In this document: piece after piece, positions 1 to 64,000 of the stretch | Layout of the letters: the number at the start of each line of letters is the position of its first letter | Position numbering within the stretch: position 1 is the first letter of the stretch | Assembly: GCF_040939785.1 (NCBI RefSeq) | Contig: NZ_CP162553.1 | Location: 2,790,001-2,854,000 of the forward strand | DNA length: 64,000 nt | From: Bradyrhizobium lupini | GTDB lineage: Bacteria > Pseudomonadota > Alphaproteobacteria > Rhizobiales > Xanthobacteraceae | Direction: 5' to 3' | Position numbers and translations under genes: made by a program | The notes under the pieces: model-generated | What the model saw: the letters and a program-made list of their open reading frames with translations, nothing else | Database searches by the model: none | What the model was told of the DNA's origin: nothing

Positions 1-240
1 TTTTGTCGGCGAAACGCCCGAAGCAGATCGTCTTTGTGGATGTGGTGCGGCAAGGCTGTGAACCGGTTTGGACATATGGTCGGCATGTTCCCCAAGGAGA
101 ATGCCATGGTTCGCCTCATTGGAGCGGTCCTGCTCGAACAGAACGATGAATGGGCCGTCCAGCGTGCCCGTTACATGACGCTGGAAACCATCGCGCCTTT
201 GAGCGATGATTCGAGCGTCAGCCTTCCGGCTGCCAGCTGA
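1..240 (+). pseudogene. IS256-family transposase, C-terminal remnant
   Basis: The frame open from base 1 ends at a TGA at 238-240. Its last ~50 residues read like the C-terminus of IS256-family transposases: a VGMFP segment, then [19 protein letters not shown] and a short serine/proline tail. Residues upstream of VGMFP do not match what that family normally carries there (a basic NGEIKRRT-like stretch), so only the end of the gene seems preserved. No DDE catalytic residue lies in the window. It is a degraded insertion sequence within the element that ends near 2710. The family call is from memory of the motif, not from a search. Confidence 0.7.
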
Positions 241-837
241 CCGGGCCCGGCTCTCTTGCCGGCGAACCGGTTGCCCGAGCGCCAGTTACAGCATGCTGAG
301 AAACACGAGTATTTCTGACAGTGCTTTTCGCGCGCTACTGCGGAGCTCACGAAGACGCGATTGCTAGCTCTTGGAGCCTCGACGCAAGAGCGATCGAACA
401 AGCGGAATAAGAAAAGACCCAATCATCGAAGGCTCCTTGGGCTCGGACCACCGCGTCTGGGCTGAACGTACAGTTCGCCGGGCTCTGCGGCAGCCACTAC
501 AATCTGTGGGGAACCGAGGACGGCTCCTACGCACCCGCACCCGCACCCGCACCCGCACCCGCACCCGCACCCGCACCCGCACCCGCACCCGCACCCGATA
601 ACAAACTTACGCCGCCGCCACCCGCAAGTATTTTTACTCCGCTTTGCTTAGCATTTCTACTCTGGACTACGCGCCTCATCGCCAGGAATGCCCTCACGCA
701 CGCTGCGGCACTTGACGAATTTCATTTTCATTCGAAGCTGCCGAAGCCAGCATGAGGGACGCGTTGCGAGTAATCGCTGCGGCTTGGCCGTAGCGCAGCG
801 CGGAAATTTACGCTAGCTTCCGCTCGCGAGTTTGCAA
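241..837. other. Gene-poor stretch with a decayed reading frame and hexanucleotide repeat
   Basis: No intact gene is visible here. On the plus strand a frame opens after a TAA near 407 and runs without a clear start codon through WARTTASGLNVQFAGLCGS, then an alternating Ala-Pro tract from the repeat, then to a TGA near 754. Alanine-proline tracts are common linkers in rhizobial exported proteins, so this may be a gene fragment with its 5' end missing. I do not recognise the family. The RT-repeat reading of the same tract in other frames is a shadow. Confidence 0.4.
530..597. repeat. (CGCACC)n hexanucleotide tandem repeat
   Basis: About eleven perfect copies of a six-base unit (CGCACC or its rotation GCACCC). 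In the one frame that gives plausible protein the tract encodes alternating Ala-Pro; the other frames give Arg-Thr or its antisense. A perfect in-frame hexamer changes copy number by replication slippage without breaking the frame. Confidence 0.9.
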
Positions 838-1101
838 ATGCCTACCCGCATCCGATCTTTCCGAAGACAACGAGCGACCATTCGACCGCTTGCCCCCTCC
901 CATCCTCAGAGCTGGGATAATCCGGACAATGAGGAAATCTGGTTTGAGTTGGCGCGCGCCATCGGACGTCAGATCGCACGGGATGAACATCATGGCTCGG
1001 GGCAGCCGATAGAGGACCGGCATGACGGACCCGTCATCGAAGAAAACGGCCGTAATATACGCGCGCTATTCGAGCGACATGCAAAGGGTGAGCTCGATTG
1101 A
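838..1101 (+). CDS. Small conserved protein upstream of a serine recombinase
   Basis: The product is 87 residues from the ATG at 838 (a TTG lies two codons upstream). It starts with a basic segment (RIRSFRRQRATIRPL), has a central SWDNPDNEEIW...ELARAIGR stretch, and ends in a charged helix. I recall small proteins with this SWDNP/ELARAIGR pattern upstream of large serine recombinases in rhizobia, but cannot name a family or function. Its 3' end overlaps the recombinase start (1022) by about 80 bp in another frame, which suggests translational coupling. It could be a DNA-binding accessory factor of the recombinase; that is inference only. Confidence 0.6.
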   Translation: MPTRIRSFRRQRATIRPLAPSHPQSWDNPDNEEIWFELARAIGRQIARDEHHGSGQPIEDRHDGPVIEENGRNIRALFERHAKGELD

Positions 1102-2724
1102 CGGTCAGCTGTTACTCTGCCGCAAAGTCGCATTGCGCAACAACCTCGATGTCGTCGGCGAGTTTGTGGATGCCGCAAAATCTGGTCTTACCGAAGGTGC
1201 GCGGGACGGCTATCAGCGCTTGCTCAACGGTGTGCGAAGCCGGCAGTTTGACGTAGTCGTCGTTGAGCATTTCGACCGCTTGTCGCGCGATCCCGCAACC
1301 ATCCAGCGTCTCAAGCAGGTTTTCGAGTTCAACGGCGTTGAGCTGATGGATCAGAAAGGAGTCTACGCGACCGCCACTGACATTAGCATCGCAAGTCTGT
1401 ACAACACGATTTACAAGCCGCAGCTCGCCGAAAAGGTTCGGCGCGGCCATGACAACGCTGTTGCGAACGGAAGAATTCCGGGCTCATACGCCTATGGTTA
1501 TCGGCCGAGGCCGGGCGCGCCCGGCGAGCGCGTAATCGATGAGAACGAAGCAAAGATTGTGCTCCGCATCTTCAAAGAATATGCAGCGGGCCGCTCGACC
1601 CGAACTATCGCCGCTGACCTCACCCGCGAAGGCGTGCCCTCACCAGGGGCAACTCGTCACAAGAACAAGGCGGGTCGCACCACCTGGAACCATCAGTGCA
1701 TCACAGGCGGTCGGCATGGTCGCGGCATTATCGGCAACGAACTATACATCGGCGAGATACATTGGAACGTTCGCTCGACAATTCTTAACCCAGAGACGCA
1801 GAAGAAACAGAAGCGCTGCAATCCAGCAGAACGCCACATTATCGTCAAAAAGCCAGAGCTGCGGATCGTTCCGCAAGGGCTCTGGGATCTAGCGCAGAAG
1901 GTTCGTAGGGTGCGCGCGGTATCTATGTTCGGACCGACTGGCCAGCCGCGGCGTCGCGCCGTGAGTCCGCGCAACCATGAGCACCCGCTTGCCGGTGTGC
2001 TCCGGTGTGGCGTCTGCAATGGCCATATGCGAATCGCTCAATCCTCGCGTAACGGTGCGCCGCGCGCGGCATGCGCGAGCGCGCATCAGCGGGGCACCTG
2101 CGAGCACACCCGTAGCTTTGATATGGACGTTCTGCTCGAGGATGCCTCCGAAAAAATCAGGTGAAATTGCTTTCGCCGAAAGCCATTGAAGAGGCGATGC
2201 GTACTTGGAAGGAGGAGCGCAAAAACGATCGGAACAATGGCAGCGAACACAATAAGCTAGAGCGTCGACGCCGCGTATTGACTACCGAGATCGAACGCCT
2301 CTCTTATGCCATCGCAAATAGCCGCCGCAAGCCGGACGAATTGCTCAAGCGGATCGATGAGTGCGATCTGGAGCGGGAAAGCGTTGAAGAGCGCTTGCGG
2401 CTGCTGGGCGGTGGCGGCGAAAATTTAGTTGGCTTCGATCGCCCGAAATTCAGTGACCGATACTCCTCGGAGGTTAGAAGGCTTATCACCGCGCTCAAAA
2501 CCAATCCGAAGGCGATCGAAACTCGCATTGCCTTCCGCAACTTGATTGAATGCATAGTAGTGCATCCGGTTCGCAAGCGGATGCCCTACGAATATACGCC
2601 CTACCTGAACAGCTCCGCGCTTTACGGAAAGAACCTTTTTCCCGAAAACCGCAGCAAGGAGCGAGAGATCAGCACGTTTGCATACTACGACAATGGCAAG
2701 CCAGGGAAATCCGTGTCCTCGTAA
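1022..2724 (+). pseudogene. Large serine recombinase, split by a frameshift
   Basis: Two adjacent frames make one large serine recombinase. Part one (1022-2164, 380 aa) has the resolvase domain with the nucleophile motif YARYSSDMQ near residue 14, a recombinase domain around residues 150-260, and a zinc-ribbon (LRCGVCNG ... CASAHQRGTC). It stops at a TGA at 2162-2164. Part two (2161-2724, 187 aa, GTG start overlapping that stop as GTGA) supplies the usual C-terminal coiled-coil and tail (KLLSPKAIEEAMRTWKEER). Members of this family carry both parts in one chain of about 550 residues. The shift lies just after a run of six A (about 2150-2156). The last codons and the TAA at 2722 lie inside sequence belonging to ybgC, as expected for an integrase gene next to its own attachment site. 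Confidence 0.85.
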
Positions 2725-2786
2725 TAGACGCGGACCTGCATATGGTGGCGGCCGTCGCGGATCTCGCCGTCGAGATGAGCTGTCAC
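2686..2786 (-). pseudogene. ybgC: YbgC acyl-CoA thioesterase, 5' fragment truncated by integration
   Basis: From a GTG at 2786 the minus strand reads VTAHLDGEIRDGRHH then MQVRVYYEDTDF, the N-terminus of the Tol-Pal-associated hot-dog thioesterase YbgC; the YEDTDF motif includes the catalytic Asp. Soon after, the frame leaves the family sequence and stops. Intact YbgC is about 130-150 residues, so roughly three quarters is missing. In alphaproteobacteria ybgC commonly follows ruvB and precedes tolQ, which fits its place here. The remaining ybgC and the tol-pal genes are expected at the other end of the inserted element, outside the window. A functional gene may have been rebuilt there if the element carries a replacement 5' end. 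Confidence 0.7.
2698..2722. other. Putative attachment site (element/ybgC junction)
   Basis: The ybgC reading frame (minus strand) matches the family through VYYEDTDF and then departs into a short PGLPLS tail and stop, where the family continues with SGIVYHANY. The recombinase frame on the plus strand ends within the same bases (KSVSS then TAA). The crossover core should therefore lie in this ~25 bp. The exact core cannot be fixed without the other junction or an empty site. Confidence 0.6.
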
Positions 2787-2856
2787 GTCGCGAGCCTCTT
2801 CGCTTTTTCGGTAACCAGCCCGTTTTGCGCAAAAACGGCCGGCTGCGCAAGCGCGG

Positions 2857-3773
2857 CTAGACCACCGCCGGCCCACGCCCCAGCGTCACCTCGACGATCT
2901 CCGGCGGCACGCCGACGCGGAGCGGCATGATGCTGCAACCGAGGCCGCCGGAGATGATGACGTCGCATTTGAGCCGGACATGGCCATAGGCGAGCCGGAG
3001 GCCGTGCTGTGGCGGAACCGCCGGCGACCAACCGAGCAGGCGGACCTGGCCGCCATGAGTGTGGCCGGACAGTTGCAGCGCGATGCGGGCGGGCACGCGC
3101 GGCGCGATATTGGGCTCATGCGCGAGCAGGATGATCGGCGCGTCGTCGGTGACCTTGGCAAGCGTCGCGTCGAGATCGTCGGCGCCGAAGCGTCCCGTGC
3201 TCGGAAGCGTCGCGCCGGCAGAAAGGCGAGTTGATCGCCAAGGCCGGCGAGCCAGAATGCACGGCCATCCTTGGCGAGCCGCACGACGTCGTTCTCGTAG
3301 ACGGGAATGCCGGCCGTCTCCAGCGCGCGATGCGCGACCGTCGGCCCGTGTCCAGCCTGCTGGACGATCCTGTCCGCCCAATAGTCATGGTTGCCCATGA
3401 CGGCATGGACGCCGAGCGGCGCTTTCAGGCCGGCCAGCACCTTGGCCCATTCGCTCGCCGGAATGATGCGCGTGACCTGGTGCAGACCGGCAACATAGTC
3501 GCCGAGCAGCACGATGATATCCGCATTCAGCGCATTGGTGCGATCGACGATGGCTTCGATCCGCTCCAGCGACATCCAGGGATCGCAGGCATGGATGTCG
3601 GCGATCACGGCGATCTTCAGCGGGAAATCCGCCGGCCATTGCCGCGGGGTTGGATGATAGCGGGTGACGCGAAGCCGCAGCACCGGCTCGACGCCGACGC
3701 CATAGGCCGCGGTCGATGCGCCGAGGGCGGACAGTCCGCCGATGGAACGGATGAGGTGACGGCGCGTGATCAT
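2857..3773 (-). pseudogene. Calcineurin-like metallophosphoesterase with a frameshift
   Basis: The N-terminal half (from ATG 3773) has a twin-arginine-type leader (TRRHLIRSIGGLSALG) and the metal-binding motifs DIHACD, GDYV and GNHDYW. The C-terminal half lies in another frame, ending at 2857, and carries the GHTHGGQ motif followed by ISGGLGCSIMPLRVGVPPE. The two halves join naturally near 3195-3215, where FLPARRF in one frame should pass to GADDLDATLAKV in the other. Read literally, the first frame runs on as arginine/serine-rich nonsense to 2886. Intact, this would be an exported or membrane-attached phosphoesterase of about 300 residues, of the type acting on phosphodiesters or UDP-sugar lipids. 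It sits between ruvB and the disrupted ybgC. The frameshift may be real decay or a sequence error. Confidence 0.8.
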
Positions 3774-3901
3774 GGCAGCCTGATCGTGATGCAGCTTGTT
3801 GATGCGACCCTATTGAAGCGGAAATGGGGTGCTTTTGTGCAGACCCTCTGCACGAAATCACCGGAAATTCATGACGGCCCGACCGTCCGTACTTGCGCAG
3901 A

Positions 3902-4960
3902 TCAGTCGTCGCTCTCGTCGGTGCCGAACAGGCCGAACTGTGCCGCCGCATCGCGCGATGGCTCGCTGATGCCGAGATGGCGAAAGGCGTGCGAGGTGAG
4001 CAGGCGGCCGCGCGGAGTGCGCTGCAGATAGCCGCACTGGATCAGATAGGGCTCGATGATGTCTTCGATCGCATCGCGCGGCTCCGACAGAGCGGCGGCC
4101 ATCGTCTCGACGCCGACCGGGCCGCCGCCATAGTTCTGCGCGATGGTCGTGAGGTAACGGCGGTCCATCGCGTCGAGGCCGGCGGCATCGACCTCGAGCG
4201 CGCTCAGCGCGTGGTCGGCAATCTTGCGATCGATCCTGTCGGCATCGGCCGCCGAAGCAAAATCGCGCACGCGGCGCAGCAGCCGGCCGGCGATACGCGG
4301 CGTGCCACGCGCGCGTCGCGCGATCTCGTTGGCGCCATCCGCGCTCATGCCGACGTTGAGCACGCGGGCACCACGGGTGACAATGCTTTCCAGCTCCTCG
4401 ATGGTGTAGAAATTCAACCGGACCGGAATGCCGAAGCGGTCGCGCAAGGGATTGGTGAGCAGGCCGGCGCGGGTAGTGGCGCCGACGAGGGTGAATTTCG
4501 ACAGCTCGATCTTCACCGAGCGCGCCGCCGGACCCTCGCCGATGATGAGGTCGAGCTGGAAATCCTCCATCGCGGGATAGAGCACTTCTTCCACCGCCGG
4601 GCTCAGGCGATGGATCTCGTCGATGAACAGCACATCGCGCTCTTCGAGATTGGTGAGCAGCGCGGCGAGATCGCCGGCCTTGGCGATCACCGGGCCTGAT
4701 GTCGCGCGAAAGCCGACGCCGAGTTCCTTGGCCACGATCTGCGCCAGCGTGGTCTTGCCGAGGCCGGGGGGACCGACGAACAGCACGTGATCCAGCGCCT
4801 CGCCGCGCTTGCGCGCCGCCTCGATGAAGATGGACAGATTCTTGCGCGCCTGCTGCTGGCCGACGAAGTCGGACAGCGATTGCGGACGCAGCGCAGTGTC
4901 GCCGACATCGTCGCTGCGGCGCTCGGGCGTGACCATGCGGTTGGCCTTAGGATCGCTCAC
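3902..4960 (-). CDS. ruvB: Holliday junction branch migration ATPase RuvB
   Basis: The product is 352 residues, normal for RuvB. It is the AAA+ motor that drives branch migration of Holliday junctions together with RuvA. The Walker A motif GPPGLGKT, Walker B FIDEIHR, sensor I GATTRAG and the C-terminal winged-helix region ([12 protein letters not shown]) are all present. Its ATG overlaps the ruvA stop by 4 bp, so ruvC-ruvA-ruvB are translated as a coupled operon on the minus strand. Confidence 0.98.
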
Positions 4961-5574
4961 TTCGCGAGCTCCTTCAGGCCAAGGCGAATGAGCTGCGCGG
5001 TCTCCGCATTCTCACCCGCGCTGCGCGATGCAGATGCAATGGCCGCGGCAGCTTGCGGCTGGCCGTAGCCGAGATTGACCAGCGCGGAGATCGCGTCCGC
5101 CACGGGCCGTGGCGCGCGCTGGTCGTCGACGGCGCCGGCGAGGTGCACGACCGCCGGATCGACATTGGCAAAGGCCGGCGCCTTGTCCTTCAACTCGGTG
5201 ACGATGCGCTCTGCGACTTTGGGGCCGACACCCGGCGTGCGCGCCACTGCAGCCTTGTCGCGCAACGCGATCGCGTTGGCGAGGTCGGACGGCCCAAGCG
5301 TGCCGAGCACAGCGAGCGCGACCTTGGCGCCGACGCCCTGCACGGTCTGAAGCAGGCGAAACCATTCGCGCTCCTGGTCGCTGCGGAAGCCGAACAGCTT
5401 GATCTGATCCTCGCGAACATAGGTCTCGATCGACAGCACGGCGGCCTCGCCCGGCGAGGGCAGATGCTGCAGCGTGCGCGTCGAGCAATGCACCTGATAA
5501 CCGACCCCGCCGACGTCGAGGATGACGAAATCCTCGCCGTAGGAATCGATCAGGCCCTTGAGCTTGCCGATCAT
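4957..5574 (-). CDS. ruvA: Holliday junction DNA-binding protein RuvA
   Basis: The product is 205 residues. The N-terminal OB-fold ([16 protein letters not shown]) is followed by two helix-hairpin-helix segments ([13 protein letters not shown] and [14 protein letters not shown]) and a C-terminal RuvB-contacting domain ([12 protein letters not shown]). It binds the four-way junction as a tetramer and loads RuvB. It overlaps ruvC and ruvB by 4 bp on each side, typical of a tightly coupled operon. Confidence 0.98.
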
Positions 5575-6098
5575 AAGCCTGCCACCTTCAGCCGCAGCGC
5601 GGTGCTCTGGCGATGATGGGCATGGGTGATGGCGATGGCGAGCGCGTCGGCGGCGTCCGCGGACGGCGGATCGGCCTTCGGCAGCAAAATCTTGAGCATC
5701 ATCGCGATCTGCTGCTTGTCGGCGTGGCCGGCGCCGACCACCGTCTTCTTCACCTGGTTCGGCGCGTATTCGGCAACACTGATGCCGAACATCGCAGGCG
5801 CGAGCATGGCGACGCCGCGGGCCTGGCCGAGCTTCAGCGTCGCGACGCCGTCCTTATTGACGAAAGTCTGCTCGACCGCGGCTTCCATCGGCTTGTGACT
5901 GGACAGGACGGCGGCCAGCCCCTCATGGATCGCGAGCAGCCGGCTCGCCAGCGGCAAATCGTCCGGCGGCTCCACCGAGCCGCAGGCGACGTAGATCAGG
6001 CGGTTGCCCTCGGCCTCGATCACGCCCCAGCCGGTGCGGCGCAGGCCAGGGTCGATGCCGATGATGCGAACGGGGCCACGAATCGGGAGCGTCGTCAT
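5571..6098 (-). CDS. ruvC: Crossover junction endodeoxyribonuclease RuvC
   Basis: The product is 175 residues, the usual length. It resolves Holliday junctions by symmetric cleavage. The acidic catalytic residues are visible in [22 protein letters not shown] and [14 protein letters not shown]. It is the first gene of the ruvCAB operon and lies about 70 bp downstream of the yebC-type gene on the same strand. Confidence 0.98.
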
Positions 6099-6169
6099 GA
6101 GCCAGTGATAGCGGCTGGCCGCCGTGGGGGAAACAGAAACAGAACGGAAGTAACAGGGGAAGTGCCCCC

Positions 6170-6916
6170 CTACCCGCCCATCTTCGCCAGCAGCGCGTCC
6201 GACACCTCGAAATTGGCGTAGACGTGCTGGACGTCGTCGTGCTCGTTGAGCAGGTCCATCAGCTTGAGCAGCTTCTCGCCCGTCTCGTCGTCGACTGCGA
6301 CCGTGTTCTGCGGCTTCCAGATCAGCGCGGCCTTGCGCGGCTCGCCGAACTTGGCCTCCAGCGCCTTGGCGACGTCGCGATAGCCTTCGGTCGAGGCGTA
6401 GATCTCGTGGCCGCCTTCGCTCGAGATCACGTCGTCGGCGCCGGCCTCGATCGCGGCATCCAGCACCGCATCGTCGGAGGCGATGCTGCGGTCGTATTCG
6501 ACGATGCCGGTTCGGTCGAACATGAAGGAGACCGAGCCGGTTTCACCGAGATTGCCGCCGGACTTGGTGAAGAAGGAGCGGATGTCGGAAGCCGCGCGGT
6601 TGCGATTGTCGGTCAGCGCCTCGACGATGACGGCAACGCCGCCTGGGCCGTAACCCTCGTAGCGGATCTCGTCATAATTCTCGCTGTCGCTGCCGAGCGC
6701 CTTCTTGACGGCGCGCTCGATATTGTCCTTCGGCATGTTCTCCTGGCGCGCCGCGGTGATGGCGGCACGCAGGCGCGGGTTCATGTTGGGGTCGGGCGTC
6801 CCCAGCTTGGCCGCGACGGTGATTTCCCGTGCCAGCTTGCCGAACAGTTTCGACTTCTGGGCATCCTGCCGCCCCTTGCGGTGCATGATGTTCTTGAATT
6901 GGGAATGTCCGGCCAT
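6170..6916 (-). CDS. YebC/PmpR-family DNA-binding regulatory protein
   Basis: The product is 248 residues, full length for the YebC/PmpR (TACO1) family. It starts with the signature [15 protein letters not shown] and carries [20 protein letters not shown] in the middle. Members have been described as transcriptional regulators and as translation factors for proline-rich stretches. The gene precedes ruvCAB, an arrangement found in many bacteria. Confidence 0.95.
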
Positions 6917-7121
6917 GCGTGATCTTCTCTAGGGACTCGTGCGCCAAGGTGAGCGTGGGAAGCGCGGCCTTATAGGCCGCCACCCCCTTGGAAAGAAAGA
7001 GGCTCTACGACTTTAAGGTAACACCGTACGGGCCCGTGCCTAGATGTCAGGCATCGTTAACCCTGATTTCATTCCAGCCTGCGAAAATAGCCTCCGACCG
7101 TCCCGCGACAAGAGAGACCTG

Positions 7122-8870
7122 ATGGCATTCGGACTATTTCGGAAGCGTCTGCCGGACATGGCTGCACCTGCGGCTGCCCCGCAGGCTGCGCAGCCGGCGG
7201 CCCATTCCGAGCCTGCCGCGGCCGTCGAAAGCGATTCGGCCAAGGAAATCCTGGAACTGCTGGAACTCGAACTGGGCGCCATGATTCGCCAGCTCGAGCG
7301 CGCCGCCAATTCGGTGGCCGGCGGCGCCGAGGCGACCGCCACGACACTTGCCGCCATCCGCGACCGCACCGACGCCCTGACCGGCCGGACCAACGCCGCG
7401 CAATCGAATGCCTCCACCTTCGCCCATGCCGCCGACAAATTCACCCAGTCGGCGCTGGGCATCGGGGCGCAGGTTCGCGAGGCCGGCAAGCTCGCCGACG
7501 AGGCCAGCGCCGCGGCACAGGAAGCCCGCGCCAATGTCGATCGCTTGCGCGAATCCTCGGCCGCCATCGGCAACGTGGTCAATCTGATCGCACAGATCGC
7601 GCGGCAGACGACGCTGCTCGCGCTCAACTCGACCATCGAGGCCGCGCGCGCGGGCGCCGCGGGAAGAGGCTTTGCGGTCGTCGCCACCGAGGTCAAGGCA
7701 CTCGCGGTGCAGACCCAGGGCGCGACGGAGGAAATCACCAAGAAGATCGACGCGCTGCAGCGCGACGCCGCCGGCTCCGCGGATGCGGTGCACCGCATCT
7801 CGCAGGCGATTGAGGCCATCCGCCCGGTGTTCGAGACCGTCAACGGCGCGGTCGCCGAACAGAACGCCACCACCAGCGAAGTCTCCGGCAACGCGACCAG
7901 CGCGTCGCAGTTCATCATCTCGGTCGGCGAAAGCGCAGCCGAGATCGATGCTGCGACCAAGGCGGCCGAGAGCCACGGCGAGAGCGTCGCCAGCGCAGGC
8001 AAGGCCGTGACCGCCTTCGCACAGAAACTGAAATCGCGCTGCGCCGTGCTGCTGCGCCAGAGCGAGCACGATGACCGCCGCAAGACCGAGCGGCTGCCCT
8101 GCCATCTCAAGCTAAAAACCGCCCGCGGCGTGCTGCCGGTCTACGAGATAGCGATGGACGGCGTGCTGATCGGCGGCGCGGACGCGGGCCGCCTTGCATC
8201 GCAAGCCATGGTCGAAGGCACCCTCGAAGGCGTCGGCGCCTGCCGCCTGCGCGTGGTCGAGCAATCCAAGGCCGGTGCCCGCGCGCAATTCGTTAGTCCC
8301 AATGACGAGCTCCGCGAGAAGATCGAGGACAGGCTGTGGTCGATCCACGAGGAGAACACGGAGTTTGTCACCCGCGCCATGGAGGCGGGTAACGCGCTGA
8401 CCGCGATCTTCGAGCAGGCGGTTGCCCGCGGCGAGGTGAAGATCGACGACCTCTTCGACACCGATTATGCCGAAATCGCCGGAACCAATCCGCAGCAGTA
8501 CCGCACCAGATATCTGGACTGGGCCGACCGCGCGCTGCCGGCGTTCCAGGAAGCCTTTCTGGCGAAGGACCCGCGCATGGCATTCTGCGCCATGGTCGAT
8601 CGCAACGGCTTCCTGCCGGTGCACAACAGGATCTATTCGCATCCGCAGCGGCCGGGTGATGCCGCCTGGAACACGGCCAACAGCCGCAACCGGCGGATGT
8701 TCAACGATCCGGCGGGGTTGGCTGCCGCGCGCAACCTGCGCTCGTATCTGGTGCAGAGCTATGCACGCGACATGGGCAACGGAAATACGGTGATGATGCG
8801 CGAGATCGACGTTCCGATCCGCGTGCAAGGCCGGCACTGGGGCGGATTCAGGACGGCCTACAAGCTCTAG
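7122..8870 (+). CDS. Soluble methyl-accepting chemotaxis-type protein with PilZ-like insert
   Basis: I chose the ATG at 7122 (582 aa) because it follows a purine-rich AAGAGAGA; an in-frame ATG at 7044 would add 26 residues. No transmembrane segment is visible, so the receptor should be cytoplasmic. An Ala-rich helical region leads to the signalling hairpin ([15 protein letters not shown], then [15 protein letters not shown]) at about residues 165-205. A PilZ-like stretch follows at about 315-400 (RRKTERLPCHLKL, then EIAMDGVLIGG). The last ~170 residues form a module shared with the next gene: DWADRALPAFQEAF, LPVHNRIYS, RNRRMFND, RDMGNGNTVMMREI and GRHWGGFRTAY. A cyclic-di-GMP input through the PilZ-like part is inference, since the binding motif is not perfect. 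Confidence 0.85.
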   Translation: MAFGLFRKRLPDMAAPAAAPQAAQPAAHSEPAAAVESDSAKEILELLELELGAMIRQLERAANSVAGGAEATATTLAAIRDRTDALTGRTNAAQSNASTFAHAADKFTQSALGIGAQVREAGKLADEASAAAQEARANVDRLRESSAAIGNVVNLIAQIARQTTLLALNSTIEAARAGAAGRGFAVVATEVKALAVQTQGATEEITKKIDALQRDAAGSADAVHRISQAIEAIRPVFETVNGAVAEQNATTSEVSGNATSASQFIISVGESAAEIDAATKAAESHGESVASAGKAVTAFAQKLKSRCAVLLRQSEHDDRRKTERLPCHLKLKTARGVLPVYEIAMDGVLIGGADAGRLASQAMVEGTLEGVGACRLRVVEQSKAGARAQFVSPNDELREKIEDRLWSIHEENTEFVTRAMEAGNALTAIFEQAVARGEVKIDDLFDTDYAEIAGTNPQQYRTRYLDWADRALPAFQEAFLAKDPRMAFCAMVDRNGFLPVHNRIYSHPQRPGDAAWNTANSRNRRMFNDPAGLAAARNLRSYLVQSYARDMGNGNTVMMREIDVPIRVQGRHWGGFRTAYKL

Positions 8871-8978
8871 TGCGCGCTCAGGCAAGACGCCAAAGCGCGA
8901 ATCACCTCTAAGATCGATATTGGAATGGGAATGCCGCGGAGAGCCGGCGAATGGCTCTGACTGGAGGACTCTCAAGAC

Positions 8979-10403
8979 ATGTCCGTCGTACAACTTGCAG
9001 TACTGGACACCGGCTCCAACCGAACACTTTCCGAACGGCTGATCGATCAGCTCGCCGACCGCATCGGCGGCCTCGGCGTGGAACTGGCTGACATCGCCGG
9101 CAACGTCCAGGAAGTCGCAAGCCGCGTCGCGAACCAGTCGGAACGTTTCCACCACCTCCAGGAAACTGCCGAAACGATGGTGTCGGCCAATCACGACATC
9201 GCCAATGCGTCACAGGCGGTGCAAACGACCACGTCAGCGGCGGTCGGCGAGATCGCGCAGTCGCGCGGCGCAGTCGATGCCGCGGTGAGCCACATCTCCG
9301 AGCTCGTTGCAGCGGTGGAGCGGATCGAGGCGCGCTTGAGCGCCGTCGGCTCCGCGCTGGCACAAGTGGCAAAAGTGTCCGGCTCGATCGAGGCGATCGC
9401 GAAGCAGACCAATCTGCTCGCGCTCAATGCCACCATCGAGGCGGCACGCGCCGGCAATGCCGGCCGCGGCTTCGCGGTGGTGGCAAGCGAGGTCAAGAAC
9501 CTCGCGGAAGCCACCCGCCAGGCCACGCACCAGATCTCCGACACCGTGCGCGATCTCGACGGCCAGATCGAAGGTCTGATCGGCGAGAGCAGCGATGCCT
9601 CGCAGCGCGCGAAGACGGCCGGCGCAGGCGCCCAGCGGATCTCCGGCATCATCTCGCGGGTCCAGCAGGGCTTCGCCTCCGTGGAAGCCGAGATCGGCAG
9701 CGTCACGCGCGCGGCAACCTCCAACCTCGGACATTGCGACACCGTCATCAGCGAGCTCAACGAGCTCGCCAAGGGCGTCGACCTCTCCTCACGCGATCTC
9801 AAGAACGCCGATCAACGCGTGACCAAACTGCTCGACACGTCCGAAGGGCTGATTGCGCTGATCGCCGACAGCGGCGTCGAGACATCGGATGCGCCGCTGA
9901 TCCGAATTGTCGTCGAGACCGCAAAGCGGATCTCGGACGAGTTCGAAGCCGCCATCGGCCGCGGCGAGATCACGCTCGACCAGTTCATGGACGAGAACTA
10001 TCGGGAAATCCCCGGCACCGATCCCAAGCAGTACAACACTGACTATGTCGACTTCACAGACCGCGTGCTGCCCGCGATCCAGGACCCGATCCAGAAATCC
10101 GATCCCCGCATCGTGTTCTGCGTCGCCTGGGCGAAGGGCGGCTATCTGCCGACGCACAACCCGAACTACCGCCTGCCGCAGGGCAAGGACCCGGTCTGGA
10201 ATAACGCCAATTGCCGCAACCGCCGCCTGTTCACCGATCGCGCGGTGCAGAAGGTCGCGGCCAACACCAAGCCGTTCCTGCTGCAGACCTATCGCCGCGA
10301 CATGGGCGGCGGGCAGTTCGTGCTGATGAAGGATTTATCCTCGCCGATCATGATCCGCGGCAAGCACTGGGGCGCCTTCCGGATGGGCTTTCGGCAGAGC
10401 TGA
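8979..10403 (+). CDS. Soluble methyl-accepting chemotaxis-type protein
   Basis: The product is 474 residues with no membrane span or periplasmic domain. The signalling hairpin ([32 protein letters not shown]) lies at about residues 145-180. The C-terminal ~165 residues repeat the module of the upstream gene: [50 protein letters not shown] and [11 protein letters not shown]. This C-terminal module is recurrent on alphaproteobacterial chemoreceptor-like proteins and resembles a small Cache/PAS-type sensor, but I cannot name its ligand. Both genes point the same way with a 108 bp gap. They probably arose by duplication, with the first gaining the PilZ-like part. No che genes are in the window. 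Confidence 0.85.
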
Positions 10404-10740
10404 GGGTCGTCGCGACGCGCTTGCGGCGGGCGCATGGCCTCCCTGAATCAAAAACCTCGAAAACAACCCCATGCACAGTAGCCGGGGCGAGTAGAATCAA
10501 CGGCTTAAGCGCCAGATGAATCCGTCGATCCAGGCGCCTCTGAAGCGCTTGCGCCGTCGGGCAAAACAGGCGTATACTGCTATTATTCCGAAATCTCCAC
10601 CCCCTCCTCTTCTCCCCTCGCGAGAGAAGCCGATTTCCATAGCCCCGCCCCGCTTTCCGTAGACGGCGCTGGCCGCGCGCTGTACGGCCTTCCGGGCCTA
10701 CGCTTGGGCGGCCCGGTAGCTGTGCTTGGCAATGAACGGA
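10404..10740. other. Intergenic region, nothing convincing
   Basis: There are 337 bp between the second chemoreceptor gene and the convergent small-protein gene. A pyrimidine-rich stretch with a weak CTTCTC/GAGAAG hairpin lies near 10605-10630. I see no gene with plausible codon use and no clear terminator. Confidence 0.5.
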
Positions 10741-11088
10741 CTACTTCTTTTGCTCGGTGGTCGTCGTGGCGGCCGGGGTGCCGTCGCGAGCGTCCCGTCG
10801 CTCGTCGCGTCCCGTACGCCTCTCTTGGCGCCGCTCTGTGCGTCCCGTGCGGCGTTCCTGGCGGCGCTCTGTTCGCCCGCTGCGCCGCTCCTGGCGGCGT
10901 TCTGTGCCTGACTTCGGCGCGTCCGCTGGCGGCGTGGTAGGCGCGGCGGCTGGCGCAGTGGTTTGAGCAACAGCCTCTGAGGCCGCCAAAATTGAGGACG
11001 AAACCACAAGCCCAAACACCCCTGCGTATCCAAGGAAGGTTAGTGCGTTGCGACGACAGACCTGTTTCGGCTCCGAACGTTCATTCAT
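10741..11088 (-). CDS. Small exported arginine-rich repeat protein
   Basis: The product is 115 residues. A cationic start and hydrophobic core (NALTFLGYAGVFGLVVSSS) end at an Ala-X-Ala signal-peptidase-type site before QTTAPAAAP. A Pro/Ala/Thr linker precedes three near-identical units of the form TERRQERRTGR and a shortened one. The mature protein would be ~70 residues, extremely basic and low in complexity. The overlapping frames on both strands are repeat-rich shadows; this one is preferred because of the signal peptide. I do not know a function. Such a chain could bind nucleic acid, polyanionic polysaccharide or membranes. Confidence 0.6.
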   Translation of the reverse strand: MNERSEPKQVCRRNALTFLGYAGVFGLVVSSSILAASEAVAQTTAPAAAPTTPPADAPKSGTERRQERRSGRTERRQERRTGRTERRQERRTGRDERRDARDGTPAATTTTEQKK

Positions 11089-11143
11089 GGTCAGGCTCCC
11101 GGTTGCTGCCCCTTAGAGCATGTCACCAGCGTCGGTGGCCTAG

Positions 11144-11392
11144 TTATTGATCTGGATCAACTTGGTTCGGTGCTTCGAGCCACGTTGGGATTTCGGCCGA
11201 TGGGATCGACACTCTCGGAAAGTGAGGGATGACAGTCCCTGCACTGACGATCAGTCCGTCGTTGAATTTGGTTCGCGCAAAATCCTTGGCTGCTGCTTCG
11301 CTTTCAAACGTGTTGGTTAGCCGCGGATGTCGCCGTCTTGACAGTGTGCCATCCAGCGGCACTTCAAAAGTGACGTACCAAGTGTGTTTCAT
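11144..11392 (-). CDS. Small conserved hypothetical protein
   Basis: I take the ATG at 11392 (82 aa), not the longer frame upstream, whose extra sequence is the shadow of the neighbouring gene. The product starts MKHTWYVTFE, has a central RLTNTFESEAAAKDFARTK and ends in a short acidic tail. The pattern (T-F-x-S-E-A-E-A-K-x-F-A, then AGT-hydrophobic-P) is one I associate with short uncharacterised proteins common in Bradyrhizobium. It has no signal peptide or membrane span. Function unknown. Confidence 0.65.
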   Translation of the reverse strand: MKHTWYVTFEVPLDGTLSRRRHPRLTNTFESEAAAKDFARTKFNDGLIVSAGTVIPHFPRVSIPSAEIPTWLEAPNQVDPDQ

Positions 11393-11498
11393 GCCTAAAG
11401 CCGCCCCGTCGGTACGGTGGCCTATCCCCGCCAGACAAAGCAAAGCCGCCACCGGGACGAAGCGATGGCGGCTTCTTCCTGGCTTGCGAAACCGGCCT

Positions 11499-11762
11499 TT
11501 ACCGCCTGGCTCCGACACGATTGACGCCACCATTCGCATTGCCGCCGGCGTTATGACGGACTGCGGCGCGCGCCACCGGGCGGGGCCTGAGCACGACGCC
11601 TGCCCGAGCAACGCAACCCGCTGGGTAGGCAGTGTATTGGCAATACACGACCGCATTGGCTGGGCCTGGATTGAGCGTGAGACCTGCAAGGCCCAACAGG
11701 GCGCTGGCAGCAATCCCGGCAACAGTCGCTGACCTGATCGAAAGACGCTTGCTCGGATGCAT
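11499..11762 (-). CDS. Small secreted hypothetical protein
   Basis: The product is 87 residues with a clear signal peptide (basic start, SATVAGIAASALLGLAGL core, cleavage near PANA/VVYC). The mature part of about 50 residues has two cysteines (VYCQYTAYPAGCVAR), then a basic Arg/Pro/Ala region and an Asn/Gly-rich end (HNAGGNANGGVNRVG). Similar short Cys-pair proteins are frequent in Bradyrhizobium; no role is known to me. It is divergent from the Gly/Tyr-rich gene at 11938. Confidence 0.65.
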   Translation of the reverse strand: MHPSKRLSIRSATVAGIAASALLGLAGLTLNPGPANAVVYCQYTAYPAGCVARAGVVLRPRPVARAAVRHNAGGNANGGVNRVGARR

Positions 11763-11937
11763 GGCGGACCTCTCTCTTGGAACTTGCGCAACTGAGGCTC
11801 ATCGCCTTCTCAGGTGCGGCAGAACATAGCGTAGTCGCCGCAGTGGGCGGGTTCGATTGATCTACATCAAGCTCCTGCGCGGAGAGAGCCGCAATCTCGC
11901 GAGCGGGGCTTAAGGAATTCATGGAAGGGTTTCTGTC

Positions 11938-12273
11938 ATGCTCCGCTTCATTCTTGCTTCTCTTGCCGCTTTCGTTTTGCTCACCGCCTGCTTGATCCCC
12001 GATGATGCCGAGGCTCGGCGCGGCGGAGGTGCCTATCGGGGTGGCGGCGGTTATCGCGGCGGTGCGGTCGCAGTTCGAGGACCGCGAGGCGGCGGCGCTG
12101 TTGCGGTGCGCGGCGCAGGCTACCGGGGCTACGGCTACCGGGGCGGCTATCGCGGCTACGGCTATCGGGGCTACGGTGTGGGAGCGGCAGCGGTAGGCGC
12201 GGCTGCCGTTGGCACTGCTGCGTACCGCCGCAGTTGCTACGATGCTTACGGAAACTATATTTGCGCCTATTAA
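11938..12273 (+). CDS. Small exported Gly/Arg/Tyr-rich protein
   Basis: The product is 111 residues. A signal sequence (MLRFILASLAAFVLLTAC) contains a possible lipobox (LLTAC), although cleavage at DAEA/RRGG is also possible. The mature part is built of YRGG, YRGYGYRG and AVAVRG repeats, followed by an Ala/Val/Gly stretch and a Cys-containing end (RRSCYDAYGNYICAY). Low complexity makes homology unreliable. It is the last of the four small genes clustered here, and the only one on the plus strand. Confidence 0.65.
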   Translation: MLRFILASLAAFVLLTACLIPDDAEARRGGGAYRGGGGYRGGAVAVRGPRGGGAVAVRGAGYRGYGYRGGYRGYGYRGYGVGAAAVGAAAVGTAAYRRSCYDAYGNYICAY

Positions 12274-12640
12274 CCCGTCGACCGCGACTTCCATCGCCTC
12301 GCGCTCAAGTCCGCGCCTGATCGAGCGAATAGGCGTGAACGGCGAAGAGCGGGCTTCGGGCTTTAGCCGGGACCGGCTGATAGACGGTGAACGGCTTCGG
12401 GCTTCGCATGGCTTGCTCCTGTTGAAGCTCGGGCGAACCCCGAGCTTCAACTTTCAGCCACCGTTAGCGCGTGCAGTAAAACCAAGATTTCGGCTGGAAT
12501 TCATTGTCCCCGGAATCGTTGCGGTCCGCTGCCGCTGGGTCCAGTCCTGATCGCTCTCCCCGGCCAAGCCGCCGACAGCCGTTTTTCGGCCTATTAAACA
12601 TTCGGCCGTGCCATTAGGCTCCGGGACCGAGGGGACTAGG
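12274..12640. other. Intergenic region with one perfect hairpin
   Basis: There are 367 bp between the Gly-rich protein gene and the histidine kinase gene. Apart from the hairpin at 12421-12451 I see no gene or repeat. The region just before 12641 contains a purine-rich GAGGGG suitable as ribosome binding site for the kinase. Confidence 0.5.
12421..12451. terminator. Perfect 13-bp inverted repeat, possible terminator
   Basis: GTTGAAGCTCGGG is followed by a five-base loop and its exact complement. Only three T follow on the plus strand, so it is a weak intrinsic terminator for the gene ending at 12273, or a stable 3' RNA end structure. Confidence 0.5.
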
Positions 12641-14590
12641 ATGGCAATGCGGTTTTGCCTGTTCTCACTATCCTGGCGATCCTTTTGCAGGCGGACCTTC
12701 GCCGCCCCGCTGGTCGTCGCATTGTTGCTGGCAACACTGGGGCCGGGTCGGGCGGCTGATCCTGAGCCCAAGCGCGTTTTGATGCTGCAATCATTCGGCC
12801 TCCGCTTCAAACCGTGGACCGATTTCGCTGAGTTTCTTCGCCCCCAAATGATCAAGCAATCGAAAGTCCCAATCGACTTTCAGGACCACTCGCTGCTAAG
12901 CGCCCGTGTGGACGACGACAAGGCGCTCGCACCCTTTATCGGTTACCTCCAAGCATTGTACGGGGCCAAACCTCCCGACCTCATTGTCGCCCTCGGTGCG
13001 CCAGCTGCCGAGTTTGTGCAGCGGTATCGCGCTCAGCTTTTCCCCAAGACACCCATGATGTTTACTTCCGTCGAGGCGCGACGGGTCCAATACGACAAGC
13101 TGACCGAGTATGACACCGTGGCCGCTGCGGCTCATAATTTTCCTGCCGCCATCGAAACTATTCTGAAGGTGTTGCCCGACACGAAAGTGATCGCCGTCGT
13201 GAATGGGGCTTCGCCCAATGAAACATTTTGGCAAGGGGTATTGGAGCGAGAACTCGCACCGTTCAGCGGGCGGGTTGAACTACGATGGTATAACAAGCTG
13301 TCATTTGAAGATATCCTGAAAGACGCGGCACATCTTCCACCTCACAGCGCCATCTTCTGGCATCTGATGAGCGTTGATGCGGCGGGTGTTACACATGAGG
13401 GCGCTGCCGCATTGCACAGGCTCTCGGCTGCCGCCAATGCTCCCATATTTTCTTATCTTGACGGATTTTTTGATGGCTCGATTGTCGGCGGCTCCATGCA
13501 TTCGACTGAGAAGGGCATGACTATCGCAGCCGCGGCGGCAATCCGTATTCTAAACGGTGAAAAAGCTGGCGACGTAAAGGTCGCACCCAGCCAATTCGAG
13601 CTGCCAAGGTTCGATTGGCGGCAAATGCAGCGGTTCGGGATCAGCGACAGCCACCTGCCGCCCGGCAGCACGGTCTACTTCCGCGAGCCATCGGTGTGGG
13701 AACGGTATTTATGGCTGATCGCATCCGTCGTCGCGGTTTTTCTCATACAAGCCGGGCTTATTGCTATCCTGCTACGTGAGCATCGCCGTCGTCAATTCGC
13801 CGAAGTACAGTCGCGACAGCGCATGACTGAACTCGCCCACGTTAATCGCTTCGCGACCGCTGGCGAACTGACCGCCTCGATTGCTCACGAGATCAACCAG
13901 CCGCTTGGGTCTATTCTGACGAACGCCGAAACCGCAGCCGCGATCCTGCAATCGCAGCGTCCCGATATCGCTGCACTTTCCGATGTCGTTGAACTCAGGG
14001 AAATTGTGAACGATATTCTACAGGATGACCGGCGTGCCACCGAGGTCATTCGCAGGATGCGCAGCCTCCTAAAAAAGGCGCCGTTCGAATTGAAGCAACT
14101 GGACCTCAATGAGGTTGTGCAAGAGACGGTCAGATTTCTTTTGGCGCTAACCGTCAGCCGAAAATTCGAAATGGTCAACGTGATCACGCCCGATGCGCTA
14201 CCGATCCTCGGCGACCGCATTCAGCTTCAACAAGTCATTTTGAACCTTGTGCTGAACGGGGTCGAGGCTATGAAGGACACGTCTCACGAAAGCCGCACTA
14301 TCAGCATCCGGACTGCGCGCGTCGATCAATTCGCCGAGCTATCCGTGTCAGATCGCGGACCCGGCATTCCAGAAGACAAATTGAAACAGGTTTTCGAGCC
14401 GTTTTACAGCAGTAAAGCGGAAGGCATGGGCATGGGCTTGTCCATTGCGCGCACCATTATCGAAGCACACAACGGGTTCATATCAGCGAGCAATCGGGAG
14501 CATGGCGGTGCCTCGTTCACGATCAGGCTTCCCTTTGTCGCTGATCCAAAACGGCGCCCGTACGCGGAGACGGACCCCTCACCCGAATGA
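12641..14590 (+). CDS. Sensor histidine kinase with ABC-type periplasmic sensing domain
   Basis: The start is taken at ATG 12641 (649 aa), 7 bp after GAGGGG; a GTG at 12608 is the alternative. A signal/anchor segment is followed by about 310 residues resembling an ABC-type solute-binding sensor (RVLMLQSFG..., DLIVALGAPA, GGSMHSTEKG). A membrane span lies at about 355-378 (LWLIASVVAVFLIQAGLIA). The kinase core has the H-box IAHEINQPLG (His near 415), an N-box (QQVILNLVLNGVEAM), and G-boxes DRGPGIPE and GMGMGLSIARTI. It should autophosphorylate in response to a periplasmic ligand. No response regulator gene adjoins it, so it is an orphan in this window. Confidence 0.9.
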   Translation: MAMRFCLFSLSWRSFCRRTFAAPLVVALLLATLGPGRAADPEPKRVLMLQSFGLRFKPWTDFAEFLRPQMIKQSKVPIDFQDHSLLSARVDDDKALAPFIGYLQALYGAKPPDLIVALGAPAAEFVQRYRAQLFPKTPMMFTSVEARRVQYDKLTEYDTVAAAAHNFPAAIETILKVLPDTKVIAVVNGASPNETFWQGVLERELAPFSGRVELRWYNKLSFEDILKDAAHLPPHSAIFWHLMSVDAAGVTHEGAAALHRLSAAANAPIFSYLDGFFDGSIVGGSMHSTEKGMTIAAAAAIRILNGEKAGDVKVAPSQFELPRFDWRQMQRFGISDSHLPPGSTVYFREPSVWERYLWLIASVVAVFLIQAGLIAILLREHRRRQFAEVQSRQRMTELAHVNRFATAGELTASIAHEINQPLGSILTNAETAAAILQSQRPDIAALSDVVELREIVNDILQDDRRATEVIRRMRSLLKKAPFELKQLDLNEVVQETVRFLLALTVSRKFEMVNVITPDALPILGDRIQLQQVILNLVLNGVEAMKDTSHESRTISIRTARVDQFAELSVSDRGPGIPEDKLKQVFEPFYSSKAEGMGMGLSIARTIIEAHNGFISASNREHGGASFTIRLPFVADPKRRPYAETDPSPE

Positions 14591-14979
14591 GCCTGCGTCT
14601 ACCAGCGTCGCTGCCCTCTCCCACAAGGGGAGAGGGCACAACAATGAGTCGCGGCAATTGATCGCGCCGTCGATCGACTTCCACAATCGCACGACTTTCG
14701 TCATCGCATGATTTTGCGCATTCGCACGATCATCTGTGGCCATCAATGACGCTTGTGAGCAAAATGCGTTAGAAAATGACGATTATCATATCAATTAGCC
14801 CAAAATTACTGCAGTGATCGCCGCACAAATTCGTGAACGTCATGGCCTGACGCGCTCACTGCGCAAAAATGCATTGCCGGACATGTCGACGCTTCATCGT
14901 TTCGCATCGATATGATTATTGTGCGCGCAAATTCGCTGACTAGATCGCCGCAAGCGATCGAGCGAGCAAGGGGATGCAT
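14591..14979. other. Intergenic region, AT-richer promoter side of iorA
   Basis: It starts with a short palindrome (see 14613-14637). From about 14690 to 14960 the sequence is clearly richer in A+T than its surroundings and has no gene. It probably holds the promoter and regulator binding sites of the hydroxylase operon. I could not identify a specific operator. Confidence 0.5.
14613..14637. repeat. CTCTCCC-type short palindrome
   Basis: GCCCTCTCCC and GGGAGAGGGC-type arms surround a short ACAAG loop. The same kind of palindrome recurs at 18992, 19112, 27627 and 27706, always between genes. It is a dispersed intergenic element of the genome. Confidence 0.7.
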
Positions 14980-15444
14980 ATGGCAACTGTTCTCACCATC
15001 AACGGCGAAACGAAATCGTTCGACGCGCCACCTGACATGCCGCTGCTGTGGGTGCTGCGCGACGTCCTTGGGATGACCGGCACCAAGTTCGGCTGCGGCA
15101 TTGCGCAGTGTGGCGCCTGCACCGTGCACGTCGACGGCAAGGCAGTCCGCTCCTGCGTCTTGCCGGTCAGCGCGGTCGCGAACCGCGCCATCACCACGAT
15201 CGAGCATGTCGGCAGCACGCCAGCGGGCGCAAAGGTGCAGAAGGCCTGGCTCGATGCCGAAGTGATCCAGTGCGGCTACTGCCAGTCCGGCCAGATCATG
15301 TCGGCCGCGGCACTGCTGGCGGCAACGCCCAGCCCTGACGATTCCGACATCGACGCCGCGATGGCCGGCAACATCTGCCGCTGCGGCACCTATGTGCGCA
15401 TCCGCGAGGCCATCAAGCAAGCCGCCTCCGGCCGTCAGTCGTGA
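14980..15444 (+). CDS. iorA: Molybdenum hydroxylase small subunit, (2Fe-2S) (IorA-type)
   Basis: The ATG at 14980 is spaced from AAGGGG; an ATG two codons upstream is too close to it. The product is 154 residues. The plant-type [2Fe-2S] cysteines are in [13 protein letters not shown], and the second cluster ligands in [11 protein letters not shown] and [12 protein letters not shown]. It passes electrons from the molybdopterin subunit encoded next. Names in this family (isoquinoline 1-oxidoreductase, aldehyde oxidase) are interchangeable without biochemical data, so the substrate is unknown. It forms an operon with the next two genes. Confidence 0.85.
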
Positions 15445-15452
15445 GGTCCGCC

Positions 15453-17630
15453 ATGATCACCGACAAGACTCTTCCTGACGTCTCCCGCCGTGCGGTTCTG
15501 ACCGGCGGTCTCGCCACCGGCTTCCTGCTCGCCTTCCATCTGCCGCTCCGCGCCGCCGTCAACGAGCCGGAGCAGCCGAAGGACACGACCGACGGCAAAT
15601 TCGCGCCGAACGCCTTCATCCGGGTCGAAGACACCGGCCGCACCGTGCTCCTGATGCCGCAAGTCGAGATGGGCCAGGGGGTCTATACCTCGATTGCGAT
15701 GATCCTGGCCGAAGAGCTCGACGCGGATTGGGCAAAGGTTGCGGTGCTGCACGCGCCGCCCAACGACAAGCTCTACGCCAATCCGGCGTTCGGCCTGCAG
15801 GCCACGGGTGGTTCGACCTCGATCCGCGCCTGGTGGAATCCGTTGCGCGCCGCCGGCGCCAGCGCGAAGGCGATGCTGGTGCAGGCCGCAGCGGCGCAAT
15901 GGCAGGTCGAGCCGGCAAGCTGCACGACATCGAAAGGCGAGGTCGTGCATGCCGCAAGCGGCCGCAAGCTCGGCTATGGCGAACTGGCACTGGCCGCACA
16001 GGGCCAAACGCCGCCGAAGGACGTCCGGGTGAAGGACCCCAAGGACTTCGTCATCATCGGCCAGCCGCTGAAGCGGCTCGACACGCCGGACAAGGTCAAT
16101 GGCAAGGTCGTCTACGGCATCGACGCGATCCTGCCCGGCATGAAGATCGCCGCGATCGCCAATTGCCCGGTCTTTGGCGGCAAGGTCGGCAAGGTCGACG
16201 ACAGCGCGGCGGTCAAAATTGCGGGCGTACGCAAGGTCGTGGTGCTCGAGGATGCGGTCGCGGTGATCGGCGATCACATGTGGGCCGCAAAGAAGGGCCT
16301 CGATGCGCTCAAGATCGAGTGGAACGAGGGACCGAACGCGAAGCTCAGCACGAAGGACGTCTGGCAGCATCTGCGCGCCGCCAGCGAGAAGGACGGCGTG
16401 GTCGCGAAATCGGTCGGCGACATCGCCAAGGGGCTCGCCAGCGGCGACAGGTTCGAAGCAAGCTTCGAACTGCCGTTCCTTGCGCATGCCTCGATGGAGC
16501 CGATCAACGCCACCGTTCACGTCAGGCCGGATGCCTGCGAGATCTGGACCGGCACGCAGATCATGACGCGCGTGCAGTCGGAGGCGGCGAAGGCTGCGGG
16601 CCTCCCGGTCGACAAGGTGATTGTCAACCAGCATCTGCTCGGTGGCGGCTTCGGCCGCAAGCTCGAGCCGGATATGGTGGTGGCCGCCGTGAAGATCGCA
16701 AAGCAGGTCGACTATCCCGTCAAGGTGATATGGACCCGTGAGGAGGACATCCAGCACGACGTCTACCGTCCGGTCTATCGCGACCAGGTCACGGCGTCGC
16801 TGGTCGACGGCACGGTCGGGGCCTGGAAGTACAAGGTCGCCGGTTCCGCCGTGCTGGCGCGCTGGCTGCCGCCGGCGTTCCAGAAGGGTATCGACATCGA
16901 CGCGGTCGATGCCGCCGTGGATGCACCCTACGAATTCACCAACTTCCATGTCGAATATGTCCGCGCCGAACCGCCGGCGGTGCCCACCGGCTTCTGGCGC
17001 GGCGTCGGTCCGAACAACAACGTGTTTGCGGTCGAATGCGCGATGGACGAGCTCGCGCGCAAGGCCGGCAAGGATCCGGTCGAATTCCGCCGCTCGATGC
17101 TGACGAAGAATCCGCGCATGCTCGCGGTGCTCAATCTTGCCGCCGAGAAATCCGGCTGGGGCCAACCGCTGCCACCGCGCGTCGGCCGCGGCGTCTGCGT
17201 CCAACCGTCGTTTGCAAGCTTCCTCGCCACCGTGGTGGAAGCGGAGATCGACGATATCGGCGAGATCGCGCTCCGCCGCATCGTCTCGGTGGTCGACACC
17301 GGTATCGCGGTCAACCCCGACACGGTGAAGGCGCAGATCGAGGGAGGCCTGGTGTTCGGCCTCACCGCCGCGCTCTATGGCGAGATCACCATCGAGAAGG
17401 GCCGCGTGCAGCAGTCGAACTTCCACGACTACCGCATGATGCGCATCAATGAGACACCGAAGATCGAGGTCTTCGTCGTCAGGAGCGGCGAGGCGCCCGG
17501 CGGCATCGGTGAGGCCGGTGTCAATGCCGGACCGCCGGCGCTGCGCAACGCTATCTACGCGGCAACCGGCGTTGCGCTGCGGCGCCTGCCAATCGATCGG
17601 AAACTGCTGGCTGCGGGGAAAAAGGCATGA
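15453..17630 (+). CDS. iorB: Molybdenum hydroxylase large subunit, molybdopterin-binding (IorB-type)
   Basis: About 725 residues from ATG 15453; a GTG at 15441 overlaps the iorA stop and is possible. The N-terminus has a twin-arginine signal (SRRAVLTGGLATGFLLAF), so the enzyme is exported folded. Cofactor-binding motifs include GQGVYTSIAMI, GGGFGRKLEPDM and GEAPGGIGEAGV near the C-terminus. It would hydroxylate an N-heterocycle or oxidise an aldehyde using water. No FAD subunit is encoded; the third gene is a cytochrome c, so electrons probably enter the respiratory chain directly. Confidence 0.85.
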   Translation: MITDKTLPDVSRRAVLTGGLATGFLLAFHLPLRAAVNEPEQPKDTTDGKFAPNAFIRVEDTGRTVLLMPQVEMGQGVYTSIAMILAEELDADWAKVAVLHAPPNDKLYANPAFGLQATGGSTSIRAWWNPLRAAGASAKAMLVQAAAAQWQVEPASCTTSKGEVVHAASGRKLGYGELALAAQGQTPPKDVRVKDPKDFVIIGQPLKRLDTPDKVNGKVVYGIDAILPGMKIAAIANCPVFGGKVGKVDDSAAVKIAGVRKVVVLEDAVAVIGDHMWAAKKGLDALKIEWNEGPNAKLSTKDVWQHLRAASEKDGVVAKSVGDIAKGLASGDRFEASFELPFLAHASMEPINATVHVRPDACEIWTGTQIMTRVQSEAAKAAGLPVDKVIVNQHLLGGGFGRKLEPDMVVAAVKIAKQVDYPVKVIWTREEDIQHDVYRPVYRDQVTASLVDGTVGAWKYKVAGSAVLARWLPPAFQKGIDIDAVDAAVDAPYEFTNFHVEYVRAEPPAVPTGFWRGVGPNNNVFAVECAMDELARKAGKDPVEFRRSMLTKNPRMLAVLNLAAEKSGWGQPLPPRVGRGVCVQPSFASFLATVVEAEIDDIGEIALRRIVSVVDTGIAVNPDTVKAQIEGGLVFGLTAALYGEITIEKGRVQQSNFHDYRMMRINETPKIEVFVVRSGEAPGGIGEAGVNAGPPALRNAIYAATGVALRRLPIDRKLLAAGKKA

Positions 17631-18970
17631 GCGGCAAGATGCGTATCCTCACAAGCCTGGTCGTGATCGCCATCGTGCTGGCGGGACTCGGCCTCTGGTT
17701 CATCCGCGGCCCCGGCCCGCTCGACTTTGCCGGCGGCACCAAGGTGGCGCTGGCGGATTACCGCGCGGGCAAGCCGGCCGGCGTGCCGGCCAAGCTCGAG
17801 AAGGCTGGCATGGTCGAACGCGGCGAATATCTGACGAAGGCGGCCGACTGCATGGTCTGCCACACCAAGCCCGGCGGGACGGACTATTCCGGCGGGCTCG
17901 GCTTCAAGCTGCCGTTCGGCACGCTCTATTCCACCAACATCACGCCGGACAAGGACACCGGCATCGGCAATTACAGCGACCAGGATTTTCTCAACGCGGT
18001 CCAGCGCGGCAAGCGCCACGACGGCGCCCGGCTCTATCCGGCGATGCCGTACACGTCGTACACCTACATGACCGACGAGGACGTGCTGGCGGTGAAGGCT
18101 TATCTGTTCAGCCTGCCTGCGGTGCGTGCGAAGTCGCCGGAGAACACGCTGTCGTTCCCGTTCAACCAGCGCTGGGCGATGATGTTCTGGTCGGCCGTGT
18201 TCAATCCGGACACGCGCTTTGCGCCTGATACGTCGAAGAGCCCGGAGTGGAATCGCGGCGCCTATCTCGTGGAGGCGCTGGCGCATTGCGGCGAATGCCA
18301 TACGCCGCGCAATCTCGGCTTTGCGCTGGACAACCGCAAGAAATTTGCAGGCGCGATCACGGCGGGGTGGCGCGCCTTCAACATCTCCTCCGACAAGGCC
18401 ACCGGCCTCGGCAATTGGAGCGACGAGGACCTGGTCTCCTATCTGTCGCTCGGCCATGCGCCGGGCCACGGCTCGGCGTCGGGTCCGATGGGCGAAGCGG
18501 TCGACCACAGCTTTAGCCAGTTCGCGCCTGAGGACATAAGCAGCATCGTCGCTTATCTGCGCAGCGTGCCGCCGCAGCCCTCGCCCGACTTGCCCGCAAT
18601 CACCGCGCCCGTCGCACCCGCCTCGCACAAGGACGGCGTCACGGCGGATGCGCGCGGCAAAATGGTGTTCGCCAGCGCCTGCGCCAGTTGCCATGGCTGG
18701 AGCGGCGAAAGCCCGGTCTCGCCGATGGCGACGCTGACCGGCACCTGGGCCGTCAACGACCCCGCCGCCACCAACGTCGCGCAAATCGTGCTGTCAGGCA
18801 CCAAGCGCGACACGCCGGACGGCGCGCTGTCGATGCCGGCGTTCGGCAACGCCTATAGCGACGACGAGATCGCGGCGGTGGCGAACTACGTGACAGCGCG
18901 GTTCGGCGCGAAGGGCTCGAAGCTGACGGCGAAGGATGTTGCGGAGTTGCGGGAGCAGACGGCGGAGTAA
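17627..18970 (+). CDS. Membrane-anchored tri-haem cytochrome c
   Basis: The product is 447 residues and overlaps iorB by 4 bp (ATGA). An N-terminal anchor (LTSLVVIAIVLAGLGLWFI) precedes three c-type haem sites: CMVCH near residue 75, CGECH near 220 and CASCH near 350. The architecture is that of the cytochrome subunit of periplasmic alcohol/aldehyde dehydrogenases. It should accept electrons from the hydroxylase and hand them to quinone or an oxidase at the periplasmic face. Confidence 0.9.
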   Translation: MSGKMRILTSLVVIAIVLAGLGLWFIRGPGPLDFAGGTKVALADYRAGKPAGVPAKLEKAGMVERGEYLTKAADCMVCHTKPGGTDYSGGLGFKLPFGTLYSTNITPDKDTGIGNYSDQDFLNAVQRGKRHDGARLYPAMPYTSYTYMTDEDVLAVKAYLFSLPAVRAKSPENTLSFPFNQRWAMMFWSAVFNPDTRFAPDTSKSPEWNRGAYLVEALAHCGECHTPRNLGFALDNRKKFAGAITAGWRAFNISSDKATGLGNWSDEDLVSYLSLGHAPGHGSASGPMGEAVDHSFSQFAPEDISSIVAYLRSVPPQPSPDLPAITAPVAPASHKDGVTADARGKMVFASACASCHGWSGESPVSPMATLTGTWAVNDPAATNVAQIVLSGTKRDTPDGALSMPAFGNAYSDDEIAAVANYVTARFGAKGSKLTAKDVAELREQTAE

Positions 18971-18991
18971 TTCTCGCGCCGACTGACGCTG

Positions 18992-19138
18992 CACCCTCTC
19001 CCCTTGCAGGAGAGGGTGGCTTCGCGAAGCGAAGCCGGGTAAGGGGTTGTCTCCACGCATCCAACTCGCATTTGAATTCGCGGAAGCGACCCCTCATCCG
19101 GCGCTTCGCGCCACCTTCTCCCACAAGGGGAGAAGGTG
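18992..19138. repeat. Two CTCTCCC/CTTCTCC palindromes around a GCTTCGCGAAGC motif
   Basis: A palindrome at 18992-19018 (CACCCTCTCC ... GGAGAGGGTG) is followed by GCTTCGCGAAGC, and a second palindrome lies at 19112-19138 (CACCTTCTCC ... GGAGAAGGTG). They fill the gap between two convergent genes and could also help end transcription from both sides. Confidence 0.7.
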
Positions 19139-19160
19139 CAGCGGGATCTGCCGCTGCAAT

Positions 19161-19985
19161 TCAGCTCAGCCAGAATTTCGGCGTCGTCGGCTCCAGCCTG
19201 CCGCCGGCGCGCACCGGCGCAATACGGAGCGCAAGCCCCGTCTCGTCATCCGTCTCGACCGCAACGCCGCTGAGCGTCGCAGCGCCCGCTGCCGGCTCGA
19301 AGCGGCCTGAGGGGATCCCGGAGGTGAACCTGCGCAACGGCTCCTCCTTCTGCATGCCGATGATGGAATCGTAGTCGCCGGTCATGCCGGCATCGGTCAT
19401 GTAGGCGGTGCCGCCCGACAGGATCTGGTGGTCGGCGGTCGGCACATGGGTGTGGGTGCCGACGACCAGGCTGGCGCGGCCGTCGCAGAAGAAGCCGATG
19501 CCCTGCTTCTCGCTGGTCGCCTCGCAATGGAAGTCGACGACGATGGCGTCCGCGGCAATGCCGAGCGGGCAGGCGCCGAGCTCGCGCTCGAGGGCCGCGA
19601 AGGGATCGTCGAACGGGGTCATGAAGACGCGGCCCAAAGCGTTGACGACGAGCGCGTGCTTGCCGTTCTTGGTCTCGACCAACGCGGCGCCACGGCCGGG
19701 CGTCCCGCGCGGATAGTTCGCCGGCCGCACCAGGCGCTCCGCGCGCTCGATGAACACCAGGGCTTCGCGCTGGTCCCAGGAGTGATTGCCGAGCGTCACC
19801 GCGTCGGCGCCGGCGTCGAGAAACTCCTGATAGATCGCTTCCGTGATGCCGAAGCCGCCGGCGGAATTCTCGCCGTTGACGACGACGAAATCGAGCGACC
19901 AGTCTTTGACCATGCCGGGCAGATATTCGGCGATGGCATTGCGCCCGGCACGGCCGACGACATCACCCACGAAGAGAATGCGCAA
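19161..19985 (-). CDS. YmdB-like metallophosphoesterase (TIGR00282 type)
   Basis: The product is 274 residues. Motifs GDVVGRAGR, NGENSAGGFG, LGNHSWDQ, DFHCEATSEK and GTHTHVPTADHQIL define the YmdB-like family. These are dimetal phosphodiesterases; characterised members act on 2',3'- or 3',5'-cyclic nucleotides. It is cytosolic, with no signal peptide. It overlaps the end of the upstream 5-FCL gene by 23 bp, so the two are co-translated. Confidence 0.93.
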   Translation of the reverse strand: MRILFVGDVVGRAGRNAIAEYLPGMVKDWSLDFVVVNGENSAGGFGITEAIYQEFLDAGADAVTLGNHSWDQREALVFIERAERLVRPANYPRGTPGRGAALVETKNGKHALVVNALGRVFMTPFDDPFAALERELGACPLGIAADAIVVDFHCEATSEKQGIGFFCDGRASLVVGTHTHVPTADHQILSGGTAYMTDAGMTGDYDSIIGMQKEEPLRRFTSGIPSGRFEPAAGAATLSGVAVETDDETGLALRIAPVRAGGRLEPTTPKFWLS

Positions 19986-20559
19986 CTTCAGAACTCCGGA
20001 AATCGAATACGTCCGATTCCGTTAGCACATAATCCAGCGCCACGTCGTGGGCTAGTGCCGGAACCGCCTTGATCTCCTGCGCTGCAAAAGCGAGCCCGAT
20101 GCCGACGATGGTCTTGGTTTTTCGCAGATGCGCGAAGGTGTGGTCGTAGTGCCCCGCGCCATAGCCGATGCGATGGCCGAGACGATCGAAGGCAGCGAGC
20201 GGCGTCAGCATGATGTCGGGAATGACTTCAGCGGCCCCAGGCGACGGCTCGGGAATGCCGAGCGGGCCGAGCATCAGGCGATCGTTCGGATGGAAGATGC
20301 GGAAGATCAGCGCCTGGCCGCGCGCAGTGACGCAAGGCAGCGCAAGCCTGGCGCCCTGCTCGGCGAGCTTCTTCAGCAGCGGTATCGGATCGATCTCGCT
20401 GCGGATCGGCGAATAGCCCGATACGATGCTGCCAGGCAGAAGCTGGAACGGCAGCCCGCGCTTGGCGAGCTTGGCGGCGGCGGCGATGCGTTTCTTTTCG
20501 CTCAGCGCATCGCGCGCCGCGAGGGCTTTGGCACGGAGTTCGGCTTTTGAATTCGACAT
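19963..20559 (-). CDS. 5-formyltetrahydrofolate cyclo-ligase
   Basis: I use the ATG at 20559 (198 aa, MSNSKAELRAKALAARDAL); the longer frame upstream enters a palindromic repeat. It converts 5-formyl-THF to 5,10-methenyl-THF with ATP. The C-terminal motif RIGYGAGHYDHTFAHLR is the family signature (usually GYGGGYYDR), and IPEPSP lies upstream of it. The gene follows the 6S RNA region, an order conserved across many proteobacteria. Confidence 0.92.
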   Translation of the reverse strand: MSNSKAELRAKALAARDALSEKKRIAAAAKLAKRGLPFQLLPGSIVSGYSPIRSEIDPIPLLKKLAEQGARLALPCVTARGQALIFRIFHPNDRLMLGPLGIPEPSPGAAEVIPDIMLTPLAAFDRLGHRIGYGAGHYDHTFAHLRKTKTIVGIGLAFAAQEIKAVPALAHDVALDYVLTESDVFDFRSSEVAHSLRG

Positions 20560-20592
20560 GCGCGTGTTCCCCCGAGGCAGAACTAGTCCCGC

Positions 20593-20695
20593 TGTCATCA
20601 CCCGCGAAGGCGGGCGATCCAGTATCCACAAACGCCAGTGCTAGAACCTCAACGCCGCGGCGTACTGGATGCCCCGGTCAAGCCGGGGCATGACA
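20593..20695. repeat. Dispersed TGTCAT...ATGACA palindromic element
   Basis: The ends read TGTCATCACCCGCGAAGGCGGG and CCGGGGCATGACA, with an internal ATCCAGTA/TACTGGAT inverted pair. Similar elements occur at 32891-32993 and 42676-42768. It separates 5-FCL from the 6S RNA region. Confidence 0.7.
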
Positions 20696-20749
20696 CCGAG
20701 ACTGAACCGCGAGCGTGTCGGGGACGCAATTTCGACGGGTACGAACCAG

Positions 20750-20908
20750 AAGAAGAAAGACAAAAGTGCGAAGCCGCGAACGCCGTTGAAGCACTCGATC
20801 CCGGAGTTCCCTACGAAAGTAGGTGGGCACCATATGTCCGAGCCCACGGGCTCGGCCAGGGACAGTTCCCTAAAGGATCGATAAGGCCCCGGGGATAATG
20901 GCTCCTGA
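20750..20908 (-). ncRNA. ssrS: 6S RNA
   Basis: The gene lies between zapA and the 5-FCL gene, the conserved place of 6S RNA. On the minus strand a CGATCC/GGATCG closing pair (around 20880 and 20797) brackets an apical perfect hairpin CCGAGCCC-GT-GGGCTCGG at 20840-20857. The segment GGTGCCCACC and a small CCTAC-TTTC-GTAGG hairpin follow, as in alphaproteobacterial 6S RNAs with a hairpin in the 3' central bubble. An AGTGC/GCACT stem followed by T-rich sequence near 20750-20790 could be the terminator. 6S RNA binds the housekeeping RNA polymerase as a mimic of open promoter DNA. The ends are approximate, and no plausible protein is encoded here. Confidence 0.75.
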
Positions 20909-20974
20909 CGCGCGTCGCAGCCCCGCTCGGGCAATGTAACAACGATGCTGACGAATCGCCAGCCCGGTGAACGA

Positions 20975-21358
20975 TCAGCCGATGGCGATCCCGTTGCCGA
21001 CGGTCCGGTTCAGGACCTGGGTCGACTTCTCGATGCGCTCGGCGGCAGAGTTCAGTGCGTTCACGACCGCGGTCTGGGTCAACCGGGCGCGCTCGACGGC
21101 GGCGTTGCGGAAATCCCGCAATTCGGTCAGCTCCTGCTCCATGGTCCGGATGCGGTTGCCGGCATCGACCAGTTCGTCGCAGACGGTCAGCGCTGCCATC
21201 ACGGTGAGCCTGGCATCACCGATCTCGCCGAACTTTCCGCGCAGCGACTGGATCCGCGTCTCCAGGCTTTCAGCGAGCTTGAGCAGCCGCACCTCCTGGC
21301 CCTCCTCGCAGGCCATGCGGTATTGCCGGCCGTTGATGGTGACGTTGATGTGGCTCAT
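20975..21358 (-). CDS. zapA: Cell division protein ZapA
   Basis: The product is 127 residues. It starts with HINVTINGRQYRMACEEGQE and has the ZapA pattern (VRLLKLAESLETRIQSLRG, then a long coiled coil). ZapA bundles FtsZ filaments at midcell. It overlaps the preceding DUF4164 gene by 4 bp, and the 6S RNA follows directly downstream. Confidence 0.93.
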   Translation of the reverse strand: MSHINVTINGRQYRMACEEGQEVRLLKLAESLETRIQSLRGKFGEIGDARLTVMAALTVCDELVDAGNRIRTMEQELTELRDFRNAAVERARLTQTAVVNALNSAAERIEKSTQVLNRTVGNGIAIG

Positions 21359-21645
21359 CCGTCCTCTCCGGTATCGAGCACCGAGCGTATCGTGACGATC
21401 GCGGAATCCAGCCGATCGGATATCTCGCGGCTGGAGCGCTCGAGCTTGCGCGCCTTCACCAGCGCGCCGTCGAGCTCATCGGCAAGCCGCGAGCGGTCCG
21501 CGCCGAGCGCCTGAATCCGCGCCGCGAGCTCGTTCTCGTCGCGATCGGCATCGCGCCGCCGCTCCACCGCGCTTTCGAGCGAGTCGAGCGCCGCCATGAG
21601 CCTGCGGGTCGCGATCTCGATCTCGACGGCCGAGGACTCGGTCAT
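21355..21645 (-). CDS. DUF4164-type coiled-coil protein
   Basis: I favour the ATG at 21645 (96 aa, MTESSAVEIEIATRRL); an ATG at 21675 is also possible, and the start at 21768 looks too early. The chain is almost wholly heptad-like helix (ALDSLESAVERRRDADRDEN ...). It is co-transcribed with zapA and overlaps its start by 4 bp. DUF4164 proteins are short alphaproteobacterial coiled coils found beside zapA, plausibly a divisome accessory; the function is not established. Confidence 0.8.
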   Translation of the reverse strand: MTESSAVEIEIATRRLMAALDSLESAVERRRDADRDENELAARIQALGADRSRLADELDGALVKARKLERSSREISDRLDSAIVTIRSVLDTGEDG

Positions 21646-21987
21646 GGCAGAGCTGTTGGATACGCGATCGTTCATGCAGTCAGCGGCGGAACCTGTGGCC
21701 TTGCCCTTGGGGTTTTCCTTTGGGCTTTTCCTGGGGCTTGCCGTCCGGCAAAAGACTCGGTTCGGCAAGCGGTTAGAAGCAGAAATTTACGTGGCAAGCT
21801 AGGGAATCGCAACGCCGCCGCGAAACCTATGCACTGCTAAGCAACTTTTGCGGCCAAACCGGCGTTTGATTGCCTTGGCCTGTCGGAACCGAGATGCTAT
21901 CCCAGCCGCGACCCCAGCGGCCGAAAGGCTCCTTCCGGCGCGGCCAAATCCAGCCACAAGCGCCTCATTTCAGACGGATTTTCAGAC

Positions 21988-23973
21988 ATGACGCAGGTCG
22001 ATCACAACCGTATGGCCAATGCGATCCGCGGCCTTGCCATGGACGGCGTCGAGAAGGCGAAATCGGGTCATCCGGGCCTGCCGATGGGCGCCGCCGACAT
22101 GGCGACCGTACTGTTCACCCAATTCCTGAAATTCGACGTCGCCGCGCTGGACTGGCCGGACCGCGACCGCTTCGTGCTTTCGGCCGGGCACGGCTCGATG
22201 CTGATCTATTCGCTGCTGTATCTGATCGGCAGCCCCGAGATGACGATCGACCAGCTCAAGAACTTTCGCCAGTTGGGATCGCTGACACCCGGACATCCCG
22301 AGCACGGCCACACCAAGGGCATCGAGACCACCACCGGTCCGCTCGGCCAGGGCATTTCCACCGCCGTCGGCATGGCGCTCGCCGAGAAGATGCTCGCCGC
22401 CGAGTTCGGCAAGAAGATTGTCGATCACCATACCTATGTGATCGCTTCCGACGGCGATTTGATGGAAGGCGTGTCGCAGGAAGCGATCGCGTTGGCCGGG
22501 CACTGGAAGCTCAACAAGCTGATCGTGCTCTATGACGACAACGGCATTTCGATCGACGGCCCGACCTCGCTTTCCGACTCCGTCGACCAGGTGAAGCGGT
22601 TCAAGTCGGCGGGCTGGGCCGCCGAAAAGATCGACGGCCACGACCAGGCCGCAATCGCCGCCGCGATCACGCGCGCGCAGAAATCAAACAAGCCGACGCT
22701 GATCGCCTGCCGCACCACCATCGGCTTCGGCGCCCCGCATAAGGCCGGCACCAACAAGGTGCACGGCGAAGCGCTCGGCGCCGACGAGCTCAAGGCCGCC
22801 AAGGAAAATCTCGGCATTTCGCTGGAGCCGTTCTCGGTGCCCGACGACGTGCTCAAGGCCTGGCGCGCGGCCGGCAGCCGCGGCGCGGCGGCACGACAGG
22901 AATGGGAAGCAAGGCTCGGTGAACTCGGCAGCCGCAAGCGCGCCGAGTTCGAGCGTCGCCTGCGCCACGAGCGCCCGGCCGCGCTCGCGAAGGCGGTGCG
23001 CGCCTACAAGAAGGAGCTGCTGGAAAAGCCGATGAATGCGGCGACCCGCAAATCCTCCGAAGCCGTGATCGAAGTGATTGCCGGCGCGATGCCGATGGAA
23101 TTTCTGGCGGGCTCGGCCGACCTCACCGGCTCCAACAACAACAAGGCGAAGTCCGCAACCGCGTTCTCGGCCAAGACGCCGAAGGGCCGCTTCATCCATT
23201 ACGGCATCCGCGAGCACGGCATGTGCGCGGCGATGAACGGCATCTTCCTGCACGGTGGTTTTGCGCCGAACGGCGCGACCTTCCTGGTGTTCACCGATTA
23301 TGCGCGGCCCGCGATGCGGCTCGCCGCATTGATGGGGACCGGGGTCGTTTATGTCATGACCCACGATTCCATCGGCCTCGGCGAAGACGGCCCGACCCAC
23401 CAGCCGGTCGAGCATCTCTCAGCACTTCGCGCCATTCCCAACATGCGCGTGTTCCGTCCGTGCGATTCCATCGAGGTTGCCGAGTGCTGGGAGCTCGCGC
23501 TCAACCGCATCGACGGCCCGACGGTGCTGGCGCTGACCCGGCAGAACCTGCCGCAACTGCGCACCACCGCACCGAACGAGAGCCCCTGCCGGTTTGGTGC
23601 CTACGAGCTGGTGGCCGCCCAGGGCGAAGCCAAGGCGACGCTGTTTGCCTCGGGCTCCGAAGTGGAGATGGCGGTGGCTGCGCAGAAGCAGCTCGCCGAG
23701 CGCGGCATTCCGACCCGGGTGGTTTCGGTTCCCTCGCTCGAGCTCCTGCTAGCGCAACCAAAGGAGCGCCGCGACGAGATCATCGGCAATGCCCCCATCA
23801 AGGTCGCGATCGAGGCCGCCGTGCGCTGGGGCTGGGACGCCGTGATCGGCCAGGATGGCGAGTTCATCGGCATGCACTCCTTCGGCGCCAGCGCCCCTCT
23901 CAACAAGGTATTCCAGCACTTTGGCATTACCGCCGAGGCCGCGGTTAACGCCGTTCTGAAACGCGTTTCCTGA
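21988..23973 (+). CDS. tkt: Transketolase
   Basis: The product is 661 residues, full length. The thiamine-diphosphate fold shows [24 protein letters not shown] and [13 protein letters not shown]. The pyrimidine and C-terminal domains carry [26 protein letters not shown] and [12 protein letters not shown]. It transfers two-carbon units in the pentose phosphate and Calvin cycles. It heads a plus-strand run of central carbon genes (gap, pgk, fba) that can serve glycolysis, gluconeogenesis and CO2 fixation alike. Confidence 0.97.
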
Positions 23974-24026
23974 GAGTTGAGATTGCCGAAAAAAAGGACT
24001 ACCTAACTTCCCATATGATCAAGCCC

Positions 24027-24045
24027 CGCCCGGCCGAACCGGGCG
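24027..24045. terminator. Short GC hairpin between tkt and gap
   Basis: CGCCCGG and its exact complement CCGGGCG surround a five-base loop. No T run follows on the plus strand, so any termination would be weak or Rho-assisted. Confidence 0.35.
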
Positions 24046-24120
24046 TCCGCCCTAAAAAAACCCTCGCAGGCGCGCTAGCGCGTTGTGCGGGATGACAACG
24101 GTCATTGAAGGAGACGAAAC

Positions 24121-25128
<1,008 letters not shown>

Positions 25129-25139
25129 CTCCGCTCTCG

Positions 25140-25270
25140 TGTCCCGGACGCGACGTAGCGTGAAGCGCTGCGTCGCAGAGCCGGGGCCCGTTTAACTAAC
25201 CGCGGGACTCGCCGCAATTTGGGTCCCGGTTCTGCACGGCGGCACTACGCGCCGCGGTGCGCCCGGGACA
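25140..25270. repeat. Dispersed GTCCCGGACGCG palindromic element upstream of pgk
   Basis: GTCCCGGACGCGACGTAGCG at the left end is mirrored by a GCGCCGCGGTGCGCCCGGGAC arm at the right. Inner GCAGAGCCGGGGCCCG and GGGTCCCGGTTCTGC are also complementary. A close relative lies at 56948-57074. It ends only about 10 bp before the pgk start and may affect gap-pgk read-through. Confidence 0.7.
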
Positions 25271-25280
25271 AGGGCCTCCG

Positions 25281-26477
25281 ATGACGAAATCATTCCGCAC
25301 CCTCGACGACGTCGATGTGAAGGGCAAGCGCGTGCTGCTGCGCGTTGACCTCAACGTGCCCATGGAGAACGGCCGCGTCAGCGACGCAACCCGGCTCGAG
25401 CGCGTCGCGCCGACCATCACCGAAATCTCGGACAAGGGTGGCAAGGTCATCCTGCTCGCGCATTTCGGCCGGCCGAAAGGGCGCGATGCCAAGGACTCGC
25501 TCAAGCCCGTGGCCGAGGCGCTGTCGAAGGTGGTGAAGAAGCCCGTCGCCTTCGCCGACGACTGCATCGGCGAGCCCGCGGTCAAGGCCGTTGCCGGCTT
25601 GAAGGACGGTGACATCCTCTGTCTCGAAAACACCCGCTTCCACAAAGAGGAAGAGAAGAACGATCCGGCCTTTGTCGCGGAGCTCGCAAAACTCGGCGAC
25701 ATCTGGGTCAATGACGCGTTCTCGGCCGCGCACCGCGCCCACGCCTCGACCGAAGGCCTCGGCCACAAGCTGCCCGCCTATGCCGGCCGCACCATGCAGG
25801 CCGAATTGGTCGCGCTGGAGAAGGCGCTGGGCTCACCGACCAAGCCTGTCATCGCTATCATCGGCGGCGCCAAGGTCTCGACCAAGATCGACCTGCTCGA
25901 AAACCTCGTGACCAAGGTCGACGCGCTGGTGATCGGCGGCGGCATGGCCAACACCTTCCTGCACGCCCAGGGCGTCGGCATCGGCAAGTCGCTGGCCGAG
26001 AAGGATCTCGCCGCGACCGCGTTGCGCATCATGGAAAAGGCCGAAGCCGCCAACTGCGCCATCATCCTGCCGGTCGACGCTACCGTCGCCTATCATTTCG
26101 CGGCCAACGCGCCGTCGCACGCCTATGGCCTCGACGCGATCCCGGCCGACGGCATGATCCTCGACGTCGGTCCGCAGTCGATCGCACGTGTCCATGCCGC
26201 CATCGACGATGCGGCGACGCTGGTCTGGAACGGACCGCTTGGTGCGTTCGAGATGCAGCCGTTCGACCGCGGCACGATGTCCGCCGCCAAGCATGCCGCC
26301 GAGCGCACCAAGGCCAAGAAGCTGGTCTCGATCGCGGGCGGCGGCGACACCGTGGCGGCCCTCAACCAGGCCCATGTGGCCGGTCAGTTCACCTATGTCT
26401 CGACCGCCGGTGGCGCATTTCTTGAATGGATGGAAGGCAAGCCCCTGCCCGGCGTCGAAGTTCTGCGCACCAAGTAA
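25281..26477 (+). CDS. pgk: Phosphoglycerate kinase
   Basis: The start is ATG 25281 (398 aa, [18 protein letters not shown]); the upstream frame belongs to the palindromic element. [34 protein letters not shown] and the C-terminal nucleotide site GGGDTVAAL are typical. It transfers phosphate between 1,3-bisphosphoglycerate and ADP. The start lies inside a run of genes with short gaps (gap, pgk, fba). Confidence 0.97.
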
Positions 26478-26544
26478 TCGGTCGGCAAGTCGTCAGCCGC
26501 CTTCAAGCAGTGGCCTTGCAGGCCCAAACGGGAGAAAAACACAG

Positions 26545-27612
26545 ATGGCTCGGATCACGTTGCGTCAATTGCTCGACCATGCGGCGGAGAACGATTACGG
26601 CGTCCCGGCCTTCAACATCAACAACATGGAGCAGGCGCTGGCGATCATGGACGCGGCCAACCAGGTCGACGCGCCCGTCATCATCCAGGCCTCGCGCGGT
26701 GCGCGCTCCTACGCCAACGACGTCATGCTCAAGCACATGATGGACGCGGTGACCGAGATCTACCCGCACATCCCGGTCTGCGTGCATCTCGACCACGGCA
26801 ACGAGCCGGCCACCTGCATGACCGCGATCCAGGCCGGCTTCACCTCGGTGATGATGGACGGCTCGCTCAAGGCCGACGGCAAGACCCCCGGTGACTGGGG
26901 CTACAATGTCGGCGTCACCAAGACCGTAACCGACATGGCCCATCTCGGCGGCATCTCGGTCGAGGGCGAGCTTGGCGTGCTCGGCTCGCTCGAGACCGGC
27001 ATGGGCGACAAGGAAGACGGCCACGGCGCCGAGGGCAAGCTCAGCCACGACCAACTCCTGACCAATCCGGATGAAGCCGTGAAGTTCGTCCAGGAGACCC
27101 AGGTCGACGCGCTGGCGATCGCGATGGGGACGTCCCACGGTGCCTACAAATTCACCCGCAAGCCCGACGGCGACATCCTCGCCATGAACGTGATCGAGGA
27201 GATCCACCGCAAGCTGCCGAACATGCATCTCGTCATGCACGGCTCCTCCTCGGTGCCGCAGGACCTCCAGGACATCATCAACGCCTATGGCGGCAAGATG
27301 AAGCCGACCTGGGGCGTGCCCGTTGCCGAGATCCAGCGCGGCATCAAGAACGGCGTGCGCAAGATCAACATCGATACCGACAACCGCATGGCGATGACCG
27401 GCCAGATCCGGAAAGTGCTCAAGGACAATCCGGAAGAGTTCGACCCGCGCAAGTACCTGAAGCCCGCGATGGAAGCGATGACCAAGCTGTGCAAGCAGCG
27501 GCTCCAGGAATTCAATACCGCGGGCCAAGCCTCCAAGATCAAGAAGGTGCTGACCACGGCCGAGATGGCCAAGCGCTACGCCAAGGGCGAGCTCGCCCCG
27601 AAGGTGGCGTAA
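26545..27612 (+). CDS. fba: Fructose-bisphosphate aldolase, class II
   Basis: The start is ATG 26545 (355 aa, [19 protein letters not shown]); the frame open upstream is a pgk shadow. Zinc-ligand and active-site motifs are [30 protein letters not shown] and VMHGSSSVP. This is the CbbA-type subclass of about 350 residues, common with Calvin-cycle genes. It cleaves and forms fructose-1,6-bisphosphate and, in such organisms, sedoheptulose-1,7-bisphosphate. A class I enzyme for the same reaction lies 270 bp downstream. Confidence 0.97.
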
Positions 27613-27626
27613 GCTGCTCTATCCTC

Positions 27627-27765
27627 CCCTCTCCCCGCGCTTCGCGGGGAGAGGGTTGGGGTGAGGGGCTCTCTCGGCAGATGAGATGACTGCGGGACCT
27701 GTACCCCCCTCACCCGGATCGCAAGGGCGATCCGACCTCTCCCCGCAAGCAGGGCGAGGTGAAGA
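27627..27765. repeat. CTCTCCCC palindromes between the two aldolase genes
   Basis: A perfect palindrome at 27627-27655 (CCCTCTCCCC ... GGGGAGAGGG) is followed by GATCGCAAGGGCGATC and a degenerate copy (CCTCTCCCCGCAAGC). These are the same family as at 14613 and 18992. They lie where the class II aldolase transcript could end. Confidence 0.7.
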
Positions 27766-27886
27766 GTCGCCCGGCCGGCCCAACGCTGCCCCAGCCCTTA
27801 CCCTGCGACGAACGTTAACTCGGCATTTGCCCGAGAACGGTCTATTTTCACCGGCAAGGGCAGAATCGTTTTGGGAGGACATCTCG

Positions 27887-28913
27887 ATGAATCTGACTGA
27901 GCTGAACAGGATCGCGACCGCCCTGGTCGCGCCCGGCAAGGGCATCCTTGCCGCCGACGAATCCTCCGGCACCATCAAGAAGCGTTTCGACGCGATCGGC
28001 GTGGAATCGACCGAAGAGAACCGCCGCGACTATCGCGAGATGCTGTTCCGCTCGAACGAAGCCATGAGCCGCTACATCTCCGGCGTCATCCTCTATGACG
28101 AGACGATCTGGCAGAACGCGAAGGACGGCACGCCCCTGGTCAAGCTGATCGAGAGCAGCGGCGCCATCCCCGGGATCAAGGTCGACGAAGGCACCCAAGC
28201 CCTGCCGATGTGTCCGGGCGAGCTCGTCACCGTCGGGCTCGACAAGCTCGCCGAACGGCTGAAGAAATATCACGAGCGCGGCGCACGTTTCGCCAAATGG
28301 CGCGCGGTGATCGACATCGGCAGTGGCATCCCTTCCATGACTGCGATCAGCGTCAACGCCCACGCGCTGGCGCGCTACGCAGCGCTGTGCCAGGCCGCGC
28401 AGATCGTGCCGATCGTCGAACCCGAAGTGCTGATGGACGGCGATCACGACATCGATCGCTGCTATGAGGTGACGAGCCGTGTGCTCAACAAGACGTTTCA
28501 GGAATTGCGCGTGCAGCGCGTCGCGCTCGAGGGCATGGTGCTGAAGCCGAACATGGCCATCTCCGGCAAGAAGTGCGCGAAGCAGGCTTGCGTCGAGGAG
28601 GTCGCGGAGAAGACGATACGGCTGCTCAAGGCGTGCGTGCCCGCGGCGGTGCCCGGCATCGCCTTCCTCTCCGGCGGCCAATCGGATGAAGAGGCAACGG
28701 CGCATCTCAACGCCATGCACAAGCTCGGCCCGCTGCCCTGGGGCCTGACCTTCTCCTATGGTCGCGCACTCCAGGCCGCGCCGCAGAAGGCCTGGTCAGG
28801 CAAGGCCGAGAACGTCGCGGCCGGACAAAGCGCATTCAGTCACCGCGCGCGCATGAATGGCCTCGCCTGCAAAGGCGAATGGCAAAAGCAGCCTGGAACA
28901 GAAAGCGGCCTAG
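27887..28913 (+). pseudogene. Fructose-bisphosphate aldolase, class I, with a C-terminal frameshift
   Basis: ATG 27887 follows GGAGGA by 7 bp. ADESSGTIKKRFD, the Schiff-base lysine in GMVLKPNM and FLSGGQSDEEAT are intact, so the fold and active site are complete to about residue 333. Near 28889 the frame shifts. Removing one C at 28889-28890 gives a normal ending (EWQKSLEQKAA, TAG at 28911). As written, the frame runs on to 29155, adding about 90 arginine/alanine-rich residues that shadow the next gene. Class I aldolases end in a C-terminal tail that takes part in catalysis, so the literal product would be impaired. An assembly error is as likely as true mutation. Confidence 0.85.
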
Positions 28914-28916
28914 ATC

Positions 28917-29591
28917 TTGTCGAACAAATCTCCTCCGCCGCGCCCGGCGCCGCGCCTTTATCTCGCGACGCCTGTCGTCGACGATCCCGCTTCGCTCCTG
29001 GCCGAGCTGCCCGGCCTGCTCGCCGCCGCCGATGTCGCGGCCGTGCTGCTGCGGCTGAAGCAGACCGATCAGCGCACCATGATCTCGCGGATCAAGGCCT
29101 TGGCGCCGCCGGCTCAGAAAGCGGGCGCGGCGCTGCTTGTCGATGGCCATCCTGAGCTCGTCGCACGCGGCGGCGCCGACGGCGCGCATCTGCCCGGCAT
29201 CGCCGCGCTGAAAGAGGCGCTGCCATCGCTGAAGCCCGATCGCATCGCGGGCGTTGGCGGGCTGACGACGCGGCACCATTCGATGGATGCGGGCGAGATT
29301 GGCGCGGATTACGTGCTGTTCGGCGAACCCGACGCAAAGGGCCAGCGGCCGTCGTCGCAAGCGATCGCTGAGCGGCTGGACTGGTGGGCCGAGCTGTTCG
29401 AACCGCCCTGCGTCGGCTTTGCCATCTCGCTGGAGGAGGCCCACGAATTCGCCGCCAGCGGCGCCGATTTCGTGCTGGTGGGCGACTTCATCTGGGCCGA
29501 TCCGCGCGGACCCAAGGCTGCGCTGATCGAGGCCGACGCTGCGATCAAGAAGGCTCATGCGACTGCGCTTGCAGACCAGGAGCACGGCTAG
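28917..29591 (+). CDS. ThiE/TenI-like TIM-barrel protein
   Basis: The product is 224 residues from a TTG at 28917, three bases after the restored stop of the aldolase gene. RLYLATPVVDD, KQTDQRTMISRIKAL, LLVDGHPELVARGGADGAHLP and ADYVLFGEPDAKG follow the layout of thiamine-phosphate synthases. The phosphate- and pyrimidine-binding motifs are altered, and no other thi genes are near. It is better called a ThiE-like protein of unknown reaction than ThiE. It forms a run with the aldolase, the Sel1-repeat gene and suhB. Confidence 0.75.
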   Translation: MSNKSPPPRPAPRLYLATPVVDDPASLLAELPGLLAAADVAAVLLRLKQTDQRTMISRIKALAPPAQKAGAALLVDGHPELVARGGADGAHLPGIAALKEALPSLKPDRIAGVGGLTTRHHSMDAGEIGADYVLFGEPDAKGQRPSSQAIAERLDWWAELFEPPCVGFAISLEEAHEFAASGADFVLVGDFIWADPRGPKAALIEADAAIKKAHATALADQEHG

Positions 29592-29599
29592 CGCCCGAC

Positions 29600-30694
29600 A
29601 TGAAGCTCCCGCGCATCATCATGCTGGCCACGCTGCTGCTGACGGCGCCCGCGGCCGCGCAGCTCCAGATCACGCCGCCGGTGGCAACGCCGGGCGCTTC
29701 GGCCGAGAAAACCAAAGACAAGCCGAAGGCCACGCCGCACACCATCACCAAGAAGAAGGAAGCGCCGCCGGCACCCAAACCTTCAGCCTCCCCGAAACCT
29801 TCCGCTTCCCCAAAGCCTGCTCCGGCCGCGACCGTGATTCCGGCGCCGCCGACCGACAACCCCAACGTCGATCTGGTGTACGGCGCCTATCAGCGCGGCC
29901 AGTACAAGACCGCCTTCGAACTCGCCACGGCCCGTGCCGAAACCGGCGATGCCAAAGCGATGACCATGCTGGGTGAGCTCTATTCCAACGCCATGGGCAT
30001 CCGACGCGACTACACCAAGGCGCTGCAATGGTACAAGCGCGCCTCCGACGCCGGAGACCGCGAGGCGATGTTCGCGCTCGCCATGCTGAGGATGACCGGC
30101 CGCGGCGGCCCGGTCGACAAAAATGAGGCGGTCAAGCTGATGGCGTCCGCCGCCAAGCTCGGCGAACCCAAGGCGGCCTATAATCTCGCGCTGCTCTATC
30201 TCGACGGCCAGACCCTGCCGCAGGACGTCAAGCGCTCCGCCGAGCTGCTGCGCCAGGCGGCTGATGCCGGCCTGCCCGAGGCGCAATACGCGCTCGCGAC
30301 CTTCTACAAGGAAGGCACTGGCGTGCCGAAGGATTTGGAACGGGCGGTGCGTCTGCTCCAGGTCGCCACGCTGACCGACAATGTCGATGCCGAGGTCGAA
30401 TACGCCATCGCGCTGTTCAACGGCACCGGCACGCCGAAGAACCAGCCGGCGGCCGTCGCCCTGCTCCGCAAGGCGTCCCGCCAGGGCAGCGCGATCGCGC
30501 AGAACCGGCTGGCCTGGGTGCTGATCAACGGCATGGGCACGGCCGTGGACAAGGTCGAAGGCTTCAAGTGGCATCTGGTGGCCAAGACCTCCGGCAAGGG
30601 CGATCCGGAGCTGGACAAGCAATTGTCCGATTTGCCGGCCGAGGACCGGGCCAAGGCCGAGGCCGCCGCCAGGAAATGGCTCGGGGCCAAATGA
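29600..30694 (+). CDS. Exported Sel1-repeat protein
   Basis: The product is 364 residues from ATG 29600, 9 bp after the ThiE-like gene. A signal peptide (PRIIMLATLLLTAPAAA) precedes a Pro/Lys/Ser-rich linker with PKPSASPKPSASPKP. About six Sel1-type helical repeats follow (AKAMTMLGELYSNAMG, EAMFALAMLRMTGRG, AAYNLALLYLDG, EAQYALATFYKEGTG, VEYAIALFNGTG, AQNRLAWVLINGMG). Sel1 repeats are protein-protein interaction scaffolds; in rhizobia such proteins act in exopolysaccharide and envelope regulation. The partner is not evident. The frame upstream of 29600 is a shadow. Confidence 0.85.
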   Translation: MKLPRIIMLATLLLTAPAAAQLQITPPVATPGASAEKTKDKPKATPHTITKKKEAPPAPKPSASPKPSASPKPAPAATVIPAPPTDNPNVDLVYGAYQRGQYKTAFELATARAETGDAKAMTMLGELYSNAMGIRRDYTKALQWYKRASDAGDREAMFALAMLRMTGRGGPVDKNEAVKLMASAAKLGEPKAAYNLALLYLDGQTLPQDVKRSAELLRQAADAGLPEAQYALATFYKEGTGVPKDLERAVRLLQVATLTDNVDAEVEYAIALFNGTGTPKNQPAAVALLRKASRQGSAIAQNRLAWVLINGMGTAVDKVEGFKWHLVAKTSGKGDPELDKQLSDLPAEDRAKAEAAARKWLGAK

Positions 30695-30778
30695 CTTGAC
30701 GTTGAGGCCCCCGCAGGGCACCCCATCCCTCAAACAGGCGCGATTTCGCGCCATTTCCCCGATCAAGACCGGAAGCTC

Positions 30779-31564
30779 ATGCTATATTCCGCAACTATCA
30801 ACGTCATGGTCAAGGCCGCGCGCCGCGCCGGCCGCAGCCTCAAGCGCGATCTCGGCGAGATCGAGCATCTCCAGGTCTCGCTGAAGGGACCGGCGAATTT
30901 CGTCTCGCTGGCCGACAAGCGCGCCGAGGAGATCCTCTACCAGGACCTCGCCAAGGCGCGGCCCGGCTACGGCTTCATCGGCGAGGAAGGCGGAACGCGC
31001 GAGGGCTCCGACAAGAGCCACACCTGGATCGTCGATCCGCTCGACGGCACCACCAACTTCCTGCACGGCATCCCGCAATTCGCGATCTCGATCGGGCTTT
31101 CGCGCGAGGGCACGATCATCGCCGGCGTGATCTACAATCCCGCCAATGACGAGCTCTACATCGCCGAGCGCGGCAAGGGCGCCTTCCTCAACGACCAGCG
31201 GCTGCGCGTGGCCGGCCGCCGTCAGCTCAACGAATGCGTGGTGGCCTGCGGCCTGCCTCATATCGGCCGCGGCGACCACGAGGAATTCCGTCGCGAGATG
31301 ACCGCGATGCAGGAGCGCGTCGCCGGCCTGCGCCGCTTCGGCGCCGCCTCGCTCGACTTGGCCTTCGTCGCCGCCGGCCGCCTCGACGGCTACTGGGAGC
31401 GCAATTTGCAATCCTGGGACATCGCGGCGGGTCTGATCATGCTGCGCGAGGCGGGCGGAACGATCACCGACATCGATACGCCGGGCGACGCGCTGGTGAC
31501 AGGCAATGTCGTGTGCGGGAATGAATACGTGCACGGGGAATTGGTGAAGATCTTGCGGAAGTAG
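30779..31564 (+). CDS. suhB: Inositol monophosphatase family protein (SuhB-type)
   Basis: The product is 261 residues. Metal-site motifs are IGEEGG, VDPLDGTTNFLHGIPQF and WDIAAGLIMLREAGG, all intact. The family dephosphorylates inositol phosphates and related small molecules; SuhB in E. coli also acts in rRNA transcription. It closes the plus-strand run that began at tkt. Its last ~175 bp overlap, tail to tail, with the open frame of the AAA ATPase on the other strand. Confidence 0.93.
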   Translation: MLYSATINVMVKAARRAGRSLKRDLGEIEHLQVSLKGPANFVSLADKRAEEILYQDLAKARPGYGFIGEEGGTREGSDKSHTWIVDPLDGTTNFLHGIPQFAISIGLSREGTIIAGVIYNPANDELYIAERGKGAFLNDQRLRVAGRRQLNECVVACGLPHIGRGDHEEFRREMTAMQERVAGLRRFGAASLDLAFVAAGRLDGYWERNLQSWDIAAGLIMLREAGGTITDIDTPGDALVTGNVVCGNEYVHGELVKILRK

Positions 31565-32736
31565 GCCGCAGCAGCACGACGGCTCGATCGACGACGGTTG
31601 GAATCGTCGTCCTCATCGTCCTCGTCGGCTTCGTCGTCGCGATATTCACCGCCGATGGTCAGGCCCTCGATCGCCGTGGCGCCTTTCGACTTGATCACCC
31701 GGCGGAGCGGGACCGAACTCTCGCTTCGCAGTGCGTCCATCAACTGTTCCGAATGGGTGACAATCCAGATGTCGGCGCGGCGCGATGCCTTGGCGATGAG
31801 CCGGGCCAGCGGCGCAAGCAGCGACGGATGCAGGCTGGTCTCGGGTTCGTTCAGCGCAATGAACGGCGGCAGCCGATAGCCCATGAATACCGCGAGCAGG
31901 CAGATGTATTTCAGCGTCCCGTCGGATAGTTCATGAGCCCTGAACGGCCGCGGCATATCCGGCAATTGCAGATCGAATTCACACCTGCCATTTTCTTCCC
32001 ATGCGCGGAGTTCGGCACCCGGGAATGCATCCTGGATCGCGTCCTGCAGGTCGTCGGCGTCTTCCCGAATGACATAGAGGGTCGCCAGGGTGGCAGCCAG
32101 ATCGATGCCATCGGCGCTGAGCGAGGGCGTTGCGATCGCCAGACAAGGCTTTCGTATCGGTGACGCCGGATCAGTGCGAAAGTCATGATAGAATCGCCAG
32201 CCCAGCATTGCATTTCTGATCAGGTCGATTTCCGGGCATTGCTTGCCATCGGAAAAAGCCGCAAGCGCGGTCTCTGACGGCAGCACCGCATCCTTGTGAG
32301 CGTTCCAGGCGCCACTCTCGCCGCGGACGCTGATGAGCGAATTGATCCGCTCCATCAGCTTGACCGTGCGTTTGCCGCGCGTCGTTTCGATCGTTTCGGC
32401 CTTGATCATCGGCTCGCCGGAAAATGCCGCCTGAAGCGGGCTGGGAAATCCGAGCTCGATGGAATATCTCATGCCGTCGAATGTCGCCGACAGCCGCAGC
32501 CGCCCGTCTTCGCCTCGCTTGCGTATGCCGGACCAGCAGACCGAATTCAAACCGCCTTCATCGGCGATCGTGCGGGTGATCTGACCGGTCGCCGCGTCGC
32601 GCAACAGCGACAAGGACTTGTAGAGATTGGACTTGCCGACTCCATTTTCGCCGACGAACACCGACAGGGGATGGATGGGTATGGAGAGCCGCCGAATGGA
32701 GCGATAGTTCGAGATCGCAATGTCGGTCGGACGCAT
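31390..32736 (-). CDS. AAA-family (SMC/RecF-like) ATPase
   Basis: The product is about 448 residues from ATG 32736. Walker A is FVGENGVGKSNLYKSL, the signature region is AHELSDGTLKYICLLAVF, Walker B is FIALNEPETSLHP, and a WIVTHSEQLMD follows. This is the COG4637-like predicted ATPase layout with no nuclease domain. The C-terminus after about residue 385 is a Asp/Glu run (DDEADEDDEDDD), then Arg/Ser/Pro-rich sequence that is only the antisense of suhB, so the true end is doubtful. The gene stands alone between suhB and the RND pump. Relatives occur both as housekeeping orphans and in defence loci, but no partner gene is here. Confidence 0.8.
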   Translation of the reverse strand: MRPTDIAISNYRSIRRLSIPIHPLSVFVGENGVGKSNLYKSLSLLRDAATGQITRTIADEGGLNSVCWSGIRKRGEDGRLRLSATFDGMRYSIELGFPSPLQAAFSGEPMIKAETIETTRGKRTVKLMERINSLISVRGESGAWNAHKDAVLPSETALAAFSDGKQCPEIDLIRNAMLGWRFYHDFRTDPASPIRKPCLAIATPSLSADGIDLAATLATLYVIREDADDLQDAIQDAFPGAELRAWEENGRCEFDLQLPDMPRPFRAHELSDGTLKYICLLAVFMGYRLPPFIALNEPETSLHPSLLAPLARLIAKASRRADIWIVTHSEQLMDALRSESSVPLRRVIKSKGATAIEGLTIGGEYRDDEADEDDEDDDSNRRRSSRRAAAAYFRKIFTNSPCTYSFPHTTLPVTSASPGVSMSVIVPPASRSMIRPAAMSQDCKLRSQ

Positions 32737-32890
32737 CACATGCTCTCAATCGGCGGGCTATCTCCGCATTCGCAGTAAGGTGCGAATACGATGTTTCAAT
32801 CCAGGGGTGCAGTCTGGATTGAGGCCTCCGAGAAATCAAGCCGACCGATCCGGCGTTCAATGGCCGACTCTCACCAGCGCAAACCCGACG

Positions 32891-32993
32891 GTCATCATCC
32901 GCGAAGGCGGATGATCCAGTATTCCAGAGACGCCGCTCGGATACGGAAAGGCCGCGGGGTACGGCATGCCCCGCCTGCGCGGGGCATGCCACC
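32891..32993. repeat. Dispersed GTCATCATCC palindromic element
   Basis: Related to 20593-20695: TCATCATCCGCGAAGGCGGATGATCCAGTA-type left arm and GGCATGCCCCGCCTGCGCGGGGCATGCC right arm, which is itself a perfect palindrome. It lies between the ATPase gene start and the end of the RND permease gene. Confidence 0.7.
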
Positions 32994-32997
32994 TCAC

Positions 32998-35900
32998 CTA
33001 CAGCTCGGCCGGCGCCGGCGGCCCGTACATCTCGCCCTGCTTCGCCGCCTTCTCCCGATCCCCGCCCAGCACGCGCTGCACCGAGACGAAGAACACCGGC
33101 ACCATCAGCAGCGCCAGGATCACTACCGCGATCATGCCGCCCATCACGACACTGCCGAGCGCCTGCTGGCTGGCGCCGCCGGCGCCATGGGCGATGGCCA
33201 TCGGCAGCACGCCGCAGATGAAGGCAAGGCCGGTCATCAGGATCGGGCGGAAGCGCAGGCGGCAGGCCTCGATGGTGGCGTCCACCAGCGGCTTGCCTTC
33301 TTTCCGCAGATCCTTGGCGAACTCGATGATCAGGATCGCGTCCTTGGCCGCAAGGCCAATGATGGTGATCAGGCCGACGGTGAAATAGACGTCGTTGGGC
33401 AGGCCGCGCAGCATCGCCGCGACCACCGCGCCGACGATGCCGAGCGGCACGGTGAGCAGCACCGCGAGCGGAATGGTCCAGCTCTCGTAAAGCGCGGCCA
33501 GACACAGGAACACCACGAATACCGAGAGCCCGAGCAGGAACGGCGCCTGCGAGCCCGACAGCTTCTCCTGGAGCGACTGCCCGGTCCATTCATAGCCGAA
33601 GCCGCGCGGCAGCTTGCCGGCAAGCCGTTCCATCTCCGCGATGGCATCGCCCGAGGTGAAGCCGGGTTTCGCCTCGCCCGAGATGCGCACCGCCGGATAA
33701 TAATTGAAGCCGGCGATCTGCGTCGGTCCGCGCGCCCATTCCACGGTGGTAAAGGACGAGAACGGCACGAGCTGGCCGCGGCTGTTCTTGACGTTGTAGT
33801 TGAGGATGTCCTCGGTCCGCATGCGGTCGCGGGCATCGGCCTGCACCACGACACGCTGCATGCGGCCGCGGTTCGGGAAGTCGTTGATGTAGTTCGAGCC
33901 GAGATTGGTCGAGATCGTATTGTTGATGTCCTCGAAGGTGACGCCGAAGGCGCCCGCCTTTTCGCGGTCGATCACGAGATTGACCACGCCGGCCTCGGGC
34001 AGGCCCTCGACATAGACCTTCTGCAGCACAGCGCTCGCATTGGCCTCCGCGATCAACTGATCGGCGGCGCGCATCAAGGCCGGATAACCCTTCTGGCCGC
34101 GGTCCTGGAGACGGAACGAGAAGCCCGAGGAGTTGCCGAGATTGTCGATTGGCGGCGGCTGCAGCGCGGAGATTTTTGCGTCGCGGATCGACGACGACAA
34201 ATCGCGGTTGATGTCGGCGACGATCGCGGCCGCAGAATCCTTCGGCCCGCGTTCCGACCAGTCCTTCAGGGTGATGAAGGCCTGCGCGGTGTTCATGCCC
34301 TGGCCGGAGAAGCTGAAGCCGGTGAGGAAGGTGACGTTGTCGACGCCCGGACGCTGCGCCAGGTATTTTTCCACTTTCTCGATCACCGCCTCGGTTCGGC
34401 CGTAGGACGAGTCCGACGGCGTCTGCACGTCGGTGGTGACGAAGCCCTGGTCGTCGACGGGCAGGAAGCCGCCGGGCAGATTGACGAAGGCCCAGGACAG
34501 GCCGGCGAGCAGCGCGACATAGACCAGCATCAAGCGGCCGGTGCGCTTCAGCGAGAAGCCGACGGTGCGGGAATATCCCTCCTTGCTGCCGTCGAGCATG
34601 CGGTTGAACCAGCCGAACACGCCCTTCTTGACATGGCCATGACCGGCCGCGACGGGCTTGAGCAGCGTCGCACACAGTGCCGGCGTCAGCGACAGCGCGA
34701 GGAAGGCCGAGAAGCCGATCGCGGCGACCATGGTCACGGAGAACTGGCGGTAGATGATGCCGACCGAGCCCGGGAAGAACGCCATCGGCACGAACACGGC
34801 CATCAAGACCAGCGTGATGCCGATGATGGCGCCGGTGATCTGCGACATCGCTTTCCGCGTCGCTTCCTTGGGCGGCAGCCCCTCCTCGGCCATGATGCGC
34901 TCGACGTTCTCGACTACGACGATGGCATCGTCGACGAGGATGCCGACGGCGAGCACCATGCCGAACATCGAGAGCATGTTGATGGAATAGCCGGCGAGCA
35001 GCAGCGTGGTACAGGCGCCCAGCAGCGCCACCGGCACCACGATGGTCGGAATGATGGTGTAGCGGATGTTCTGCAGGAACAGGAACATCACCACGAACAC
35101 CAGCACGATGGCTTCGACCAGCGTCGACAACACCTTCTTGATCGAGGCCTCGACCACGGGCGTGATGTTGTATGGAATCTCGTAGCCGATATTGGCCGGG
35201 AAGAAGCGAGACAGCTCCTTCATCTTCTCTTCGACGGCGCTCGCGGTCGCCAGCGCATTGCCGGTCGGCGACATCAGCACGGAAAGACCGGCGGTCGGCT
35301 TGCCATCGAGACGGGTGTTGAACTGGTAGCTGAGGCCGCCGACCTCGATCCGCGCGACATCGCGCAGCCGCACGGTCGACCCGTCGGCATTGGCGCGCAG
35401 GATGATGGTACCGAATTCATCCGGGGACGAGAGCTGGCCCTTGACCAGCACCAGCGCGGAGGTGCGCTGGGTCGAGGTCGACGGCTCGGCGCCGATGCTG
35501 CCCGAAGCGACCTGCGCGTTCTGCGCGGCAATGGCCTTGTTGACGTCGTCGGCGGTCAGGCCATAGCCGACCAGCTTTGCCGGGTCGACCCAGACGCGCA
35601 GGCTACGTTCCGTCGAATACAGCGTGGCGCGGCCGACGCCGGGGATGCGGCGGATCTCGCCCAGCACGTTACGGATCATGAAGTCGCCCAGGCCGACCTC
35701 ATCCAGGCTGCCGTCGGTCGAGTTCAGCGTGATGATCTGGAGCACCGCGCTGGAGGCTTCCTCGATCAGAATGCCCTGCTGGATCACCGCGCGCGGCAGC
35801 CGCGCCTCGACGCGCTTGATGCGGTTCTGCACCTCGACCGAGGCGGCGCTGGTATCGGTGCCCGGCACGAAATTGGCGATGATCTCGACCTGGCCGAGCG

Positions 35901-36150
35901 AGTCGCTGGTCGATTCGAAATTGAGGATGCCGGAGGCGCCGTTGAGCTCCTCCTCGATCAGCCGCGTGACGCTGTTGTAGAGGTTCTCGGGCGAGGCACC
36001 GGGATAGCTGGTCGAGATCGAGATCGAGGGCGGCGCGATGATCGGGTACTGCGCGATCGGCAACAGCGGAATCGAAATTGCGCCGACCAGACAGATGAAC
36101 AGCGCGACGACCCAGGCGAAGATCGGCCTGTCGATGAAGAAGCTCGCCAT
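32998..36150 (-). CDS. RND multidrug efflux permease (HAE1/AcrB-type)
   Basis: The product is 1050 residues, full length. It starts MASFFIDRPIFAWVVALFI and has the proton-relay motif VGILVDDAIVVVENVERI. Two large periplasmic loops and twelve predicted membrane spans in two halves fit HAE1 exporters, ending in a short Pro/Ala tail. It exports drugs or toxic metabolites in exchange for protons. It follows the adaptor gene with a 6 bp gap. No outer-membrane channel gene is adjacent, so a shared TolC-like channel is likely. Confidence 0.95.
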   Translation of the reverse strand: MASFFIDRPIFAWVVALFICLVGAISIPLLPIAQYPIIAPPSISISTSYPGASPENLYNSVTRLIEEELNGASGILNFESTSDSLGQVEIIANFVPGTDTSAASVEVQNRIKRVEARLPRAVIQQGILIEEASSAVLQIITLNSTDGSLDEVGLGDFMIRNVLGEIRRIPGVGRATLYSTERSLRVWVDPAKLVGYGLTADDVNKAIAAQNAQVASGSIGAEPSTSTQRTSALVLVKGQLSSPDEFGTIILRANADGSTVRLRDVARIEVGGLSYQFNTRLDGKPTAGLSVLMSPTGNALATASAVEEKMKELSRFFPANIGYEIPYNITPVVEASIKKVLSTLVEAIVLVFVVMFLFLQNIRYTIIPTIVVPVALLGACTTLLLAGYSINMLSMFGMVLAVGILVDDAIVVVENVERIMAEEGLPPKEATRKAMSQITGAIIGITLVLMAVFVPMAFFPGSVGIIYRQFSVTMVAAIGFSAFLALSLTPALCATLLKPVAAGHGHVKKGVFGWFNRMLDGSKEGYSRTVGFSLKRTGRLMLVYVALLAGLSWAFVNLPGGFLPVDDQGFVTTDVQTPSDSSYGRTEAVIEKVEKYLAQRPGVDNVTFLTGFSFSGQGMNTAQAFITLKDWSERGPKDSAAAIVADINRDLSSSIRDAKISALQPPPIDNLGNSSGFSFRLQDRGQKGYPALMRAADQLIAEANASAVLQKVYVEGLPEAGVVNLVIDREKAGAFGVTFEDINNTISTNLGSNYINDFPNRGRMQRVVVQADARDRMRTEDILNYNVKNSRGQLVPFSSFTTVEWARGPTQIAGFNYYPAVRISGEAKPGFTSGDAIAEMERLAGKLPRGFGYEWTGQSLQEKLSGSQAPFLLGLSVFVVFLCLAALYESWTIPLAVLLTVPLGIVGAVVAAMLRGLPNDVYFTVGLITIIGLAAKDAILIIEFAKDLRKEGKPLVDATIEACRLRFRPILMTGLAFICGVLPMAIAHGAGGASQQALGSVVMGGMIAVVILALLMVPVFFVSVQRVLGGDREKAAKQGEMYGPPAPAEL

Positions 36151-36156
36151 GGTCTA

Positions 36157-37350
36157 TTACCGCATCAGCTTCTGGGCGTGCCGGTTGTCGGCGGTCGCAT
36201 CCGCTTCCGACCAGGATTGCGGCTTGACCTTGTCGCCGGCGGCGAACTTCTGGAAGCCTTCGACCACGACCTTGTCGCCAGCCTTCAGGCCGTCGGTGAC
36301 GAACCAGATGCCGTCCTGCACCGAACCGGTGCGCACCGGCTGCACCGAGATGCGATTGTCGTCCTTGACGACGAACACCTCGCTGCCGCCGCCGCCATTG
36401 CGCTGAATCGCCTGCTGCGGCACGGCGATCGCATCGCTATCGAGACCCTGGTCGATGCGGACGCGGACATACATGCCCGGCAGCAATTCGCGCTTGGGAT
36501 TGCGGAACTCACCACGCAAGGTCACCTGACCGGTATTGGCGTCGACCTTGGCATCCGAAAACAGCAACTTGCCGTCGAGCGAGTAGAGGGTGTTGTCGTC
36601 GAGCACGAGATGCACCTTGGCGGCGTCGGGCGCGATGCGCTCGAGGTCACCGCTCTCGAAGGCGCGGCGGAGCTGGTTGAGCTCGTTCACCGACTGGGTG
36701 AAATCCGCATAGATCGGATCGAGCTGCTGAATGGTGGCCAGATTGGTCTCGTTCTGAACCGCGAGCGCGCCCTCGCTGACCAGGGCGGCACCGACGACGC
36801 CGTCGATCGGCGCGCGTACGGTGGCATAGTCGAGATTGAGCTTTGCGCGCGCGAGATCGGCCTTGCGGCCCTCGACCTCGGCATGGGCCTGGCGCTCGGC
36901 CGCGATCGCCTTCTCGTTCTCGGCTTCGGGCGCGGCGCGCTGGCTGGTGAGCGTGGCGATGCGGCGCGCCTGCTGCTGGGACTGCATCAACGCGGCCTCG
37001 GCCTTGGCGACCGCAGCCTCGTTGGCCATCACCTCGACCTCGAACGGACGCGGATCGATCCGATACAGTGGATCGCCGGCCTTCACCTCGCTGCCCTGCC
37101 GGAACAGGCGCTCGACCACGATGCCGGACACGCGCGGCCGCACGTCGGACACGCGCGTCGGCGCAATGCGGCCCGGCAGCTCGCGCACCACGGCACGCGG
37201 CTGCGGCTTGACGATGACGATGCTGACGTCGGGGTCGTTGGGCTGGGCGGCTGAAATGGCGGAGCTGGATTCGTCGCAGCCCGCCAACAGCGGCGTAAAG
37301 GCCGCGAGCATCATTGCAACGCATGCCGATCGCGCGCGAAGTCCTGACAT
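36157..37350 (-). CDS. RND efflux periplasmic adaptor (membrane fusion lipoprotein)
   Basis: I use ATG 37350 (397 aa), which gives a lipoprotein signal (ACVAMMLAAFTPLLAGC) with lipobox LLAGC; the upstream open frame is non-coding. The barrel-sandwich segments are GIVVERLFRQGSEVKAGDPL and YATVRAPIDGVVG around an alpha-helical hairpin rich in Ala/Glu/Gln. The C-terminal barrel ends in DKVVVEGFQKFAAGDKV. It bridges the inner-membrane pump encoded next to an outer-membrane channel. No regulator gene lies upstream. Confidence 0.93.
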   Translation of the reverse strand: MSGLRARSACVAMMLAAFTPLLAGCDESSSAISAAQPNDPDVSIVIVKPQPRAVVRELPGRIAPTRVSDVRPRVSGIVVERLFRQGSEVKAGDPLYRIDPRPFEVEVMANEAAVAKAEAALMQSQQQARRIATLTSQRAAPEAENEKAIAAERQAHAEVEGRKADLARAKLNLDYATVRAPIDGVVGAALVSEGALAVQNETNLATIQQLDPIYADFTQSVNELNQLRRAFESGDLERIAPDAAKVHLVLDDNTLYSLDGKLLFSDAKVDANTGQVTLRGEFRNPKRELLPGMYVRVRIDQGLDSDAIAVPQQAIQRNGGGGSEVFVVKDDNRISVQPVRTGSVQDGIWFVTDGLKAGDKVVVEGFQKFAAGDKVKPQSWSEADATADNRHAQKLMR

Positions 37351-37581
37351 GAAATGGGGTGCCCCGATATTGTTGAAACCGATCACGCTCGGCGCGAGGC
37401 CCGTTCTGGGCCATGGCACGCGGCTGATGCGGTCAAAATAGAGCGGACGTGCTGCGACGCAACGCACCTTGCGGGCGGCCCAATGTCACACGGCCTAGGG
37501 TGCTGAGTTCACGGCGTTTTTCGCGTCTCACCCGATTGTGAGTCCGGTTCCATCACCGCGTGCTGCGTCAGAAGACCGCAA

Positions 37582-38601
37582 TTACCCCGCCGCCTTCATC
37601 CGGTAGTGGCTGACGCCCCACTCGGTTCCGTTGGCATAGCCGAACAGGCCCGAGGTCGCGAGAAAGAACCAGCGCCAGCGTCGCATTCGCTGGGCGGTCT
37701 CCTCGCCATGGATGTTGCGTAAGGCCGCCTCGATGGCGTCGCGATGCGCGTCGAAATTTGCGAGCCAGTCGTTGGCGGTGCGCTGATAGTGCGTGCCGCT
37801 CCAGCACCATTCCTTCTCGACTGTGAAAATATCGTCGAATTGCCTGACGAGGTGATGGCTCGGCATCAGCCCGCCGGTTGAGACGCGCTGCGCGATCCAG
37901 TCGTCGCGATCGGCCCGGTCGAACAGGTGAGAGCCGGAGCGATGAGCGACGATGTGCATGAAGAACCGCCCCTCCGGCGCGAGCCATGATCGCAGGCGTG
38001 TCATCAGCTTGCGCCAGTTCATCACGTGCTCGAACATCTCGACCGACACGATGCGGTCGAATTGCCCGTCGGGCGCGAACACGTTGATGTCCGCACAGAC
38101 CACCCGCAGATTAAGAAGACCGCGCAGCCGCGCCTCTTCCTCGATATGGGCGCGCTGCGCCTGCGAGCTCGACACCGCCGTCACCTTGGCGTGCGGAAAC
38201 TGCCGCGCCATCCACAGCGACAGCGAGCCCCAGCCGCAGCCGAGCTCAAGGATGGTCTGACCATCGGCGATTGCGGCATGCTCGGCGGTCTGGCGCAGCG
38301 CCTCCTCCTCGGCCTCCCGCAAGGTGGTCGCGTCGGTCTTGTAGAAGCAGCAGGAGTATTTGCGGTTGGGGCCGAGCACCTTCGCAAAGAACGAAGCGGG
38401 CACCTCGTCGTGCTCGGCATCCGCGTCCTCGGCGATCGGCCGCAGCATCATCCGCCCGGCGAAGGCGGCATCGTCCGCCTCGCCCAGCGCGGACAGGCGC
38501 GTCACCGTGCGCGAGCACAGGCGCTGGATCGCCGCGCGGATCACGACATCAGGCAACGGCACCCGTTCGGCAGTCCCGATGATCGCGGACACGACGCTCA
38601 T
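37582..38601 (-). CDS. Cyclopropane-fatty-acid-synthase-like SAM methyltransferase
   Basis: I use ATG 38601 (339 aa, MSVVSAIIGTAERVPLPDVV). SAM-binding motif LELGCGWGSLSLWMARQFP is followed by AVSSSQAQRAHIEEEA and a C-terminal WRWFFLATSGLFGYANGTEWGVS. Relatives include CFA synthases and plant-type coclaurine N-methyltransferase homologues. The N-terminal lipid-binding part of true CFA synthase is short here, so the substrate may not be a membrane lipid. It stands alone, divergent from the MotA-like gene. Confidence 0.8.
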   Translation of the reverse strand: MSVVSAIIGTAERVPLPDVVIRAAIQRLCSRTVTRLSALGEADDAAFAGRMMLRPIAEDADAEHDEVPASFFAKVLGPNRKYSCCFYKTDATTLREAEEEALRQTAEHAAIADGQTILELGCGWGSLSLWMARQFPHAKVTAVSSSQAQRAHIEEEARLRGLLNLRVVCADINVFAPDGQFDRIVSVEMFEHVMNWRKLMTRLRSWLAPEGRFFMHIVAHRSGSHLFDRADRDDWIAQRVSTGGLMPSHHLVRQFDDIFTVEKEWCWSGTHYQRTANDWLANFDAHRDAIEAALRNIHGEETAQRMRRWRWFFLATSGLFGYANGTEWGVSHYRMKAAG

Positions 38602-38807
38602 GCGACGACTCCGTCTTGGGCGGCGGGTTTTGGCGCCAAGGGAAAAAGTGCGACTTGAACCTGTGGAATACCGACGATTTGCAAAGTACGTCCTTACCAA
38701 AGCCCGGTTTCAGCTTTGGGTTCCCCAGCTCTCCCCGAAATCGGCGCATCCGGCGCTTTTTTTGGGCTGGCGCTGTGCCATAGTGCGCCCCGCAAGCAAG
38801 TTAACGG

Positions 38808-39839
38808 ATGATACCGGCCATGCCGCCAGGCGCCTCGCCCCGCTCCTCCCTCGACATCGAATACACCAAGCTTTCCTCGCCCAGCGTCTTCCTGGTGCGG
38901 ATGCTGGTCTTCCTGGTGCTCTGCACCCTGGTGGGCGTGGTGCTCTATAAGCAGATCATCCAGGCCTTCTTCGCCAATCCCGGCCTCAATGCCCTGATCG
39001 GCGGCGTGCTGTTCATCGGCATCATCCTGGCCTTCCGCCAGGTGATCCGGCTGTATCCCGAAGTCTCCTGGGTCAACAATTTCCGCATCGCCGATCCCGG
39101 CCTTGCGCCCGCCCGCCACCCCAAGCTGCTGGCGCCGATGGCGATGATCCTCGGCGGCGAGCGCACCGGGCGGATGTCGATCACCCAGACCACCATGCGG
39201 CACCTGCTCGATTCGATCGCGACCCGCCTCGACGAGGCCCGCGACATCTCCCGCTACATGACCGGGCTGCTGGTCTTCCTCGGCCTGCTCGGCACGTTCT
39301 GGGGCTTGATCGAGACGGTCGGCTCGGTCGGCAAGGTGATCGACGGGCTCAAGGTCGGCGGCGATTCCGGGGCCCTGTTCGACACGCTGAAAGAGGGGCT
39401 GGCCGCCCCGCTCGGCGGCATGGGCATCTCGTTCTCGAGCTCGCTGTTCGGCCTCGCCGGCTCGCTCATCCTGGGCTTCCTCGACCTGCAATCGAGCCAG
39501 GCGCAGAACCGTTTCTACACCGACCTCGAAGACTGGCTTGCCACCACGGTGCGCGAGTATGGCAGCGGCGAGGTGGCTGTTGCCGGCACTGGCGGTGGCA
39601 TTGCCAGCGGCGAACTTCAGGCCGTGGTCGAGCGCTTACGCTCCGTGCTCGAGGAGGGTAGCGGCAGCCGCGGCACCACCGCGGCGATGGCGAGCCTCGC
39701 CGAAGCCATTCAGGCGCTGGTCTCGCATATGCGGACCGAGCAGCAGATGATCCGCGAATGGGCCGACGGCCAGGGCGAGCAGAACCGCGAGATCCGGCGC
39801 CTGCTGGAGCGCATCGCGCGTCAGCCCGAGAAGGGTTAG
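38808..39839 (+). CDS. MotA/TolQ/ExbB-like proton-channel protein
   Basis: The product is 343 residues; ATG 38820 is an equally good start. Membrane spans are at about 30-50 (VRMLVFLVLCTLVGVVLY), 60-80, about 150-170 (YMTGLLVFLGLLGTFWGLI) and about 200-225. The third and fourth spans carry the conserved LGLLGTFWGL and GISFSSSLFGLAGSL of MotA/ExbB channels. A C-terminal cytoplasmic helix follows. It pairs with the OmpA-domain gene 4 bp downstream. The pair is not beside flagellar genes and is distinct from ordinary motA. Confidence 0.85.
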   Translation: MIPAMPPGASPRSSLDIEYTKLSSPSVFLVRMLVFLVLCTLVGVVLYKQIIQAFFANPGLNALIGGVLFIGIILAFRQVIRLYPEVSWVNNFRIADPGLAPARHPKLLAPMAMILGGERTGRMSITQTTMRHLLDSIATRLDEARDISRYMTGLLVFLGLLGTFWGLIETVGSVGKVIDGLKVGGDSGALFDTLKEGLAAPLGGMGISFSSSLFGLAGSLILGFLDLQSSQAQNRFYTDLEDWLATTVREYGSGEVAVAGTGGGIASGELQAVVERLRSVLEEGSGSRGTTAAMASLAEAIQALVSHMRTEQQMIREWADGQGEQNREIRRLLERIARQPEKG

Positions 39840-39843
39840 CGAC

Positions 39844-40872
39844 ATGGCACTGGCGCGCGGTCGCCGCGGCGATACCTCCTTCAACTACTGGCCCGGCTTC
39901 GTCGACGCGCTGTCGACGCTGGTGCTGTCGATCGTGTTCCTGCTGTCGGTGTTCCTGGTCGTGCAGTTCTTCCTGTCGCAGGAGGTCACCGGCAAGGACA
40001 AGGCGCTGGAGCAGCTCAACGCCAAGATCGCGCAGCTCAACGAATTACTGTCGCTGGAGAAGCTCGGCAAGCTCACGCTCGACGACCAGGTCTCGTCACT
40101 GAAAGCCGGCCTCGCTTCGGCCGAGAGCGAGCGCGACCGCATCAAGGGCCTCTATGAGGGGCTCGCCGCGGCCGGCAACGATGCGCAAGGCAAGTCCTCC
40201 GAGCTCGGCAAGGCGCTGGATTCCGAGAAGGCGGTTTCGGCCCGGGCGCTGGCGCAGATCGAGGTGCTGAACCAGCAGATCAGCGCGCTGCGGCGGCAAT
40301 TGGCCGCGCTGGAAGAGGCGCTCGACGTTAGCGAGAAGCGCGACAAGGAATCGCAAAATCGCATCGCCGACCTGGGCTCTCGCCTGAATGTCGCCCTGGC
40401 GCAGCGCGTGCAGGAATTGTCGCGCTATCGCTCGGAATTCTTCGGCCGCCTGCGCGCCATCCTCGGCAACCGCCCCGACATCCGCATCGTCGGCGATCGC
40501 TTCGTATTCCAGTCCGAAGTGTTCTTCGACACCGGACAGGCGGTGCTGCTGCCCGAAGGCCGCGCCGAGCTCGACACGCTCGCAACCGCGCTGATCGATC
40601 TCGACAAGAAAATCCCGAACGAGATCCCTTGGGTGCTGCGTGTCGACGGCCATACCGACGTGCGCCCGGTCAACGGTCCGAACTTCAAGTCGAACTGGGA
40701 CCTCTCGGCCGCGCGCTCGATCTCCGTGGTGCAGTACCTGATCTCGCTCGGCGTGCCGGCCCAGCGCCTGGTCGCCGCCGGCTTCGGCGAATTCCAGCCG
40801 CTCGACACGGCCAACACCGAGGAAGCCTACAAGCGCAACCGCCGCATCGAGCTGAAGCTGACGGAGCGGTAG
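39844..40872 (+). CDS. MotB-like peptidoglycan-binding OmpA-domain protein
   Basis: The product is 342 residues. One membrane span near the N-terminus (FVDALSTLVLSIVFLLSVFLVV) contains the Asp that is the proton-binding residue of MotB/ExbD-like stators. A coiled coil of about 150 residues (LEQLNAKIAQLNELLSLEK ...) follows, then an OmpA domain (FVFQSEVFFDTGQAVL, VDGHTDVRPV, NLSAARS-like NWDLSAARSISVVQYL, KRNRRIELKL). With the upstream gene it could form an ion-driven stator anchored to the wall. Its stop codon overlaps the GTG of the acetyltransferase gene. Confidence 0.88.
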   Translation: MALARGRRGDTSFNYWPGFVDALSTLVLSIVFLLSVFLVVQFFLSQEVTGKDKALEQLNAKIAQLNELLSLEKLGKLTLDDQVSSLKAGLASAESERDRIKGLYEGLAAAGNDAQGKSSELGKALDSEKAVSARALAQIEVLNQQISALRRQLAALEEALDVSEKRDKESQNRIADLGSRLNVALAQRVQELSRYRSEFFGRLRAILGNRPDIRIVGDRFVFQSEVFFDTGQAVLLPEGRAELDTLATALIDLDKKIPNEIPWVLRVDGHTDVRPVNGPNFKSNWDLSAARSISVVQYLISLGVPAQRLVAAGFGEFQPLDTANTEEAYKRNRRIELKLTER

Positions 40873-41318
40873 TGAGCGCCCTCCACCTCCGCCGTTACCG
40901 TCCCGAGGACGAGGCCGCTTCGATTGACCTGTGGCATCGCACCTGGCAGCAGGCCTATCCGCAGATCGACTTCGCGGCCCGCCTGGACTGGTGGCGCGAG
41001 CGCTGGCGCAAGGAGCTGGTGCCGAAGGCTTCGATCGTGGTCGCGGAGCAGGACGGCGCGCTGACCGGCTTCGTCACCATCGACGGCGACGGTTATCTCG
41101 ACCAGCTCGTGGTCGATCCCGCGCACTGGGGCTCGGACGCGGCGCGGCTGCTGGTGGATGAGGCCAAGCGCCTGTCACCGGCGGGCGTGACACTGCTTGT
41201 CAACAAGGACAACAGCCGCGCCATCCGCTTCTACGAGCGCAACGGCTTCGCGCATGCCGGCGACGAGGTGAACCCGACCTCGGGACGTCCGGTGCTGAAG
41301 ATGATTTGGCAACCTTAG
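40872..41318 (+). CDS. GNAT-family acetyltransferase
   Basis: The GTG at 40872 shares a base with the preceding TAG, so translation is probably coupled (148 aa). The GNAT fold is visible: VVAEQDGALTGFVTIDGDGYLDQLVVDPAHWGS-type strand 4, a relaxed acetyl-CoA loop near GSDAARLLVDEA, and a final LLVNKDNSRAIRFYERNGF. The substrate is unknown. The operon position with a stator-like pair may hint at a cell-wall or protein target, which is inference only. Confidence 0.85.
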   Translation: MSALHLRRYRPEDEAASIDLWHRTWQQAYPQIDFAARLDWWRERWRKELVPKASIVVAEQDGALTGFVTIDGDGYLDQLVVDPAHWGSDAARLLVDEAKRLSPAGVTLLVNKDNSRAIRFYERNGFAHAGDEVNPTSGRPVLKMIWQP

Positions 41319-41428
41319 ATTCTGGCGATCTTGATTCTGGACGCGTGACGGCCGTCACGTCGGGATCCCAGGACGTCAGCTAGTCGTTGTGCCCGCAAGT
41401 TGCGCCGGCAAGCGGATGGAGATGACCG

Positions 41429-41647
41429 ATGAAATTGAGCGATCTGGCCAAGGGGTCTTCGGTCCTGCTCGGCGTCATCGTCGCCGGATATGTTTCGACG
41501 AGCTATGTCGACCAGCACCTCGCCACGCCGGTCAAGACGACGAGTGCTCCGACGAATGGCCTTGGGCCATCGGCCTGCGTTGATGAGGACGGGAGCTGGA
41601 AGAACTGGCCATGGCCGAACGTGCCGGCGCTGTCGCCGAAGTGCTGA
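41429..41647 (+). CDS. Small membrane-anchored hypothetical protein
   Basis: The product is 72 residues. An N-terminal hydrophobic segment (SVLLGVIVAGYVSTSYV) is an uncleaved anchor or signal. The outside tail has two Cys and a Trp/Pro-rich end (ACVDEDGSWKNWPWPN ... SPKC). I recall short proteins with this WKNWPWPN end in Bradyrhizobium but no function. Confidence 0.6.
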   Translation: MKLSDLAKGSSVLLGVIVAGYVSTSYVDQHLATPVKTTSAPTNGLGPSACVDEDGSWKNWPWPNVPALSPKC

Positions 41648-41662
41648 TAAGCAGTGCTGCCG

Positions 41663-41833
41663 TCAACTCGCCGCGGTGCGCTCTCGGCTCAAGCGGAGTT
41701 CAAGCTCGAACTGCCAGCTTTCGGCTTGGCGGATCGCGCGTTGGCTGTCTTCGCGAAGCCGGATCGACTCATCGATCGCTCGCTGCGCCCGCTCCAAAAG
41801 TTCGTGGGTTTCCTTGCTGAATGGCGGGGCCAT
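41663..41833 (-). CDS. Small coiled-coil hypothetical protein
   Basis: I use ATG 41833 (56 aa). It starts MAPPFSKETHELLERAQRAID and is a single charged helix (RLREDSQRAIRQAESWQFEL). Short proteins with this ETxELLERAQRAID...AESWQFELELRL pattern recur in Bradyrhizobium. No function is known to me. Confidence 0.6.
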   Translation of the reverse strand: MAPPFSKETHELLERAQRAIDESIRLREDSQRAIRQAESWQFELELRLSRERTAAS

Positions 41834-41980
41834 GAGGCGCACTCCCATTGAGGCGGGAGCACAAATCATCTCTCAGGCACCGACGCCTACGGACGAGCCT
41901 TTGGCCGGCGATACCTGATTAGGCGCCACATCCGGGGGAACTGCAAGGTTCATCCACTCGGCTCAGGGGCGCGGGCTGCC

Positions 41981-42154
41981 CTATCCGAAATTCCGGAAGC
42001 CCACGATGGGCAATCCGAAACTCAGCACAACGATGACGCCGCTACCAGCGACAACAAGCAGCGCCGCTTTCCACCCCGCAAGGCCGCGCTTTTGCTGTCG
42101 AATAGCGAACAGGATGAGGAGGATGAACAGTACCGGACCGATCAGAACAATCAT
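41981..42154 (-). CDS. Small two-span membrane protein (57 aa)
   Basis: The frame reads ATG at 42154 to TAG at 41981. It has two hydrophobic helices (LIGPVLFILLILFAI and KAALLVVAGSGVIVVLSFGL) separated by RQQKRGLAGW, and ends VGFRNFG. The start follows the 69-residue gene by 25 bp in the same direction, so the two may be co-transcribed. A decayed second copy lies at 42468-42563. Function unknown. Confidence 0.6.
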   Translation of the reverse strand: MIVLIGPVLFILLILFAIRQQKRGLAGWKAALLVVAGSGVIVVLSFGLPIVGFRNFG

Positions 42155-42179
42155 TCACAACACCGTCCACTCCGTCAGC

Positions 42180-42389
42180 TCAACGAACAACGCCTGCCGC
42201 ATCGTTCTTGCTAGGAATCACCCAATCGATTGCGAGCAGGCAACTTTCGACGACAATGAAGGCGGCCAGACCGCCGAGCCAACCGAAGAAGACCACGGAA
42301 AAGGTAGCAAGCAAGAGCGCGCAGAAGACGTCGGCGACAAGCTTGCCGTTGCGCTCGCCTCGGGTCTGGTCGGCTGTCGAATAAGGCAT
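42180..42389 (-). CDS. Small membrane protein (69 aa)
   Basis: The frame gives a polar start (PYSTADQTRGERNGK) then two adjoining hydrophobic helices (VFCALLLATFSVVFFGWLG, AAFIVVESCLLAIDWVI) and a basic tail. It could insert as a helical hairpin. It lies between two copies of the 57-residue gene, one intact and one decayed. Function unknown. Confidence 0.5.
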   Translation of the reverse strand: MPYSTADQTRGERNGKLVADVFCALLLATFSVVFFGWLGGLAAFIVVESCLLAIDWVIPSKNDAAGVVR

Positions 42390-42467
42390 TTGGCGTCTCC
42401 TGGGTCGGCCCGAACCCTAGCTTCAGCAGCCGCGGCCGTCCACTCCCTCCGCGCGCGCCAACGCTGT

Positions 42468-42563
42468 CCGAAATTCCTGAAGCCAACGACGAGCATTCCG
42501 AAACTCATCAAAACGACGACGCCCATGTTCTGCGACAGCCAGCAGCGCCGCTTCCATCGATCA
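42468..42563 (-). pseudogene. Decayed duplicate of the 57-aa membrane protein gene
   Basis: Aligned by eye to 41989-42085, most bases agree (CCGAAATTCC, GAAGCC, CCGAAACTCA, CAGCGCCGCTTCCA). In the minus-strand reading it still gives MGVVVLMSFGMLVVGFRNFG next to the copy's VIVVLSFGLPIVGFRNFG. The upstream part is frameshifted, and the stop after FRNFG is lost. Confidence 0.65.
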
Positions 42564-42802
42564 CCTTACGATGTGGCCGATTCGAATCGCGCAGCCGATC
42601 AGATCGACAAATGTCCGCTATCGACCCGGCTACGAAGGGAGACCACGTGGTGCGACGCTCTCGCCAAAAGCTCCGCTGTCATTCCCCGCGGAGGCGGGGA
42701 ATCCAGTACGCCGCGGCTTATCGCTTGATCACTTCCGTCTCGATCGCCCGCCTGCGCGGGGGATGACAGCCTGAATGAAGCGGCAGTCCAGACTACCTCG
42801 CC
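42564..42802. repeat. Intergenic region with a TGTCATTCC...ATGACAG palindromic element
   Basis: The element spans about 42676-42768: TGTCATTCCCCGCGGAGGCGGG on the left, CGCCTGCGCGGGGGATGACAG on the right. It belongs to the family at 20593 and 32891. The rest of the gap shows no gene. Confidence 0.65.
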
Positions 42803-44629
42803 TCACGCCCCCTCGAACTGCAACCTCGCCAGCCTGGCATAGAGCCCGTTCGCAGCGACGAGCTCCGCATGCGTACCCTGTTCGACGATCCGGCCCTGGT
42901 CCATCACCAGGATGCGGTCGCACGACAAGACGGTTGCGAGCCGGTGCGCGATGACGAGCGTGGTGCGGTGGCGCATCAGCTCTTCCAGCGCGGTCTGCAC
43001 CAGCGTCTCGCTTTCGGCATCGAGCGCGGAGGTGGCTTCGTCCAGCAGCAGCAGCGGCGCATCGCGCAGGATCGCACGGGCAATCGCGATGCGCTGGCGC
43101 TGGCCGCCTGATAGCGTCACGCCGCGCTCGCCGAGCGGGGTCTCGAAACCTTCGGGCAGGCGGCGGATGAACTCGGCGGCGTGCGCGAGCTCGGCCGCGC
43201 GCTCGACCTCCGCATCGGTGGCATCGGGCCGGCCGAAGCGGATGTTGTCGCGGGCACTGGCCGCGAACACGTTGGATTCCTGCGGCACCAGCGCAATACG
43301 CGAACGGAATTCGCGGGGATCGGCGGCTTTGACCGGCACGCCGTCGAGCGAGATCGCGCCGCTGCGCGGATCGTAGAAGCGCAACAAGAGATGAAAGATC
43401 GTGCTCTTGCCGGCGCCGGACGGACCGACGATCGCGACCTTCTCGCCGGGACGCACGGCGAACGACACGGCATCGAGCACATTGACGTCGCGCCGCGCCG
43501 GATAGGCGAAGCTGACCTGGTCGAAGCCGACTTCGCCGCGCGCCGGCACCGGCAGCGCGCGCGGCGACGCGGGCGCCGTGATGTCGGGCTGCACATGCAG
43601 GATCTCGAACAGGCGCTCGGCAGCGCCTGATGCCGCCGAGATCTCGCCCCAGACTTCGCTGAGCTGGCCGAGGCCGGCCGCGGCGAAGGCCGCATAGAGC
43701 ACGAACTGGCCGAGCCGGCCCGGCGTGATGGTGCCGATCAGCACGTCGTGCGAGCCGATCCAGAGGATCGCGACCACGCTTGCGAACACGATGAAGATGA
43801 TGATGGCGGTGAGCACGGCGCGCGCCTGCGTGGACGTGCGCGCGGCTTCATAGGCCTGCTCGACCTCGCCGCCGAAGCGCTTCTCGGCGAGGCTCTCGCT
43901 GGTATAGGCCTGCACGGTCCGGATCGCGCCAACCAGCTCGCCGGCATAGGCCGAGGCCTCGGCCAGCGTGTCCTGCGCATTGCGCGACAGACGCCGCACC
44001 CAGCGCCCGAAGGCGACCAGCGGCAGCACGATGAGGGGAATGGCCAGCAGCACGAAGCCTGACAGCCGCGGGCTGGTGATCACCATCATCGCCGCAGCAC
44101 CGAAGAACATCATCAAATTGCGCAGCGCGATCGAGACCGAGGCGCCGACGGAGGATTTGATCTGGGTGGTGTCGGCGGTGAGGCGCGACACCAGCTCGCC
44201 GCTGCGCGCGGAATCGAAGAAGGCCGGCGACAGCGACAGCAGATGGGCGAAGACGTCGCGCCGGAGATCGGCAACGATGCGCTCGCCGATCGTCATCACG
44301 AGGTAGTAGCGGGCGGCACTCGCCAGCGCGAGCACGGCGACGACGGCGATCATCACCGAGAAGTAGCTGTTGATCAGCTCGATGCCCTCAGGCGTCAGGC
44401 CGAAATCGATCATCCTGCGCACCGCGACCGGCACCAGCAGAGTGGTCAGCGCCGCGATCGTCAGCGCCACGAAGGCCAGCGCCGCCCGGCCGCGATAGCG
44501 GGCGACATAGGGCGCGAGCGCCAGCAGCGGCCGCAGCTTCGCGCGGCTCTTCGCCGGCGCCTCGATCAGGTCGGCCTCGATCGACGGGGCTTCCGCGGGC
44601 CCGGTTTCAAGCCGTTCAACTGCGCTCAT
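42803..44629 (-). CDS. ABC exporter, fused permease-ATPase (MsbA/lipid-exporter type)
   Basis: I use ATG 44629 (608 aa, [15 protein letters not shown]). Six membrane spans lie at about 45-330 ([21 protein letters not shown] ... ), then a nucleotide-binding domain with Walker [11 protein letters not shown]-loop [10 protein letters not shown], signature [15 protein letters not shown] and Walker [13 protein letters not shown], and the H-loop VIAHRL. It works as a homodimer to flip or export a hydrophobic substrate. No substrate clue is given by neighbours; it is a single gene transcribed away from rpmE. Confidence 0.92.
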
Positions 44630-44842
44630 GAGATCCGACCAAAAGACAAAGAGAGGTGCTCCGCTCCAGATAGGCCGGGCGAGCGGGAGTGGCAAATCCG
44701 GGATGTCCCTTAGGGGGCCGCCCGGTCCCCCGACTAAGGCCCTGCAATGGCTTGTTTTACAGGGGCCCGTGGGGTATAGACCGCGCCAAATCCGTCATTC
44801 GATAGCCACTCAAGTGAGGCGCCGGGGCGCCGAGGAATTGCC

Positions 44843-45070
44843 ATGAAAGCCGAAATTCACCCGAACTATCATACGATTAAGGTCGTGATGACCGACGGAA
44901 CCGAGTACCTGACCCGCTCCACCTGGGGCAAGGAAGGCGACACGCTGAACCTCGACATCGACCCCAAGTCGCACCCGGCGTGGACCGGCGGCAACGCGCA
45001 GCTGCTGGATCGCGGCGGCCGCGTCTCGCGCTTCCAGAAGAAGTTTTCGGGCTTTCTCAAAAAGGATTGA
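44843..45070 (+). CDS. rpmE: 50S ribosomal protein L31
   Basis: The product is 75 residues: [22 protein letters not shown] ... [26 protein letters not shown]. It lacks the CxxC zinc ligands, so it is the zinc-independent (C-) form of L31. A strong terminator follows 25 bp after the stop. Confidence 0.97.
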
Positions 45071-45094
45071 TCCGGCCCCTCGAGGCTGGAGACG

Positions 45095-45126
45095 AAAACG
45101 CCCCCGGAGAGCCGGGGGCGTTTTTT
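45095..45126 (+). terminator. Rho-independent terminator of rpmE
   Basis: AAAACGCCCCCGG-AGAG-CCGGGGGCG followed by TTTTTTGTTTTG: a GC stem of 9-10 pairs with a U tail. The leading AAAA gives a weaker U run on the minus strand, so it may also end the convergent rcdA transcript. Confidence 0.92.
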
Positions 45127-45158
45127 GTTTTGGGGGCGCTCGTCGCGATGACGGGAGC

Positions 45159-45668
45159 TTACCGCTCGAACGCCGCCTTCAGCGCGTTGAGATGCGGCAC
45201 CAGCGGGTTGCCGATCGAGGAATGATCGACCGGCGGGGTGTGGATGGTGTTGTCCAGGCGGCGCACGCGGGTCTGAAGGCTCATCGAGCGATGGATCAGG
45301 TCCTGGAGCTGCGACGGCAGCTTCTCGATGGTGTCGGTTGAGCCGGGATCGGCGGCGGAGAGCTTGACCTTGGTCTTTTCGCGATTGGCTTGGCCCAGCG
45401 TCATCTCGCCTTCCTTCACGGCGCGGTGCAGCAGCAGCCACGAGGCGAGCTGCATCAGGCGGGTGGTCAGACGCATGCTCTCGGTCGCATAGGTGAGGCT
45501 GACGGCACGATCGAGCGCCTTGGCCTCGGTGCGGCCGGCGCCATCGAGATAGGCGGCGGTCTCCTCGACCAAGTCCATGCCCTCGCGGAACAGGACGCCG
45601 AACGCCGCAGAATTGGTGAACCGCTCGCTGAGTTGAACGAGAGCGCCTTCGGCTTGCAAACGTTCCAT
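45159..45668 (-). CDS. rcdA: DUF1465 protein, RcdA-like regulator of CtrA degradation
   Basis: The product is 169 residues, full length for DUF1465. A helical bundle is seen with ERFTNSAAFGVLFREGMDLVEE, YATESMRLTTRLMQLASWLL and NREKTKVKL. In Caulobacter the RcdA protein of this family is an adaptor that, with CpdR and PopA, delivers CtrA and other cell-cycle proteins to ClpXP. The name here is by family; the adaptor role in this organism is inferred. Confidence 0.85.
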   Translation of the reverse strand: MERLQAEGALVQLSERFTNSAAFGVLFREGMDLVEETAAYLDGAGRTEAKALDRAVSLTYATESMRLTTRLMQLASWLLLHRAVKEGEMTLGQANREKTKVKLSAADPGSTDTIEKLPSQLQDLIHRSMSLQTRVRRLDNTIHTPPVDHSSIGNPLVPHLNALKAAFER

Positions 45669-45840
45669 GGTTAACGCCCCTTACGCAACTGTCTGACTGC
45701 CCGGCTTTGGCGCCGGCTTATGATGAACAAATCATTGCGCGGGCCGGACGCCGAGTCCAGTGACAAGCGCGGATATGGTTTCCGCGGGTCTTTGCCCGGA
45801 ATTCAACCGGTGCGAGACGCAAAAAAGCGGAGCTGGGCGC

Positions 45841-45870
45841 AAAAAAAGAGCCGCCGGAAAACCGGCGGCT
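45841..45870 (-). terminator. Rho-independent terminator, minus strand
   Basis: On the minus strand: AGCCGCCGG-TTTT-CCGGCGGCT followed directly by CTTTTTTT. A 9-bp perfect GC stem and a seven-U tail are textbook features. On the plus strand no U run follows. Confidence 0.9.
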
Positions 45871-46000
45871 TTGAAAGTTGATAACAGGGAGGCGTCAAAC
45901 AGAGTGGACAGGAGCCACTCGGTGTCCAAACAAGGACAGTTCCCAGTCATAAACTCGAAAGCTTAATGTGGAGTAAACGAGCGATTATCTTGAGGGTTCG
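45841..46000 (-). ncRNA. Candidate small RNA, or long 3' UTR of the DUF1192 gene
   Basis: The strong minus-strand terminator has no coding frame just upstream of it; the nearest gene ending into it is DUF1192, 330 bp away. The ~130 bases before the terminator contain short complementary segments (GGACACCGAGTGGCTCCTGTCC forms a GGACA/TGTCC hairpin). The frame crossing this stretch would have to pass through the terminator and has unusual codon use. The 5' end is guessed. Confidence 0.45.
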
Positions 46001-46200
46001 TTAGCCATGTCGGTCAGTGGCCGAGTGAGCTGCGGAACAAACTCTCCCCGTCGCCCCGGCCTAGTGCGCAATTGCGCACGGGGGGCCCTTAGCCACAGGG
46101 AAAAGTCGTCGCGCGAGCCGGCAACTCCGAGTCTTCGGAAAACTGCTCGCACGGCGTATGGGTCCCGGCCTCCGCCGGGACGACAGCTATTGTTTCGAGC

Positions 46201-46392
46201 CTACTTCTTGAAAACGCTGTTGGCCGCATCGCGCGAGGCGCGTTTCTTTGTTGCGGCTTCTTCCAATCTTGCGATCTCGCCCTTGAGCAGCGCGATGCGC
46301 TCGGTCAGTTCTTCCACCGACAACAGTGAGAGATCCTGTCCGATGTCATGGCTGATCTTCTTGCGCGGGCGGTCGTCGTCTTCCATCGCCAT
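46201..46392 (-). CDS. DUF1192-family small protein
   Basis: The product is 63 residues: an acidic/basic start (MAMEDDDRPRKK) and the DUF1192 core LSVEELTERIALLKGEIARLEEA, a short amphipathic helix of coiled-coil type, then a basic tail. It is divergent from the quinone reductase gene. The function of the family is unknown. Confidence 0.85.
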   Translation of the reverse strand: MAMEDDDRPRKKISHDIGQDLSLLSVEELTERIALLKGEIARLEEAATKKRASRDAANSVFKK

Positions 46393-46503
46393 CCTGGTTC
46401 CTCCTGCGTTCGCCTCACAAGCGGCTGAGGCGGTTGCCAGCCTGCACCCCGCTGGCTAAGCAATGGCCTCGTTCCATCCCGCACCTTTGCTCAAGGACAC
46501 ATC

Positions 46504-47502
46504 ATGGACAAGCTGCCCGCGCAAATGACCGTGGTCGCCATCTCGAAACCCGGCGGACCGGAAGTGCTGGTGCCGGAACAACGGGCGCTGCCGCAGCCCG
46601 GCCCCGACGAGATCCTGGTCAAGGTGCAGGCCGCCGGCGTCAACCGGCCCGACGTCGCGCAGCGCTCCGGCGCCTATCCGCCGCCGCCCGGCGCCAGCGA
46701 CCTGCCCGGCCTCGAAATCGCCGGCGAAGTGGTGGCCGTCGGCAGCAACGCCAAGCGGCACAAGATCGGTGACAAGGTGATGTCGCTGGTCGCCGGTGGC
46801 GGTTATGCGCAGTACTGCATCGCGCAGGACGGTCAGGCGATGAGCGTGCCGCCGTCGCTGTCGATCAAGGAAGCCGGCGCACTGCCGGAAACACTGATGA
46901 CGGTCTGGCACAATGTGTTCGAGCGCGGCGCCCTGAAGGCCGGCGAGACGCTGCTGATCCACGGCGGCTCTTCCGGCATCGGCACCATGGCGATCCAGCT
47001 CGCAAAAGCTTTCGGCGCCAAGGTGATCGTCACCGTGGGATCGCAGGACAAGATCGATGCATGCCTCAAGCTCGGCGCGGATCGTGCCATCAACTACAAG
47101 ACCGAAGACTTCGTCGCCGTGGTCAAGGCGGAGACCAACAATGCCGGCGCCAATCTGATCCTCGACATGGTCGCCGGCGACTATGTCGATCGCAACTATG
47201 ACGCCGCAGCGCTCGACGGCCGCATCGTGCAGATCGCGACCCTCAACGGGCCCAAGGTCACCGTCAACATCGCCAAGGTGATGGTGAAGCGCCTGACCCA
47301 TACCGGCTCGACGCTGCGCCCCCGTAGTAATGCGGACAAGGCGGCGATGGTGGCCGCGATCGAGGCGAAAGTGATGCCGCTGTTGCGCGAAGGCCGCGTC
47401 AAGCCGCTGATGGACAGCACTTTCCCGCTGGAAAAAGCATCCGACGCGCACCGGCGGATGGAAACCTCGGCACATATTGGCAAAATTGTGTTGGAGGTCT
47501 AG
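46504..47502 (+). CDS. NAD(P)H-quinone oxidoreductase (zinc-free MDR, PIG3-like)
   Basis: The product is 332 residues. The N-terminal catalytic fold has PGPDEILVKVQAAGVNRPDVAQR; the Rossmann part has LIHGGSSGIGTMAIQLAK. No zinc-binding cysteines are present, in line with quinone reductases of the medium-chain family. It would reduce quinones with NADPH in the cytosol. It starts 3 bp after an ACATC-rich leader and is divergent from DUF1192. Confidence 0.9.
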   Translation: MDKLPAQMTVVAISKPGGPEVLVPEQRALPQPGPDEILVKVQAAGVNRPDVAQRSGAYPPPPGASDLPGLEIAGEVVAVGSNAKRHKIGDKVMSLVAGGGYAQYCIAQDGQAMSVPPSLSIKEAGALPETLMTVWHNVFERGALKAGETLLIHGGSSGIGTMAIQLAKAFGAKVIVTVGSQDKIDACLKLGADRAINYKTEDFVAVVKAETNNAGANLILDMVAGDYVDRNYDAAALDGRIVQIATLNGPKVTVNIAKVMVKRLTHTGSTLRPRSNADKAAMVAAIEAKVMPLLREGRVKPLMDSTFPLEKASDAHRRMETSAHIGKIVLEV

Positions 47503-47656
47503 GCCAACGGCCCACAGGGCAAGCCGGAAACCCTTTGATTTTCCTCGCTTTCGTGGCATCTATCGCGACGCACCGAACCACCTTGTTCCGTTCGGAAAAC
47601 GCCGTGCACCGAAGAGCCTGCACCGAAGAGTTTGCGTCGAACGCGGAGAACTGACC

Positions 47657-50533
47657 TTGCGTCTGATCAGGTGCCTCGCGCCCATAGCGCTGGGCCTCAT
47701 GATTCTCGTCTGCGCGTTCCCGGCGCGCGCGCTGGACGCTGTCAGCGTCCGCGGTGACGCGCCCGCGATCGACCTCACCGGTGTGCTCGAGCATCAGCGC
47801 AGCGACGCCGACCGCATCCAGGTCTCCACCGCGCCCGGCACCGACGGCATCGTCCGCCGCATCGAGGTGCGCGCCCGCGAAGGCGGCCAGAACTGGGTGG
47901 TGTTCGCGCTCGCCAACAACACCGACGACCAGCTCGACCGCCTGATCGTCGCCCCGCATTACCGTATAGTCTCCTCGGGGCTGCTGTGGCCCGACCTCGG
48001 GCTGTCGCGCATCGCGACCATCACGCCCTCGACCGGCGACCGGCCGGAGCGACAGGAGAGCCCGACCGCCGACGTCTTCCGCGTCACGCTCGATCCCGGC
48101 GCCGTCGTCACCTTCGTCGCGGAGCTGCGCACCGACAAGCTGCCGCAGCTCTATCTGTGGGAGCCGGAATCCTACAAGGACAAGGTCAACTCATTCACGC
48201 TGTACCAGGGCATCGTGATCGGCATCTCCGGCTTGCTGGCGCTGGTGCTGACCATCCTGTTCGTGGTCAAGGGCAGCATCATGTTCCCGGCCGCCGCGGC
48301 GCTGGCCTGGGCGGTGCTGGTCTATATCGGCGTCGATTTCGGCTTCTGGGGCAAGGTGCTCGACATGTCGAACAACGCCGAGCGCATCTGGCGCGCGGCG
48401 GGTGAGGCGATCCTGGCGGCGACGCTGCTGGTGTTCCTGTTCGCCTATCTCAATCTCAGTCGATGGCACGTGCGCTATTCGCACATCACGGTGGGCTGGC
48501 TCTCGTTCCTGGGCTCTCTCGTTGCGCTGGCCCTGTTCGACCCTGCGGTGGCCTCCGGCATCGCGCGCATCTCGCTGGTGCTGATTGCCTTCGCCGGCTT
48601 CGCGCTGATCGTCTATCTCTCCACCCACGGCTTCGACCGCGCGGTGCTGCTGATCCCGACCTGGTTCCTGCTGGTGGTCTGGGTGGTCGCGGCCGGCATG
48701 ACGGTCGCAGGCTCCGTCACCAACGACATCGTCGGCCCTGCCCTGCTCGGCGGCCTCGTGCTGATCGTGATGCTGATCGGCTTCACGGTGATGCAGCATG
48801 CGTTCGCGGGCGGCGGCGCCACCACCGGCGTCGTCTCCGACATCGAGCGCCGCGCGTTGGCGCTGGCCGGTTCCGGCGATTTGATCTGGGACTGGGACGT
48901 GTCCGCCGACAAGGTCTTTACCAGCCCTGAGACCGAGGCCCTGCTCGGCCTCAAGCGCGGCACGCTTGAAGGCCCGGCCGCCTCCTGGCTCGAAGTGCTG
49001 CACCCGCTCGACCAGGACCGTTTCCGCGCCGCGCTCGACAGCGTGCTCGACCAGCGCCGCGGCCGCCTGGTGCAGGATTTCCGCCTGCGCACGCCGGACG
49101 GTCACTTCATGTGGTTCGCGCTGAAGGCGCGCCCGGTGGTCGGCTCCGACGGCGAGGTCTCGCGCGTGGTCGGCACCCTCACCGACGTCACCGAGCTGCG
49201 CAACGCCGAGGAGCGCCTGCTGCACGATTCGGTGCATGACAATCTCACCGGCCTGCCCAACCGCAAGCTGTTCATGGACCGGCTCGGCGCCGTCGCGCAT
49301 TTCGCCAAGACCATGCCGACGCTGCGGCCGACGCTGATGGTGATCGACCTCGACCGCTTCAAGCAGGTCAACGATTCCGTCGGCATCGCGGTCGGCGATT
49401 CCATCCTGCTGACGCTGGCCCGCCGCCTCACCCGCATCCTGAAGCCGCAGGATACGCTGGCGCGGCTCGCCGGCGACCAGTTCGGCTTGATCCTGCTCTC
49501 GGAGCAGGACCCCGCCCGCATCACCGCCTTCGCCGAGACCATCCGCAAGACCATCCGCGCGCCGATCGCCTTCAACGAACGCGAGATCTTTCTCACGGCC
49601 TCGATCGGCCTCGCCCTGTCCGATCCGCAAGTTCAGCTCACGGACGAGATCATCAAGGACGCCGAGCTCGCGATGTATCACTCCAAGCGCATCGGCGGCG
49701 ACCGCATCGACGTCTACAAGTCCGCGATGCGCGCGCGAAAAACCGACCGGCTGACGCTGGAGAGCGAACTGCGCCGCGCCATCGAGCGGCAGGAGCTCAC
49801 GATCCTGTACCAGCCGATCGTGCGGCTTGAAGACCGTTCGGTCGCCGGCTTCGAGGCGCTGGTGCGCTGGGATCATCCCAAGCTCGGACGCATGGCGCCC
49901 TCGGAATTCATCACCATCGCGGAAGAGACTGGCCTGATCATCGACCTTGGCATGTTCGTGCTCGACCAGACCGCCAAGCAGCTCTCGATCTGGCAGCGCG
50001 CGATGCGCTCGCGCGAGCCGATCTTCGCATCGGTCAACGTCTCCTCGCGGCAATTGCTGCGCCACGATCTGATCCACGACATCCGCACCGTGCTGTCGCG
50101 CTCCTCGGTCGCGCGCGGCACGCTGAAGCTGGAGCTGACGGAATCGCTGGTGATGGAGAATCCGGAGCACGCGGCGCAGATGCTGACGCGCATCCGCGAA
50201 CTCGGCACCGGGCTGTCGCTCGACGATTTCGGCACCGGCCATTCGTCACTGGCCTATCTGCAGCGCTTCCCGTTCGACACCATCAAGATCGACCAGTCCT
50301 TCGTGCGCACCACCAACCGCGGCACCCGCCCGGTGATCCTGAAGTCCATCATCGCGCTCGCGCACGACCTCGGCATGGACGTGGTCGCCGAAGGTGCCGA
50401 GACCGATTCCGACGCGGTCGAGCTCTACCAGATGGGCTGCGAATACGCGCAAGGGTTTGCCTTTGGCGAACCCATGGATGCCGACGCCGCGATGCGCCTG
50501 CTCACGGAAGTGCGCCTGGAAGCGGCGAGCTAG
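47657..50533 (+). CDS. Membrane-bound PAS-GGDEF-EAL cyclic-di-GMP protein
   Basis: I choose TTG 47657 (958 aa): it follows GCGGAGAACTGACC and restores a full signal peptide (IRCLAPIALGLMILVCAFPARA). A periplasmic domain (to about 175) and about seven membrane spans (180-385) resemble the 7TMR-DISM layout. A PAS domain follows (GDLIWDWDVSADK ...), then GGDEF (LTGLPNRKLFMDRL) and EAL. In the GGDEF site GG[D/E]EF is replaced by AGDQF (near residue 605), so cyclase activity is doubtful. The EAL motif FEALVRW and DDFGTGHSSL are intact, so a phosphodiesterase is likely. Confidence 0.88.
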   Translation: MRLIRCLAPIALGLMILVCAFPARALDAVSVRGDAPAIDLTGVLEHQRSDADRIQVSTAPGTDGIVRRIEVRAREGGQNWVVFALANNTDDQLDRLIVAPHYRIVSSGLLWPDLGLSRIATITPSTGDRPERQESPTADVFRVTLDPGAVVTFVAELRTDKLPQLYLWEPESYKDKVNSFTLYQGIVIGISGLLALVLTILFVVKGSIMFPAAAALAWAVLVYIGVDFGFWGKVLDMSNNAERIWRAAGEAILAATLLVFLFAYLNLSRWHVRYSHITVGWLSFLGSLVALALFDPAVASGIARISLVLIAFAGFALIVYLSTHGFDRAVLLIPTWFLLVVWVVAAGMTVAGSVTNDIVGPALLGGLVLIVMLIGFTVMQHAFAGGGATTGVVSDIERRALALAGSGDLIWDWDVSADKVFTSPETEALLGLKRGTLEGPAASWLEVLHPLDQDRFRAALDSVLDQRRGRLVQDFRLRTPDGHFMWFALKARPVVGSDGEVSRVVGTLTDVTELRNAEERLLHDSVHDNLTGLPNRKLFMDRLGAVAHFAKTMPTLRPTLMVIDLDRFKQVNDSVGIAVGDSILLTLARRLTRILKPQDTLARLAGDQFGLILLSEQDPARITAFAETIRKTIRAPIAFNEREIFLTASIGLALSDPQVQLTDEIIKDAELAMYHSKRIGGDRIDVYKSAMRARKTDRLTLESELRRAIERQELTILYQPIVRLEDRSVAGFEALVRWDHPKLGRMAPSEFITIAEETGLIIDLGMFVLDQTAKQLSIWQRAMRSREPIFASVNVSSRQLLRHDLIHDIRTVLSRSSVARGTLKLELTESLVMENPEHAAQMLTRIRELGTGLSLDDFGTGHSSLAYLQRFPFDTIKIDQSFVRTTNRGTRPVILKSIIALAHDLGMDVVAEGAETDSDAVELYQMGCEYAQGFAFGEPMDADAAMRLLTEVRLEAAS

Positions 50534-50545
50534 CTTCCCTTCGCC

Positions 50546-50815
50546 TCACCCAGGCCTGCGCCGGTCACTCTTCAGCTTGGTGAACCGCACGCTCGCACCG
50601 TCCGGCATCCGCATCGCCTTGAAACCCGCGGCGAGGCAGGCTTCGCGTTGCGGCATCTGGATATCCGGGCTGCGCAGGCTGTCCCACCATGAGGCACGAT
50701 TCGCCGCGCGCGGCAGGGCCGCGCCGATAATCTCTTCGATCTGTTCATAGGTCAGCACGAATTCCGCCTGCTTCTGCCGCATCAGATAATCGCGCAACGC
50801 GTCGTAGTCGTTCAC
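50546..50815 (-). CDS. Small conserved hypothetical protein (EEIIG-motif)
   Basis: I favour the GTG at 50815 (89 aa, VNDYDALRDYLMRQ); ATG 50854 adds 13 residues. YDALRDYL ... EFVLTYEQIEEIIGAALPRAA ... RASWWDS matches a small domain, seen alone or fused in restriction-related and other proteins, whose function is unknown. It converges on the cyclic-di-GMP gene with a 12 bp gap. Confidence 0.7.
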   Translation of the reverse strand: MNDYDALRDYLMRQKQAEFVLTYEQIEEIIGAALPRAANRASWWDSLRSPDIQMPQREACLAAGFKAMRMPDGASVRFTKLKSDRRRPG

Positions 50816-50959
50816 CGCTGTCCTCTTCGCTGGTCGAAGCTCCGCTTTGCCCAAAAACGTGAGCCGCGGAAACCAATTTTTAACTCATTCCGGCAGCGCC
50901 GTCCCGGCTTAAACACTACTCAAGCTTTCGGGCGCATTCACTGGTGTCGGGAGCAAACG

Positions 50960-52455
50960 ATGTTGTCTCGATGGCGCGACGTCACGGCCCGCCGGCCATG
51001 GCGGCTTTCGGCGAAGCTGCTGATCATCTCGTCCGTGGTGACGGTGATCGGCTTTTCCGCCATTTGCGTCAACGTCATGCTGGACATGCGCCGCGGCGAG
51101 GAGGCGCTCGCCCGCCAGACGCTGGAAAACCTGGCGACGACCATCGAGTCCGACGTCAGCCGCAACATCGAGATCTACGATCTGGCCCTTAAGGCGGTCG
51201 CCAGCAACATGCTGCTGCCGGAAATCGCCACGGTCTCGAAGCCGATCCGTCACCTCATCCTGTTCGACCATTCGACCACGGCGAGGCATTTCGGCGCGAT
51301 CCAGGTGTTCGACGCCGACGGCCGGTTGACCATTGACGCCTCGACGCTCGATCCCCTTGTCGTGAACCGGGGCGACGAGGATTACTTCAAGGCCCATCGG
51401 GACAATCCGCAAGCCGGGCTCTTCATCAGCCGTCCCATGCTGTTCCGCGGCGCTTATTCGATCGTGCTGAGCCGGCGCATCAGCGATACCGACGGCGGCT
51501 TTCTCGGCGTCGTCGCCGGATCGATCCGCTTCAGCTATTTCCACGAATTGTTCGAGCGGCTGAGCCTCGATCCCGACGATACCATCACCGTGCTCAGGCG
51601 CGACCGTACCGTCATGATGCGGCGGCCGTTTGATCTCGACGTGATCGGCACGAATCTGGCCGACCGGCCGGTCTGGAAGGCCGAAAATCTGAAGGTCGGC
51701 AGCGCATTCGCCGGACAGGGGCCGATCGACGGCACGCCGCGGCTCTATGTCCGCAGCGGTGGGACCAGCCCGCTATTCGTGGTGGCAGGTAAGCCACTGA
51801 ACACCGTGTTCGAGCTCTGGCAGAGGGAAGCCTACCGCATCGGCGCCGTGGTCGTGGCGCTCAGCCTGTTCATGCTGGCATCGACGCTGGTGCTCGCGCG
51901 CGAGATCGGCCGGCGCGCCGAGGCCGAGCGCAAGCTCGAGGAGATGGCGACGACCGACGCGCTCACCGGCCTGAAGAACCGCCGCAAGTTCGACCAGGTG
52001 ATCGACGTCGAATGGCGCCGCGCGATGCGGCAGCAGACGCCGATCGCGCTGTTGATGATCGATGCCGATCACTTCAAGGCCTACAACGACACGTTCGGCC
52101 ACCAGGCCGGCGACCAGGTGCTGGTCGGCATCGCCATCTGCATTTCCGATTCGGTGAGCCGCGCCGGCGACTGCGCCGCGCGCTATGGCGGTGAGGAATT
52201 CGCCGTGCTGCTGCCGGGCACCTCGGTCACGGACGCCCTCCTGGTGGCCGAGAAGATCCGCGCCAAGGTGCAGGGATGGTCCGACGACCACACGAGCTCG
52301 ACGGTGTCCTGCGGCATCGCGAGCCTCGTTCCCACCACCGGCATGGACTGGCCGATCCTGGTCGCCGCCGCCGACAAGGCGCTCTACGCCGCAAAGCCGG
52401 CGGCCGCAACCAGTCGGTGGTCGCAAGCTTGCCGAAGCTGTCGCTGGTGGCGTGA
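50960..52455 (+). pseudogene. Diguanylate cyclase with dCache sensor, frameshifted at its C-terminus
   Basis: The product has two membrane spans (about 20-43 and 300-320) around a dCache-type periplasmic domain, then GGDEF with LTGLKNRRKFDQV and intact RYGGEEF (near residue 407). The upstream RxxD inhibitory site is not evident. The domain normally ends YAAKRGGRNQSV and a short tail. Here one base is missing near 52397: the other frame continues as GGRNQSVVASLPKLSLVA with TGA at 52453. Read literally, the frame passes this point and runs antisense through galU to 53491 (843 aa), clearly not real protein. The GGDEF core itself is complete. Confidence 0.85.
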
Positions 52456-52465
52456 GGGTTTCGTT

Positions 52466-52552
52466 CCGTCATTGCGAGCGAAGCGAAGCAATCCAGACTG
52501 TCTCCGCGAAGACAGCCTGGATTGCTTCGTCGCTTCGCTCCTCGCAATGACG
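52466..52552. repeat. CGTCATTGCGAGCGAAGCGAAGCAATCCAG inverted element
   Basis: A long imperfect palindrome: CGTCATTGCGAGC..GAAGCAATCCAG at the left and CTGGATTGCTTC..GCTCCTCGCAATGACG at the right, with TCTCCGCGAAGACA in the loop. Its core (ATTGCGAGCGAAGCGAAGCAATCC) is a widespread alphaproteobacterial intergenic repeat. It lies between the cyclase end and the convergent galU end. Confidence 0.8.
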
Positions 52553-52561
52553 AGCGGAGCG

Positions 52562-53437
52562 CTACTGCCCCAAATACTTCTTCATTTCCGCAATGAGCCC
52601 GTCACGCAGCTCCGGCCGCTTCAGTCCGTACGCGATGTTGGCGCGGAGGAAGCCGGGCTTGGAGCCGCAATCATGGCGCTCGCCCTCGAACTCGACGCCG
52701 TAGAAGCTTTGCGATCTGGCGAGGCCGATCATGGCATCGGTGAGCTGGATCTCTCCGCCGGCGCCGCGCTCCTGGGTCTCCAGGATCTTGAAGATCTCCG
52801 GCTGCAGGATGTAGCGGCCGGTGATCGAGAGGTTGGAGGGCGCGGTGCCCTTGGCCGGCTTCTCGACCATGCCGTCGACCTCGAACATCTTGCCGGTGCG
52901 TTTGCCGACGCCGCAGATGCCGTATTGATGGGTCAGATGGTCGGGCACCGCCTCGACCGCGATGACGTTGGATTTTTCGCCGAGCTTGCTGGCGGTGTCG
53001 ATCATCTGCTTCAGGCAGCCGGGCGAATTGAGCACGAGTTCGTCCGGCAGCACGACCGCGAACGGTTCGTTGCCGACGATGTCGCGTGCGCACCAGACCG
53101 CGTGACCGAGGCCGAGCGGCGCCTGCTGGCGGGTGAAGCTGACGGCGCCGGCCTCCGGCTGGTTCTGCGCCAGAACGTCCTGCTCGGTCTTCTTGCCGCG
53201 CGCGGCCAGCGTCGCATCGAGCTCGAACATCCGGTCGAAATGATCTTCGATGACACTTTTGTTGCGGCCGGTGACAAAGATGAAGTGCTCGATGCCGGCT
53301 TCCCTCGCCTCGTCATAGACGTACTGGATCAGCGGCTTGTCGACGATCGTCAGCATTTCCTTCGGCATCGCCTTGGTGGCGGGCAGGACGCGGGTGCCGA
53401 GGCCGGCAACGGGAAATACGGCTTTGCGGATTTTCAT
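52562..53437 (-). CDS. galU: UTP-glucose-1-phosphate uridylyltransferase
   Basis: I use the ATG at MKIRKAVFPVAGLGTR (53437; 291 aa); the 25 codons upstream are not conserved. AGLGTRVLPATKAMPKEML is the nucleotidyltransferase signature, followed by FVTGRNKSVIEDHFD and GYGICGVG-like HQYGICGVGKR. It makes UDP-glucose for exopolysaccharide, LPS and cyclic glucan synthesis. The gene is alone here, facing the cyclase gene. Confidence 0.96.
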   Translation of the reverse strand: MKIRKAVFPVAGLGTRVLPATKAMPKEMLTIVDKPLIQYVYDEAREAGIEHFIFVTGRNKSVIEDHFDRMFELDATLAARGKKTEQDVLAQNQPEAGAVSFTRQQAPLGLGHAVWCARDIVGNEPFAVVLPDELVLNSPGCLKQMIDTASKLGEKSNVIAVEAVPDHLTHQYGICGVGKRTGKMFEVDGMVEKPAKGTAPSNLSITGRYILQPEIFKILETQERGAGGEIQLTDAMIGLARSQSFYGVEFEGERHDCGSKPGFLRANIAYGLKRPELRDGLIAEMKKYLGQ

Positions 53438-53640
53438 GGGATTGATCGAATACCTGAGGAACACGTGAAGGGAGCAATGGCATCTTGCTAGCTTGTTTGC
53501 AGCCGCCAACAAAGGCGGATGTGGGGCCTCATCCTCACAGAGTTAAGAAAAAGGCCACCATCAAAATTTCACCTTTGTTAAGCTGTTGGCAACCGTAACC
53601 AGGCCTCCTGAGGGCGGATTTTGGCCGGACAGGTGTGGAC

Positions 53641-55038
53641 ATGATGCAATCAATGGCAGGGCTGGCAAAACGGGGCGGGTCCGTGACCGGTGCGACGATG
53701 ATTGCGACCGCCCTGCTGTTCCCACTTCCCGCCAGCGCGCAGGCTCAGAACGGTTTGTCCAATCTGTTCGGCGGTATTTTCTCCGGCCCGAACCAGGCGC
53801 CTTCGCCAGCAGCGCCCGGGCCCAGCGGCGCTCAAACGGGAGTTCAACCTTGGACCGGCGAGGATGGCGCCTCCGGGCATCCGCTGATGACAGCCGCCGC
53901 GATCCGAGAGGCCGCGGGTAACTTCAACAATTGCGTCGCAGGCATGTGGCCCGATGCCGCACGGCGCAACATCACGCAGGAAAATTTCCAGCGCTTCACG
54001 GCAGGCCTCGCGCCCGATCTGCGCATCATGGACCTGATGGATTCGCAGCCCGAGTTCACCAAGTCGATTTGGGATTATCTCGACATCCTCGTGAACGACA
54101 ACCGCCTCGCCAAGGGCCGCGAGGTCCTGGCCAAATACAAGGCGCAGTTCGAGGCCACCGAAAAAGCCACCGGCGTCGATCGTTATGTCATCGCCTCGAT
54201 CTGGGGCATCGAGTCCAACTACTCGACGCAGATGGGCGACCGCAGCGTGCTGCAATCGACCGCGACGCTCGCCTGCATCGGCCGCCGCCAGGCTTACTTC
54301 AAGGACGAATTCCTCTCCGCGCTGGAGATCCTCAACCGCGGCGATCTCAGGCCCGAACAATTGCGCGGCTCCTGGGCCGGCGCCTTCGGCCCGACCCAGT
54401 TCATGCCGACCGCATTCAAGCGCTTTGCCGTGGACGGCGACGGCGACGGCCGGCGTGACGTCGTCGACAATCCCTCCGACCTGATTGCGTCGACCGCCAA
54501 CAATCTGAAGAAGGACGGCTGGCAGGCCGGCCAGACCTGGGGCTACGAGGTCGTGGTGCCCCAAGGCTTCAACTACATGCTGGCCGACCGCGCCAAGGCG
54601 ATGACGGTAGCGCAGTGGGAGAAGCTCGGCCTCAAGCGCCCGACCAACCAGCCCTTCCCGCATCCAGCCGAGAAGGCCTATCTGCTGGCGCCGGCCGGTG
54701 CCCAAGGGCCCGGCTTCCTGATGCTGCAGAACTTCCGGGTCATCATGAAGTACAACCCGGCCGAGGCCTATGCGCTGGCGATTGGCCATTTCGCCGATCG
54801 CCTCCGCGGCGGCCAGCCGTTCGTTCAGCCCTGGCCGCGGCAGGAACGGGAGCTGTCCCGGACCGAGCGGCTGGAACTCCAGCAGCTGCTGGCCCAGCGC
54901 GGCTTCTACAAGGGCACCCCGGACGGCCAGTTCGGCGGCCAGACCCGGGAAGCCCTGCGCAACTTCCAGGCCTCGATCGGGGTCCCCGCGGACGGATTTG
55001 CCTCCTCTGACGCGCTGAATCGGCTGCGCGGGCAATAA
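53641..55038 (+). CDS. Lytic murein transglycosylase (MltB/SLT-2 type) with peptidoglycan-binding domain
   Basis: The start is at ATG 53641 (465 aa); a GTG at 53635 is possible. A signal peptide (GATMIATALLFPLPASAQA) leads to a Pro/Ala/Ser linker. The catalytic Glu lies in IASIWGIESNYSTQMGD (about residue 190), followed by the MltB landmarks SWAGAFGPTQFMPTAFK and DGDGRRDVVDNPSDLIAST. The last 60 residues are a PG_binding_1 repeat (LQQLLAQRGFYKGTPDGQFG). It cuts glycan strands to 1,6-anhydro ends in the periplasm. Confidence 0.93.
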   Translation: MMQSMAGLAKRGGSVTGATMIATALLFPLPASAQAQNGLSNLFGGIFSGPNQAPSPAAPGPSGAQTGVQPWTGEDGASGHPLMTAAAIREAAGNFNNCVAGMWPDAARRNITQENFQRFTAGLAPDLRIMDLMDSQPEFTKSIWDYLDILVNDNRLAKGREVLAKYKAQFEATEKATGVDRYVIASIWGIESNYSTQMGDRSVLQSTATLACIGRRQAYFKDEFLSALEILNRGDLRPEQLRGSWAGAFGPTQFMPTAFKRFAVDGDGDGRRDVVDNPSDLIASTANNLKKDGWQAGQTWGYEVVVPQGFNYMLADRAKAMTVAQWEKLGLKRPTNQPFPHPAEKAYLLAPAGAQGPGFLMLQNFRVIMKYNPAEAYALAIGHFADRLRGGQPFVQPWPRQERELSRTERLELQQLLAQRGFYKGTPDGQFGGQTREALRNFQASIGVPADGFASSDALNRLRGQ

Positions 55039-55239
55039 AATCGCGCCGAAAGTAACCCTGAACAGGGATTTTGGCCGGCAGTCTTGACCGGGGCGGCGGT
55101 TCGCCGTGTATGGGCCAATAATTCTGGGCACGGATCTCAAGGATCTGAAGAGAATCTGAAAGAGAATCTGCCCGTTTGGCGCCCGATTCCGTTATTATAT
55201 CGAGCCTGTCCTGATCCCTATTGCACGTGCCGAGATCGC

Positions 55240-56928
55240 ATGTCGAAGAAGTCCCTGTTCAAGGTGCTGACCGAGACTGGCCCGCTGATCGCGCTGGGGA
55301 CGGCGCTTGCGATTCTGGTGTCGGTCGCGGGACCCGCCTCGGCGCAGTTCTTCAACTTCCCCGGCTTCGGCGGCCCGCCGCAGCGCTCGGCTCCGCCGCC
55401 GCCGCGCAACGGCGGAGGCGGAGGCGGCGGATGGTTCGGCGGCGACTTCTTCGCGCCGTTCCAGCAGCAACAGCCGCAAGCGCCGCGCCAGGATTTTTCG
55501 CGCGCACCGGCGCCGGCCAAGCGCGACACCATTCCCGACAGGAACGTGCTGGTGATCGGCGACGCCATGGCTGACTGGCTCGCCTACGGCCTGGAGGACG
55601 CCTACACCGAGCAGCCCGACATGGGCGTGATCCGCAAGCACAAGACCACGTCGGGCCTGATCAAGTACCAGCCCAAAGGCGAGCCCTCGGACTGGACCGC
55701 TGCTGCGAAGGGCATTCTCGAGACCGAGAAGCCCGACGTGATCGTGGTGATGCTCGGCCTCAACGACCGCATCGCGATCCGCGAGGCGGCAGCACCCGAT
55801 AAATCGGACAAGGCGACGGACAAGGACAAGAAGAACGACAAGGGCGCGCGCGGCAAACCACCGGCCAAGCCTGCCGATGCCAAGCCCGGCGACACCGCCG
55901 CGAAGCCGGATGACAAGCCGGCCGATGCCGACCTGCCCCAGGATGATGCCGACAACGCTGACGCACCGGCGGTCGCCGCGCCCGAGAAGACCGCGCGCAA
56001 CCCGAACGGCCTTTACGAATTCCGCGACGAGCGCTGGGTCGAGCTCTACGGCAAGAAGATCGAGGAGCTCGCCAACGTCCTCAAGTCCAAGGGCGTGCCG
56101 GTGCTCTGGGTCGGCCTGCCCGCCATCCGTGGCCCCAAGGGCACTGCGGACATGCTGTTCCTGGATTCGCTCTATCGCGAAGGCGCGGCCAAGGCCGGCA
56201 TCACCTATGTCGACGTCTGGGACGGCTTTGTCGACGAAGCCGGCCGCTTCTTGCAGAAGGGCCCGGACTTCGAAGGCCAGATCCGTCAGCTCCGCAGCGG
56301 TGACGGCGTCTATTTCACGAAACCCGGCGCGCGCAAGCTCGCCCACTATGTCGAGCGCGAGATCACCCGCCTGCTCGCCGGGCGCTCCGGCCCGATCGCG
56401 CTGCCGAGCGAACCGGCGACCCCCGACACCAGTGCCGAACCCGGCAAGCCCGCGCCGCGGCCGCTGGCCGGTCCGATCGTGCCGCTGGTTGCGGCCTCGA
56501 TCTCGACCGATCAATTGCTGGGTGGGCCGGGCTCACGTCCTGCCGCCGTCGATGCGCTCGCTGCGAAGACGATGGTGAAGGGCGAGCCACTGGCTGCGCC
56601 CGCCGGCCGCGCCGACGATTATGCCTGGCCGCGCCGCGAAGTCGGCCGCGAGCAGGCCAAGGGCGATACGCCGGTCGCCACGACGACACCCGATGGCGGT
56701 ACGCCGGGTGCGGCCGCGGCGATCGCCCCGCCAAAGCTTGCGCCGAAGAAGCCACCGGCGCCGCAGCAACCGGCACAGGCAGCGCCATCGATGCGCGATT
56801 TCTTCGGCTTTGGCTCGCCGCCGCCCCCGCCGCGTCAATTGGCGCCGGCGCCGCGCAATCCGAATCCCAACCCTGCGATCCCGCGTCCGCCTGGCAACGT
56901 CGGGCGATCGGCGGAAGTGTTCCGATAA
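55240..56928 (+). CDS. Exported DUF459 SGNH-fold protein, catalytic residues altered
   Basis: The start is ATG 55240 (562 aa). A signal sequence precedes a Gly/Pro-rich linker (PPPPRNGGGGGGG). The SGNH/GDSL-like domain begins VLVIGDAMADWLAYGLE; the family's nucleophile Ser (GDS) is Ala here. Block III, MLGLNDR, is intact. Near the end SGDGVYFTKPGARKL has Tyr where a DGxHFT His is usual. A charged Asp/Lys/Ala insert splits the domain, and a long Pro/Ala tail follows. Loss of both Ser and His suggests a non-catalytic binding protein, unless this subfamily uses other residues. Relatives sit with cell-wall and exopolysaccharide genes, and a lytic transglycosylase lies just upstream. Confidence 0.8.
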   Translation: MSKKSLFKVLTETGPLIALGTALAILVSVAGPASAQFFNFPGFGGPPQRSAPPPPRNGGGGGGGWFGGDFFAPFQQQQPQAPRQDFSRAPAPAKRDTIPDRNVLVIGDAMADWLAYGLEDAYTEQPDMGVIRKHKTTSGLIKYQPKGEPSDWTAAAKGILETEKPDVIVVMLGLNDRIAIREAAAPDKSDKATDKDKKNDKGARGKPPAKPADAKPGDTAAKPDDKPADADLPQDDADNADAPAVAAPEKTARNPNGLYEFRDERWVELYGKKIEELANVLKSKGVPVLWVGLPAIRGPKGTADMLFLDSLYREGAAKAGITYVDVWDGFVDEAGRFLQKGPDFEGQIRQLRSGDGVYFTKPGARKLAHYVEREITRLLAGRSGPIALPSEPATPDTSAEPGKPAPRPLAGPIVPLVAASISTDQLLGGPGSRPAAVDALAAKTMVKGEPLAAPAGRADDYAWPRREVGREQAKGDTPVATTTPDGGTPGAAAAIAPPKLAPKKPPAPQQPAQAAPSMRDFFGFGSPPPPPRQLAPAPRNPNPNPAIPRPPGNVGRSAEVFR

Positions 56929-56947
56929 TTTCTAAGCTGAGCTCTCG

Positions 56948-57074
56948 TGTCCCGGACGCGCTGCAGCGGGAAACGCTGCTGCGCAGAGCCGGGACCCAGC
57001 TCGTCCGACAGTCACAAAAAGAATGGGCCCCGGCTCGGCAACGCGGCGTACGCGCCGCGCTGCGTCCGGGGCCC
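56948..57074. repeat. GTCCCGGACGCG palindromic element
   Basis: It has the same plan as 25140-25270: GTCCCGGACGCGCTGCAGCG at the left, GCGCCGCGCTGCGTCCGGGG at the right, with inner GCAGAGCCGGGACCC and GGGCCCCGGCTC. It lies between convergent genes. Confidence 0.75.
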
Positions 57075-57101
57075 TGATGCTTATCGCGCGTTGGCTTTAG
57101 C

Positions 57102-57470
57102 CTAGTAGCGCCAGCGCGGCGGCGGGCGGCGCGAAGGCCGCGCCATCAGCAGTGCCAGTGCAAAGCCGATGCCGCCGGCGACCAGCAGCGCGCCCATCGG
57201 GTTGTCCTGCACCTTCTGGGCAATCGCCTGCGAGCCGTCACGCAAGGTTTCGGCCGGCTTGTCGTAGGCGTCCTTGGCATAGCTTGCCGCGGTGTCCGTG
57301 GCGTCACGTACGGCATCCTTGGCCTGGCCGTAAAGATTCTGCACACTGCCGGCGGCTTCGCGTGCCTTGCCGGACGCCTGTGTCTGCGTATCGCTAGCCA
57401 AATCTCCGATAGCGCCTTCCGCGCGTCCGGCGAATTCCTTGGCCGATCCGACAATCCGATCCTTATCCAT
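57102..57470 (-). CDS. CsbD-like/DUF883-like stress protein with C-terminal membrane helix
   Basis: The product is 122 residues. The CsbD pattern appears as VGSAKEFAGRAEGAIGD, then a repetitive Ala/Lys/Asp helix region (SVQNLYGQAKDAVRDATDTA), a hydrophobic stretch (GALLVAGGIGFALALLMA) and a basic RPSRRPPPRWRY end. CsbD proteins are general-stress proteins of unknown mechanism; the C-terminal helix resembles ElaB/YqjD membrane anchors. Confidence 0.8.
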   Translation of the reverse strand: MDKDRIVGSAKEFAGRAEGAIGDLASDTQTQASGKAREAAGSVQNLYGQAKDAVRDATDTAASYAKDAYDKPAETLRDGSQAIAQKVQDNPMGALLVAGGIGFALALLMARPSRRPPPRWRY

Positions 57471-57543
57471 GATGCTCCTCCTCGGGGGTCAGCCCAAGTA
57501 ACCGATCAGGAGCGGCGCAGTTCCATCTGACTTGAAATTGGAC

Positions 57544-58281
57544 TCAGAGAATCAGCCCGCCGTCGACGACCAATGTCTGGCCGATGATGTAGGACGACAG
57601 CGGCGATGCCAGGAACAGCGCCGCGCCCGCCATGTCAGCCGGGGTGCCCAATCGCCGCAGCGGAATGCGTGAAAGTGCACCTTCGAGCCGCTTGGGATTG
57701 TCGGTCGTCACCTTCGTCATCTTGGTGTCGACCAGACCGGGCGCGATGCCGTTGACGCGGATGTCATCTTCGGCCCAGGCCTCGCCCAGCGTCCGCGTTA
57801 GTCCGACCGCGCCGGTCTTCGACGCGTTGTAAGCGGGATTGCCCATGGTGGAATGATAGGCCGCGGTCGAGGACACCATAATCAGCGATCCCCGCGCGTC
57901 CCGCAACATGGGATGGAAGCGCGTGGCGCAGGCCATCAGGCTCATCAAATTGACCTCGACGACCTTGCGAAAGCCCGCCATCTCGAACTCGCCGCGGCGA
58001 TAGAGCACCGCGCCCTGTGCGAGCACCAGGATATCGAGCCGATCGAACGACGGCTTGAACGCTTCGACCGCTCCGGCATTGCCGACGTCGAGCTGCGCAT
58101 AGGAAAGACCGGTGAGATCCGAGCCTTCAGCTTGCGAATATTCCTTCGCGTGAGCACGCGTGCCGCAGACCGCAACCTGCGCGCCCCTGACGCGAAAGGC
58201 TTGCGCAATGCCGTTGCCGATGCCGCTGGATCCGCCGACAACCAGCACCTGCTTGCCTGAGAAATCGAGCTCGTTCGTCAT
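57544..58281 (-). CDS. Short-chain dehydrogenase/reductase
   Basis: The product is 245 residues. NAD(P) motif VVGGSSGIGNGIA, the NNAG-equivalent LVLAQGA (altered from the usual NAG), catalytic Ser in IMVSSTAAYHS and YNASK, and C-terminal GQTLVVDGGLIL are present. It is divergent from a second SDR at 58381, with about 100 bp of shared promoter region. The substrate is not evident. Confidence 0.88.
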   Translation of the reverse strand: MTNELDFSGKQVLVVGGSSGIGNGIAQAFRVRGAQVAVCGTRAHAKEYSQAEGSDLTGLSYAQLDVGNAGAVEAFKPSFDRLDILVLAQGAVLYRRGEFEMAGFRKVVEVNLMSLMACATRFHPMLRDARGSLIMVSSTAAYHSTMGNPAYNASKTGAVGLTRTLGEAWAEDDIRVNGIAPGLVDTKMTKVTTDNPKRLEGALSRIPLRRLGTPADMAGAALFLASPLSSYIIGQTLVVDGGLIL

Positions 58282-58380
58282 CGCTGGCCTCCCTCATTGT
58301 CTTGCTTGTTTGACCTGTCTGCGGATCGATGACAGCCTTGTCAATCACAACAAGAACAAGCAGGGCTCAGAGGAAACAGC

Positions 58381-59160
58381 ATGGCCGATTTCAAACAACT
58401 CAGCCGGTCCGTGAAGGGCCTGACCGTTCTCGTTACCGGCGCGGCCAGCGGCATGGGACGCGCGACGGCGCGCGTGTTTGCCACTGAGGGCGCGAACGTT
58501 GCCGTCACCGATTATGACGAGCAGGGCGCGCTGGCCGTCGCGAAGGAGATCGTGGCAAGCGGCGGCGCCGCGAAAGCCTGGAAGCTCGACGTTGCCGACG
58601 GCGATAAGATCAAGCGCGTGGTCGGCGACGTCGCTGCACATTGCGGTGGACTCGACATCATCGTCAACAATGCCGGCATCTCCGTGCGCGTCGCGATCGA
58701 CGACGACGCCTATGAGGAAGCCTGGGCCAAGGGCCTCGCGGTGATGCTGACGGCGCATCCGCGCATCATCCGCGCCGCGCTGCCTCACTTGCGCAAGTCG
58801 AAGAGCCCGCGCATCGTCAACATCGCCTCGACCGAGGCGCTCGGCGCCACCGCATTGCACGGCCCCTATTCGGCGGCGAAGGGCGGCGTCGCCAGCCTCA
58901 CCCGCTCGCTCGCGGTGGAGCTTGGCCGCGAGGGCATCACCGTCAACTGCATTTGCCCGGGGCCGATCCGCACCGCCATCACCGACCGGATCTCGGAAGA
59001 GCACAAGACCATCTACGCCAAGCGCCGCACGGCACTCGGCCGCTACGGTGATCCGGAAGAGGTCGCGCACATGACTCTGAGCCTGTGCCTGCCGGCAGCG
59101 TCCTTCCTCACCGGCGCGGTCATCCCTGTCGACGGCGGCCTGATGGCGCGCAACGCGTAA
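58381..59160 (+). CDS. Short-chain dehydrogenase/reductase
   Basis: The product is 259 residues. VTGAASGMGRATARVFA (dinucleotide binding), IIVNNAGIS, catalytic IVNIASTEAL and YSAAKGGVAS, and GAVIPVDGGLMA are all intact. It is followed, after a palindromic element, by a TfdA-alpha-like dioxygenase in the same direction. A joint catabolic role of the two SDRs and the dioxygenase is possible but unproven. Confidence 0.9.
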   Translation: MADFKQLSRSVKGLTVLVTGAASGMGRATARVFATEGANVAVTDYDEQGALAVAKEIVASGGAAKAWKLDVADGDKIKRVVGDVAAHCGGLDIIVNNAGISVRVAIDDDAYEEAWAKGLAVMLTAHPRIIRAALPHLRKSKSPRIVNIASTEALGATALHGPYSAAKGGVASLTRSLAVELGREGITVNCICPGPIRTAITDRISEEHKTIYAKRRTALGRYGDPEEVAHMTLSLCLPAASFLTGAVIPVDGGLMARNA

Positions 59161-59176
59161 GCGGCACCAAAGGTGC

Positions 59177-59262
59177 GTAGCCTGGATGGAGCGCAGCGCA
59201 ATCCGGGGTTCTCACATCGCAGGAAGACTCCCCGGATTACGCTTCGCTCCATCCGGGCTACG
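59177..59262. repeat. GTAGCCTGGATGGAGCGCAGC inverted element
   Basis: The arms GTAGCCTGGATGGAGCGCAGCG and CGCTTCGCTCCATCCGGGCTAC pair almost fully, with inner AATCCGGGG and CCCCGGATT also complementary. This is a widespread alphaproteobacterial repeat, placed between the SDR and dioxygenase genes. Confidence 0.8.
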
Positions 59263-59361
59263 GGCAGCTATGCGCGCCCAGCGTTGACATCGCTTGTTAC
59301 GGGAGTAACTTTTTCCTCGACAGAGCGGGACCAACCGCTCGCGGTTCGCGGGAGAAACGTC

Positions 59362-60249
59362 ATGACGATCGCCATCCGGCAGCTTCACAAACATTTTGTC
59401 GGCGAGGTCTCGGGCCTCGACCTGCGGCAACCTCTCACCGAGGCCGAGGCGCGCGAGATCGAAGCCGCCATGGACAAATATGCAGTGCTGGTGTTCCACG
59501 ACCAGGACATCACCGACGAACAGCAGATGGCCTTTGCGCTAAACTTCGGCCAGCGCGAGGACGCGCGCGGCGGCACGGTCACGAAGGAGAAGGACTACCG
59601 GCTCCAATCGGGCCTGAACGACGTTTCCAATCTCGGCAAGGACGGCAAGCCGCTGGCAAAGGACAGCCGCGCGCACCTGTTCAACCTCGGCAATTGCTTG
59701 TGGCATTCCGACAGCTCGTTCCGCCCTATCCCGGCAAAATTCTCGCTGCTGTCGGCCCGCGTGCTCAACCCGAAGGGCGGCAATACCGAATTCGCCGACA
59801 TGCGGGCGGCCTATGACGCGCTCGACGACGAGACCAAGGCGGAGATCGAGGATCTCGTCTGCGAGCACTCGCTGATGTATTCGCGGGGATCGCTGGGCTT
59901 CACAGAATACACCGACGAGGAGAAGGAGATGTTCAAGCCGGTGATGCAACGTCTCGTGCGCACCCACCCGGTCCATCGCCGCAAGTCGCTCTATCTCTCA
60001 TCGCATGCCGGCAAGATTGTCGGCATGAGCGTCCCCGAGGGAAGGCTGCTGCTGCGCGATCTCAACGAGCACGCCACACAAAGCGAGTTCGTCTACGTCC
60101 ACAAATGGAAGCTGCATGACCTCGTGATGTGGGACAACCGCCAGACCATGCACCGCGTCCGCCGCTACGACCAGTCGCAGCCCCGTGACATGCGCCGCGC
60201 GACGGTGGCGGGCACGGAGCCAACGGTGCAGCAGCAGGCGGCGGAGTAG
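59362..60249 (+). CDS. TauD/TfdA-family 2-oxoglutarate dioxygenase (TfdA-alpha-like)
   Basis: The start is ATG 59362 (295 aa, MTIAIRQLHKHFVGEVSG); the upstream frame reads through the palindrome. The iron-binding facial triad is seen in LWHSDSSF (His, Asp) and the distal His in QTMHRVRR; DMRRATVAG holds the 2-oxoglutarate-binding Arg. The sequence closely resembles the TfdA-alpha enzymes I recall from bradyrhizobia, which start etherolytic cleavage of 2,4-D-like phenoxyacetates, although most wild hosts do not grow on 2,4-D. The physiological substrate is probably a natural aryl compound. Confidence 0.88.
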   Translation: MTIAIRQLHKHFVGEVSGLDLRQPLTEAEAREIEAAMDKYAVLVFHDQDITDEQQMAFALNFGQREDARGGTVTKEKDYRLQSGLNDVSNLGKDGKPLAKDSRAHLFNLGNCLWHSDSSFRPIPAKFSLLSARVLNPKGGNTEFADMRAAYDALDDETKAEIEDLVCEHSLMYSRGSLGFTEYTDEEKEMFKPVMQRLVRTHPVHRRKSLYLSSHAGKIVGMSVPEGRLLLRDLNEHATQSEFVYVHKWKLHDLVMWDNRQTMHRVRRYDQSQPRDMRRATVAGTEPTVQQQAAE

Positions 60250-60256
60250 TTCTCCA

Positions 60257-60398
60257 GTCGTCCTGGACCAGCGAGCGAAGCAGCGCCGATCCAGGACCCA
60301 TTACCACCGATGTCCAGTTCGGCGAAGGCTGGTGGTTGCCAGCCTGCTTCAACAATTGCAGCCTGGGGTAATGGGTCCTGACCTTCGCCAGGACGACA
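60257..60398. repeat. CGTCCTGGACCAGCGAGCGAAGC palindromic element
   Basis: The arms GTCGTCCTGG and CCAGGACGAC are at the ends, with an inner GGACCCATTACC and GGTAATGGGTCC pair. It occupies the gap between the dioxygenase and the convergent AlgH/YqgE gene. A short relative, GTCGTCCTGGCGTTCGCCCGGACGAC, lies at 62036-62061. Confidence 0.75.
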
Positions 60399-60406
60399 CT
60401 GAGGCG

Positions 60407-61051
60407 CTACGCGTGCCCCGCCTCGTTCGAGAGCATGCCAGGATCGATGCCGATCTTGCGCAGCGCGCGTCCGTATTTTTCGTCGACGTCGTCGCCGAAG
60501 ATCAAATCCGAATCCGCGTCGCAATGCAGCCAGCCATTGCTCTGGATTTCGGTCTCGAGCTGGCCCGGCGCCCAGCCGGCATAGCCGAGCGCCAGGATGG
60601 CGTGCTTGGGGCCGGAGCCGTTGGCGATCGCGCGCAGGATGTCGACGGTCGCGGTGAGGCAGACGCCGTCGTCGATCCGCAGCGTCGCGTTCTCGATGTA
60701 GAAATCACTGGAATGCAGCACGAAGCCGCGGCCGGTATCGACCGGACCGCCGCGCAGCACCTTCATGCTTTCGGCATTCTCCGGCAGCTTGATGTGCTCG
60801 CCCTTGTTGATGATGCCGAGCTGCTGCAACAGCTCGGGGAAGTCGATGCTGCCGGCCGGGTGGTTGACGATGATGCCCATCGCGCCTTCGGCGGAGTGGG
60901 CGCAGAGATAGATCACCGAGCGCTCGAAGCGCTCGTCGCCCATCACGGGCATGGCGATCAACAGCTGGCCGTCGAGGTAGCCCGCCGAACTCGGGAGCGC
61001 GGGGGCTGGCTTGCGGGTGCTTTCGCCCGTCCTCTTGCCTGTGGGAGCCAT
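60407..61051 (-). CDS. AlgH/YqgE family protein
   Basis: The product is 214 residues, slightly long because of a basic N-terminus. [51 protein letters not shown] and [16 protein letters not shown] are the family landmarks. The family is widespread and cytosolic with no settled function; Pseudomonas AlgH was linked to alginate control. It is divergent from the DsbD-N-like gene. Confidence 0.93.
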
Positions 61052-61192
61052 CGGTGAAGCACTCCGGTTTCATTCCTATCCTGATGTCGGGCCGGGCCGC
61101 TGTCAAATCAAGGCTTTCAGGGACTTGATTCAAGTGCATCCATCACAAGCAATTCAATGGTTTGCCGCGGGGCGACCCTGTAAAGACGTACC

Positions 61193-62032
61193 ATGCTGAC
61201 AAGAGTTCCCCGGCGTGCGGCGATTGGCGTCGCGACAACCCTGCTCGCGTCGTCGCTGGCGCTTGCGGCCCGTGCCGACGACGCATCGCCGTGGCAGCGC
61301 GACGGACATTCCGCGGTGCGGTTGCTGGCAGGATCGCGCAGCGGCGCCGTCCTGCTCGGCGGTATCGCCTTCCAGATCCAGCCCGGCTGGAAAACCTATT
61401 GGCGCATGCCGGGCGATTCCGGCGTTCCGCCGCGGTTCGATTTCTCGAAATCCGACAATGTCGAAGCGGTGACGGTGATGTGGCCGGCCCCGCAGAAATT
61501 CGACGACGGCGCGGGCGGCCATTCGATCGGCTATCACGACCAGATCGTGCTGCCCCTGCGCATCATCGCCAAGGCGGCCGACAAGCCAGTGACGTTGCGC
61601 GCCGAGATCAATTATGCGGTGTGCGAAAAGCTTTGCATTCCCGTCGAGGCCCGCGCCGAGCTTGGCTTCAACAGCGTCGCCTCGACCGAGGACGCCAATT
61701 TGCGTGCAGCGCTCGACACCGTGCCCAAGCCTGCCACCATCGGCGATCCCAACCCGCTCACCATCCGCGACGTCAAGCGTGACGGACCCAAGAATGTGGT
61801 GGTCGACGTGGTCGTTCCGGATGCGCGCACCGTCAATCTGTTCGTGGAAGGTCCGACGCCCGATTGGGCGCTGCCCATCCCGGCACCGGTCGAGCCCAGC
61901 CCACCGGGCGTGAAGCGATTTTCTTTCGAGCTCGACGGCCTGCCGCCGGGCGCCCAGCCCGGCGGCGCAGCGCTGAAGTTCACGCTGGTCGGACCGGAGA
62001 AGTCGTACGAGTTCAATACCAATCTGGAGTGA
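61193..62032 (+). CDS. Exported protein with DsbD N-terminal-like (thiol-disulphide) domain
   Basis: The product is 279 residues. A signal sequence (AIGVATTLLASSLALAARA) precedes the domain with GGIAFQIQPGWKTYWRMPGDSG and the paired cysteines NYAVCEKLCIP. These match the DsbD alpha/ScsB N-terminal domain, but the DsbD membrane and thioredoxin parts are absent, so this is a stand-alone periplasmic domain. A role in handing electrons to periplasmic thiols is inferred. Confidence 0.87.
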   Translation: MLTRVPRRAAIGVATTLLASSLALAARADDASPWQRDGHSAVRLLAGSRSGAVLLGGIAFQIQPGWKTYWRMPGDSGVPPRFDFSKSDNVEAVTVMWPAPQKFDDGAGGHSIGYHDQIVLPLRIIAKAADKPVTLRAEINYAVCEKLCIPVEARAELGFNSVASTEDANLRAALDTVPKPATIGDPNPLTIRDVKRDGPKNVVVDVVVPDARTVNLFVEGPTPDWALPIPAPVEPSPPGVKRFSFELDGLPPGAQPGGAALKFTLVGPEKSYEFNTNLE

Positions 62033-62169
62033 GTGGTCGTCCTGGCGTTCGCCCGGACGACATCTTTGATCCAACCGAATCTTAACGAATGGTTGCTAAT
62101 CCCCAGGGCTACTGCGGCAAGTCTGCCGCAGCATTCGTGTGCGCCTCGGGATCCTTCGAATTGGCCGTG

Positions 62170-63528
62170 ATGGATGCAGAACCCGCAACGACCGGACCTG
62201 CCGGCCTCATCGCGCGGCTGCGCGACAAATTGACGGGCGGGTCGAGCGAAGCGTCGCTGACGCGGCGGCTCGCAGGCACCATCTTCCTCATCCGCGTGAT
62301 CAGCGCCGGCCTTGCATATTTCTCGCAGGTCCTGCTCGCGCGCTGGATGGGGACGTCGGACTACGGCGTCTATGTCTATGTCTGGACCTGGGTGCTGCTG
62401 CTCGGCAGCATGATGGACTTTGGCATCTCGGCCTCCGCGCAAAAGATCATTCCGGAATACCGCAGCCGTGGCGAGCATGCGCTGCTGCGCGGCTTTCTCT
62501 CGGGCAGCCGCTGGCTGACCTTTTGCGCCTCCACGCTGGTCTCGCTCGGCCTCGCGGGCATCGTCAAATTGCTCTCGCCCTGGATCGATCCCGCCGAAGT
62601 GCTGCCGCTCTACATCGGCTGCATGACGCTGCCCGCTTTCGTCGTCGCCAACACCCAGGACGGCATCGCCCGTTCGCATGACTGGATGCAACTCGGCCTG
62701 ATGCCGCAATTCATCATCCGCCAGACACTGATCATCGGCATCACGGCTTGCGCCTTCCTGCTCGGCTATCATCTCGGCGCGGTTGCCGCGATGATCGCGA
62801 GCGCAGGCGCGGTGTGGATCGCGATGACCGGGCAGATGGTGGTGCTGAACCGCAAGCTCGCCGATCACATCGAGGCGGGCCCCAAGGCCTACGACGTCGG
62901 CGGCTGGCTCGCCGTGTCGCTGCCGATCCTGCTGGTCGAAAGCTTCTATTTGCTGCTGTCCTATACCGACGTGCTGGTGCTTCAGCAGTTCCGCCCCTCC
63001 GACGAGGTCGGCGTCTATTTTGCCGTGGTGAAGACGCTGGCGCTGGTCTCCTTCATCCACTACGCGATGTCGGCGACGACCGCGCATCGCTTCGCCGAAT
63101 ACAACGCGGCTGGCGACAAGGCGCGGCTGTCGGCTTACGTGGCGCATGCCATCAACTGGACGTTCTGGCCGTCGCTGGCGGCGACCATCGTGCTGCTCGC
63201 GCTCGGCAAGCCCCTGCTCTGGCTGTTCGGGCCGCAATTCGTGATCGGCTACGACATCATGTTCGTCGCCGCGATTGGCCTCGTGGTCCGTGCCGCGATC
63301 GGCCCGGTCGAACGGCTGCTCAACATGCTCGGCCAGCAGAAGCTCTGCGCGCTGGCCTATGCGCTGGCCTTTGCGATGAACCTGGTGCTCTGCATCGCGT
63401 TGGTGCCGCGCTTCGGCGGCCATGGCGCGGCGGCCGCGACCTCGATCTCGCTCAGTTTCGAGACGGTGCTGCTGTTCTGGATCGTGCGACAGCGGCTCGG
63501 CCTGCACGTGCTGGCGTTTGGGAAATAG
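62170..63528 (+). CDS. Polysaccharide flippase (MOP superfamily, Wzx-like)
   Basis: ATG 62170 (452 aa, MDAEPATTGPAGLIARLR) is favoured; ATG 62089 would add 27 residues of low similarity to membrane proteins. About twelve to fourteen hydrophobic segments are present (RLAGTIFLIRVISAGLAYFSQVLLARWMG ...), with the Wzx/MurJ pattern LARWMGTSDYGVYVYVW. It should flip lipid-linked sugars across the inner membrane. No glycosyltransferase or polymerase gene is adjacent, so the polymer is unknown. Confidence 0.87.
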   Translation: MDAEPATTGPAGLIARLRDKLTGGSSEASLTRRLAGTIFLIRVISAGLAYFSQVLLARWMGTSDYGVYVYVWTWVLLLGSMMDFGISASAQKIIPEYRSRGEHALLRGFLSGSRWLTFCASTLVSLGLAGIVKLLSPWIDPAEVLPLYIGCMTLPAFVVANTQDGIARSHDWMQLGLMPQFIIRQTLIIGITACAFLLGYHLGAVAAMIASAGAVWIAMTGQMVVLNRKLADHIEAGPKAYDVGGWLAVSLPILLVESFYLLLSYTDVLVLQQFRPSDEVGVYFAVVKTLALVSFIHYAMSATTAHRFAEYNAAGDKARLSAYVAHAINWTFWPSLAATIVLLALGKPLLWLFGPQFVIGYDIMFVAAIGLVVRAAIGPVERLLNMLGQQKLCALAYALAFAMNLVLCIALVPRFGGHGAAAATSISLSFETVLLFWIVRQRLGLHVLAFGK

Positions 63529-63723
63529 ACTTCCGACTGCCTTCGCGTGCTGCTCTCGGGGAACGGCTGCTTCGAAGCATGCCCCGGAACAACGCGAAAC
63601 ACCTATTTATTGCCAAGGGCACAGCACGATTTTTCTTATTTGGCCCAAGCGGTTGCACCGCAGGGAAAGTTTATTCTACGTCGTATTGCCCAACTGACGA
63701 GATAAACCTAAGATTCCCTGGAC

Positions 63724-64000
63724 ATGATCGATCCACTCTACGTCGCCTCTGGTTTCGGCGTCGGCCTGCTGGTCGGGATGACCGGCGTCGGCGGCGGTTC
63801 GCTGATGACGCCGCTGCTGATCCTGCTGTTCGGGATTCATCCATCGACCGCGGTCGGCACCGACCTGCTCTATGCCGCCGCCACCAAGACCGGCGGCAGC
63901 GTGGTGCATGGCTGGTCGCGCAGCGTGCACTGGCCGGCGGTGCTGCGGCTCGCCTGCGGCAGCCTTCCGGCGAGCGCGCTGACGCTGCTCGTGCTGTGGA
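63724..64000 (+). CDS. TauE/SafE-type sulfite exporter family permease, cut by window end
   Basis: From ATG 63724 the frame reads IDPLYVASGFGVGLLVGMTG, then VGGGSLMTPLLILLFG and VGTDLLYAAATKTGGS, the N-terminal half repeat of TauE/SafE (DUF81) membrane permeases. Only the first ~92 residues are inside the window. The family moves sulfite, organosulfonates or other small anions; the substrate cannot be read from this part. Confidence 0.88.
   Translation, partial: MIDPLYVASGFGVGLLVGMTGVGGGSLMTPLLILLFGIHPSTAVGTDLLYAAATKTGGSVVHGWSRSVHWPAVLRLACGSLPASALTLLVLW

Follow-up and report, generated by a model that had tools for sequence, protein, structure and literature searches.

A native ybgC interrupted at the probable attachment end of a bipartite tRNA-Val symbiosis element that carries its own ybgC in Bradyrhizobium lupini

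The IntY end and the interrupted native ybgC

The window analysed here is a 64,000-nucleotide stretch of Bradyrhizobium lupini DNA, positions 2790001-2854000 of a genome (G000) that is assembled as a single 7.83-Mb contig. Its left end holds a recombinase gene that runs into a truncated ybgC, followed by chromosomal genes. In window coordinates the features are:

1-2706: IntY end of the A part of the element, which extends left to a tRNA-Val (~528 kb)
832-1101, plus strand: small ORF overlapping the start of IntY, no Pfam match
1022-2164, plus strand: first part of the large serine recombinase IntY (Pfam PF00239 7e-25, PF07508 1e-17, PF13408 4e-8)
2161-2724, plus strand: C-terminal part of IntY in a second frame (a single frame here in aligned relatives)
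2707-2708, minus strand: predicted crossover core TT, at which the native ybgC 5' part is joined in 37 of 42 distinct junction segments
2709-2786, minus strand: native ybgC 5' part, 26 codons from GTG, 87-96% identical to six aligned empty-site genes
2787-6098, minus strand: chromosomal flank (2708-6000 matches next to ybgC in empty-site relatives)
~2886-3773, minus strand: metallophosphoesterase ORF with a Metallophos domain
3902-4960, 4957-5574 and 5571-6098, minus strand: ruvB, ruvA and ruvC (gene names by reading)

The native ybgC is broken at 2707-2708 on the minus strand, and TT is the point at which it departs from its family. From 2786 to 2709 the minus strand reads as the opening 26 codons of ybgC (VTAHLDGEIRDGRHHMQVRVYYEDTD), ending ...YYEDTD, and in alignments with empty-site relatives the gene reads on uninterrupted from the same base. 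An earlier sequence-only reading of this DNA had seen ybgC start normally on the minus strand and depart after YEDTDF, a plus-strand serine recombinase end at the break, and ruv genes lie to the right. Each point holds: the fragment has 26 codons and breaks at TT 2708-2707, IntY ends at 2724 with its stop inside the ybgC part, and ruvB, ruvA and ruvC, named by reading, follow. That a mobile element had entered ybgC by way of a large serine recombinase, as in rhizobial ICEs, was also correct. The same reading expected tolQRAB-pal as the other neighbour. In the one empty-site ORF list for this locus (L072), ybgC is followed instead by ORFs read as NTF2-like, glutamine-amidotransferase-like and a LysR regulator (names by reading); tolQRAB-pal is not among them, and we rejected linkage of the ybgC locus to tolQ on that list.

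The first part of IntY contains the resolvase, recombinase and zinc-ribbon domains of a large serine recombinase and is the sole PF07508 match in the genome. The end of the gene crosses the junction such that its final codons and stop lie within the ybgC 5' part, and the last IntY codons are thus supplied by host DNA, with ybgC read antisense. Integration thereby alters the IntY C-terminus (2709-2724); in the circular element the frame would continue through attP.

The sequence-only reading missed a break at ~2160 that divides the recombinase between two frames. IntY reads as a single open frame at 34 further loci, among which some genomes are represented twice, and a few other loci are damaged elsewhere (L076, L194, L230, L234-L236). 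Programmed frameshifting was considered and rejected, since aligned relatives read through in one frame. The neighbouring metallophosphoesterase ORF shows a single-base loss at ~3202 relative to G144, G073 and other relatives, possibly an assembly error, and the completeness of G000 is 96.8%, compared with 99-100% for most listed relatives. A one-base loss in a neighbouring gene too indicates that the IntY frameshift is either recent decay or an assembly indel error. Because IntY is frameshifted in G000, this part of the element may be fixed in place here.

Sequence similar to the small ORF at 832-1101 adjoins IntY in 23 of 24 loci, split over two matches in six of them; it is possibly a recombination directionality factor. 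Further left lie a remnant of a Mutator-family transposase (1-240; PF00872, at cut-off) and a run of GCACCC-type hexamers (~530-600).

The missing half of ybgC and the two-part element

The sequence-only reading had proposed a search for the second ybgC part in the same genome and an alignment of both junctions to empty-site relatives. A ybgC HMM search of G000 returned four places, two of them relevant: 5048700-5049143 and an ORF at 5057274. The latter has no start, opens at ...SGIVYHANYLRF and contains the missing part. The features outside the window, in G000 coordinates, are:

2264208-2264282: complete tRNA-Val (CAC), left end of the A part
5022082-5023461: tyrosine integrase, 459 aa, beside the 47-bp tRNA-Val repeat in the B part
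5048700-5049143: intact, full-length element ybgC, in the B part
5057277-5057648: native ybgC 3' part, whose match to empty-site ybgC starts at the core TT (5057277-5057278)

The window flank of G000 and its flank at 5.057 Mb are contiguous in three empty-site relatives (L072, L073 and L212), where they meet at the TT core, and joining the two G000 halves at TT restores a full-length YbgC reading. The remainder of ybgC does exist in the genome; it lies beside the B part, and not in line with the 5' part as expected, being 2.26 Mb away across an inversion.

The A part runs from the tRNA-Val to the ybgC 5' part. G+C is mostly 0.56-0.63 across 2.27-2.79 Mb, compared with 0.63-0.66 in most flanking 20-kb steps, and both nodA (2394730) and nifH (2716832) lie inside. 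Left of the native 3' half, G+C is low down to about 5.02 Mb, where the 47-bp end of the tRNA-Val recurs in inverse orientation (2264238-2264284 and 5021756-5021802). From this repeat to the native 3' half the B part measures ~35.5 kb. The tRNA-Val flanks are contiguous in three empty-site relatives (L209, L210 and L211), and the ~2.23 Mb of chromosome between the parts is inverted with respect to such relatives. Contiguous flanks at the empty sites, together with the inverse orientation of the repeats, indicate that the A and B parts bound an inverted stretch of chromosome.

A monopartite element, that is one simple insertion with the rest of ybgC directly past its left end, would be consistent with the recombinase at the junction and the low-GC region leftward of it, but what lies at that left end is the tRNA-Val, complete, at 2264208; the rest of native ybgC sits far off, next to a second element part that has the other tRNA-Val repeat. 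In a one-contig genome, such placement of the two ybgC halves refutes this highly improbable reading. Misassembly of halves that are truly adjacent in the chromosome is hardly conceivable. G000 does carry signs of indel error, in its completeness and in single-base losses in two neighbouring genes, but a match spanning the junction (query start at most 67, end at least 170) occurs in 35 other genomes of the genus, and the separate assemblies G144 and G005 have the identical set of two-part landmarks.

The two-part organization corresponds to the bipartite tRNA-Val symICE of Bradyrhizobium described, in the portions available of both papers, by Weisberg, Sachs and Chang 2022 (PMC9174649) and Weisberg et al. 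2022 (PMC9239051). G000 has a large part that contains nod and nif genes and has tRNA-Val at its border, a small part at ybgC with the partner tRNA-Val repeat and an integrase, and an inversion between the sites relative to empty-site strains; its element is of the published type. The excerpts of those papers likewise place the large part at tRNA-Val and the small part at ybgC, with an integrase at the att site of each part and the intervening chromosome inverted. They state ~0.05 Mb for the small part, compared with ~35 kb for the B part in G000, and the frameshifted IntY of G000 is unlike the published element. Similarly, a 45-bp trnV copy was reported in 2011 for B. japonicum USDA6T and USDA110 (PMC3927601, in excerpt), whose islands A and B resemble G000 in having the trnV copy beside an integrase and megabases from the main island. 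Symbiosis island B is bordered by an integrase gene and ybgC in the excerpt of PMC11218460, a further resemblance to G000.

We conclude that a bipartite tRNA-Val symICE with its own complete ybgC very probably has its IntY attachment end at the junction in the window. Following the published model, the circular ICE would enter at tRNA-Val through IntV or at ybgC through IntY. Recombination at the second pair of sites would then invert the intervening chromosome, with the result that an A part extends from tRNA-Val to the ybgC 5' part and a B part from the tRNA-Val repeat to the ybgC 3' part.

The scattered integrated form has a parallel in the tripartite ICEs of Mesorhizobium, for which Haskett and colleagues reportedly described, in 2016, several integrases and att pairs that give rise to such a form. 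Those elements have three parts and other targets, whereas the G000 element has two.

The element-borne ybgC

The intact gene at 5048700-5049143 scores 146 bits against the family HMM TIGR02799 (curated cut-off 141.35), which places it in the YbgC thioesterase family. Our scan of the genus covered 265 genomes, with junction matches listed down to E ~1e-26 so that weaker ones may be missed, and found the junction-spanning match in at least 36 of them, G000 included. An element-type ybgC, defined by at least 80% DNA identity over at least 300 bases, is present in 35 of these 36 listed junction genomes and in 21 of the remaining 229 (Fisher p 7e-28, with relatedness not corrected). The 36th, G245, has a diverged element copy with 73% protein identity; counting it, all 36 listed junction genomes have a full-length element ybgC. 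Outside the 36, the same site in G028 is occupied by a diverged IntY (47%), and a 67-68% ybgC copy lies ~0.5 kb from the native 3' part in the opposite orientation; G077 has the native 5' part at a contig end and element-type ybgC only as pieces at contig ends.

The position of the copy varies. Flanks were read in 31 junction genomes, many to only 1.5 kb. In 16 of these the native 3' part follows 66-307 bp after the end of the element copy, or of one copy where there are two; in the other 15 no copy was seen next to it. A distance of 8.1 kb separates the intact copy of G000 from the core, which has a second 3' remnant beside it. Seven genomes (G223, G083, G284, G084, G170, G085 and G081) have two element copies 4.8-11.5 kb apart. 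IntY and element ybgC adjoin within ~3 kb in L199 8400-11700 (G154) and in L200 (G239), unlike the usual order of the B part.

A tree of 82 YbgC proteins groups the element copies into one clade (34 rows, support 100/98), sister to native Bradyrhizobium YbgC, to which their overall identity is only ~68%; the G245 and G028 copies are sister to the element clade (99/93). Across 30 loci, no stop or gap was found in the copy in any of the 24 junction genomes read, while three of six copies from other genomes are broken. By a crude method the median pairwise omega is 0.137 (37 sequences, 644 pairs), in a set restricted to full-length, stop-free copies. An omega of ~0.14 indicates that the stop-free element copies are under purifying selection.

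The sequence-only reading had offered two outcomes, a ybgC regenerated by the element or one lost. Neither applies: the host's own gene remains interrupted, and a full-length ybgC from a separate lineage is present on the element. Simple loss of ybgC function in these strains is very unlikely: the native gene is indeed cut, and its 3' remnant lacks the first 26 codons, but the element copy is intact in 24 of 24 junction genomes read, with omega ~0.14. We infer instead that the element copy assumes the role of YbgC thioesterase. An intact ybgC in the annotation of such a strain is hence not to be equated with the native gene.

Crossover codons and a possible role for the replacement copy

The 42 distinct IntY junction segments point to TT as the crossover core. 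The five that are not joined there to the native 5' part comprise an element-type ybgC with TC (L233/L237), unrelated sites in L230 and L194, and two attP-like joins (the L235 group and L236). In the seven genomes with both arms, the reconstructed attP arms are mirrored in silico about TT, the central dinucleotide common to attB, at 10-17 of 18 positions, as in the attachment sites of large serine recombinases; in G000 the attP arms are mirrored at 10 of 18 positions and the attB arms at 8 of 18.

Forty-nine of 140 columns are conserved at 85% or more in 25 native and 28 order-level sequences (one of the 28 from the same genus), and at four of the 49 (F28, S29, G30 and Y37) the native residue is absent from all main-clade element copies. 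F28, S29 and G30 correspond to the crossover codon and the two codons that follow it, with S/A, G and Q/K in the element. If columns were independent, the chance of this pattern would be 2.2e-4 (46/C(49,4), for 4 of 49 columns); the changed codons are adjacent, and taken as one local event their chance of striking the crossover is a few percent by our own estimate. At the DNA level the crossover codon is TCN or GCN in 28 of 28 distinct element variants, compared with TTY in 23 of 23 native variants. The G245 and G028 copies keep TTC, followed by AGC-CAG and AGC-AAG, respectively, where natives have TCN-GGN. A claim that the TT core is missing from every element copy was accordingly rejected and limited to the main clade. 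Judged from their sequences, all examined copies depart from attB, either in the core or immediately next to it.

The changes in the crossover codons may stop IntY from using the element copy as a target. Since loss of TT is not universal among element copies, immunity to IntY is something we infer. In Bradyrhizobium sp. 139 an IntY element lies inside an element-type ybgC with a TC in place of a TT junction (L233 7560-7800, equivalent to G013:C143 ~14896-15000), which we read as a sister element targeting the replacement gene, so the copies are not beyond the reach of all relatives.

These observations lead us to propose, tentatively and as plausible though short of probable, an 'insert and rescue' device in this symICE family: the integrase would destroy the host ybgC while the element supplies a functional ybgC with non-matching crossover codons, such that the carrier survives, the element's own copy is left uncut and no further IntY element can use the site. 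If so, the tandem copies and the TC junction of strain 139 would mark a contest over the site.

Alternatively, the element ybgC could be a passenger from an old imprecise excision, its crossover differences reflecting drift or functional change and not protection, which we consider somewhat doubtful. An overall identity to native YbgC of only ~68%, the adjacency of the three changed codons (maybe one local event, for which an estimate of a few percent replaces 2e-4) and the TT kept by the sister copies would suit a passenger. Purifying selection among stop-free copies argues against it, as do the presence of the copy in the 36 junction genomes, its location next to the native 3' part in 16 of the 31 genomes read, and the fact that the same three codons differ in the diverged sister copies too.

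Some elements restore the end of the gene that they target, be it the 3' end of a tRNA or a coding gene. The symICE described here would resemble them in compensating for integration damage; it differs in that a whole, separately evolving gene is brought in and the native gene is left broken. What appears to be new here is an element-borne replacement for a broken target gene that is apparently maintained by selection and has changes in or next to the crossover. The portions available of PMC9174649 and PMC9239051 make no mention of an element-borne ybgC, its selection or altered crossover codons, nor do they address why a mega-element can break a conserved coding gene; those of PMC3927601 and PMC11218460 do not describe the island B ybgC as the element's own stand-in for the broken host gene. 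Literature searches at title level turned up no title on mobile elements that bring a substitute for their target gene. A replacement copy changed at or beside the crossover would explain how a mega-element affords to break a conserved coding gene. Were the copy to complement and be immune to IntY, it would be the equivalent in nature of rescue copies made by engineering and, if the proposal is true, could shed light on which chromosomes are able to accept bipartite symbiosis elements.

Several loci depart from the usual junction. In G105, probably USDA6T since the island coordinates match, an element arm is joined in reverse to the native ybgC 5' part (L208 6560-7000) and the reading frame of IntY continues into that of the native 3' part (L288), joins that we interpret as both products of a wrong-way crossover at the same TT core. 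USDA6 is termed locked in in the excerpt of PMC9239051. The non-ybgC sites beside IntY in L230 and L194 are secondary targets or rearranged ends. In L234/L235 and L236 the left attP arm adjoins IntY without the palindromic centre, giving a dead attP. Finally, in G015 (L084 ~10165) the native ybgC is cut near the same point and gives way to unrelated DNA; an element-type ybgC lies 17.7 kb away.
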